Shown here: piece after piece, positions 1 through 38,506 of the stretch
How positions within the stretch are numbered: position 1 is the stretch's first letter
Layout: each line of letters begins with the position of its first letter
Origin: Deltaproteobacteria bacterium
GTDB taxonomy: Bacteria; Desulfobacterota; WTBG01; CAIYCZ01; CAIRTM01
Assembly (NCBI GenBank): GCA_024276465.1
Contig: JAJRXD010000010.1
Location: 1 to 38,506 of the forward strand
Direction of reading: 5' to 3'
DNA: 38,506 bases
The notes under the pieces: generated by a model
The model's database searches: none
What the model was told of the DNA's origin: nothing
What the model saw: the letters and a program-made list of their open reading frames with translations, nothing else
Position numbers and translations under genes: made by a program

Positions 1-24
1 GCGGGCGGCCTTTCTTTTGCTTCA

Positions 25-141
25 TTTTCTTTGGCCGTCAAAGAAAATGAAGGTTAGCTTTTGGCCATTCATTTCTTCTTATGGCTTAGCCTATGATCTG
101 TGACCTTGCCCTCAGGGCAAGGTTTTTACTGATAGAATAAA
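25..141. repeat. 117-bp interspersed repeat, copy 1
   Basis: This stretch is repeated at 18407-18523 in the same orientation and length, with about ten mismatches by eye. It opens with a strong inverted repeat: a 13-bp perfect stem (21-33 pairing with 39-51) around a GCCGT loop. It ends with a terminator-like hairpin and the shared tail CTGATAGAATAAA. No coding capacity is evident. The 13-bp stem is shortened in the second copy, but the core TTTTCTTTG/CAAAGAAAA is kept. Confidence 0.85.
104..127 (+). terminator. Rho-independent-like hairpin inside repeat copy 1
   Basis: CCTTGCCC (104-111) pairs perfectly with GGGCAAGG (115-122) across a TCA loop, and five T residues follow at once. This is the classical shape of an intrinsic terminator reading left to right. 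It would end transcripts entering from upstream of the window, just before the glycosyltransferase gene at 181. The same hairpin with a changed loop occurs in copy 2. Confidence 0.55.
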
Positions 142-180
142 AAATATTTGTCAGTTAAATTTACAGGGGAACAGTCTAAC

Positions 181-1974
181 ATGAAATCTGCACAAAATAT
201 CATGCCAGTTCTAAAACAGTCTGAGCTGCGCCTCTGGTACACAGCCCTGGCATTAGGGGTGGTGCTCTGTTTTGTTGGAATCGCTGACCGGGGGCTTTGG
301 GCACCTGATGAGCCGCGTGTTGCAGCAATAGCCCTGGAAATGAGCAGGGAGGGCAACCTCATACTGCCCCGCCTTGCCGGAGAGCCCTTCATAGAAAAAC
401 CGCCGCTTTACTTTGTCATTGCCGCGGGCTTTATTCATGTCGCAGAAGCACTTTTGGGAAACACTGGTGCAGTGCGGATGAGCTCAGCCGTATGGGGAGC
501 CGGCATCCTGCTCATGACCTTTCTGCTTGCACGGAGGCTGGCGTCTTCCCAATGCAGCGATGGACAGGAAGCATCTCCGTTGCGCACCTGCCTGACAGGT
601 GCCATGTCAGCGGCACTGCTGTCTACCATGGTAGATTTTTTTAAAAATTCTCACTGGATCCGCGTGGATGCTGCCCTTGCATTTTTTGTAATTGCAGCTT
701 TGTGGAGCTTTGCCGAAGTCTATTTTGGACGAAAGCGCTCATTTCTGCTTTTAGCTGCCTTTTTTTCAGCCGGTGCTTTCCTCTCCAAGGGAATGATCGG
801 CCCTGTTTTGATCGGAAGCGGATGGGTGGGGATGTTTGTACCCTGGTGCCTTACTCAGCGCCGCGAAGGCAGGAAAGGCAATTATTATCTGTGGCTCCAT
901 GCTGCCGGACTGGCTCTTCTACTGCTTCTGATCGGAAGCTGGATGCTGTCGCTTTTTATTACAGGAGGCAGGGAACTTTTCAATGAGTGGTTCTTTCAAA
1001 ACCAGCTTGGCAGGCTTACAGGGACAGCCTCCATGGGGCATGAAAAACCAGGGCACCTGTTTTTTTATATTAAAAAAAGCCTTGCCCATACCCTGCCCTG
1101 GACACCTCTGGTTATGTTCTGGGCGTACAGGGTAATCACAGACCTGAAAAACAGTGGCCTTAAATCCATTTCAAGGGAGCGTATCTTTTTACTGGTCTGG
1201 AGTATTGTCTCTCTATCAATACTAACCGTCTCTGTCTCAAAACGGGGCCTTTATCTGTTCCCCTTGAAGCCTGTCTTCGCGATTATGTGTGCTGAAGCCC
1301 TGATGATGCGGTTTCCCCGCTGGCTCCAGGCTTATTTTGGAATACTGACAGGTCTGTGCATTATTATTCTGACTGCCTGCACTCTGGCACCACTGCTTTG
1401 TGCTTTCATTCCACAGGATTTTGTATCAAAATCTGAAATAGTACCTGCGGTCTGGGGGGGGTGGAACTGTGTGTCCGGCCTTTGTCTTGCCGGGGCTCTA
1501 TGCCTTTTTTTGCGAAAACACTCTGCCTTTACATGTTCTCAAATTGTTATATCAGTTGCTGTAGTATACATCTGCGGCTATAAGGTTGGACTGCCTGTAA
1601 TCGAAAACCGGAAAAACATGCAGCAGGATATTACCGCTTTCATTGAACATGTGGACCCTTCAGAAAGGCACAGGATTGCAGGATGCGGTTTCAGGGAAAA
1701 TATGCGTGGGTTTTTTTATATTGTCTCAGGCTGGAACATCCACCTTGTTGAGGGTGAGGCAGAGGTTCGAAAAATCCTTGAGGGGAAAAACCCGCAATTC
1801 GACAGCGTGATCATTGCAGGCAAAGGCACCCCCCCCAACGTAGAAAACGAGGGGCAGCCCTGGCATGTGATTAACAGGGTACATACCGGAGGCACAGGCT
1901 CCCACATGCGGTATTTAATCTGGATGACGGGTGATCGCGTAATCCCTGTCACAGGGCAACAGAAGCAATCATGA
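181..1974 (+). CDS. PMT/ArnT-type integral membrane glycosyltransferase
   Basis: A 597-residue membrane protein of the dolichyl-phosphate-mannose mannosyltransferase/ArnT superfamily (GT-C fold), which uses polyprenyl-phosphate sugars at the periplasmic face. The first hydrophobic helix is followed by an acidic loop, GLWAPDEPR (about residues 38-46), which corresponds to the catalytic loop of this family, then FIEKPPLYF, also typical. Many further hydrophobic segments follow and a soluble tail of about 120 residues ends the protein. The ATG at 181 is preferred to an in-frame TTG at 148 because GGGGA lies about ten bases before it and the TTG has no ribosome site. The sugar and acceptor cannot be told from sequence; lipid A or glycan decoration is plausible. 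No partner gene adjoins it. Confidence 0.85.
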   Translation: MKSAQNIMPVLKQSELRLWYTALALGVVLCFVGIADRGLWAPDEPRVAAIALEMSREGNLILPRLAGEPFIEKPPLYFVIAAGFIHVAEALLGNTGAVRMSSAVWGAGILLMTFLLARRLASSQCSDGQEASPLRTCLTGAMSAALLSTMVDFFKNSHWIRVDAALAFFVIAALWSFAEVYFGRKRSFLLLAAFFSAGAFLSKGMIGPVLIGSGWVGMFVPWCLTQRREGRKGNYYLWLHAAGLALLLLLIGSWMLSLFITGGRELFNEWFFQNQLGRLTGTASMGHEKPGHLFFYIKKSLAHTLPWTPLVMFWAYRVITDLKNSGLKSISRERIFLLVWSIVSLSILTVSVSKRGLYLFPLKPVFAIMCAEALMMRFPRWLQAYFGILTGLCIIILTACTLAPLLCAFIPQDFVSKSEIVPAVWGGWNCVSGLCLAGALCLFLRKHSAFTCSQIVISVAVVYICGYKVGLPVIENRKNMQQDITAFIEHVDPSERHRIAGCGFRENMRGFFYIVSGWNIHLVEGEAEVRKILEGKNPQFDSVIIAGKGTPPNVENEGQPWHVINRVHTGGTGSHMRYLIWMTGDRVIPVTGQQKQS

Positions 1975-2249
1975 CAAATCCTCAATAAAATTATCTGCCC
2001 CTGTGGCCATACGGTTTTCGCAGGACAGAGATATATGGAGTGGTTACTGATATGAAAACAGACTGCAGCCCAGCTGGTTCCATAAATACAGATAGTTTGA
2101 ATTTGAGGGCAGATGTGGTGAACATCTCAGAAGAATCCTCCTGTAGCGCATTTCGTGGAATCCTTTTTCTTGACACATAATGCCAATTCATCTAATCTTT
2201 TTTACCAAACACACAAAATCTTATCAAACATTCGCGGAGGACAGACTTC
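1975..2249. other. Intergenic region with a doubtful short reading frame
   Basis: No convincing gene is seen. A plus-strand frame open from about 2000 and ending at 2180 contains an ATG at 2052. It reads FRRTEIYGVV early and ADVVNISEES later, faintly recalling the RR and N-x-S motifs of PilZ domains. There is no good ribosome site and the match is too weak to annotate as a gene; it could be a relic. The right end carries the likely promoter of the next gene. Confidence 0.3.
2170..2198 (+). promoter_or_regulatory. Possible sigma-70 promoter for the Cys-rich lipoprotein gene
   Basis: A perfect TTGACA (2170-2175) is followed after 17 bases by TAATCT (2193-2198), a poor -10 match (three of six). 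The position leaves a leader of about 45 bases before the ATG at 2250. An alternative -10, CATAAT at 2176-2181, has no good -35. Confidence 0.3.
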
Positions 2250-2969
2250 ATGAAAATCAATGTATATTTTCTCAAAACAAAAAACAGTTTTTACAACTGC
2301 ATGGCTGTCGTTACCCTGGCGCTGCTGTTGCTTTTTTTCACAGGGTGTGACCCATGCCTGAACAATCCCTGTGATGACGGCCTAATGTGCAATGGTGTGG
2401 AAATATGCACAGCCGACGGAGGACAGGTTGTCTGCAGTGATGGTACTCCGATCGAATGTGACCCAGGCCAGACCTGTATAGAACCTGACGGTTTATGTGC
2501 TGGTATGGTTTGCACATCTGATGAGGATTGCGATGACGCTGATCTATGCACCACGGACACCTGCGTGGAAGACACCTGTGAAAACATTCAGGTTGAATGC
2601 CCGGACAACGAATCCTGTGAGCCTGCAACCGGAGAATGTACAGACAGCGGGTCTGGAACAGCAACCACCCTGCTGGAAGCTGTCGGCGTTTACACTGGCA
2701 CTGGCACCTGCGGCGATGACGATGACGAGGTAATACTGACTGCCGATAATGGCACGCTGATACTTTCTGGATTCACCGGTAACGACGATATCACCCTGAC
2801 CATTACAGGAGCAACCACTGCCACGGCCAAGGACGTAGTGGCATTTGGAAATCCGGGTCACACGCTCACCTTGACGCTGGATACCGAGACTGGCATGATC
2901 AACTTCGAACTTGCCACCGCGGGTTCCTGCATAACCGAGCTTGTTCCCATATCGCAGCAAGGCAGTTGA
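2250..2969 (+). CDS. Cys-rich secreted lipoprotein
   Basis: A 239-residue predicted lipoprotein. A basic start and a long hydrophobic stretch lead into a lipobox FFTGC, with the lipidated Cys at residue 33. Residues 33 to about 135 are very rich in Cys, Asp and Gly, with motifs such as NNPCDDGLMCNG and CVEDTC. These resemble the Cys-rich repeats (eukaryote-like, disulfide-bonded) found in large secreted proteins of myxobacteria and relatives. The last 100 residues are Thr/Gly-rich and look like a small beta domain with two more Cys. GGAGG (2236-2240) sits nine bases before the ATG, a strong ribosome site. The function is unknown; a surface binding role is a guess. Confidence 0.8.
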   Translation: MKINVYFLKTKNSFYNCMAVVTLALLLLFFTGCDPCLNNPCDDGLMCNGVEICTADGGQVVCSDGTPIECDPGQTCIEPDGLCAGMVCTSDEDCDDADLCTTDTCVEDTCENIQVECPDNESCEPATGECTDSGSGTATTLLEAVGVYTGTGTCGDDDDEVILTADNGTLILSGFTGNDDITLTITGATTATAKDVVAFGNPGHTLTLTLDTETGMINFELATAGSCITELVPISQQGS

Positions 2970-3016
2970 AGCCGTGCACATGGAGTTGGTGGAAACAATC
3001 ATTAAGAGAAAACATA

Positions 3017-3475
3017 ATGCATGAACTTACAACAGAGGAAATTGAAGAGTTGCTGCTAAAGGTCAGAGACGGGGTCTTGGCATTTACAGATGGCAGGCTC
3101 CCATACTGTATCCCTTTTGGCTTTGTTTATACAAATGATGCAGTTTATATCTCCATGCTCCCTGCGGGAAGAAAGTGGCGCTGTATACAGGAAAACCCAA
3201 TGGTTTGCTTTAATGTTTTTCGATGGAATAAAGATCACACCGAGTGGTTCTCAGTTGTTGTTGAGGGTGAGCTGAAGCAGGTAAAAGATTTACCTGAAAT
3301 CGAACAGGTTGTTAAGGCAAACATAGAAAAAATCGGGCTTGATCCGATAAAACACTTTGAGAAGCGTATTGCATACTATAAAAAAACTATCGGCAATCCA
3401 AAAGGGGTAAAAATATTTAAACTTAAAGCTGAAAGCACAGAAGGAAAAAAAATGCATGCCATGACAGGTGGTTGA
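3017..3475 (+). CDS. Pyridoxamine 5'-phosphate oxidase-like flavoprotein (PPOX/Nim-type split barrel)
   Basis: A 152-residue protein of the FMN-binding split-barrel superfamily. It begins MHELTTEEIEELL, then VLAFTDGRLPYCIPFGF, YISMLPAGRKWRCIQENPMVCFNVF and VVVEGEL. This pattern is typical of small Nim-like and heme/FMN-binding PPOX proteins of about 150 residues. The substrate cannot be predicted; members include nitroimidazole reductase-like and many uncharacterised proteins. The ATG at 3017 is chosen over an in-frame TTG at 2966 because the TTG overlaps the previous gene's stop and lacks a ribosome site, while AAGAGAA precedes 3017 and the family homology starts there. It is 47 bases after the lipoprotein gene and could be co-transcribed with it. 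Confidence 0.8.
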   Translation: MHELTTEEIEELLLKVRDGVLAFTDGRLPYCIPFGFVYTNDAVYISMLPAGRKWRCIQENPMVCFNVFRWNKDHTEWFSVVVEGELKQVKDLPEIEQVVKANIEKIGLDPIKHFEKRIAYYKKTIGNPKGVKIFKLKAESTEGKKMHAMTGG

Positions 3476-3587
3476 CCGGATCAAAACTTTCAAGCCTCTG
3501 GAATGGGAGTTTGGTGTGATGGCACCGTAGCGTAATGGAAACTAAAGCTGAGGATCACAATAAATCCTCACACCTGATTTTAAACGT

Positions 3588-4286
3588 TTACTCCAGTTTT
3601 TCCAGCTCTTCCAGAACCTCGGGCGGAATCTGGTCTTTCATCTCAGGGGGCACGACTTCCTTAAACAGCCTGAGAATTTCTGAAGGGTCGGGCTCTTCAC
3701 CATCACCAAGCTGGGCATTAAGTATTTCATCCATTATATTGAGAAAATTTTCCTGAATTTTTGCAGCTTCTTTTTTATTAGGCCTGTTTTTCAGATTTTT
3801 CGTCTTTTTCCTTTTTTTTATGGAATTATTTTTAAGATTGGGCCTTCTGGTTTTTGGCTTCTGATAGGAACCTTCTGTTAAATGCCTTTCACCCCCCTTT
3901 TTTCCGATAAGGTCAAGCTCAACTATGTTTGATCCATTGTCCCCATCTTCAAAATGCATAAGAAAATTGGAGATATTCATAGCCCTCATCACCCTCTCAA
4001 TGCCTTTACGCAATGGATGTTTCTGAAACTTCAGGCTTACAGGCACCTCGGAAAACACCTCTCCGAAAACCACAATCTTTACACCGCATTTTTCCCCGAT
4101 CTCCTTCATCAGGTCCTCAGACCTTACTTCCTTGGCATTCAGACTTAAAAGTCCTCCGGAAAATGTAACACTTCCGTTAGTTGACTCTTCATCCGACTCA
4201 GACGCAAAAAGTTCCATCCTGCATAGAAATGCTATCAGGAATATTCCTGCACAAACTGATACAGTATTTATTAAACGTCTTGACAT
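3588..4286 (-). CDS. Exported STN-like protein with basic linker
   Basis: A 232-residue protein with an N-terminal hydrophobic segment (LINTVSVCAGIFLIAFLC) suggesting export. Residues of about 40-120 (VTFSGGLLSLNAKEVRSEDLMKEI, VSLKFQKHPLRKGIERVMRAMN) resemble the secretin/TonB short N-terminal (STN) fold. A strongly basic stretch follows (SIKKRKKTKNLKNRPNKK), then an acidic C-terminal helical part ending in LEELEKLE. No secretin beta domain is present, so it is not a secretin. The ATG at 4286 is preferred to an in-frame TTG at 4310 because GGGAG lies eleven bases before it. Role unknown; an accessory of a secretion or pilus machine is one possibility. Confidence 0.55.
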   Translation of the reverse strand: MSRRLINTVSVCAGIFLIAFLCRMELFASESDEESTNGSVTFSGGLLSLNAKEVRSEDLMKEIGEKCGVKIVVFGEVFSEVPVSLKFQKHPLRKGIERVMRAMNISNFLMHFEDGDNGSNIVELDLIGKKGGERHLTEGSYQKPKTRRPNLKNNSIKKRKKTKNLKNRPNKKEAAKIQENFLNIMDEILNAQLGDGEEPDPSEILRLFKEVVPPEMKDQIPPEVLEELEKLE

Positions 4287-4350
4287 CAGGCTAAGTGCTC
4301 CCGCAAACAATTAAATTTTACCGGATTCATTAATTTTTAATTTTCCGTTT

Positions 4351-5247
4351 TCAGGTTTTTCTGCTTCCATCCTTATTATACTCATAAAAACCCCTGCCTG
4401 TTTTCCGGCCAAGATGTCCAACCTCCACAAGGCTCATCAGCAAAGGGCAAGGCCTGTATTTTGGTTCCTGGAATCCGTTATAAAGGGCCTGCTGCATGGC
4501 AAGCACCACATCCAGACCTACAAAATCTGCAAGTTCCAGCGGACCCATGGGGTGGTTCATGCCTAACTTCAGGGCAGTGTCAATCTCTTCTTTTGTTGAT
4601 ACGCCTTCATGCAGGCAAAATATTGCCTCATTCATTAGGGTCTGGATAAGGCGGCTGGTAATAAAACACGGGCTGTCTGTAACAGTGATTGGAGTTTTGC
4701 CCATCTTTATTGCCAGCTCTTTTACAACTCCGTAGCTTTCATCTGACGTGGCCGGAGTCCTGATTATTTCAAGAAGTTTCATTTTCTGGGCAGGATACAT
4801 GAAGTGCATGCCCAGAACCTTGTCAGGTCTCTGCGTAATACTGGCAAGCCTTCCCAAACGCACGGAACTTGTATTAGTAGTAAGAATTACACCCGGGGCA
4901 CATATTTTGTCCAGGCTGGAAAAAATGTCCATTTTAACTGCTTCATTTTCAACAGCAGCTTCAATCACATAATCAGCTTCTGACAGTTGATCTAAATCCT
5001 TTTTAAAAGTCATCCTGGACAGAATTACATCCTTTTCATTTTTTTTAATTTTGCCCAGTTTAACAGCACGGTCAAGGCTTTTTTCAATATCCATCATCGA
5101 TTTCTTTAACATCTCCTCATAAGGCTCTACTACAATAGCATTATATCCGGACTGAGCTGCTACCTGGGCAATACCCTTACCCATCTGTCCGGCCCCAACA
5201 ACACCTATGGTTTTTATTTTCTGAAAACTATGTTTTTTTGCTGTCAT
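4351..5247 (-). CDS. hbd: 3-hydroxyacyl-CoA (3-hydroxybutyryl-CoA) dehydrogenase
   Basis: A 298-residue soluble enzyme that oxidises 3-hydroxyacyl-CoA to 3-ketoacyl-CoA with NAD, or the reverse in butyrate-type metabolism. The N-terminal Rossmann motif GVVGAGQMGKGIA (about residues 15-27) binds NAD. GMHFMYP carries the likely catalytic His, and the C-terminal dimerisation domain has MNHPMGPLELADFVGLD and GRKTGRGFYEY, both hallmarks of the family. Length fits single-domain Hbd/PaaH proteins (about 280-290 residues). The conserved SPGFxxNR segment reads SPCFITSR here, a mild departure. No other beta-oxidation genes adjoin it, so its pathway (fatty acid, aromatic or butyrate metabolism) is open. 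Confidence 0.88.
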   Translation of the reverse strand: MTAKKHSFQKIKTIGVVGAGQMGKGIAQVAAQSGYNAIVVEPYEEMLKKSMMDIEKSLDRAVKLGKIKKNEKDVILSRMTFKKDLDQLSEADYVIEAAVENEAVKMDIFSSLDKICAPGVILTTNTSSVRLGRLASITQRPDKVLGMHFMYPAQKMKLLEIIRTPATSDESYGVVKELAIKMGKTPITVTDSPCFITSRLIQTLMNEAIFCLHEGVSTKEEIDTALKLGMNHPMGPLELADFVGLDVVLAMQQALYNGFQEPKYRPCPLLMSLVEVGHLGRKTGRGFYEYNKDGSRKT

Positions 5248-5422
5248 ATCTGGTTTATCCTGTCTGTTAATTTATTAGTTCAAGTTTTTGATTTATTGTC
5301 ATTTTTCATTTATTGGTCTTTTGTCTTTTGTGATAACATGTAACAATATTATATTCTCACTTTTATTGTCAAACAAAATATTTTGTCTGCCATCTGAGCT
5401 GATGAAACGATTCAGACCTCCT

Positions 5423-5989
5423 TCATGTTTTTATACCCTCGAAAAATTCAAAAACCGTTCGGCCATAACTTTTTGTTCGAACAAGGATAAGCTGACCGGA
5501 TGAATTGACAACCGGCTCATTATTTTCTCTCTGGGCAACAACTACACCACCTGTTTTCAATATTTTTAAAGTTCCAAGAAGACTCACAGCCTTCTGCTGA
5601 AGGCAAAATCCGTATGGTGGAGCAACAACTATAATGTCAAATTCTTCATCCCTCCTGGTAATCATGCTCAATGCCGCAGCAAAGTCTGATCTGAAGATTT
5701 CAACATCAGCTTCAACACCAAGGTCTCTGGAATTCTGAGAAATAATATCGGCTGTCCCGGGATTTATCTCTACCACTACAGCACTCACAGCACCATTTGA
5801 CAGAAGTTCAAAAGCTATTGCTCCTGATCCACCGAAAAGATCAAGAACCCTGGCCCCTGCCAGCTTTGGCCTGAGTATGTCTGCAAGGCTTTTCCTCAAT
5901 CGGGTCAGGAGGGGTCGGGTCTCAAAACCGGCTGGGGTCACAATCTTTCGTCCCTTGAATTTCCCTGAACTGATTTTTACGAATCCCAT
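5423..5989 (-). CDS. rsmD: RsmD-like 16S rRNA guanine-N2 methyltransferase, atypical motif
   Basis: A 188-residue SAM-dependent methyltransferase matching RsmD, which methylates G966 of 16S rRNA. It starts with ISSGKFKGRKIVTP, as RsmD does, and has the SAM site VLDLFGGSGAIAFELLSNGA (about 48-67) and VVVEINP. The catalytic motif usually reads DPPY or DPPF; here it is VVAPPYG (residue 123 is Ala, codon GCT). The RPTTDRVREALF element is also changed, to RPLLTRLRKSLADIL. Overall length is normal. It could be a diverged active RsmD, an inactive homologue, or a paralogue with another target. It lies alone between hbd and a gene relic. Confidence 0.68.
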   Translation of the reverse strand: MGFVKISSGKFKGRKIVTPAGFETRPLLTRLRKSLADILRPKLAGARVLDLFGGSGAIAFELLSNGAVSAVVVEINPGTADIISQNSRDLGVEADVEIFRSDFAAALSMITRRDEEFDIIVVAPPYGFCLQQKAVSLLGTLKILKTGGVVVAQRENNEPVVNSSGQLILVRTKSYGRTVFEFFEGIKT

Positions 5990-6027
5990 CGGTTTTTCAG
6001 AGAAGCAGTTCGAATAGTTGACAGATG

Positions 6028-6141
6028 AAAGGTTAAGACAGGCACACCAGGATACATAACCTGTAAAATGGACTTGAATTTACTCAACACCATACACCCG
6101 GGCATCATATATTCCATTATCACAACATTGCTGATTAATAA
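6028..6141 (-). pseudogene. Possible relic of a response-regulator receiver domain
   Basis: In the gap between the MEMO1-like and RsmD-like genes one frame reads NVVIMEYMMPG, then KFKSILQVMYPGVPVLTF. This follows the middle of a receiver domain (VIMDxMMPGxxGxxxLxxIxxxxPxxPVIxxT) with nearly correct spacing. The phospho-acceptor Asp is replaced by Glu. The N-terminal acidic pocket and the C-terminal half are absent, so this cannot be a working receiver. The frame overlaps the end of the MEMO1-like gene and runs into the RsmD start. It may be chance, but the run of matches argues for a decayed gene. Confidence 0.35.
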
Positions 6142-6142
6142 A

Positions 6143-7072
6143 TTATTTTCCACGTTCAACTGTAAACACAATTGATGCATAACTCACAGTGTCTGTATAA
6201 TCTTTCAGCAGGTCGCCTGATGTGTAATAATTAAGAAGTTTTCCTCTGGAAGACGGAGGAACAAGCTTCATAAAAATTCCTATTGGCTTTGCCCCGCAAA
6301 TGGTGGCCCCTGTTTCATCTAAATATTTCATATATCCATCAAAGTCTTTCGAGATAATCTTTTTTATAGCCTCTCCATCAAGTTTCGCAAGGTTGTCTTT
6401 AACATCATCCGTAAAGGGAACATACCCGAAACGGCTCCCATAATGGGTAAAATCCGAACTGACAACCACAACCGTAGTGCTATCCAGGTGTTTTCTAAGT
6501 GCTGATGCAGCCTTTTCATAATCATCCCGGGACATATCGCCAACCACAAGCGGCACAATACTGAAATCCTTAATAACCACTTGAAGGAACAGAATCTCCA
6601 TTTCAAGACAATGTTCCGGCGTCTCAGCACTGTGCGGCCCCTGGAAAAGAGGCAACCTGTTAAGCTCATCAGACACTGCCCTGTCAACCTTGACTTTGCC
6701 TAAGGGTGTTTCATAAAAATTCACACCTGAAGTAGCAATGCCCCTGAAAAAAACATAATGAGAAGGGCCTAAAAGGATCACACGCTTTATTTTTTTATTC
6801 TTTAATGCTTTAAATCCATATGCTGCTGCCTGGCCTGACCATTGAATGCCTGCATGGGGAGAAATAATTCCAAAAGGTTCTCCTTTTAATTCCGGCAGCT
6901 TCACATTAGCCAGATATTCATTAATCAAATTTGTTAATTCAGCCTTGTCTCCAGGATACCATGACCCTGCAATTGGTGATTTTCTCAATTGCCCCTCCCC
7001 TGCTTTCGAACTAAAGCAAAAGCAGCACATAAAAAAGATTAATAATAAAAAAATTAAAGAGAGCCTTTTCAT
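6143..7072 (-). CDS. Exported MEMO1-like (AmmeMemoRadiSam system protein B) protein
   Basis: A 309-residue protein of the MEMO1 family. Family motifs are clear: PIAGSWYPGD, ISPHAGIQWSG (His 73), LGPSHYVFFRG (His 105), VVVSSDFTHYG and GATICGAKPIG (Cys 259). The two His and the Cys correspond to the metal site of human MEMO1. Unusually, the protein opens with a signal-peptide-like segment, MKRLSLIFLLLIFF then SSKA, so it is probably exported. The ATG at 7072 fits this; an upstream in-frame start would add 13 residues in front of the signal. The partner radical SAM and AMMECR1 genes are not in the window. Function in bacteria is unsettled; a metal- or redox-linked role is proposed for the family. 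Confidence 0.85.
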   Translation of the reverse strand: MKRLSLIFLLLIFFMCCFCFSSKAGEGQLRKSPIAGSWYPGDKAELTNLINEYLANVKLPELKGEPFGIISPHAGIQWSGQAAAYGFKALKNKKIKRVILLGPSHYVFFRGIATSGVNFYETPLGKVKVDRAVSDELNRLPLFQGPHSAETPEHCLEMEILFLQVVIKDFSIVPLVVGDMSRDDYEKAASALRKHLDSTTVVVVSSDFTHYGSRFGYVPFTDDVKDNLAKLDGEAIKKIISKDFDGYMKYLDETGATICGAKPIGIFMKLVPPSSRGKLLNYYTSGDLLKDYTDTVSYASIVFTVERGK

Positions 7073-7206
7073 ATTGAATTGAATAATACATCTTTTCAAC
7101 AATATCAACACAAAAAGGAACCTCTATGCAATCAAATTGAAAATATGGTATTCTTTCCTGCAAAGTTCAGTAATATTTTTAACCCGGATTTAACAAGGAA
7201 TCTGCC

Positions 7207-8465
7207 GTGACATCAGATAAAAGCAGGGGAATTCCATGGGTCTATGTTCCGACCCTCTATTTTGCTGAAGGGCTGCCATATATTATTGTAAACTCAGTAT
7301 CAGCCATTATGTATAAAAAGATGGGGATGTCCAATCAGTTTATCGGCCTGACAAGCATTTTGTACCTGCCGTGGGTAATAAAAATGTTCTGGAGCCCTGT
7401 GGTGGATGTCTGCAAATCAAAACGAATATGGATTATCAGCACACAACTTTTAATGGCAATTATTTTTGCAGTTCTTTCTCTAAGCATCAGTTCCTCAGTG
7501 TTTGTCCCTTTCACTTTATCGGCATTTATACTTACAGCTTTCCTGTCTGCCACCCATGATATTGCTGTGGACGGCTATTATATCATTGCTCTGGACAGGA
7601 AAAGACAGGCTTTTTTTTAGGAGTACGTTCCACATTCTACAGGCTTGCGGTAATTTTCGGATCCGGTGTCCTGGTGGTTTTAGCAGGAACTATCGAAAAA
7701 AAAACCGGAAATATTTCCCTGAGCTGGTCAGTGGTCATGGCTGTTGCATGCCTGATCTTCCTCTTTGCCTTTCTGTTTCACAGATTTTATCTTCCCTGTC
7801 CTTCCACTGACATTAGCGGCTCAGAAAACAGGAAGGGGTTTGCCGATGCCTTCAGAACATACTTTCAGCAGGAAAAGATAATATACATTGTTATGTTCAT
7901 CCTGCTTTACCGGCTTGGAGAAGCAATGCTTGTAAAAATGACAGGGCCTTTTCTTCTTGACAGCCCTGAAGCCGGAGGGCTGGGGCTTGCTACTGAGACT
8001 GTGGGCTATCTGTACGGCACTGTGGGTGTCATCAGCTTGTCTGTCGGAGGAATTTTAGGGGGATGGCTGATATCAGCATACGGTCTTAAAAAATGCCTCC
8101 TGCCCATGGCAATTATGCTTAATGCCCCTGATCTGCTTTATGTTTACCTGGCCATGTTCCAGCCACCCATTGAAACTGTTTATCTTATGGTGGCACTTGA
8201 ACAGTTCGGCTATGGCCTGGGTTTTACCGCTTTCTCTGTTTTTCTGATATATATTACCCGTGATCCTTATAAAACATCGCACTTTGCAATTTCAACCGGC
8301 CTTATGGCTCTGGGCATGATGCTCCCTGGGATGATCAGCGGTATGCTTCAGAGTGTTCTTGGCTATGTTAATTTTTTTATTTTTGTTCTGGTGTTTACAA
8401 TACCAGGCATGGTTCTCCTGTTTTTCATACCATTGGATAACAGCAGAGAGCAAAACATGGAATAA
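7207..8465 (+). pseudogene. AmpG-like MFS transporter, interrupted by a frameshift
   Basis: A major facilitator superfamily transporter close to AmpG-type permeases: YFAEGLPYIIV, YLPWVIKMFWSPVVD and the AmpG-like SATHDIAVDGY are visible, followed by about eight more membrane segments. The GTG at 7207 has AAGGAA seven bases upstream. The reading frame stops at 7618-7620 in the second loop; the rest continues in the -1 frame to 8465. The break falls in a run of eight T (7611-7618). One extra T restores RQAFFLGVRSTFYRLAVIFG without a gap, giving about 419 residues. It may be a true mutation, a homopolymer sequencing error, or a slippage site. If intact, it would import muropeptide- or siderophore-like solutes. 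Confidence 0.75.
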
Positions 8466-8467
8466 AA

Positions 8468-9289
8468 TCAAAAATTATCAAACAGCCCCTTTTCCTCAGC
8501 ACATTCCATCAGTTGGTTTATTGCGTCCATTCCATCTGTACCATAATCAAGTGAATACCGGTTAACATACAGTTCAACGTGTTTTCTAATAACCTCTGGC
8601 TCCATTTCACCTGCATGTTTTTTCATGAATTCAAAGGGGGAGTCCGGATCATCAAAAGCCGCCTGCAGACTTTTTCTGATGGTGGATTCAATCGCTGATA
8701 TTTTGTCTCCCCCAAGTGATCTTTTAGCAACTATTGCACCAAGGGGAACAGGTTTGCCTGTTGTTCTCTCCCACCAGTCCCCCAAATCCTCAACAACAGA
8801 CAGACCATAACTTTCAAGGGTAAATCTCCCCTCATGAATTACCACACCTGCATCAACATCTCCGCATGCTACCGCAGGCATTATCCGGTCAAACTTCATA
8901 AAAACCCTGTTTCTTATCTCTGGTCTGTAAAGGCACAGCAGCAGGTTTGCTGTGGTCCATCTGCCCGGAACAGCAACTGTAAAATCAGGATCTCCTGTTT
9001 TCCCAATAATCTCTTTTGACTTTGCAACAAGCATCGGGCCGCACCCCCTGCCAAGGGCTCCACCGGCATTCAGCAAAGTATATTTGTCCATTAACATGCC
9101 ATATGCATAAAAGGACACCTTGACAACGTCAAGCTTGCCTTTTGATGCCATCCTGTTAAGTGTTGAAACATCCTCCAGATAACATCTCAGCCTGAACTCG
9201 TTTTTATCAAGTTTTCCGTTTATCCATGCATCAAAAATAAACGTATCATTGGGGCATGTGGAAATACCGAGGGATATTATTTCAGACAT
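8468..9289 (-). CDS. mqnD: 1,4-dihydroxy-6-naphthoate synthase (futalosine pathway)
   Basis: A 273-residue enzyme that converts cyclic dehypoxanthinyl futalosine to 1,4-dihydroxy-6-naphthoate in the futalosine route to menaquinone. It has the family's periplasmic-binding-protein-like fold. The start LGISTCPNDTFIFDAW is nearly diagnostic of MqnD. DVVKVSFYAYG, GGALGRGCGPMLV, GVVIHEGRFTLESYGL (the conserved His is in this segment) and LGAIVAKRSLG also match. Length agrees with the family. It is convergent with the AmpG-like gene (two bases between stops) and lies downstream of mqnB on the same strand, about 220 bases away, so the two probably act together. Confidence 0.93.
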   Translation of the reverse strand: MSEIISLGISTCPNDTFIFDAWINGKLDKNEFRLRCYLEDVSTLNRMASKGKLDVVKVSFYAYGMLMDKYTLLNAGGALGRGCGPMLVAKSKEIIGKTGDPDFTVAVPGRWTTANLLLCLYRPEIRNRVFMKFDRIMPAVACGDVDAGVVIHEGRFTLESYGLSVVEDLGDWWERTTGKPVPLGAIVAKRSLGGDKISAIESTIRKSLQAAFDDPDSPFEFMKKHAGEMEPEVIRKHVELYVNRYSLDYGTDGMDAINQLMECAEEKGLFDNF

Positions 9290-9508
9290 AATGCTTCTTT
9301 GAACGTGCCTTTGTGATTTGTGCCTGGTTTATTGTTGTCAAGATTTTTTCTTCGTTCTCTTCGTGACAAACAAATCTTTTTTTTTGATCCTTTGTGCCTG
9401 GATGTTATCTTTGACATCCCTTTGAGCTTTGACATTTATTTATCATTTGGACTTTTTAATTTGACATTTCCTATGCCCCCCTGTGACTCTACAGCCTCCA
9501 AAAACATC
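9290..9508. other. Intergenic region between mqnB and mqnD
   Basis: No gene is visible. The sequence is T-rich on the plus strand with several degenerate copies of TTTGTGCCT and TTTGACAT-like words, for example near 9306, 9400 and 9430. These look like decayed low-complexity repeats. No clear terminator or promoter was found. Confidence 0.4.
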
Positions 9509-10204
9509 TCAAAGGCATTTGAGCAGCTCTGTCTGTGCGGCTTCAGATGCTTCTGTGAGCTTCCATTTTTCATGGTCTCGCTCCCCGCACAGGTTTGAAA
9601 TCCCCCTCAGCACAGTGCATGGAATGGAGTTTTTTAAAGCTATCAGCCCCACTGCTGCTGATTCCATATCTTCACACAACAGTTTTTTGTCATCAAATTT
9701 AAACCGGCTCTTTATCTCCTGAGCCCTCTGCCTGGTTCCGGAAGATGCCCCCACCGTTAAAAACACTCCTTTTAAAAGATCATTGGAAAAAGTTGAACTG
9801 TTCAGCCTGATTATATTAAAAATCTTAATGCCAGTTTCTGTTTCTGCCAGGGGCAAATCAATTGCATCCAGGGCTGAAAATGAATCATCTGTTTCAGCAC
9901 CCGCATCAGCAAAAACAGCGCTCGTGCCTGCAACCACCTTTGCCAGCAAATTCATGTCATCGGAATATACGCCGCATACTCCTATGTTAAATATCATTTC
10001 AGGGCTGAAGCGCTCAATGCATGCTGCTGTTGCTGCTGCTGCATTGGCTATCCCGGGGTCACTCCTTACCACACATACATCCATATGATTATGTTCCGAA
10101 AGGCAAAAATTAAAACCTGTTATCCTGCCCTGATGCATGCATCCCAGCTCCTTCAGCAGAAGCGCTGTTTCAAGTTCGGTAGCAGAAATTACAAGTTTGG
10201 TCAT
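9509..10204 (-). CDS. mqnB: Futalosine hydrolase
   Basis: A 231-residue nucleoside-phosphorylase-fold hydrolase that removes hypoxanthine from futalosine in menaquinone synthesis. The start MTKLVISATELETALLL, the segment VVRSDPGIANAAAATAACIERF, the FNIGVCGVY loop and CEDMESAAVGLIAL (the Glu of MES contacts the ribose in this family) all fit MqnB and its MTA/SAH nucleosidase relatives. The ATG at 10204 is chosen because GAGGT lies eleven bases upstream and the family homology begins here; a longer frame to 10252 would overlap the preceding gene. It starts eight bases after the stop of the radical SAM gene, so the two are probably one transcript. Confidence 0.88.
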   Translation of the reverse strand: MTKLVISATELETALLLKELGCMHQGRITGFNFCLSEHNHMDVCVVRSDPGIANAAAATAACIERFSPEMIFNIGVCGVYSDDMNLLAKVVAGTSAVFADAGAETDDSFSALDAIDLPLAETETGIKIFNIIRLNSSTFSNDLLKGVFLTVGASSGTRQRAQEIKSRFKFDDKKLLCEDMESAAVGLIALKNSIPCTVLRGISNLCGERDHEKWKLTEASEAAQTELLKCL

Positions 10205-10212
10205 GATTGATT

Positions 10213-11631
10213 CTACCTCGACCAGTTCAGAAAGGACCGGGCAGTTCTCCATGCCATACTGAGTCCTTTGAATTCCACCAGTTTAAACAATCTCAGGCAG
10301 GCTGAAGGATTAAAATAGAACTTTTTATAGGCCCGGGACCGGTAGCTGTTTACAGCCTGTGATGAAACAGTGGGGATTTCCATTACCGCATGATCCTGCC
10401 TCAGGCAGCTGAAATCAAAATCCCTGATCCAGCCCTCCTTCACAGCCCTGTCATACAGCCTGCTTCCAGGAAAAGGGACAGCTGAATAAAACTGGGCAAC
10501 ATCTAACCCAAGCTCCCTGGAAAAAGCTATTGTCTTCTGCATTGATTTTTCAGTCTCACCCGGAAGTCCGAAAATAAAATGGCCCGCGGTCTTCATCCCT
10601 GCCTGTTTTGCCAGCCGCACTGCATTGTATGCCTGCTCTACCCTGATCCCCTTTTCTGCCTCATCAAGCACCTTCTGCTCACCTGACTCTATGCCAAAGC
10701 TGATCATCCAGCAGCCGGCACGTGACATCAGTTCCAAAAGACTCCCGTCAACCAGATCCACCCTGCTGTTGCAGGTCCATGAAATCTTAAGACCCTTTTC
10801 AATAATTGCAGAACAAAGGTCAGAGACATAGCTCTTATCTACAACAAAGGTTTCCGACCAGAAAAAAAAGTCGCTGATCTCAAAGCGTTCAATGTCATGC
10901 CTGATTTCATCCATTACACGCTCAACAGACATTTTTCTCAGCCTGTCTCCATAATAGGTCTGGCAGGTACAAAAACTGCATTTAAAAGGACATCCTCTCT
11001 GTGGAGCAACTATAAGAAATTTTTTTCCTTTCAGGGGCAGGGTATAGTTTTCAGTGTTTAAAAGATGCCAGGCAGGATATGGAAGCCTGTCAATGTCCTC
11101 TATAAATGGCCTGGCAGGATTAGCAATAATTTCTCCATCATTGTTTCTAAAGGTAATTCCAGGAATATTTTCAAAGCTTTTTCCGTTTTGAAGGCTATGT
11201 GCAACATCCAGTACTGACATTTCCGGCTCATTTCTGATAATAAAATCAATACTGGGGAACTGAGACATGCACTGACTGTCAAGCGCTGTAACATGGGTTC
11301 CGAAAACTGCCGTGGAAATACCTGAGTCTATCTGCCTGATTTCCAGGGCAAGGCTGAGGTCACTTTGTATTGATGGTGTGCCTGTGCTCCAGACAACAAA
11401 CCCGGGTTTAAATTTATTGATTTCACTCTTTAATTCTTCCCATGTCATTGCCTCTGCTGCACAGTCCAGTATCCGGACATCATGATCATTCTTTTCCAGA
11501 ACAGCACCTGTCATGGCAAGAGACACAGGAGGCCAGAGGGTAGCCCACACACCCTGTTCCTGGGTGCAGCGTCCCTCGCGTATAAATTTTTTATTGTCCC
11601 GGGCAGGAGGGTTAAGGAGCAATACTTTCAT
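10213..11631 (-). CDS. B12-binding domain radical SAM protein
   Basis: A 472-residue protein with an N-terminal cobalamin-binding-like domain (MKVLLLNPPA, LDCAAEAMTWEEL, VVWSTGTPS) and a radical SAM core. The 4Fe-4S motif CPFKCSFC gives Cys 214, 218 and 221. IDRLPYPAW before the core and the FGIESGEQKVLDEAEKG and GHFIFGLPGETE segments are typical of this large class, which includes methyltransferases and cyclases acting on lipids, cofactors or phosphonates. The B12 domain lacks an obvious DxHxxG motif, as is common in the class. Substrate cannot be assigned. Its tight spacing to mqnB raises a link with quinone metabolism, but this is only context. Confidence 0.85.
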   Translation of the reverse strand: MKVLLLNPPARDNKKFIREGRCTQEQGVWATLWPPVSLAMTGAVLEKNDHDVRILDCAAEAMTWEELKSEINKFKPGFVVWSTGTPSIQSDLSLALEIRQIDSGISTAVFGTHVTALDSQCMSQFPSIDFIIRNEPEMSVLDVAHSLQNGKSFENIPGITFRNNDGEIIANPARPFIEDIDRLPYPAWHLLNTENYTLPLKGKKFLIVAPQRGCPFKCSFCTCQTYYGDRLRKMSVERVMDEIRHDIERFEISDFFFWSETFVVDKSYVSDLCSAIIEKGLKISWTCNSRVDLVDGSLLELMSRAGCWMISFGIESGEQKVLDEAEKGIRVEQAYNAVRLAKQAGMKTAGHFIFGLPGETEKSMQKTIAFSRELGLDVAQFYSAVPFPGSRLYDRAVKEGWIRDFDFSCLRQDHAVMEIPTVSSQAVNSYRSRAYKKFYFNPSACLRLFKLVEFKGLSMAWRTARSFLNWSR

Positions 11632-11691
11632 GAAACAAAAATTCCTTATCTAATCAGGACAAAACATGCTCTCACCAAATAGCAGCTTAGT

Positions 11692-11842
11692 GTAACAGCA
11701 CCCCCCTCTTTCCCCCCTTGGTAAGGGGGGGGGTGAAGCACAAAGACAACCTCGGAAAGCAGACATGGATGTCTGCTGAGAATGAGTGATATACTGTTAC
11801 TCTTACTGTCTTTATCTGAAAAACCGCTCAATTCAGGTATTA
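11692..11842. repeat. G/C-run palindromic repeat, copy 1
   Basis: The segment 11692-11730 (GTAACAGCACCCCCCTCTTT, then CCCCCCTTG and AAGGGGGG) recurs at 22692-22730 with two mismatches by eye. Its far end, 11810-11842 (CTTTATCTGAAAAA, then TTCAGGT), recurs at 22762-22795. The middle differs. In both places the repeat abuts the stop codon of a minus-strand gene, so it lies in the 3' untranslated region. The C-run/G-run palindrome can form a strong hairpin. Confidence 0.75.
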
Positions 11843-12511
11843 GAAAAACAGATACTTCACCAGCGTATACACATACCTGAACCATACTTTTTTTACACTG
11901 ATTTTTGAATATCCCATTTTTCTCTTGTGCTCATGGCTTGGATACTCTGCCATCCTGAATCCCTTCTTGAGGGTTTTCATTATCATTTCCTGCTCTATGG
12001 TGGTAATGTCCTCCCTGAGGTCAAGCTGCTTAATAACATCCTTTCTGATTGCCCGAAAGCCATTCTGGCTTTCACTGAGCTTCACTTTGAATCTCCAGTT
12101 AATGCATGCAGTTATAAAGGAGCTGCCGGTAAGCCTGAAAAATTCATCAAATCCGCCATGCAGTTCGCTTGACCCCCCGGTCAGGCGCGATGCTGAAACA
12201 TGATCAGCTTCTCCCTTCAAAATCGGTTCTACCACTTTTGGAATATCATCAGGATCATGGGATCCATCAGCATCAATAAAAACAATTATATCGCCTGTTA
12301 CAAAATCAATGGAATGCCTTATTGCCTCTCCCTTGCCCTTTTTGTTGTCAAGTATTACTTTGATGCCTGCTGCTTCTGCTACCTGCCTTGTTCTGTAAGT
12401 TGAATGCCCGTCAACCAGAATAATTTCATCAGCATAGGGGCGGCAACCGTCAATAACATCCTTAACAGTGTGCTCTTCATTAAGGGTCGGCATAACTATT
12501 GAAATTTTCAT
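11840..12511 (-). CDS. Family 2 glycosyltransferase (dolichyl/polyprenyl-phosphate sugar synthase type)
   Basis: A 223-residue GT-A enzyme. MKISIVMPTLNEEHTVKDVI and FIDADGSHDPDDIP (with the metal-binding DxD) are typical of GT2 proteins like DPM1, which load a sugar from a nucleotide donor onto a polyprenyl phosphate. QNGFRAIRKDVI and IEQEMIMKTLKKGFRMAEYP are also family features. It has no C-terminal membrane helix pair. The motif usually read as DGSSDDGT is DGHSTYRT here, with Tyr at a usual Asp. Such enzymes often supply donors for PMT/ArnT-type transferases, and one lies at 181-1974, although the two are not adjacent. The stop codon lies in the palindromic repeat. Confidence 0.87.
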   Translation of the reverse strand: MKISIVMPTLNEEHTVKDVIDGCRPYADEIILVDGHSTYRTRQVAEAAGIKVILDNKKGKGEAIRHSIDFVTGDIIVFIDADGSHDPDDIPKVVEPILKGEADHVSASRLTGGSSELHGGFDEFFRLTGSSFITACINWRFKVKLSESQNGFRAIRKDVIKQLDLREDITTIEQEMIMKTLKKGFRMAEYPSHEHKRKMGYSKISVKKVWFRYVYTLVKYLFF

Positions 12512-12541
12512 TAAATATCTCCCGGGAGAAGGTTTGACAAA

Positions 12542-14245
12542 TTAAAGGCCAGAGAAGGAAGTGGTTTCATTAAACCTGTTTTTCAATATCTCAATATCTT
12601 CTTGTAGAGACGGCCCTGCATTTTGAGATATTTTTTCACACAGATCCCTTATGACTGTTAACGTATCCCTGCTGACAGTTGCTCTGGTGCCATCCATTAG
12701 AGCCTGTACATGGGGAAGTATTGCTGCCAGGACTTCCCTGAAAGCAGCTCTGAGATCAGGGTCCCGCATTAACATTGCGGTCAGTTCAGGTGAATGCTGA
12801 TAATACAGCCTGACAAGCTCCCTGCCTGTCTCACTGCTCAGCAGAATCTTATCCCTGAAATTTCGCAACAGATCTGTTTCATAAGAATCATCCCCTAAAA
12901 CAGCGGATGCAGGACACAATCTGTCTGATACTGTTGTTGTGGTAACAGCTGGTACAGACGTGGTTGAAGAAACCGGAGCTGTGATTGAAGTTGTGGTTGA
13001 AGATATCGTTGTTGTTGCAGTTCCTTCCTGAAAACATTGCCCCACATTCTCAGATTCACCGCATACCGGGTACTCTGAAGTACAGCAGTATCCATTTTCA
13101 CAGTCAACTGGAAAGCCGGAAGGACACTGACTGCCTGAAACAGTTGTTGTTGTTTGAGCCCCCTCCCCGGCAGTAAAGTCAATGTCCGAAACAGTCTGCC
13201 CGGCTGAAACAGTAACAGTACCGCTGTAATTCTGCCTTGTGACCGGGCTGGTAAAAGACTGCCCGTTTGTGCTTTCTGCATATGGCCCCACTGCAGAGCC
13301 CCCTGTAAACTGTTCATTAACAGGTTCAATAAACAACCTGTATGTTCCGGGAGTAACAAGCATTTCATATGATCCGTCATTTTGCCGGTAATAATCTGAA
13401 ACACTTGAGAACTGGCTCATGGCCTCATCACCCTCTTTTACAGCCACAACATTTGCGCCAAGAACCGGTCCTCCACTTGCCCATACTACATTTCCGGTTA
13501 TCCTGCCATAGGTAGCAAAATAGTTTCCCGCTGGATAAAGAAGCGTAACAGCTGCTTCATCATCAGGATTAAGTTCACCAAGAGAGGTGTCATCATCAGT
13601 TGAAGTTGGAAACATGGTGGGTATGTTTTCATCATTTCCAGTATCTCCATCCGATGCATACTCAAGGTTTATCTGAGTATGGTCCAGACCGAAAAAATGG
13701 CCGAACTCATGAACAAACGTTGCTTTGAACTGTTCATAGGTAAAATCCGTTGAAAATTTTCCATTCAGCAGAGCCTGTCCCTCCACATAATAGCCTGTTC
13801 CAGTACTGTAGCCTGAACCTGCAAAGCCTATCACCTGGTCACTCAGCCCCTGTCCAAAAAAAGCATCAGTTATTGATCCATCAGAATCAAAAACTATCGG
13901 GTTAATGCCATCATTCAGGTTGTTTAAATATGAGGAGTAGTTATTTGCATTCACATCAACTGAAAGCTGGCCGGCATTCTGAAAAGTGATTGTGGCTGTG
14001 GAAACATCCTGCCATATCTCAAAGCAGTCATTTACAAGTGCTGTTGCCTCATCATTTGTAAATATTCCTAAAGTTCCCCTGTCAGTGCTGAAGGGAATGG
14101 GAAAATCAGAAGCAGGATACACAACCACAACCGCTTTCCCGTTAATTTTAACCGTGACAAGAGGCCCTCCGGCAAAGGAAGGAGTGCAAAAAGCTGTAAA
14201 AGCTGTCATTAAATAAAATATTGTCTTCTTAAGAGTGGTTCTCAT
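12542..14245 (-). CDS. Secreted matrixin-like zinc metalloprotease with Cys module and CFI-box-like tail
   Basis: About 567 residues. A signal peptide (MRTTLKKTIFYLMTAFTAFC, then TPSFA) is followed by a metalloprotease domain with HEFGHFFGLDH near residue 179 (three Zn-binding His, catalytic Glu) and a likely Met-turn in NIPTMFPT: a matrixin-type (M10) zincin. Next comes a carboxypeptidase-regulatory-like beta domain (GRITGNVVWASGGPVLGANV to FTAGEG), a Thr-rich linker, a six-Cys module (CENGYCCTSEYPVCGESENVGQC), a second Ser/Thr-rich linker, and a helical tail beginning CPASAVLGDDS that is shared with the protease at 15072-17402. GGAGG lies just before two adjacent ATGs (14248, 14245); the second has the better spacing. 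It is probably a secreted degradative or surface enzyme. Confidence 0.82.
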   Translation of the reverse strand: MRTTLKKTIFYLMTAFTAFCTPSFAGGPLVTVKINGKAVVVVYPASDFPIPFSTDRGTLGIFTNDEATALVNDCFEIWQDVSTATITFQNAGQLSVDVNANNYSSYLNNLNDGINPIVFDSDGSITDAFFGQGLSDQVIGFAGSGYSTGTGYYVEGQALLNGKFSTDFTYEQFKATFVHEFGHFFGLDHTQINLEYASDGDTGNDENIPTMFPTSTDDDTSLGELNPDDEAAVTLLYPAGNYFATYGRITGNVVWASGGPVLGANVVAVKEGDEAMSQFSSVSDYYRQNDGSYEMLVTPGTYRLFIEPVNEQFTGGSAVGPYAESTNGQSFTSPVTRQNYSGTVTVSAGQTVSDIDFTAGEGAQTTTTVSGSQCPSGFPVDCENGYCCTSEYPVCGESENVGQCFQEGTATTTISSTTTSITAPVSSTTSVPAVTTTTVSDRLCPASAVLGDDSYETDLLRNFRDKILLSSETGRELVRLYYQHSPELTAMLMRDPDLRAAFREVLAAILPHVQALMDGTRATVSRDTLTVIRDLCEKISQNAGPSLQEDIEILKNRFNETTSFSGL

Positions 14246-14260
14246 CATCCTCCTTTTATT

Positions 14261-14303
14261 CGGGTTGCGGGTTTTAATAAATATATTTTTAACTCGCAAC
14301 CCG
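14261..14303. repeat. Inverted repeat in the protease 5' region
   Basis: CGGGTTGCG (14261-14269) and CGCAACCCG (14295-14303) are a perfect 9-bp inverted repeat around an A/T-rich loop, directly upstream of the matrixin-like gene's ribosome site. Related CGCAAC/GTTGCG words occur at 23878-23898 and 28901-28918. The rest of the gap up to 14461 holds other repeat-like pieces (ACGCCCCGTAAGCGGGACGG, and ATTCGCGCATAAATGCGCTC with a short palindrome) and no gene. Confidence 0.6.
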
Positions 14304-14461
14304 TCAACCCAATTGCCTTTGTCCTGACGCCCCGTAAGCGGGACGGCTACCAGCTGCTTTGTGCTTTTTGTTTTATACTTCTTTTACCTGCCCAGGTCCA
14401 TTCGCGCATAAATGCGCTCCTACCCCTCTGTGCCTTTGCAACTTTGTGCCTCTGCGCCTGA

Positions 14462-15067
14462 TTATTGACCTTCCCTGAGCAGTGCTTCCACAACGTCAAT
14501 AAACAAATCATAATTTATCGGGCCTGATTTTTGAGACAGAACATCAACAATCCTGCTCTGGTAACTGGTTTTCGCAAACAGGTCAAAATATGTCTTCCTG
14601 TCCATACCTTTAAAAAGATTGCTGTTATTGTTTTCATTTCTAACCTGCCTGGAGCCATCCTTCAGGTATCGCACTGAAAACTTACCCTGGCCCAGACCAA
14701 CTGGACTTGAAAAACCCCACCTGCTCTCCCCTGAGAGGAAAAGGATAACTTCGTCTCCTGTCCTATATGTCGGCACCTGTTTCATCTCCACAAGCATTTT
14801 GCTCTGTTTAACAGACAAATGACTGCGTGAAGGGCCTTTAATCATTTTGTTTACACAAAAAGTATAAATATATACTTCGCGCTGCAAACCTTCATCATAT
14901 GCTTTTTCATGGCCGATGCATTCACCTGAAAAGATGTATTTGGCTGAACCTGTTATTTCAGCTAAATTTATCTGTTTAACAACAACCGCACGGCTGTCCT
15001 AATCTGACAGTATTCCAAAAAGCAGACATGCAGCAAAAATAATTCTCTTGGATTGTAATCCTTTCAT
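14462..15067 (-). pseudogene. Small secreted protein gene interrupted by an in-frame TAG
   Basis: Reading from the ATG at 15067 (GGAG about nine bases upstream) gives a signal-peptide-like start, MKGLQSKRIIFAACLLFGIL, then SD, a TAG at 14999-15001, and then 179 more in-frame codons to 14462. The continuation (DSRAVVVKQINLAEITGSA, YIFSGECIG, VYIYTFCVNKMIKG, YRTGDEVILFLSGES, SPVGLGQGKFSV) looks like one intact globular secreted domain, without gaps. So one base change separates the signal from the mature part. A TTG at 14887 could start a truncated 141-residue product without export. The ATG lies four bases after the stop of the upstream protease, implying coupled translation. The family is not named with certainty. 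Confidence 0.72.
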
Positions 15068-15071
15068 AACA

Positions 15072-17402
15072 CTATCTCCATTTTGCCATCGTATTATCAA
15101 AAGTTTTTTGCACCTTTTCAATGACTTCCTTCAGTTCAGGGCCTGCCTTCTCCCGTATATCGTCACACAGCATATCAATCTCTTTTTTCAGATCGCTTTT
15201 AATGCTGACATTTTCCCCATTCAATATCTCTGTTATGACCGGTATTATTCCTGAAAGCAGCCTTTTAGTCTCTGCCCTTATATCAGGATTTTTAAAAATT
15301 ATTGAGCTGATCTCTTCAGCATGCTGGTAATAAAGATTTACCATCTCCTGTCCTGTCTCTTTGCCTGACAAAACCTCATCCCTGAAATCTCTCAGGATGT
15401 TAGCCTCATCAGAGTCATCTCCTAAAATTTTTGAGGCAAAACATCCTGAAGCAACAGTTGCAGGGACCAGAGTTCCTGCAGAATCATAAAATCTTATATT
15501 CGGACCTGTACCTGATGGTGGTTGCCACTGGCCTTCAACATTTCTGTAAACAGCACCACCGTTATGTACATTTGCCTTGTTTAATGTGGGGCCATTGGCC
15601 TTGAGAATGAATTCTCCGTTATAACCGAAAAGACCTGCAGACTGGTTGGCCATATTGGCAACTGCATAGCTTTTCAAAAGGTCCTCCCATGAACTTATCC
15701 CTGAAATAGTCTGGACGGCCGCCCCTGCCACACCCTGATAATCATGAACACCACTGGCAATCATATAATTCAATATGTCCTTGAAAATTCCCTGGCCCTT
15801 TGATGAGTGAATTGAAAGATACTGCCCCATAAGATAAGAAAGTGCGTAATTGGAAAGAAGATCACCATCCTGATCCCAGTAGCAGAGGCCGTGTCCGTTT
15901 CTTATGCTGTTCCTGGGGTCTGCTGAATAATATCCAATCCGGTCTGTCAGGTAGCCGTCCCCCTCCATGCTTGGATGTGTAAAAAACATGTCAGCCTTGA
16001 GCTTTTCCTTGAAATAGATGGTTTCAGTGGACATTGCCATCATTTCATCTATCCACACATCAGAAGCTTTCCCGTTTTCTCCCTGTGTCCAGACCTCTAC
16101 CCCAAAATGAATCAGGTGCTGACACTCATGCACAAGCGTTGTGAGGTTGTACTCATAAAAGTCACCTCCGATCTGTTCCCAGCCTGTTGGCTCATTGCCG
16201 CGGATATAGACTATGTCCATTTCATTGCTTCGTACACCCTGCACCTTTGTTAGCGAATCTTCCATATAATCCTTCATCCAGAAATACCCGCCCATGTACA
16301 TGTTTATGCTGCCGCTGTCATTCATATTGTACAAAAGCACTGTTATTTTTCCGTTTCCATCCCTGTCAGAAAAATCACCAATATTCGGTGAAAGAACATT
16401 GCTGTACATGAAATCAAATTCTGTGACATACAGATCAAGGGTTGCCTCTGGTATGGATAAACTGTCATCAATAAAAAGATAGCTGTAGGTGCCTGTCCTC
16501 ATGTTAGTTGCAGACAGTTCTCTCCATGCCCGGTCATTGCTGTCTTTAACCCAGAAAGTTTTCTGATCACCTGTGTCGTATGCTTCTGTTTTCTGCAGGC
16601 CGTAATGTTTTTTTTTATCTTCCAGAATTTCTCTTGTCTTTTTCAGCAACTCAGGATCAAGAGGAGGAAACTGTTTGTCATACCAGAGAGGTATTGGCCT
16701 TCCGTCTTTTCTGTACAGCATGGGTTTAACCTCTGAAGGGCTTGTACCGGGCAGGGTTCCTGATGGTTCTGTATGTGCCGCATCTTCACCCTTAATATTT
16801 ATACCGACTATAAAATCAGTGCCCGCTCCTCCACCTGCAGGGACTGTTGTGGTCCCTTCTCCTGAAACTGTTGTGGTTGTGCCTGATTCCTGCAAACACA
16901 TTCCATAGTCACTACCATCACCGCATATTGGGTAGTCTTCAGGGCAGCACCAATACTTTTGGTTTGGTAAATCAAGACATTCAAGCGGACCATCAGTATC
17001 ATTTGCACAGTATTGTGATATTGTTGTTGTAGCAGCACCACCTGGAACAGTTGTGGTTGGTGATTGTGAAACTGTAGTGGTTGTGCCTGATGGAATAGTT
17101 GTGGTTCCTTCTCCTGGTATGCTCGTTGTTGCAGGGGAATCAAAAATAGTTGTGCTTGTTGAAGGTACTGTACTGGGTGATGAGTCGCTGTCACAAAACA
17201 GAGTATCATAGTCAAATATGCATATCGGAAAATCTGTTTCACAGCATCCCCAAAACACACCATCCTCATCAAAGCATTCAACAGTATAATCAGGATAATC
17301 ATATGGGGGGCAGTAGCCCTGTGCCCCTGCCCATTGTGATACCACTAAAGTAAGAGCTATGACAAAACCTGAAAACAACATATTAATATATCTGTTCTTC
17401 AT
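15072..17402 (-). CDS. Large secreted zinc metalloprotease with two Cys modules and CFI-box-like tail
   Basis: A 776-residue exported protein; the signal peptide ends near WAGA-Q (residue 28). It has a first six-Cys module (31-70), a Ser/Thr-rich linker with TTTT runs, a second six-Cys module (132-169) and another Thr/Gly linker. The peptidase domain (about 225-650) contains LVHECQHLIHF (HExxH at 425-429) and DVWIDEMMA, where Glu 453 is a likely third zinc ligand, as in M30/MA-type peptidases. The C-terminal 110 residues (CFASKILGDDS, LYYQH) match the tail of the matrixin-like protease and recall CFI-box C-terminal domains. The start has GGAGG 14 bases upstream. It heads a three-gene run on this strand. 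Substrate unknown; extracellular protein degradation or surface attachment is plausible. Confidence 0.82.
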   Translation of the reverse strand: MKNRYINMLFSGFVIALTLVVSQWAGAQGYCPPYDYPDYTVECFDEDGVFWGCCETDFPICIFDYDTLFCDSDSSPSTVPSTSTTIFDSPATTSIPGEGTTTIPSGTTTTVSQSPTTTVPGGAATTTISQYCANDTDGPLECLDLPNQKYWCCPEDYPICGDGSDYGMCLQESGTTTTVSGEGTTTVPAGGGAGTDFIVGINIKGEDAAHTEPSGTLPGTSPSEVKPMLYRKDGRPIPLWYDKQFPPLDPELLKKTREILEDKKKHYGLQKTEAYDTGDQKTFWVKDSNDRAWRELSATNMRTGTYSYLFIDDSLSIPEATLDLYVTEFDFMYSNVLSPNIGDFSDRDGNGKITVLLYNMNDSGSINMYMGGYFWMKDYMEDSLTKVQGVRSNEMDIVYIRGNEPTGWEQIGGDFYEYNLTTLVHECQHLIHFGVEVWTQGENGKASDVWIDEMMAMSTETIYFKEKLKADMFFTHPSMEGDGYLTDRIGYYSADPRNSIRNGHGLCYWDQDGDLLSNYALSYLMGQYLSIHSSKGQGIFKDILNYMIASGVHDYQGVAGAAVQTISGISSWEDLLKSYAVANMANQSAGLFGYNGEFILKANGPTLNKANVHNGGAVYRNVEGQWQPPSGTGPNIRFYDSAGTLVPATVASGCFASKILGDDSDEANILRDFRDEVLSGKETGQEMVNLYYQHAEEISSIIFKNPDIRAETKRLLSGIIPVITEILNGENVSIKSDLKKEIDMLCDDIREKAGPELKEVIEKVQKTFDNTMAKWR

Positions 17403-17466
17403 AATTGTTCTATCCGCCTCCTGCGTATGTTCACCAGAAACAGCTTTACTACAGCCTGATTTTAAG

Positions 17467-17495
17467 TTTAAATGAAAAAGGTGTCAAACTATAAT
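17467..17495 (+). promoter_or_regulatory. Probable sigma-70 promoter of the SAM hydroxide adenosyltransferase gene
   Basis: TTTAAA (17467-17472) and a perfect TATAAT (17490-17495) are separated by 17 bases. The predicted start site is about 30 bases before the ATG at 17533. The gap is a divergent intergenic region, so the protease transcript starts on the other strand nearby. Confidence 0.45.
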
Positions 17496-17532
17496 TTGGC
17501 TGGGGGAAATTTTTGCTCATTATCTCAATTCA

Positions 17533-18330
17533 ATGTGTCCTTTAAATATTATAACACTGACAACTGATTTCGGAACTGGTGACACCTATGCCGGCACCAT
17601 GAAAGGAGTAATTCTTTCAATTAATCCTCAATGCAGAATTGTTGACCTCACTCATCAGATATCCCCCCAGGATATCATGGGAGGCTGCATGTCCCTGTCA
17701 GCATCATACGGTTTTTTCCCGAATGGCACCATCCACCTTGCTGTTGTTGATCCAGGAGTAGGGAGCAACAGACGTCCCATCCTTATTGAAACAGAAAAAT
17801 ACTTTTTTGTCGGGCCTGACAACGGAATTTTCAGCTTTATACTTTCAGCCAGTGAGGTCAAAAACGTATTTGAGCTGACTAACAACTCTTTCTTTCTGCC
17901 CCAGCCCTGCAGTACATTCCATGGACGTGACATCTTTGCACCAGTTGCAGCCCATCTGTCAAAGGAAACCCTGCCTGCCTGTTTCGGTCATTCCCTGACA
18001 GACCCCGTTATCATCAAAATTCCGGAGCCTGTTTTAAAGAACGAAAATATGGCTGAAGGTGCCATAACACACATAGACCGGTTTGGAAATCTCATTACAA
18101 ACTTTTCCCGATCTTTTGTGCGAAATACTTTCAGCAGAGAATCTTTCCACGTTGAAATCAGGGGGGTATCTTTTTCAAAACTTTTACAAAATTATGCCTG
18201 CGCTGAAAAAGACGAACTTTTCTGTCTCTTTGGAAGCAGCGGTTTTCTTGAAGTGTCTCTGAAAAATGGCAGCGCGAAAAAGATGCTTAAGGCAGAAAAG
18301 GGTGATAAAATCATTCTTTTTAAAAAGTGA
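17533..18330 (+). CDS. SAM hydroxide adenosyltransferase (DUF62 family)
   Basis: A 265-residue enzyme of the DUF62/chlorinase-fluorinase superfamily; bacterial housekeeping members hydrolyse S-adenosylmethionine to adenosine and methionine using hydroxide. The start ITLTTDFGTGDTYAGTMKGV, VDLTHQISPQDI, HLAVVDPGVGS, FVGPDNGIFSF and the C-domain segment THIDRFGNLITNF are all typical. Length matches. A halogenase role is unlikely by default, since most members are hydroxide-dependent, though sequence alone does not fully exclude it. It stands alone between the protease cluster and a repeat-rich region. No strong ribosome site is seen before the ATG. Confidence 0.9.
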   Translation: MCPLNIITLTTDFGTGDTYAGTMKGVILSINPQCRIVDLTHQISPQDIMGGCMSLSASYGFFPNGTIHLAVVDPGVGSNRRPILIETEKYFFVGPDNGIFSFILSASEVKNVFELTNNSFFLPQPCSTFHGRDIFAPVAAHLSKETLPACFGHSLTDPVIIKIPEPVLKNENMAEGAITHIDRFGNLITNFSRSFVRNTFSRESFHVEIRGVSFSKLLQNYACAEKDELFCLFGSSGFLEVSLKNGSAKKMLKAEKGDKIILFKK

Positions 18331-18334
18331 TGCA

Positions 18335-18355
18335 CCCCCGCTCTGCGAGCGGGGG
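18335..18355 (+). other. Strong G/C hairpin after the DUF62 gene
   Basis: CCCCCGCTC (18335-18343) pairs perfectly with GAGCGGGGG (18347-18355) across a TGC loop, a few bases after the stop at 18330. No T run follows, so it is not a canonical intrinsic terminator; it may stabilise the mRNA 3' end or be part of the repeat block. Confidence 0.6.
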
Positions 18356-18406
18356 CATACAGGCTGGAAAATGCACAAACCAGGGCAGTCCCGATATTCA
18401 TCAGGG

Positions 18407-18523
18407 TTTTCTTTGGCCGTCAAAGAAAATGAAGGTCAGCTTTTGGCCTTTCTTTCCTTCTTATGGATTAGCCACTGAACTGTGACCTTGCCCGGAGGGC
18501 AAGGTTTTTACTGATAGAATAAA
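18407..18523. repeat. 117-bp interspersed repeat, copy 2
   Basis: This is the second copy of the element at 25-141, same orientation and same length. The left inverted repeat keeps nine paired bases (TTTTCTTTG, 18407-18415, with CAAAGAAAA, 18421-18429). The right hairpin and the tail CTGATAGAATAAA are kept. Most differences lie in the spacer between the hairpins and in the terminator loop, as expected if structure is preserved. Confidence 0.85.
18486..18509 (+). terminator. Rho-independent-like hairpin inside repeat copy 2
   Basis: CCTTGCCC (18486-18493) pairs with GGGCAAGG (18497-18504) across GGA, followed by five T. It could end transcription of the DUF62 gene upstream. Loop bases differ from copy 1 while both stems are identical. 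Confidence 0.55.
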
Positions 18524-18531
18524 TTCGCATA

Positions 18532-18613
18532 TCATTGAGATCGTAGCGAAGCAATATCTGTCCGCCTTATATTTCATGAGATTGGCCCGATTTATCGGGG
18601 CTCCTTGCAATGA
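18532..18613. repeat. REP-like element with short terminal inverted repeats
   Basis: TCATTG (18532-18537) and CAATGA (18608-18613) bound a segment with GATCGTAGCGAAGCAATATC, GAGATTGGCCCG, and a palindrome CCCGATTTATCGGG (18586-18599). Similar elements (GCGAAGCAATCTC with TTGCAATGACG) are widespread between genes in environmental Gram-negative genomes. Only one copy is in this window, so its repeat nature rests on general knowledge. The rest of the 319-base gap before the parvulin gene holds no gene. Confidence 0.5.
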
Positions 18614-18649
18614 CGGCTTCATATGCAATAAAAATTACAGAACGTACTA

Positions 18650-19540
18650 CTAATACATCTTTACCGGATATTTTTTCTTCAGTTCCTCAATAAAATTGGA
18701 GTATGCCTCTTTCTGTTTTTCCTGTTTAATCCTTCTTTCTATTTTATTTTTAACCTCATCCAGGCTTTGATCTCTCCTGGCCTTCTTGTCTGCAACCCTG
18801 ACAATATAAAATCCTTTTTTGCTCTCAAAAACATCACTTGTTTCACCGGGTTTGAGAGAAAAAACAATCTCTTCAAACTTCTCACCATAAGTGTTCAATC
18901 TTTTTCCCTTTGAAAAAAAGCCGGTGCTTCCGCCACGTTTTTTTGTTCTTTTATCTTCAGAAAGCTCCTTGGCCAATTTTTCAAAATCAGCACCATTTTT
19001 AAGCTGTTTGAGCACTTCCTCAGCCTTTTTCTCTTTTTCTGTCTTTTCCTCAGCAGTAGCATCATCCTTGACTTCAAAGAGGATTAGATTTGCTTTTACT
19101 TTTTCAGGTTTGGTGAAGCTGTCTTTGTTTTCCTTGTAATATTTTTTAATCTCTTCATCTGTTATTTTGATTTTTTCAGAAATTTCCTGCTTTGTAAGCT
19201 CCTGAATTATTATGTTGTCCACAATCTCCTTAATCTTATTTGCCACATCTTTTCTCTTGTCAATCCCGAGTTTTCTTGCCTCCTGTGAAAGAAGGCTGAA
19301 CTTTACGGTCTGGTCAAGAAGCTTTTTCTTCCCCTCGGGTGTTTCATAGCGGGCACGAAACTGTGGTGGAAGCATGGATGTTTTTGCATAAAGGTCTGCC
19401 TCCGTGATTTTTTCTTCCCCAACTGTCGCTAACACCTTATCGGGGTTATCCTCTTCACCATAAGCTGCCACAGACATTACCATCATACTGAAAGCAATTA
19501 AACAAACGAAAACAGACCCTGCTCTTTTTACCTTTTTCAT
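18650..19540 (-). CDS. Periplasmic parvulin-type peptidyl-prolyl isomerase (SurA/PpiC-like)
   Basis: A 296-residue exported foldase. A signal peptide (MKKVKRAGSVFVCLIAFSMM, ending near VAAYG) leads into an N-terminal SurA-like helical region (ATVGEEKITEADLYAKTSML), then the parvulin domain: EKVKANLILFEVK, GADFEKLAKELSEDKRTKKRGGSTGFFSKGK, FSLKPGETSDVFESKKGFYIVRV. Charged helices flank it. It should help fold outer-membrane or periplasmic proteins. The ATG at 19540 has AAGGAG eight bases upstream; an in-frame start at 19564 has none. It begins 25 bases after dapA, where many related bacteria carry dapB, and probably shares the transcript. Confidence 0.87.
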   Translation of the reverse strand: MKKVKRAGSVFVCLIAFSMMVMSVAAYGEEDNPDKVLATVGEEKITEADLYAKTSMLPPQFRARYETPEGKKKLLDQTVKFSLLSQEARKLGIDKRKDVANKIKEIVDNIIIQELTKQEISEKIKITDEEIKKYYKENKDSFTKPEKVKANLILFEVKDDATAEEKTEKEKKAEEVLKQLKNGADFEKLAKELSEDKRTKKRGGSTGFFSKGKRLNTYGEKFEEIVFSLKPGETSDVFESKKGFYIVRVADKKARRDQSLDEVKNKIERRIKQEKQKEAYSNFIEELKKKYPVKMY

Positions 19541-19565
19541 AAAACATCTCCTTTCAATAAACACA

Positions 19566-20438
19566 TTAAATTAAATTATAGTCTGACAAAACATCCTTTA
19601 ATTTTTCAGCCATATCAGTCGGCATGGAACAAAGAGGGAGTCTCATTTCAGATGAAATTTTACCCATCATGCTGAGAGCCGTTTTCACTGGTATGGGATT
19701 TGTCTGCAGAAACATTGCATTGTGAAGCTGCAGAAGTTGATGGTGAAGTTTTCTGGCTTCATCAAACCGCCCCTCCCCGGCAGCGTGGACCATTCTTGAA
19801 ATCTCCTTAGGTGCAATGTTTGCCGTTACTGAAATCAGCCCCTTTCCTCCTACTGCCATCATGGGAAGTGCATTCACATCATCTCCGGAAATAACATCAA
19901 AACCATCACCACAGCGGTTCACTATTTCACTTGCCTGGGCAAGGGAGCCCGATGCTTCCTTTATCCCGATAATATTTTCAAGCCCTGAAAGCTTTTCAAC
20001 TGTTTCAGGCAACAGATTTACCCCTGTCCTGGCCGGCACATTATACAGAATCAGGGGAATATCAACTTCTTCTGCAATTTTTTTAAAGTGAAGAAAAAGA
20101 CCTTCCTGGGTTGGTCTGTTATAATAAGGTGTTATCAAAAGACAGCCTGTAGCCCCTGTTTTCCTGGCATATTCTGTCAGCAAAATAGCTTCTTCGGTAT
20201 TGTTAGAGCCGGTCCCGGCCAGAATATAAACCCTGCCCCCTGCAGCCTTTACTGTGATATCCACAACCTGCTGATGTTCCTCAAAGGAAAGTGTCGCTGA
20301 CTCGCCTGTTGTGCCACACGGACAGATAACATCCGTTCCGTTTTCAACATGGAACTCTACCAGACTGCAAAGGCCTTCTTCATCAACCTTTCCCTTTTTA
20401 AACGGCGTTACCAGTGCAACCATTGACCCTTTAAACAT
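19566..20438 (-). CDS. dapA: 4-hydroxy-tetrahydrodipicolinate synthase
   Basis: A 290-residue aldolase condensing pyruvate with aspartate semialdehyde, the first committed step of the diaminopimelate/lysine pathway. The TIM-barrel family motifs are present: GTTGESATL (42-50), ITPYYNRPTQEG, LYNVPARTG (Tyr 132) and IGIKEASG with the Schiff-base Lys 160. ISGDDVNALP follows. Length is standard. Start MFKGSMVALVTPF matches the family. The gene begins four bases after the dapF stop, so the two are one operon with lysA upstream. dapB is not in the window. Confidence 0.96.
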   Translation of the reverse strand: MFKGSMVALVTPFKKGKVDEEGLCSLVEFHVENGTDVICPCGTTGESATLSFEEHQQVVDITVKAAGGRVYILAGTGSNNTEEAILLTEYARKTGATGCLLITPYYNRPTQEGLFLHFKKIAEEVDIPLILYNVPARTGVNLLPETVEKLSGLENIIGIKEASGSLAQASEIVNRCGDGFDVISGDDVNALPMMAVGGKGLISVTANIAPKEISRMVHAAGEGRFDEARKLHHQLLQLHNAMFLQTNPIPVKTALSMMGKISSEMRLPLCSMPTDMAEKLKDVLSDYNLI

Positions 20439-20442
20439 ATTT

Positions 20443-21291
20443 CTAAAAACCCCCTTTCAGTAACTCAAAACTGTATGCTTCTTCCCAAATTTCTCCCTGG
20501 CAGACAACCCGCGCCCCTCCCTCAAGACATACATCTTTAAAAGGAGGTAATTTCCTGCTTGTAAAGACTTTCAGAACTTCACCGCCTTTTGTCCTGACAT
20601 GGACAGGTGATGAGGCTTTCCCCATTGAAACAGCAATTAAAGCAGCTGCCACAGATCCTGTGCCACAGGCAAAAGTTTCATCTTCCACCCCTCTTTCATA
20701 AGTCCGGATATTTAGCACATTTTTCTTTTCTTGGGAAACAAAATTTACATTGGTCCCGGCAGGCTGAAAATGAGGATGAAACCTTATTTTTGCTCCCAGG
20801 CTTTTGACATCTGTATTCTCGATATCTTCCACAAAAATAACAACGTGGGGAACACCTGTATTTATACTGTGAAGATTAAACGATTGTCCATCCGTATCAA
20901 GTTCGATGTTCATCTCCTGATTTTTCGGCTCAGGAAGCTGAATTTTCACATGTTCGTCTTTAACTTCTGCCCGAATTATTCCTGCAATGGTTTCAAATGA
21001 CAGATTGCTGCCGGCTATCCTGTTCAGAACAGAAAAACGGGCTGCACAGCGGCCACCATTTCCGCACATTTCCGCTTCACTTCCATCAGAGTTGAAAAAA
21101 CGCCAGGAAAAATCAGATCTGTCAGAGCCTTCTATGAAAATCATACCATCAGCACCTACTGAAATACTGCGCATGCAGACAGTCCTGACAAATTCAGGTG
21201 TTTTCAAATGATCCCAGTTACCTGCCCTGTTATCTATTATAATAAAATCATTACCACTTCCGCTCATCTTAAAAAAAGGTATTCTTTTCAT
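20443..21291 (-). CDS. dapF: Diaminopimelate epimerase
   Basis: A 282-residue cofactor-free epimerase converting LL- to meso-diaminopimelate for lysine and peptidoglycan. The two catalytic Cys are visible, in MCGNGGRCAARF (Cys 76) and in ETFACGTGSVAAAL near residue 220. The start FFKMSGSGNDFIIID and PHVVIFVEDIE also match. The ATG at 21291 is chosen because the family begins at this point; a TTG at 21324 would add eleven residues. Spaced 47 bases after lysA and four bases before dapA. Confidence 0.95.
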   Translation of the reverse strand: MKRIPFFKMSGSGNDFIIIDNRAGNWDHLKTPEFVRTVCMRSISVGADGMIFIEGSDRSDFSWRFFNSDGSEAEMCGNGGRCAARFSVLNRIAGSNLSFETIAGIIRAEVKDEHVKIQLPEPKNQEMNIELDTDGQSFNLHSINTGVPHVVIFVEDIENTDVKSLGAKIRFHPHFQPAGTNVNFVSQEKKNVLNIRTYERGVEDETFACGTGSVAAALIAVSMGKASSPVHVRTKGGEVLKVFTSRKLPPFKDVCLEGGARVVCQGEIWEEAYSFELLKGGF

Positions 21292-21338
21292 AATGAATCT
21301 CAGCGCCTTAATATAACCGTTCAAGCAGTTTAAACGGT

Positions 21339-22592
21339 TTATATATGTTCAGGTATAATCTCATTGCTTATCAGGTCATCATATGTTTCCCGCTTGCGAA
21401 TGACAAAGTAACGCTGCCCGTCAACTAACACTTCAGGAACCCTGGGCCGTGAGTTGTAATTGGAGGACATGGTAAACCCATATGCCCCGGCACTCATAAC
21501 AGCAATACAGTCGCCAGGCATAAAATCCGGAACATCCCGCTGCCGGGCTAAAAAATCTCCGGACTCACAAATCGGACCAACAATATCAGCTGCAATATGT
21601 GGACCCTGTTTTTTTCTGACAGGTTTTATTTCATGGTATGCTTCATACAGGCTTGGCCTGACAAGATCATTCATGGCAGCATCAACAATGATAAAGTTTT
21701 TAGCACCTGATTTTTTCTTGTAAAGGACAGTTGAAACCAGTATTCCGGCATTCCCGGCTATTACCCTGCCGGGCTCAAGTATGAGTGTGCAACCGTGGTT
21801 ACCCAACTCTTTAATAATGGCACCTGCATAGTCAGACGGGTCCGGGGGCATCTCATCTCCATAAGTAATTCCAAGCCCCCCTCCCATGTCCATATACTTT
21901 AAATGTATGCCATGGCTTGAAAGCTCTCCGGTAAATTCTTTTACCTTGCGCAGCGCATCAACAAAGGGGGTTACATCAGTAAGCTGGGATCCGATATGGC
22001 ATGCAACCCCGGTCACATCAATCTGTTTTTTTTGTACAGCCCTTTTATACTCATTAAGTGCATCCTCAATCCTGACACCAAACTTGTTTTTATTTAAGCC
22101 GGTTGAAATATATGGATGGGTTTTTGGATCAATGTCAGGATTGATTCGGAGTGCGATTCGTGCTTTCTTCCCTGATTTTCCTGCAACACAGTCAATAAGA
22201 TCCAGCTCCTGTGAAGACTCAACGTTAAACATGAGAATTTCTGATTTCAGAGCATATTCTATTTCAGTGCTGCTTTTGCCTACACCGGAATAAACAATTT
22301 TCCCAGGAGAAATCCCTGCTCTCAATGCCCTGAATATTTCCCCTCCTGACACAACATCAACCCCTGCGCCCAGACTGGCAAATATTTTCAGCACAGCCAG
22401 GCTGGAGTTTGCCTTGACAGAATAGCAGGTAATATGCTTAACACTGCTGAATGCTGTGTCAAATGCTGCAAAATGATTCTCAAGCGTCTTTTTGCTGTAG
22501 AGATAAAATGGTGTCCCTGTGTCACAAGCAATTTTTTGAACTGGAACATCTTCACAGTACAGATCATCTCCTTTATATTTAAACTCGTGCAA
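21339..22592 (-). CDS. lysA: Diaminopimelate decarboxylase
   Basis: A 417-residue PLP enzyme (alanine-racemase fold) making L-lysine from meso-diaminopimelate, the last step of the pathway. The PLP Lys is in CYSVKANSSLAVL (Lys 60). HIGSQLTDVTPF, DMGGGLGI, LEPGRVIAGNAG and the C-terminal GPICESGDFLA and AGAYGFTMSSNYNSRPR (substrate Tyr/Cys region) are all standard. Length and start fit the family. It is followed by dapF and dapA and preceded by a 200-base gap containing a palindromic repeat that separates it from the FN3 lipoprotein gene. Confidence 0.96.
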   Translation of the reverse strand: MHEFKYKGDDLYCEDVPVQKIACDTGTPFYLYSKKTLENHFAAFDTAFSSVKHITCYSVKANSSLAVLKIFASLGAGVDVVSGGEIFRALRAGISPGKIVYSGVGKSSTEIEYALKSEILMFNVESSQELDLIDCVAGKSGKKARIALRINPDIDPKTHPYISTGLNKNKFGVRIEDALNEYKRAVQKKQIDVTGVACHIGSQLTDVTPFVDALRKVKEFTGELSSHGIHLKYMDMGGGLGITYGDEMPPDPSDYAGAIIKELGNHGCTLILEPGRVIAGNAGILVSTVLYKKKSGAKNFIIVDAAMNDLVRPSLYEAYHEIKPVRKKQGPHIAADIVGPICESGDFLARQRDVPDFMPGDCIAVMSAGAYGFTMSSNYNSRPRVPEVLVDGQRYFVIRKRETYDDLISNEIIPEHI

Positions 22593-22691
22593 AATGATTC
22601 TCCTTCTGTTTCAGTGGTTGGCAGCCCGTGGCTTGTTGTTTTGTTTCAGAAAATCTTTTTCCACAATCCGCGATATCCTAAATCAGCTGGG

Positions 22692-22795
22692 GTAACAGCA
22701 CCCCCCTCTTTCCCCCCTTGCCAAGGGGGGATGAAAGGGGGGTTATCTTTTCTCTTTCTGGCTTTATCTGAAAAATCCCTCAGTTCAGGTTATTA
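22692..22795. repeat. G/C-run palindromic repeat, copy 2
   Basis: Second copy of the 11692-11842 repeat, with a shorter middle. It contains CCCCCCTTGCCAAGGGGGG, a perfect palindrome, then a further AAAGGGGGGTT. As in copy 1, its right end coincides with a stop codon of a minus-strand gene (22793-22795, the FN3 protein). Confidence 0.75.
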
Positions 22796-23947
22796 TTTAA
22801 AAATATATTTAACCTTCACTGTTTCTGACATCTTGCTTTCATTGCCTCTAACCGAGCGGTCAACAGAGGTAACACCATAGATATAGCTCCTGCGGATTTT
22901 AACTGTTTTATCAAGCCAGGAGTTGTCTTTTATCAGTTTTTCATTCAAACGTACAAAGCGATCTTCACCCGGCTTTTTTCTGTACAGATTAAACCCTGCA
23001 AAATCCTCCTCTACATTCTGAATCCACTTAAGAACAATCCCCTTCTCTGTAGGAATTGCCGTTAGAGCCTGAGGCACTCCGGCAGGTGTTATGTCCATGT
23101 AAGACATTTCTGTTTCTTCTGACAATGCGCTCTCAATAAGAGTATCTTTCACTCTGCGAAGCGTACGAACACTGTAAAAGTAAACCGCATCATCCTTTTC
23201 AGGGATATCTTCAAAAAATAAATCTTTTATTATTTCCTTATTAACCGGGAAAAAATCATATGCAGCCTCCTTTGTTCGCCTGTAAACATTAAATCCCTCA
23301 ACTTCTTCCACAGGTGTCCCATCCACAAGAAGTTTTGGTGCCTGCCACTGCACTGTCACAATCCTGTTGTTTTTTTTTGCGCTGACTCCGGAAGGCGGAA
23401 CACACGGTTGCTCACAGTAGACATCCACAAAGGATGAAGCAGGGCTCTGTATTCCTTTTTCAGTGTAACAAACAATTTTATAGGTAAAGAAGCTGCCAAA
23501 CTTAAATGACCGGTCAAAATAAAACAGCCACTCTCTGCCCGGCACTTTCCCTCTCGCCCCGCTATAGTCATAATCAAAAATCTGAATAAAGTCCCTGGGA
23601 CATTTTAAGCAGGCTTTTTCAATTGGTATTTCAGAACGGAATATCCTGAATCCATCAAGGTCAACTAATGGAGAGTCATTAGTATTTTTTTTCGGAGCTT
23701 TCCACAGCAGCACTATGGATTCAGGCCGTATTACAGCAGTGAGATTCTTAACCGGCTTTGGCGCCACGTAAACGGGCAGAACCGGATCAGCTTTTTTGCC
23801 ACAGCCAAAAAACAGCAAAACAGCAAAAAAAGCAATTGTTGTCTTCTGAAATCCATCAAAAAAAGAACTGGTTGCAGGTTGCGTGTTGCGTGTTGCGTGG
23901 TTTTTCTCACTTATATTATTTTCTAACAGTCCTCTCAACCTTTCCAA
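22793..23947 (-). CDS. Fibronectin type III lipoprotein
   Basis: A predicted lipoprotein of up to 384 residues. A hydrophobic run ends in the lipobox LFFGC (Cys near residue 49), then GKKADPVLP, a start common to small outer-membrane lipoproteins. About three fibronectin type III-like modules follow: KPVKNLTAVIRPESIVLLWKAP, PPSGVSAKKNNRIVTVQW and GVPQALTAIPTEKGIVLKW, each with YRR/YRK-type strands. The start is unsure: the only early in-frame candidates are TTGs (23947, 23938) inside the end of argH, leaving an odd 30-residue stretch before the signal. Part of that stretch is encoded by a GTTGCGT tandem repeat, which may have displaced the original start. Role unknown; likely envelope scaffolding. 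Confidence 0.68.
   Translation of the reverse strand: MERLRGLLENNISEKNHATRNTQPATSSFFDGFQKTTIAFFAVLLFFGCGKKADPVLPVYVAPKPVKNLTAVIRPESIVLLWKAPKKNTNDSPLVDLDGFRIFRSEIPIEKACLKCPRDFIQIFDYDYSGARGKVPGREWLFYFDRSFKFGSFFTYKIVCYTEKGIQSPASSFVDVYCEQPCVPPSGVSAKKNNRIVTVQWQAPKLLVDGTPVEEVEGFNVYRRTKEAAYDFFPVNKEIIKDLFFEDIPEKDDAVYFYSVRTLRRVKDTLIESALSEETEMSYMDITPAGVPQALTAIPTEKGIVLKWIQNVEEDFAGFNLYRKKPGEDRFVRLNEKLIKDNSWLDKTVKIRRSYIYGVTSVDRSVRGNESKMSETVKVKYIFK
23878..23898. repeat. Three tandem GTTGCGT heptamers
   Basis: Three perfect copies of GTTGCGT (23878-23884, 23885-23891, 23892-23898), preceded by a partial copy GGTTGCA. The block lies inside the presumed N-terminal coding part of the FN3 lipoprotein gene, just after the argH stop on the minus strand. 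The length is a multiple of three, so unit changes of one (7 bp) would shift the frame. Confidence 0.8.
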
Positions 23948-25340
23948 GAAACTTTTTCCCCTTCAGTAATTCTTTTTTTGCCTTTCCAATCGCCCTTTTT
24001 ACAACCTGTCTTGCTGTTCCACCAATACATTTTCTGCTGTTTATGGATGAGTCGATTGTCAATGAATTCATTACATCTGCTTCAATATCGGGGCTGAACC
24101 TTTTAAACTCTTCAAAAGACATATCCCAGAGGTTCATGTTTTTTTGCAAACAGCTTGAAACAATGCGTCCGACCACCTCATGTGCAGTTCTGAAGGGAAC
24201 CCCTTTGCATGCCAGATAATCTGCCAGATCTGTTGCTGTAACAAAACCGCTCTGGGTGGCTTCTGCCATTTTTCGGCTGTTAACTTTAATCTCAGACAGC
24301 ATCAGGCAAAAAATATTCAAACATTTTTTAACTGTATCCACAGTATCGAAAAGAGCTGCTTTATCTTACTGAAGATCCCTGTTGTATGCAAGGGGCAGTG
24401 ATTTCATAATCGTAAGAAGGGATATGAGATTTCCATAAACCCTTCCTGTTTTCCCCCTTATAAGTTCAGGAACATCAGGATTTTTCTTCTGAGGCATAAT
24501 ACTGCTGCCCGTACAAAAGGTGTCGGAAATTTCAATAAACTGAAATTCGGAGGATGACCATAAAATAAGCTCTTCGCAGAAACGGCTCAGGTGCATCAGG
24601 ATTATGGCCGAAGCACTGCAAAACTCAATCAGCGTATCTCTGTCGCTTACCGAGTCAATACTGTTTTCGGTCACAGCAGGATAGTCCAGAAGATCTGCAA
24701 CATATTGTCTGTCAACGGGGTATGGAGTTCCTGCCAGAGCGCCCGCACCAAGGGGCATCACGTTAACACGGTCATAACATGACTCCATCCTGCATCTGTC
24801 TCTCCTGAACATCTCACAATATGCCATCAGGTGATGGGAAAACAACACCGGCTGTGCATGCTGAAGATGAGTAAAACCAGGCAGAAACAGATCAATATGT
24901 TTCTCTGCCATTAAAATAAGTTCACCCTGAAGCCTGTTAACCAGACAAACCGTATCAACAATCGCATCCCTGAGAAAAAGGCTGACATCAAGGGCAACCT
25001 GGTCGTTCCTGCTCCTGGCAGTATGAAGCTTCCCTCCGGCAGGTCCAACTTTCTCTATAAGTCTGGATTCAATAAGCATATGAATGTCTTCATGTTCCGG
25101 ACCAAGTGCAAGTTCACCATGCTCAATCTCTTTTTCAATCTCTTTCAGGGCCTTTATTATTGTCCTGGACTCTATGGCTGGAATAATCTTCTGCCGTGAA
25201 AGCATGCGGCAATGGGCAATGCTTCCCCGAATATCATACTTGTAGAGCAGCTGATCAAGGGAAATCGAGGCAGTAAACTCTTCTACCGCAGCATCTGTCT
25301 GTCTGGAAAATCTCCCTGCCCATAGCTTTTCAGCTGCCAT
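23916..25340 (-). pseudogene. argH: Argininosuccinate lyase interrupted by an in-frame TAA
   Basis: ArgH splits argininosuccinate into arginine and fumarate, the last step of arginine synthesis. The first 324 codons are normal: [42 protein letters not shown], the signature [16 protein letters not shown] and [10 protein letters not shown]. The next codon is TAA (24366-24368), after which the same frame continues as DKAALFDTVDTVKKCLNIF for 149 codons to 23916. Homologues have Glu here (DLQEDKE), so one G-to-T change (GAA to TAA) explains it. The whole would be about 474 residues, standard length. A truncated product lacks the C-terminal helical domain. It overlaps argG by eleven bases. Real mutation, assembly error or readthrough cannot be told apart. 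Confidence 0.88.
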
Positions 25341-26550
25341 CCCCCCTCCTTCTGCACAGAGAATTCACCCTGAGCCGCAGAGCATTTAAACGTATAAATC
25401 CATCGGCATCAGACTGGTCATAAACAGTGTCTTGTTCAAATGTTGCAAAATCCTCCCTGTAGAGGCTGTACGGCGATTTTCGGCCGACAACTGAGCAACT
25501 GCCCTTGTAAAGCTTCAGGCGAACAGAGCCTGTGACATTTTTCTGGGTCTCATCAACAGCCTTCTGAAGGATTTCTCTTTCTGGAGCAAACCAGTACCCA
25601 TTATAAACAAGCTCCGAATACTTTGGCATGATTCCATCCTTAAAATGCATGACTTCACGGTCAAGCGTCAACGATTCAATGGCACGATGCGCAATATGGA
25701 GAATTGTTCCACCCGGTGTTTCATAAACACCCCTTGATTTCATTCCAACATACCTGTTCTCAACAATATCCATCCTGCCGATACCGTTCTCACCTCCCAG
25801 AGCATTAAGGCGTTCAAGAAGCAAAGCAGGGCTGAGTTCTTCTCCATCAACAGAAACCGGATCACCGCTCCTGAAATCCATCTCGATATACACCGGCCTG
25901 TCAGGAGCTTTTTCGGGCGATACACTCATGACAAACATGTCTTCCTGTGGTTCTACCCATGGATCTTCAAGAACACCGCCTTCAAAACTGATATGAAGGA
26001 GGTTCCGGTCACTGCTGTACGGTTTTTCTGTTGTCACCGAAACAGGGATACCATGCTTTTCAGCATAGTCTATTAAAGCATTGCGGGAGGTGAGTTTCCA
26101 CCGCTCGTCCCGCCATGGGGCAACAATTTTGATCCCGGGGTTAAGGGAAAGATATGAAAGCTCGAAGCGAACCTGGTCATTTCCTTTGCCTGTGGACCCG
26201 TGTGAAACTGCATCAGCACCCTCTTTTTCTGCAATTTCAATCTGTTTTTTTGCAATAAGGGGGCGTGCAATGGAAGTACCTAAAAGGTAGCAGCCCTCAT
26301 AAACAGCATTGGCTCTGAACATTGGAAAGATAAAATCTTTCACAAATTCTTCCCGCAGATCCTCAACATATACATTTCCCGCTCCGGTTGCAATTGCTTT
26401 TTCCCGTATGCCTTCAAGCTCTTTTCCCTGTCCAAGGTCAGCAGCAAAAGCAATAACCTCACAATGAAATGTCTCCTGAAGCCATTTTAAAATAACAGAT
26501 GTGTCAAGACCTCCGGAATATGCAAGTACGACTTTTTTTATGTCACTCAT
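25330..26550 (-). CDS. argG: Argininosuccinate synthase
   Basis: A 406-residue ATP-dependent ligase joining citrulline and aspartate. [18 protein letters not shown] near the start is the PP-motif ATP loop; [36 protein letters not shown] and [12 protein letters not shown] are conserved substrate-binding segments. Length is typical of the short bacterial type. AGGAGG lies ten bases upstream of the ATG at 26550. It sits between argF and the interrupted argH in a continuous arginine block; its product would feed ArgH directly. Confidence 0.96.
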
Positions 26551-26628
26551 GGAAACAAGCCTCCTGTTTTGAACCCATAAAACCGATAAATTCGTAAAAA
26601 GCCATCAATGTTGTTTTAGCTGGCTGTT

Positions 26629-27543
26629 TTACGACGCCATAAAAATATCAAGCACTGCCTTCTGGATGTGGAGACGGTTTTCAGCCTGGTCAAAAACTAC
26701 AGAATTTTTACCGTCCATAACAGCATCAGTTATTTCCTCGCCCCTGTGGGCAGGAAGACAATGCATCACCATTACGTCCTTTTTTGAAGCAGCGATAAGA
26801 TTCTCATTTACCTGAAAATTTTTAAAAGCTTTTATGCGTTCACGATACTCTTTTTCCTGTCCCATGCTGACCCAGGTATCTGTACTGATAACATCAGCTC
26901 CTTTTACTGCCACATAAGGATCACTGATATTAACAATTTTTGATTCTGACTCTCTTTGTGCTCTCTCCATAACAAAACTGTCAGGGAAGTGGCCCTCCGG
27001 GCAGGCAAGTGTGAGGTCAAAACCCAGTCGAAGCGCAGCGTTTATCCACGAATGGGCGATGTTATTGCCATCTCCTATATATACAGCCTTAAGCCCGTCA
27101 CAAGTTCCTCTCTTCTCTTTAACGGTAAAAATATCAGCAAGAATCTGACAGGGATGATAAAGATCTGTCAAACCATTTATAACAGGCACATCTGAGCTGC
27201 TGGCAAATTCCTCAAGTGTTTCCTGGGAAAATGTCCGTATCATAATCCCGTCAAGATACCGCGAAAGCACCCTGGCTGTATCAGATATGGACTCACCCCT
27301 GCCAAGCTGAGTATCTTTCCATCGGAGATAAACAGAACTCCCCCCAAGCTGAAATGCTCCAACCTCAAATGAAACACGGGTTCTGGTTGAAGGTTTTTCA
27401 AATATCATTCCAAGGGTTTTTCCTCTAAGAGGATGATACTCTTCTCCGCTTTTCTGTTTTTGTTTGAGATAAGAAGCCTTGTCAAAAATATTGCTGATGT
27501 CTTCTTTTGCCAGATCATAAAGGCACAAAAGGTCTTTTTGCAT
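26629..27543 (-). CDS. argF: Ornithine carbamoyltransferase
   Basis: A 304-residue enzyme making citrulline from ornithine and carbamoyl phosphate. The carbamoyl-phosphate loop STRTR (52-56), DLYHPCQILAD, the domain-closing VSMGQE and HCLPAHRGEEI (the ornithine loop with catalytic Cys) are all present and distinguish it from aspartate carbamoyltransferase. Length fits a catalytic trimer subunit. It is spaced 52 bases from argD and 78 bases from argG on the same strand. Confidence 0.96.
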   Translation of the reverse strand: MQKDLLCLYDLAKEDISNIFDKASYLKQKQKSGEEYHPLRGKTLGMIFEKPSTRTRVSFEVGAFQLGGSSVYLRWKDTQLGRGESISDTARVLSRYLDGIMIRTFSQETLEEFASSSDVPVINGLTDLYHPCQILADIFTVKEKRGTCDGLKAVYIGDGNNIAHSWINAALRLGFDLTLACPEGHFPDSFVMERAQRESESKIVNISDPYVAVKGADVISTDTWVSMGQEKEYRERIKAFKNFQVNENLIAASKKDVMVMHCLPAHRGEEITDAVMDGKNSVVFDQAENRLHIQKAVLDIFMAS

Positions 27544-27595
27544 TAGATTGGTTTCTTTCTTGAAAATTCAACTGCACTGTTTGTGAAATGCTTTT

Positions 27596-28798
27596 TTACT
27601 GCCTGCCTAAAACTCTATCCAGAACATCCACGCACCCGTCTATTTCATCTTTCTTCACGATAAGGGGCGGGAGGAACCGGAGAATTCTGTCAAGGGTGCA
27701 GTTTATTATGATGGCTTCATCAAGACACTGCTTTACAATTTCATTTCCGTCAATTTTCAGCTCCATTCCAATCATCAGCCCCTTACCCCTGATTTCACTG
27801 ATTATATCGGAATATTTTTCTTTAAGCCCGTTAAGCTCTTTAAAAAAATACTGGCCCATTCTGCGGCAGTTTTCAAGCGCTTCACCATCAACAAGCTCTT
27901 TCATAACAGCAACGCAGGCAGCCATCACAACAGGGTTTCCTCCAAAAGTGGAGGCATGAGTTCCGGGCACAAAACTTTGAGCAACTTTTTTATTTGCAAG
28001 CATGGCGCCTGCCGGAAGCCCACCTGCCAGGGCTTTTGCCAAAGTCATAATATCTGGTTCCACACCGTAATGCTCATAAGCAAAAATCTTTCCGGTTCTT
28101 CCCATTCCGGTCTGCACCTCATCAAAAATCAACAGGATTTTTTCTCTGTCGCACAGCTGCCTGACCTCTTTAAGGTAGTTCTCTGCCGGAACATTAACCC
28201 CACCCTCTCCCTGGATAGGCTCAAGCATTACGGCGCAGGTTGATTCAGTTACAGCTTCCTCAACAGCATTTATGTCGTTAAACGGCACATACTTAAAACC
28301 CGGCAGCAGGGGTGAAAATCCGTTATGAAACTTCTCCTGGCCTGTTGCAGTCAGAGTGGCAAATGTCCTGCCATGAAAGGAATATTTCATCGTAATAATC
28401 TCAAACCTCTTTCCACCGGAAAAACCATGTGCATATTTTCGTGCAAGTTTCAGCGCTGCCTCATTTGCTTCAGCCCCGCTGTTGCAGAAAAAAATCTTAT
28501 CAGCAAATGACTGTCCCTTTAACAACTCTGCTATCTCAACCTGCGGCTCTGTATAAAACAGGTTTGAAACATGAACCAGATTCTCAAGCTGTGACTGGGC
28601 AGCCTTCACAACCGCCGGATGGCAGTGCCCAAGGTTGCAAACAGCAATGCCTGATAGAAAATCAAGGTATTGCCTGCCCTTTTCATCCCAGACCCTTACC
28701 CCTTTACCTTTTTTCACAATCAGAGGATACCTGCTGTAAGTGTGAAAGATATTCTTGTCGGTTAACTCTATTATATCTGTATTTTGATTTTCCTTCAT
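27596..28798 (-). CDS. argD: Acetylornithine aminotransferase
   Basis: A 400-residue class III PLP aminotransferase acting on N-acetylglutamate semialdehyde in arginine synthesis. Motifs: FCNSGAEANEAALKLAR, YSFHGRTFATLTATGQ, LEPIQGEGGV, LLIFDEVQTGMGRTG (Asp 226) and TLAKALAGGLPAG with the PLP Lys 255. Placement between argB and argF supports ArgD over related GABA or ornithine transaminases. It might also serve as succinyldiaminopimelate aminotransferase (DapC), as some ArgD do; the neighbouring lysine genes make this plausible but unproven. Confidence 0.94.
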   Translation of the reverse strand: MKENQNTDIIELTDKNIFHTYSRYPLIVKKGKGVRVWDEKGRQYLDFLSGIAVCNLGHCHPAVVKAAQSQLENLVHVSNLFYTEPQVEIAELLKGQSFADKIFFCNSGAEANEAALKLARKYAHGFSGGKRFEIITMKYSFHGRTFATLTATGQEKFHNGFSPLLPGFKYVPFNDINAVEEAVTESTCAVMLEPIQGEGGVNVPAENYLKEVRQLCDREKILLIFDEVQTGMGRTGKIFAYEHYGVEPDIMTLAKALAGGLPAGAMLANKKVAQSFVPGTHASTFGGNPVVMAACVAVMKELVDGEALENCRRMGQYFFKELNGLKEKYSDIISEIRGKGLMIGMELKIDGNEIVKQCLDEAIIINCTLDRILRFLPPLIVKKDEIDGCVDVLDRVLGRQ

Positions 28799-28847
28799 TA
28801 TTGGAAATTCCTTGTTGGATATTGGTTATTCATCTGTTTTTATAAAA

Positions 28848-28918
28848 GGTTCAGCGTTCACAGGTTCAGGATTACAGGTTCCGGGTTGAAATATTTTTCA
28901 ACTCGCAACACGCAACCC
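28848..28918. repeat. Short degenerate repeats between argB and argD
   Basis: The 122-base gap holds several GGTTCA/GGTTCC words (28848 onward), then CGGGTTG (28882-28888) facing CAACTCG (28899-28905), and CGCAACACGCAACCC (28904-28918). These relate to the CGCAAC words at 14295 and 23878. No gene or terminator is seen. Confidence 0.5.
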
Positions 28919-28920
28919 CT

Positions 28921-29796
28921 TTACTCTCTGGTTATTTGTGTTCCTATGCCACCATCTGTAAAAATTTCAAGCAGCACGGCATGCTCAATCCTTCCGTCAA
29001 TAATATGGGCTTTGCCCACACCATTATCCAAAGCCCTGCAGCAACAGTTCACTTTCGGAATCATCCCCCCTGCGATCTTCCCACTTTTAATAAGCCCCTT
29101 AACTTCTCCTGAACTCATGGTTGAAACAACGTGTCCTTTTCCCCCCTTAACCCCTTCCACGTCTGTTAGCAGTATGAGCTTTTCTGCTTTTAATGCTGAT
29201 GAGATTTCGCCGGCAACCGTATCTGCATTAATATTATATCCCTCTCCATCTGCACCTGCGCCTATCGGTGCAATAACAGGTATAAACTGGTTTGAGTCCA
29301 GCGTGTTAATTACAGTGGGGTTGACAGAAGTTATTTCTCCAACCATTCCCATGTCAACACTCCTGGACGGGTCATTCATGTCCACTGACTTCATCTTTCT
29401 GGCACTTATCAAACCACCGTCCTTGCCGCTCAGCCCTACAGCCTTCCCACCGTTTTTATTAATATGCCCAACAATTTCCTTGTTTATTTTGCCGACAAGC
29501 ACCATTTCGACAATTTCAAAAGCTTCTTTATCAGTAACCCTCAGACCATCAACAAACCTGGACTCCATTCCAAGCCTGCTCATCAGCTCTCCTATCTGAG
29601 GGCCGCCACCATGAACAATAACAGGACGAATCCCCACATAACTCAGCAGAATAATATCCAGGGAAAAACTGTTGAACAGGCTGCTGTCAAGCATGGCATT
29701 GCCACCGAACTTGACAACAAATGTTTTGTTAGAGAAGGCTTTAATGTAGGGAAGCGCCTCCGTTAACATTTTTGCTTTGTTAATTGCTTTCTGCAT
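28921..29796 (-). CDS. argB: Acetylglutamate kinase, arginine-sensitive type
   Basis: A 291-residue amino-acid kinase phosphorylating N-acetylglutamate, the usual control point of arginine synthesis. [36 protein letters not shown] and [24 protein letters not shown] are classic. The N-terminal helix [18 protein letters not shown] matches the extra helix found in hexameric, arginine-inhibited kinases such as those of Pseudomonas and Thermotoga, so feedback inhibition is inferred. It begins the arginine block; a long repeat-rich gap (29797-30207) separates it from hslU. argC and argJ are not in the window. Confidence 0.95.
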
Positions 29797-29807
29797 GGTT
29801 TTTATAA

Positions 29808-29945
29808 GTGAAGCTCCCAGCCTATCCCGAAAGGCTTCGGGACGGGGCTTCCCGGTAAATAATATTTATATTTTGATCTGTGCCGCTTTTCCCCGCTTAT
29901 CCCGAAAGCATTCGGGACGGGGCTTGCGCGGCACGTTCCGGTCAA
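29808..29945. repeat. 138-bp double compound-hairpin repeat, copy 1
   Basis: This element recurs at 38369-38506 with only two differences by eye. It has two hairpin units joined by an A/T-rich spacer (TAAATAATATTTATATTTTG). Unit 1: GAAGCTCCC with GGGGCTTC outside and CCCGAA/TTCGGG inside. Unit 2: GCCGC with GCGGC, then CCCCG with CGGGG, then CCCGAA with TTCGGG. The inner CCCGAA hairpin is common to both units. There is no coding potential. It lies between argB and hslU. Confidence 0.9.
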
Positions 29946-29994
29946 CAATGTTTCTGGTTGAGGGTGCAAACCAACAGGCACAAAGTTTTTTAAG

Positions 29995-30184
29995 ATAAAG
30001 GGTTCCAGGGGTCAAGAATTCAAGGGGTCGAGTGTTTTTTTCTAAGAAATTTAATGAGTGCTTTGAGCATCCTCTCAACACCCCCTATTTCTTGCTTATA
30101 GAATTTATGCCAAACTTTTAATTCCTTATAATTTTCAGGTTTTTCACTTGACCTCTCGAACCCTGGAATCCTCGACCCCTTTAT
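29995..30184. repeat. Pair of 40-bp imperfect inverted repeats flanking a gene relic
   Basis: The left arm (29995-30034, ATAAAGGGTTCCAGGGGTCA onward) and the reverse complement of the right arm (30145-30184) share ATAAAGGG at the outer end and AGTG/GGTC words at the inner end, with several mismatches between. They bracket the four-helix-bundle gene relic. Such arms made of GGGGTCGAGGATTC words often surround 23S-rRNA-IVP-like genes in environmental genomes (general impression, not verified here). Confidence 0.6.
30020..30139 (-). pseudogene. Internally deleted four-helix-bundle (23S rRNA IVP-like) gene
   Basis: On the minus strand one frame reads PENYKELKVWHKFY and runs straight into KQEIGGVERMLKALIKFLRK, ending KKHSTP at a TGA (30020-30022). 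The first part matches the N-terminus of four-helix-bundle proteins of the 23S rRNA intervening-sequence family, and the second matches their last helix (EVERMLKALI-SL). The central two to three helices, about 75-80 residues, are missing without loss of frame. No start codon is seen just before it. It is therefore a relic, not a working gene, and shows that such an element once sat between hslU and argB. Confidence 0.65.
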
Positions 30185-30207
30185 TTATTTTTTCCTTCTG
30201 CTTCTTT

Positions 30208-31584
30208 TCACAAAATATACCGGCTTAAATCTTCATCCTGTATTAAATCTTCCAGCCTTTCAGAAACATATGATGCATCAATAACAATTTTTTTTCCTTT
30301 CAGATCAGGAGCATCAAAGGAGATCTCCTCAAGCAACTTTTCCAGTATTGTATGAAGCCTTCTTGCCCCGATATTCTCTGTCTTTTCATTAACAGTTGTG
30401 GCTGTTTCAGCAATTTTTTCTATGGCATTTTCCTGAAAAACCAGATCCACCCCCTCTGTTTCCATAAGCGCAATATATTGTTTAATCAATGCATTTTGCG
30501 GCTCTGTAAGTATCTTTATGAAGTCCTCCTTGGTAAGTGAATTCAGCTCAACCCTTATGGGAAACCTTCCCTGAAGTTCCGGGATAAGATCTGATGGTTT
30601 TGAAACATAAAAAGCCCCTGAGGCAATAAAAAGTATATGGTCTGTTTTTACCATGCCGTATTTTGTAGTCACCGTAGAACCCTCTACAATCGGCAAAAGG
30701 TCTCTCTGGACACCCTCTCTGGACACGTCCGGCCCATGTCCCTGGTCCCTGCTTGCCACCTTATCAATCTCATCAAGAAATATAATCCCAGACTGTTCAA
30801 CTCTCTGAACAGCCATTTTCGTGACCTTGTCCATATCAATAAGCTTCTGGGCCTCTTCCCTGGCAATAATTTCTATTGCATCAGGGATCTTCACTCTTCT
30901 CTTTTTGGTCTTTTTGGGGAAAATGTTGCCAAACATGTCCTTCATGTTAATGCCCATATCTTCAATGCCGGATGAGGAAAATATTTCAACAACAGGAATA
31001 TTCTGCTGAGTAATTTCAAGTTCAACCTCCCTTTCATCCAGCTTGCCATCCTTGAACATTTTGCGAAGTTTTTCACGTGTGGAAACAGCTCCCCTGTCTG
31101 AACTTTCCTGGGTGAAATTTCCTGCATCCTGGTGCGTTGCCAGAGAGGAATTTAAAGGTTTAGCAGGAGGGGGCGGAAGCAGAAGATCAAGCACCTTCTC
31201 TTCAGCAATCTCATAAGATTTTACCTGAACATTTTCTGCTTCTTCATCCTTTATCTGTTTTACAGCCAGTTCAGTAAGATCGCGTATCATGGATTCAACA
31301 TCACGTCCAACATATCCCACTTCTGTAAACTTAGATGCTTCTATTTTCAAAAATGGTGACTGAGCAAGCTTTGCAAGCCTTCTTGCAATTTCAGTTTTGC
31401 CAACACCTGTTGCTCCTATCATGATAATATTTTTAGGCGCTATTTCATCCCTGAGCTCTTCAGGCACCTGCTGCCTTCTCCACCTGTTTCTCAAGGCTAT
31501 AGCCACAGCCTTTTTCGCCTTGTTCTGCCCTATAATAAACTTGTCAAGCTCAGCCACTGTCTCTTTAGGATTTAACGGTTTCAT
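30208..31584 (-). CDS. hslU: HslU ATPase subunit of the HslVU protease
   Basis: A 458-residue AAA+ unfoldase that feeds proteins to the HslV peptidase in the cytoplasm. The Walker A loop is GATGVGKT (57-64), the pore loop is GYVG (90-93) and Walker B is [17 protein letters not shown]. The long I-domain (about 110-245) is charged and variable, as in the family. The C-terminal DLSRYIL docks between HslV subunits. Typical length is 440-460. It follows hslV by about 70 bases, in the common order xerC-hslV-hslU, and belongs to the minus-strand run. Confidence 0.96.
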
Positions 31585-31654
31585 TATATTATATTCACCT
31601 TAAAAAATTACGAGTTTACAAAAATCATGTCCATTCCTGTTTTCATAAATACTG

Positions 31655-32188
31655 TTACAGTTCTTCAACACATATTTCACTGTTAGTATAAATGCATATT
31701 TCAGCTGCAATTTCCATGGCCTGTCTTACAATGTCTCCTGTTTTCAGGTTTGAATGCCTTAACAGCGCCCTGGCAGCAGCCAGTGCAAAAGACCCTCCTG
31801 AACCAATGGCAGTAACATCGTCGTCAGGTTCAATCACATCTCCGTTACCTGAAATTATAAACAGGTGTTCTTCATTTCCCACTACCAGCATGGCTTCAAG
31901 TCTTCTTAAGATTTTATCCGACCTCCAGTCCTTGGCAAGCTCAACTGCTGACCTGGCGATGTTTCCATTATATTGTTCGAGTTTTTTTTCAAACCTTTCA
32001 AACAATGTAAACGCATCAGCCGTAGCACCGGCAAAACCTGCAAGAACTTTGTCCTGGTAAAGACGCCTTATTTTTTTTGCCCTGTGCTTAAGCACAGAAT
32101 TGCCGAATGTTACCTGACCATCTCCACCAATACATATTTTTTTACCATTTTTAACAGCAAGTATGGTTGTACCATAAAGTGTATGCAT
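31655..32188 (-). CDS. hslV: HslV peptidase subunit
   Basis: A 177-residue N-terminal-nucleophile peptidase. In homologues the leader is removed to expose the catalytic Thr; here [12 protein letters not shown] places it at Thr 7. [46 protein letters not shown] and the C-terminal EEL match. It should form a double hexamer capped by HslU and degrade regulators and misfolded proteins. It lies 22 bases after xerC. Confidence 0.95.
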
Positions 32189-32210
32189 AGACTATTAACC
32201 TCTCCGATTG

Positions 32211-33140
32211 TCACCCGGAATGCTTTCTTTTGCTTCTCGGGTGCGATCTGTCATAAATTTCAGTCAGCTTATCAACATTCAGATGGGTATACCTCTGGGT
32301 TGTTGACAAGCTTGAATGTCCCAAAAAATCCTGTATAGCCCGCAGATCTGCTCCTGCATTGAGCATGTGTGTAGCAAAAGTATGCCGGATTGCATGCGGG
32401 CTTATCTTTTTCTGCAACCCGAATTTCATTACCTTCTTCTCAACAATCCTTCCCACGCTTCTTGCTGTAATACGCCCTCCACGCATATTAAGAAACACAG
32501 GCATTTCAATCCTGTTTCGTCCTGTGTAATATCTTTTGTGTAACCCACTGCTTTTTTCAAGATAGCTTTTAACACACTCAACCGCCTTTTCACCTATTGG
32601 AACAATCCTTTCTTTTCCACCCTTTCCCTTAACTTTTATTGTGCCAATATTAAAATCAATATCACAGCAGTTAAGTTTAACAAGTTCGCCCACCCTGATA
32701 CCTGTTGAATACATCACCTCAAAAACAGCCTTGTCCCTGGCGTGAGCCGTGGTATCGTCTGGCAGGGAATCCAGAAGGGCAAAAATCTCGTCAACGGTCA
32801 TGTGCATGGGGAGGTGCTTTTCAAGCTTGGGTGTTCGGACAGTTTGTGCCGGGTTGTTCGAAATAACACCTTCTCTTACAAGAAATTTAAAAAAAGACTT
32901 GAGACAGGAAAGCTTCCTGGCTTGAGAAGTCTTTTTGTTCTTCTTTGAGATAAAAGCAAGATATGATCGTATTGCAAAGTTGTCAATTTTTCTGATTTCT
33001 CTGATTCTGCCTGAATATCCTTCAGTTAAAAATCTTTCAAACTCCCTCAAATCATGAAGATAGTTTCTGTGAGTATGTTCAGATACGTTTTTCTCAATCC
33101 TCAGATATTGTTCAAATTCTAAAATATGAGGTCTAAGCAT
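32211..33140 (-). CDS. xerC: Site-specific tyrosine recombinase XerC
   Basis: A 309-residue tyrosine recombinase that resolves chromosome dimers at dif with XerD. The N-terminal SAM-like core-binding domain (FEQYLRIEKNVSEHTHRNYLHDL) is followed by the catalytic domain with the full active site: Arg in STGIRVGELV, Lys in VKGKGGKERIVPIG, HAIRHTFATHML (His-x-x-Arg), LGHSSLSTTQRYTHL (His and nucleophile Tyr). Length and position next to hslVU support chromosomal XerC rather than a phage or integron integrase. No att-like repeats were found next to it. Confidence 0.92.
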   Translation of the reverse strand: MLRPHILEFEQYLRIEKNVSEHTHRNYLHDLREFERFLTEGYSGRIREIRKIDNFAIRSYLAFISKKNKKTSQARKLSCLKSFFKFLVREGVISNNPAQTVRTPKLEKHLPMHMTVDEIFALLDSLPDDTTAHARDKAVFEVMYSTGIRVGELVKLNCCDIDFNIGTIKVKGKGGKERIVPIGEKAVECVKSYLEKSSGLHKRYYTGRNRIEMPVFLNMRGGRITARSVGRIVEKKVMKFGLQKKISPHAIRHTFATHMLNAGADLRAIQDFLGHSSLSTTQRYTHLNVDKLTEIYDRSHPRSKRKHSG

Positions 33141-33257
33141 TTTTTGCCTGCTTTAAAATTAGCAAATGAAATACATATAATTTTTTTTCAAAACAAGCAA
33201 TGAAAAAATAAATTTGACAGCACTCGTTTTTATTTCCATGCAGCATGATTTTCTTAC

Positions 33258-33286
33258 TTGATAAAAAATTCAAAATTCGTTAGAAA
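33258..33286 (+). promoter_or_regulatory. Possible promoter of the coaD-tol gene run
   Basis: TTGATA (33258-33263) and TAGAAA (33281-33286) are 17 bases apart, leaving a leader of about 40 bases before coaD. A perfect TTGACA also lies at 33214-33219 but has no good -10. This is the divergent gap between xerC and coaD, where outward promoters are expected. Confidence 0.3.
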
Positions 33287-33333
33287 GTAAGAACCCTGCA
33301 TGGCAGAGCTAAATCGAAAACAAAGAGATTACC

Positions 33334-33822
33334 ATGGAAGAAAAACAGTCAGGAATCTGCATCTATCCGGGGTCTTTTGACCCGATAACAAATGGTCATA
33401 TGAACCTCATTGAAAGGGCTTTACATATATTTGATAAGATTATAGTTGCTGTTGCCAATAATCCGGACAAAAAAACTTTTTTTTCCGTAGAAGAAAAAAA
33501 AGAGATGATTCAAACAGCCCTGGGAGATAATCCCAGGGTTGAAGTAGATTCATTTAACGGGCTTCTTGTGGACTATGCAAAGCGTAAACGTGTGCATGTG
33601 ATTCTGAGGGGTTTAAGGGCAATGTCAGATTTCGAGTATGAATTCCAGATGACCTTTATGAACAGAAAGTTAGACAGGAATATTGACACTATTTTCATGA
33701 TGACAGGCCTGAGATGGTTTTATGTAAACTCTAAGATGATCAAATCCGCGGCCAGGTCAGGTGCAGACGTTAAAGGGCTGGTGCCTGAAATAGTATACAA
33801 AAAACTTTCAGAAAAACTTTAA
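33334..33822 (+). CDS. coaD: Pantetheine-phosphate adenylyltransferase
   Basis: A 162-residue nucleotidyltransferase making dephospho-CoA from 4'-phosphopantetheine and ATP. The start CIYPGSFDPITNGHMNLIERA carries the GH-type ATP motif. VEVDSFNGLLVDYAKRKRVHVILRGLRAMSDFEYE, typical of CoaD, follows. The segment usually reading ISSxxIKE is VNSKMIKSAAR here, a small departure near the ATP-binding loop. Length is standard. It starts the plus-strand run leading to the tol genes, with AGAG close to the ATG. Confidence 0.93.
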   Translation: MEEKQSGICIYPGSFDPITNGHMNLIERALHIFDKIIVAVANNPDKKTFFSVEEKKEMIQTALGDNPRVEVDSFNGLLVDYAKRKRVHVILRGLRAMSDFEYEFQMTFMNRKLDRNIDTIFMMTGLRWFYVNSKMIKSAARSGADVKGLVPEIVYKKLSEKL

Positions 33823-33842
33823 GGGAAAAGGAGTTATTTACA

Positions 33843-35036
33843 ATGATTATTTCAAAACGGATGAATAAAATAAAACCTTCCCCCACCCTGGCAGTATCTG
33901 CCAGGGCTAAGGCCATGAAGGCCAGGGGTATTGACGTTATAGGATTTGGGGCAGGAGAACCTGACTTTGACACACCAGAGAACATTAAAAGGGCTGCGAT
34001 AAAAGCAATTGAGGATGGATTTACCAAGTACACACCTGCAGGCGGCATAGAGGAATTGAAAAAAGCAGTATGTGAAAAATTCAAAAAAGACAACAACCTT
34101 GATTATGACACAAACGAAGTTCTTATTTCATGCGGAGCAAAACATTGCCTGTATAACATCTGCCAGGCACTGCTTGATGAACAAGATGAGGTAATCATTC
34201 CAAGTCCTTACTGGGTTTCCTATCCTGACATGGTTTATCTTGCAGGTGCAACACCTGTTTTTATTGAAACTCAGGAAAAAACCGGTTTCAAAATTACCGC
34301 CGAAGACCTGTCTGCTAAAATAACCTCAAACACTAAAGCCCTGATTCTCAATTCCCCTTCCAACCCTACAGGCGCATCGTATACAAAGGATGAACTCAAA
34401 CAGATTGCCGATGTTGTTATGGACAGGGGAATCACGGTCATAAGCGATGAAATTTATGAAAAAATTGTCTATGACAGCTTTGAATTTTACAGCATCGCAA
34501 CTGTGGAACCAGGGGTAAAAAACCAGGCTATAATAGTCAATGGTGTCTCAAAATCCTACTCCATGACCGGCTGGAGGATTGGTTATGTTGCAGGACCCAG
34601 GGAAATAATTACTGCCATGACGAACATACAAAGTCAGAGCACATCAAATCCTACCTCAATTGCCCAGAAGGCAAGCCTTGAAGCCCTTTCAGGCCCACAG
34701 GATTTTATAACGGAGATGCTTGGTGCGTTTGACAAAAGAAGAAAGTACATGGTAGAGAGGCTTAACTCAATCCCTGGATTTTCCTGTTACAACCCAACCG
34801 GAGCCTTTTACACCTTTCCCAATGTTTCGGGCGTCTTTGGGAAAAAATCGGCAAAACATGAAATTGCCGACTCATCATCCCTTGCTAAATACCTGCTGGA
34901 ATCTTCACATGTGGCAGTAGTAGCAGGCCTGGGATTTGGTGCAGACAGCAACATCCGGCTTTCATATGCCACATCTTTTGAAAACATTGAAAAGGGCTTA
35001 AACCGCATTCAGAAGGCAATAGAGGAACTGGAATGA
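33843..35036 (+). CDS. Aspartate aminotransferase-like class I PLP enzyme
   Basis: A 397-residue aminotransferase. FGAGEPDFDTPENIK, NSPSNPTGASYTKDEL, VISDEIYEKIVYD and VNGVSKSYSMTGWRIGYVAGP (PLP Lys 237) are typical of the prokaryotic Ib aspartate/prephenate aminotransferase group. NIRLSYATS near the end carries the substrate-binding Arg. AGGAG lies before the ATG at 33843. It follows coaD by about 20 bases and its stop overlaps the tolQ ATG by four bases (ATGA). Besides aspartate it may use aromatic or prephenate substrates; this cannot be fixed from sequence. Confidence 0.9.
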   Translation: MIISKRMNKIKPSPTLAVSARAKAMKARGIDVIGFGAGEPDFDTPENIKRAAIKAIEDGFTKYTPAGGIEELKKAVCEKFKKDNNLDYDTNEVLISCGAKHCLYNICQALLDEQDEVIIPSPYWVSYPDMVYLAGATPVFIETQEKTGFKITAEDLSAKITSNTKALILNSPSNPTGASYTKDELKQIADVVMDRGITVISDEIYEKIVYDSFEFYSIATVEPGVKNQAIIVNGVSKSYSMTGWRIGYVAGPREIITAMTNIQSQSTSNPTSIAQKASLEALSGPQDFITEMLGAFDKRRKYMVERLNSIPGFSCYNPTGAFYTFPNVSGVFGKKSAKHEIADSSSLAKYLLESSHVAVVAGLGFGADSNIRLSYATSFENIEKGLNRIQKAIEELE

Positions 35037-35824
35037 TAAGCTTTTCCAATCTGCCTCTGATCCCTCTTGCAGTTACATCAACGGATATTGCTCCTGGCCT
35101 TAAGGGTGATGTGTGGCAGCTTGCCCTCCACTCAGGACCTGTTGTCAAGGCTGTTATAATCATCCTTTTACTTCTATCGGTTTGCTGCTGGGGGATCATG
35201 CTCTTTAAGTTCATGCTGTTTCGTTCTGTATTTAAAGAGTCTGAAACTTTTCTTAACATGTTCTGGGAAAACTCCCGTCTTTCAGACACATACAGGGAAG
35301 CAAAGAAATTTCAGCAAAGTCCTTTGTCGGAAATTTTCAGGTCAGGTTTTATGGAATTACAAAAACATCAAAACATAAAGAAAGATCCCTCTCAAAACTC
35401 TCCACAAACCGGACCAGGCATTGTGCTGTCCCAGGACTTTGGGATTGAGAGCATAAAAAGAACGCTTGAGCAGGCTGCCATTTCAGAACATGCGCGGTTA
35501 GAGAAGCATCTGAATATTCTTGCCACAACAGGCAGTACCGCCCCGTTTATAGGACTGTTTGGAACTGTCTGGGGAATAATGGATGCCTTCAGACAGATCG
35601 GAATCAGGGGGTCGGCAAACCTTGCTACTGTTGCACCCGGCATTTCAGAGGCTCTGATTGCAACCGCTTTCGGGCTTCTTGCTGCAATCCCTGCTGTTGT
35701 GGCATACAATCATTATCTGAATAAAATCAGGGTCATATCTTCCGAGATGAATAATTTTTCATCCGAGTTTTTAAACATTATTGAAAGGCATATTGAGACT
35801 GTCAAAAAACAACAGCAATGTTAA
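35033..35824 (+). CDS. tolQ: TolQ proton-channel subunit
   Basis: A 263-residue inner-membrane protein of the MotA/TolQ/ExbB family. It has a first membrane segment near residues 38-62, a cytoplasmic loop with a Gln/Ser-rich variable part (about 100-140), and two further helices in LNILATTGSTAPFIGLFGTV and ATAFGLLAAIPAVVAYNHY, which are signature segments. With TolR it forms the proton channel powering TolA. Its ATG overlaps the aminotransferase stop and its end overlaps tolR by seven bases, so the genes are translationally coupled. ExbB is an alternative name, but the tolB neighbour favours TolQ. Confidence 0.92.
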   Translation: MISFSNLPLIPLAVTSTDIAPGLKGDVWQLALHSGPVVKAVIIILLLLSVCCWGIMLFKFMLFRSVFKESETFLNMFWENSRLSDTYREAKKFQQSPLSEIFRSGFMELQKHQNIKKDPSQNSPQTGPGIVLSQDFGIESIKRTLEQAAISEHARLEKHLNILATTGSTAPFIGLFGTVWGIMDAFRQIGIRGSANLATVAPGISEALIATAFGLLAAIPAVVAYNHYLNKIRVISSEMNNFSSEFLNIIERHIETVKKQQQC

Positions 35825-36228
35825 ACAACACAAAAGATTCCCAACCATTATCTGAAATTAACATTACACCCTTTGTGGATGTCATGCTGGTTCTGCTGAT
35901 CATATTCATGGTGACAGCTCCTCTTGTACAGCATGGGGTAGATGTTGATTTGCCAAAAGTAACCGCAAAAAACATAGCTGCCGATCAGGAACTCCTGACA
36001 ATAACACTTACAAAAGATAAAAAAATATTCCTTAATAAAATGCAGGTGGATATATCCCAGCTCAGAGAAAAACTCATAAAAATTATTAAACAGCGAACTG
36101 ACAATCAGATGTTTTTCAAAGCAGACAGGACACTGCCTTATGAATTTGTAATACAGGTAATGGCTGAAATAAAAAATGCAGGGATCGAAAAGCTTGGGAT
36201 CGTAACCACTCCTTTTGAGGAAAAATGA
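35818..36228 (+). CDS. tolR: TolR proton-channel subunit
   Basis: A 136-residue ExbD/TolR-family protein: a short cytoplasmic start, one membrane helix with INITPFVDVMLVLLIIFMVT (channel Asp 21), then a periplasmic domain (APLVQHGVDVDLPKVTAKNI, EFVIQVMAEIKNAGIEKLGIVT). The Asp takes part in proton passage. Its start overlaps tolQ and its stop overlaps tolA by four bases (ATGA). Confidence 0.93.
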   Translation: MLNNTKDSQPLSEINITPFVDVMLVLLIIFMVTAPLVQHGVDVDLPKVTAKNIAADQELLTITLTKDKKIFLNKMQVDISQLREKLIKIIKQRTDNQMFFKADRTLPYEFVIQVMAEIKNAGIEKLGIVTTPFEEK

Positions 36229-36977
36229 CAGCTCAGCATTCTATCCTGAGATCAAATCAAGCCGAACCAAAGCTGAGATGGATGGTTCTGATTTCCCTCT
36301 TCATTCATCTTGCCGTAATCATGTACCTTTTAGGCAAACCACCGGACAGATCAGAAAAAATCTTTTATTCGCCTGTGTATTCAGTAAATCTTGTAGATAT
36401 GCCCCCTGTTTCTTCAGTTTCAAAGAATAAAAATCAGGGTATTTCAAAAATTCGGAAAGGGTCATTATGGAACGGCCCTGACTCTATTGCCTCTTATGTT
36501 AAAACAACCGGCAAAAGATCTCACGCAATGCTGACTATACCTAAAAAGGTTAAAATTAAGGGAACAAAAAGGGGAACAAAAAACACTAACATTTCAGATG
36601 ATTCCAAAAACAGCATATCAGATGATTCCCGGGGGGGTGCTGCCGGCACAGGTTCTCAACCCGCGGCAGGTGCAGGCACTGCAAATCTTCGCTTCAGCCG
36701 TTATTATCATTCAATATGGAGAAAAATCCAAAATGAATGGATTCTTCCAAGTTATGACTACCGGAAAAGCAGGCATCTTGAAGCAATCGTTATTATAAAA
36801 ATTGACAGGAGCGGAAAAATCCTCAATATAGACTTTGAGAAAAAATCAGGCGATACTAAACTGGACAGGTCAGTTATCAGGGCCATTAAAAAGGCATCTC
36901 CCCTGCCCCCCCTTCCAACGGGTTTCAGGGAAAAACATCTGGAAATTGGGATACGTTTTATCCCGGAAGATTTATAA
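36225..36977 (+). CDS. tolA: TolA/TonB-type energy transducer
   Basis: A 250-residue protein with one N-terminal membrane helix (WMVLISLFIHLAVIMYLLG), a basic, Ser/Lys-rich periplasmic stretch containing a short internal repeat (ISDDSKNSISDDSR), a Gly/Ala-rich hinge and a C-terminal TonB-type domain (RFSRYYHSIWRKIQNEWILP, VIIKIDRSGKILNIDFEKKSG, IKKASPLPPLP). It would link TolQR to outer-membrane partners and TolB/Pal. It is far shorter than E. coli TolA and lacks a long coiled coil, as is usual in this group; position between tolR and tolB decides the name. Confidence 0.85.
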   Translation: MTAQHSILRSNQAEPKLRWMVLISLFIHLAVIMYLLGKPPDRSEKIFYSPVYSVNLVDMPPVSSVSKNKNQGISKIRKGSLWNGPDSIASYVKTTGKRSHAMLTIPKKVKIKGTKRGTKNTNISDDSKNSISDDSRGGAAGTGSQPAAGAGTANLRFSRYYHSIWRKIQNEWILPSYDYRKSRHLEAIVIIKIDRSGKILNIDFEKKSGDTKLDRSVIRAIKKASPLPPLPTGFREKHLEIGIRFIPEDL

Positions 36978-36986
36978 ATTCAAGCC

Positions 36987-38309
36987 ATGAAAAAATTTCC
37001 TGCATCTTTATTATTTATTTTAATTGTTTCTCTCTTTTCTTCTTTTTCTGATTCAGAGGGGAAAGTATATATCGATATCCATTCTCCATCTTCAATCCGT
37101 TTTCCCATACTGGTTCCAAGGTTCAAAAATATTGAAAACAGGCAGGACAAAAAAAATATTTCCATAAAAATGCCTCTGGTCATTTCCAGCAATCTTGAGT
37201 TCTCAGGTTTGTTCAAAATAATTGATTCAAGCGCCATAGACGATTCTTATCTGGAGGGGCTTACAAGTGACAAAATCAAGTGGGATATTTTATCTATTGT
37301 CGGAGCAGAAGCTGTTGTTACAGGTGGCTTTCGCATAAAGGAATTCAACAAGCTTAATGTTGAGCTTCGCGTTTTTGATGCTGTGCAGGGACGTTTTATA
37401 ACAGGAAAAAGATATGAAGGGGAAATTGATGATTATCGGTTAATGGCGCACAGGTTTTCTAATGAAATTTTTGAAAAACTCACGGGGGAAAAGGCAATAT
37501 TTGATACAAAAATAGCTTTTGTAAAAAATTCAGCTGGCACAAAAAACATATTTATCATGGACTATGACGGCTACAACAGCAAGCAAATCACCTATTACAG
37601 TTCCCTGACAATCTCTCCTGAATGGTCGCCGGATGGAAAAAAAATTGCTTTTACATCATATAAAGACGGCAATCCTGATCTTTATATCAAAAACATCTAT
37701 AAAGGGGGGGTGAAAAAAATTTCACGGAAACAGGGTATCAATATTGCTCCCTCGTGGTCACCGGATGGGAAAAAAATTGCCTTGACATTGAGTTTGAATA
37801 ACGGTAATTCTGAAATCTATGTAATTACTGTAAAAAACGGTGCTCTGGAAAGAATGACCCGTAACTGGGCAACAGATGTTTCGCCCGCATGGTCACCGGA
37901 TGGGGGAAAAATTGTTTTTGTTTCCAGCCGTTCTGGAACTCCACAAATTTATCGCCTGAATGTTAAAACAGGGAAGATTAAAAGGCTGACTTATAAAGGG
38001 AATTACAATACATCCCCTTCATGGTCACCATTGGGAGATAAAATTGCATACACAGGCCTGACAGATGGTAAATTTAACATTCATATTATCGGTTCTGACG
38101 GACAATATATTCAGCAACTTACATATGAACAGGGAAACAATGAAGACCCGGCATGGTCACCTGATGGTCGATTCTTAACTTTCAGTTCTAACAGAAGCGG
38201 ACATAAGGAAATATATATCATGAGAGCTGACGGAACAGGCCAGAAAAAAATAACGCATGGAAAGGGAGAAAAATCAGATCCTGTCTGGTCTCCATTCATC
38301 AACAAGTAG
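36987..38309 (+). CDS. tolB: TolB periplasmic beta-propeller protein
   Basis: A 440-residue exported protein. The signal peptide is MKKFPASLLFILIVSLFSSF. The N-terminal domain (about 25-165, ending LTGEKAIFDTKIAFV) matches TolB_N. A six-bladed beta-propeller follows, with repeated blades built on WSPDGKKIAFTS, as in WSPDGKKIALTL, WSPDGGKIVFVS, WSPLGDKIAYTG and WSPDGRFLTFSS. TolB binds Pal and keeps the outer membrane anchored. It starts nine bases after tolA. pal, normally next, is not present before the window ends; a repeat follows instead. Confidence 0.95.
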   Translation: MKKFPASLLFILIVSLFSSFSDSEGKVYIDIHSPSSIRFPILVPRFKNIENRQDKKNISIKMPLVISSNLEFSGLFKIIDSSAIDDSYLEGLTSDKIKWDILSIVGAEAVVTGGFRIKEFNKLNVELRVFDAVQGRFITGKRYEGEIDDYRLMAHRFSNEIFEKLTGEKAIFDTKIAFVKNSAGTKNIFIMDYDGYNSKQITYYSSLTISPEWSPDGKKIAFTSYKDGNPDLYIKNIYKGGVKKISRKQGINIAPSWSPDGKKIALTLSLNNGNSEIYVITVKNGALERMTRNWATDVSPAWSPDGGKIVFVSSRSGTPQIYRLNVKTGKIKRLTYKGNYNTSPSWSPLGDKIAYTGLTDGKFNIHIIGSDGQYIQQLTYEQGNNEDPAWSPDGRFLTFSSNRSGHKEIYIMRADGTGQKKITHGKGEKSDPVWSPFINK

Positions 38310-38368
38310 AGCAGGACAACAAAACAGAGGGTTGCTGGTAAGCAGTATTAATTAAATCAATTTCAAAT

Positions 38369-38506
38369 GTGAAGCTCCCCGCCTATCCCGAAAGGATTCG
38401 GGACGGGGCTTCCCGGTAAATAATATTTATATTTTGATCTGTGCCGCTTTTCCCCGCTTATCCCGAAAGCATTCGGGACGGGGCTTGCGCGGCACGTTCC
38501 GGTCAA
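38369..38506. repeat. 138-bp double compound-hairpin repeat, copy 2
   Basis: Same orientation as 29808-29945; differs at two positions only (one in the first stem, one in the inner loop). Both CCCGAA hairpins and the A/T-rich spacer are kept. It runs to the last base of the window, so its true right border is not visible. It lies 59 bases after the tolB stop, where a terminator might be expected. Confidence 0.9.

Follow-up and report, generated by a model that had tools for sequence, protein, structure and literature searches.

Two exported metalloproteases of a Desulfobacterota bacterium share a variant CFI-box tail that recurs on dozens of exported proteins in its lineage

The stretch of DNA analysed here, referred to below as the window, is 38,506 nucleotides long (assembly GCA_024276465.1, contig JAJRXD010000010.1, positions 1 to 38,506) and comes from a Deltaproteobacteria bacterium of the phylum Desulfobacterota. 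Between positions 12,542 and 17,402 it holds two metalloprotease genes flanking a small gene, all on the reverse strand, with the following features.

15072..17402 (-): exported metalloprotease of the M30 family, lugdulysin-like, 776 aa; carries a signal peptide, both six-Cys modules, Thr linkers, the catalytic domain and the tail
17190..17315 (-): six-Cys module 1 of the M30 protein, residues 30-71
17013..17189 (-): Thr-rich linker joining modules 1 and 2 of the M30 protein, from the sequence and the TTTT enrichment in tail proteins
16884..17012 (-): six-Cys module 2 of the M30 protein, residues 131-173
15612..16589 (-): M30 catalytic domain, residues 272-597, HECQH; phmmer match to 7bb8, E 2.5e-25
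15075..15443 (-): long CFI-box tail of the M30 protein, beginning CFASKILGDDS; NF041770, 40.8 bits
14462..15067 (-): small secreted gene, interrupted, signal peptide MKGLQSKRIIFAACLLFGILSD..., from reading of the frame and intact orthologs in relatives
14999..15001 (-): in-frame TAG of the small gene, directly past the signal peptide
12542..14299 (-): exported metzincin protease, 585-aa ORF from TTG 14299
13514..14182 (-): metzincin catalytic domain, HEFGHFFGLDH and TMFP, from Pfam and orthologs in relatives
13325..13501 (-): CarboxypepD_reg-like beta domain of the metzincin, a weak match (16.3 bits, below cut-off)
13022..13129 (-): six-Cys module of the metzincin, residues 391-426
12917..13021 (-): Thr/Ser-rich linker ahead of the metzincin tail, from the sequence
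12545..12916 (-): long CFI-box tail of the metzincin, beginning CPASAVLGDDS; NF041770, 53.2 bits

The first point to note is that the two proteases have different catalytic domains joined to common accessory parts, as a preliminary description of this DNA had proposed. The 776-residue protein matches lugdulysin over residues 272-597, which places it in M30, and the 585-residue protein carries both metzincin signatures, HExxHxxGxxH (as HEFGHFFGLDH) and the Met-turn PTMFP. The latter protein scored above the cut-off for Pfam Peptidase_M43 (25.0 bits against 23) and below that for the matrixin family M10 (PF00413; 20.2 bits against 24); its true start is probably ATG 14248 or 14245, instead of TTG 14299. 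A profile search of genome contigs with the M30 domain returned only metagenome-assembled genomes and distant matches. The shared six-Cys module, of the form C..C..CC..C..C, occurs twice in the M30 protein and once in the metzincin, both proteins have Thr-rich linkers, and their tails align over 113 residues with 41% identity (E 1.2e-27).

The small gene between them does have the secretion signal ascribed to it, but it is not intact. Its frame opens at ATG 15067 with the signal peptide, which sits upstream of the listed ORF, meets the TAG at 14999-15001 and continues to 14462. With a stop in frame just after its signal peptide, the gene is broken in this assembly, whether by a true nonsense mutation or by an error of assembly. 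Four other genomes (G002, G004, G042 and G283; genome handles are our own) have an intact ortholog ahead of the metzincin, and no Pfam family matched the ortholog.

Both tails score over the curated cut-off of 40 bits for the NCBIfam family CFI_box_CTERM (NF041770), although the M30 tail does so only barely. As it is this cut-off that defines membership, and the literal box is not required, the tail belongs to the family; the earlier suggestion of a mere resemblance was an understatement, whilst the variant box that it pointed out is confirmed. The literal CFIATAAYG-type box is absent from both tails, CFASKILGDDS and CPASAVLGDDS standing in its place with the Cys alone kept. Like other members, the tail is C-terminal and opens with a Cys, followed by LRxFRD, a Gly and YY. 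The lineage of the window departs from the canonical form in that CPASxxLGDDS or CFASxxLGDDS replaces the box and an extra two-helix half is often present, and from other CFI_box_CTERM proteins in the lack of a membrane helix and in copy number, with 18-49 copies in the tail-rich genomes of its family where other genomes of the phylum usually have 1-3. CFI_box_CTERM is an already named, functionally uncharacterised family, and our literature search found no paper mentioning it.

In an alignment of 36 tails, the Cys, two Arg, an Asp, a Gly and one Tyr were invariant or nearly so. We also assembled a set of 80 tail ORFs from 60 neighbourhoods of tail genes in three genera together with the window; here the Cys is present in nearly all, usually 15-19 residues ahead of LRxFRD, at the junction of linker and helix. 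One tail (L020/L078|4) has no Cys at that position. Another tail protein, L103|7, is 157 aa long and its mature chain has no second Cys, so that its conserved Cys cannot pair intramolecularly. Tail lengths are bimodal, at 68-88 or 108-147 residues. The AlphaFold model of the long M30 tail is all-helical, with seven helices, and is confident (mean pLDDT 91, pTM 0.81). Since short tails stop near the end of helix 5 on the alignment, the long form appears to add helices 6 and 7, an extra half of about 45 residues. Hydrophobicity was low: 3 of 84 tails exceed a KD of 1.6, and the median maximum KD19 was 0.84. Where we read canonical CFI-boxes on exported proteins (in G090 and G007), on the other hand, they run into a membrane helix. 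A Foldseek search of the tail model against the PDB gave no match under E 1, the absence of a match being weak evidence, and VIA-align gave a best Z of 5.3, on helical bundles. Sequence-profile matches were to de novo designed bundles and scattered helical proteins, which indicates shared composition and not fold identity, and were rejected as a guide to the fold.

The tail extends well beyond the two proteases. A tblastn-type search of the window's genome located it in 37 places, the family model in 39, and a rebuilt tail profile in 37 proteins. This genome of 4.1 Mb thus carries about 37 tails, on unrelated proteins that mostly bear signal peptides, so that the notion of a protease cluster was too narrow: the tails are scattered genome-wide and the pair in the window is not special. 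The cargos include peptidases of the M30, metzincin, M14 and M64 types, multihaem cytochromes, PQQ and sortilin-type propellers, and PKD, CarboxypepD_reg and acyltransferase-like proteins. Each protein has one tail, at its C-terminus; within the 80-ORF set, 0-22 aa separate the tail end from the stop in every stop-bearing ORF except one (48). Signal peptides, called by a crude, simple rule against a background of neighbours of tail genes, were found in 65/76 tail ORFs compared with 262/629 neighbour ORFs (p 1e-13). Of the tail ORFs lacking one, several are broken or start late; L081|8, for example, is split by a frame change and has its exported N-terminal half (L081|7) directly upstream. TTTT runs are likewise enriched: they occur in 23 of the 80 tail ORFs compared with 9 of 667 other ORFs (p 3e-17). 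The six-Cys module was found in 4/80 tail ORFs and 0/882 other ORFs, all four having been seeds of the module's model.

Within the window's family, six genomes carry 49, 37, 32, 32, 19 and 18 tails and three others 0, 1 and 0, all counts from metagenome-assembled genomes of which some are incomplete. In the comparisons below, G000-G004, G007, G009 and G010 count as tail-rich, and G005, G006, G008, G011 and G016 are among the tail-poor. The profile search across the phylum that the preliminary description had called for found a tail match of any kind in 66 of 247 genomes, and counts of at least 17-18 per genome were confined to the window's family and order. Elsewhere in the phylum, 1-5 short canonical copies per genome are typical, with 13 in G090. 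The full-length long form is nearly limited to the window's class, with one likely exception (G186), and all its carriers that we saw were exported proteins or fragments of genes. Beyond the phylum, we met canonical CFI-boxes on a cold-shock/zinc-ribbon protein, a TPR protein and an archaeal Mrr-like protein, all cytosolic-looking in that inspection revealed no signal peptide. The parent family is thus no secretion signal as such, and sorting is not the ancestral role of the domain. Occurrence on cytoplasmic proteins, which had been named as an argument against a link with secretion, therefore applies to the canonical parent family but not to the long form.

The proposal of module shuffling is supported by comparison of orthologs. 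Those of the M30 protein keep the tail, full-length in G002, G003, G007 and G009 and partly broken in G010. A second M30 copy in G003 ends at a contig edge. The six-Cys module of the M30 protein is N-terminal in G000, G002 and G003 and absent in G007 and G009; in G010 it lies directly ahead of the tail. Metzincin orthologs carry a short tail in G002 and a long one in G003 and G004; the ortholog of G042, from another class, has no tail, and that of G283 ends in a Cys followed by a hydrophobic and a basic stretch. In AU tests, a single group of the metzincin tails from the window, G003 and G004 was rejected (p-AU 0.0009), as was one of the window and G004 alone (p-AU 0.007). The groups were set by catalytic orthology, though a first tree had already been seen, and the branches are long. 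Orthologous metzincins thus carry tails from more than one clade, which shows that tails are exchanged between cargos.

How might such a tail act? We put at about even the chance that it serves for sorting or anchoring, as an exchangeable C-terminal domain recognised by a common envelope partner. The N-terminal signal peptide would take the cargo out of the cytoplasm, and a flexible, often Thr-rich linker would then present the C-terminal bundle, of five helices in the short form or seven in the long. The envelope partner would recognise this bundle and either direct the protein to a common destination or hold it there; the cell surface or the extracellular matrix is the likeliest such place. 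The conserved Cys at the junction of linker and helix could be the point of contact or attachment, and the type II system would be the likely route across the outer membrane.

Among the systems and neighbourhoods examined, no partner gene was found to track the tail; the common targeting or attachment system of the preliminary description is a plausible proposal. Exosortase is absent from the tail-rich G002, G003, G004, G007, G009 and G010 and present in the tail-free G005. No orthologous group of CPBP proteases tracks the tail, the commonest being missing in G000 and present in the tail-poor G006. Rhomboid was not found in the tail-rich G007 and is present in the tail-poor G005, G011, G013 and G015, and the T2SS secretin GspD occurs in tail-rich and tail-poor genomes alike. 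In the test of co-occurrence with a secretion or sorting gene that the preliminary description had asked for, none of these four tracks the tail. A search for SprA of the T9SS gave no match in any genome, the control genomes included. The genes recurring near tails in the 60 neighbourhoods and the window were for the most part shared signalling genes, shared mobile genes or members of single orthologous loci. In three genera (G000, G002 and G004) a sortilin-type tail protein comes first in an EPS locus with genes similar to those of the XrtA set; the tail-poor G006 has this locus with no tail gene, as does G008 up to the contig end, and so the locus is not tail-specific.

Comparison with known C-terminal systems bears on the alternatives. 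The T9SS C-terminal domain works in a similar way, as a folded domain at the end of many signal-peptide proteins, but it is a beta-sandwich whereas the tail here is all-helical. The likeness to PEP-CTERM/exosortase lies in a genome-wide C-terminal tag, and in the tail protein at the head of the XrtA-like EPS locus; the tail differs in lacking the tripartite short tag, and no exosortase is encoded in the six tail-rich genomes. GlyGly-CTERM/rhombosortase differs in that the rhomboid protease does not follow the tail. The MYXO-CTERM/myxosortase system resembles the present one in its conserved Cys at the C-terminal junction, its dozens of exported cargos and the presence of a T2SS (PMC11980579). 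MYXO-CTERM is, however, a short motif with a membrane helix and an Arg cluster, where we find a helical domain of 70-130 residues, and no CPBP group accompanies the tail as a myxosortase would; a membrane helix with an Arg-rich end past the Cys is not typical of the tails, given the low median hydrophobicity over 84 of them.

It is by analogy with MYXO-CTERM, for which this is proposed, and with T9SS C-terminal domains, for which it is known in principle, that a cleavable covalent version can be envisaged, in which the conserved Cys would carry a modification such as a lipid and the helices would be cleaved away. The near-invariant Cys exactly at the boundary of linker and domain, the unpaired Cys of L103|7 and the MYXO-CTERM precedent, where lipidation of the invariant Cys is predicted, with cleavage on its distal side (PMC11980579), are consistent with this. 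We nevertheless think it improbable, as nearly all tails of the lineage are without a transmembrane helix, no sortase-type protease tracks them, and at least the tail of L020/L078|4 does without the Cys. Somewhat less probable again is an assembly domain, whereby tails would bind one scaffold, or each other, non-covalently in a multi-enzyme surface complex akin to dockerin and cohesin: the diverse cargo, the helical fold and the single C-terminal tail per protein would suit it, but no known assembly domain matched the fold in the PDB search, weak evidence though that is. To an equally small degree we credit a general stability or folding domain of exported proteins with no targeting role, which would accommodate the parent domain on cytosolic-looking proteins but sits poorly with the strict C-terminal position, the exchange between cargos, and copy numbers that reach dozens in some genomes but are zero in close relatives with the same envelope machinery, as far as this was tested.

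Returning to a sorting or anchoring domain, a bolder and distinctly more tentative form of the idea is that recognition in a new surface-sorting pathway of one Thermodesulfobacteriota order falls to the long soluble CFI-box tail, the pathway serving dozens of enzymes and cytochromes per genome with attachment through the Cys and dedicated machinery, in place of exosortase, rhombosortase or myxosortase. What the present data do provide is a named, unexplained domain that tags exported proteins at their C-terminus, genome-wide and throughout an uncultured order. Close relatives are nearly or wholly without the tail, and this contrast makes CFI-box function testable. If the sorting pathway were true, Gram-negative cells would have yet another, unrelated way of holding proteins on their surface.

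Export loci for exopolysaccharide (EPS) with a likeness to the XrtA/PEP-CTERM set were found in three gene neighbourhoods, each with a sortilin-type tail protein as its first gene:

L086, 7966-15310, EPS export locus
L105, 2691-11636, EPS export locus
L115, 6128-16046, EPS export locus

The gene set is alike, but its scores fall under the equivalog cut-offs of the XrtA/PEP-CTERM set, and an exosortase is missing from two of the three genomes with such a locus. Elsewhere, three near-identical tail proteins of 257 aa each are encoded near one another (L091, G002:C115), the result of a recent local duplication, and in the window's genome a frame change splits a tail gene (L081, 8569-9758).

Canonical CFI-box secreted proteins form head-to-tail runs in G090, a member of another family than the window's genome, each protein terminating in a hydrophobic, membrane-helix-like stretch:

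L185, 6035-14073, run of CFI-box secreted proteins
L186, also such runs

The canonical domain is also C-terminal, with no signal peptide visible, in plasmid-borne genes of bacteria and an archaeon (L153, L154, L156 and L157), the architectures being cold-shock plus zinc ribbon, TPR, and Mrr-like plus WYL.

The small secreted gene adjoining the metzincin is interrupted in the window:

14462-15067, small secreted gene, in-frame TAG directly after the signal peptide

In G283 (L163), a metzincin ortholog ends in GGACFIRSIL... followed by a hydrophobic stretch and basic residues, an ending that may be a further C-terminal tag with a Cys in it. Since intact small-gene orthologs stand ahead of metzincin genes in other classes, the cassette of small gene and metzincin is probably older than the tail.
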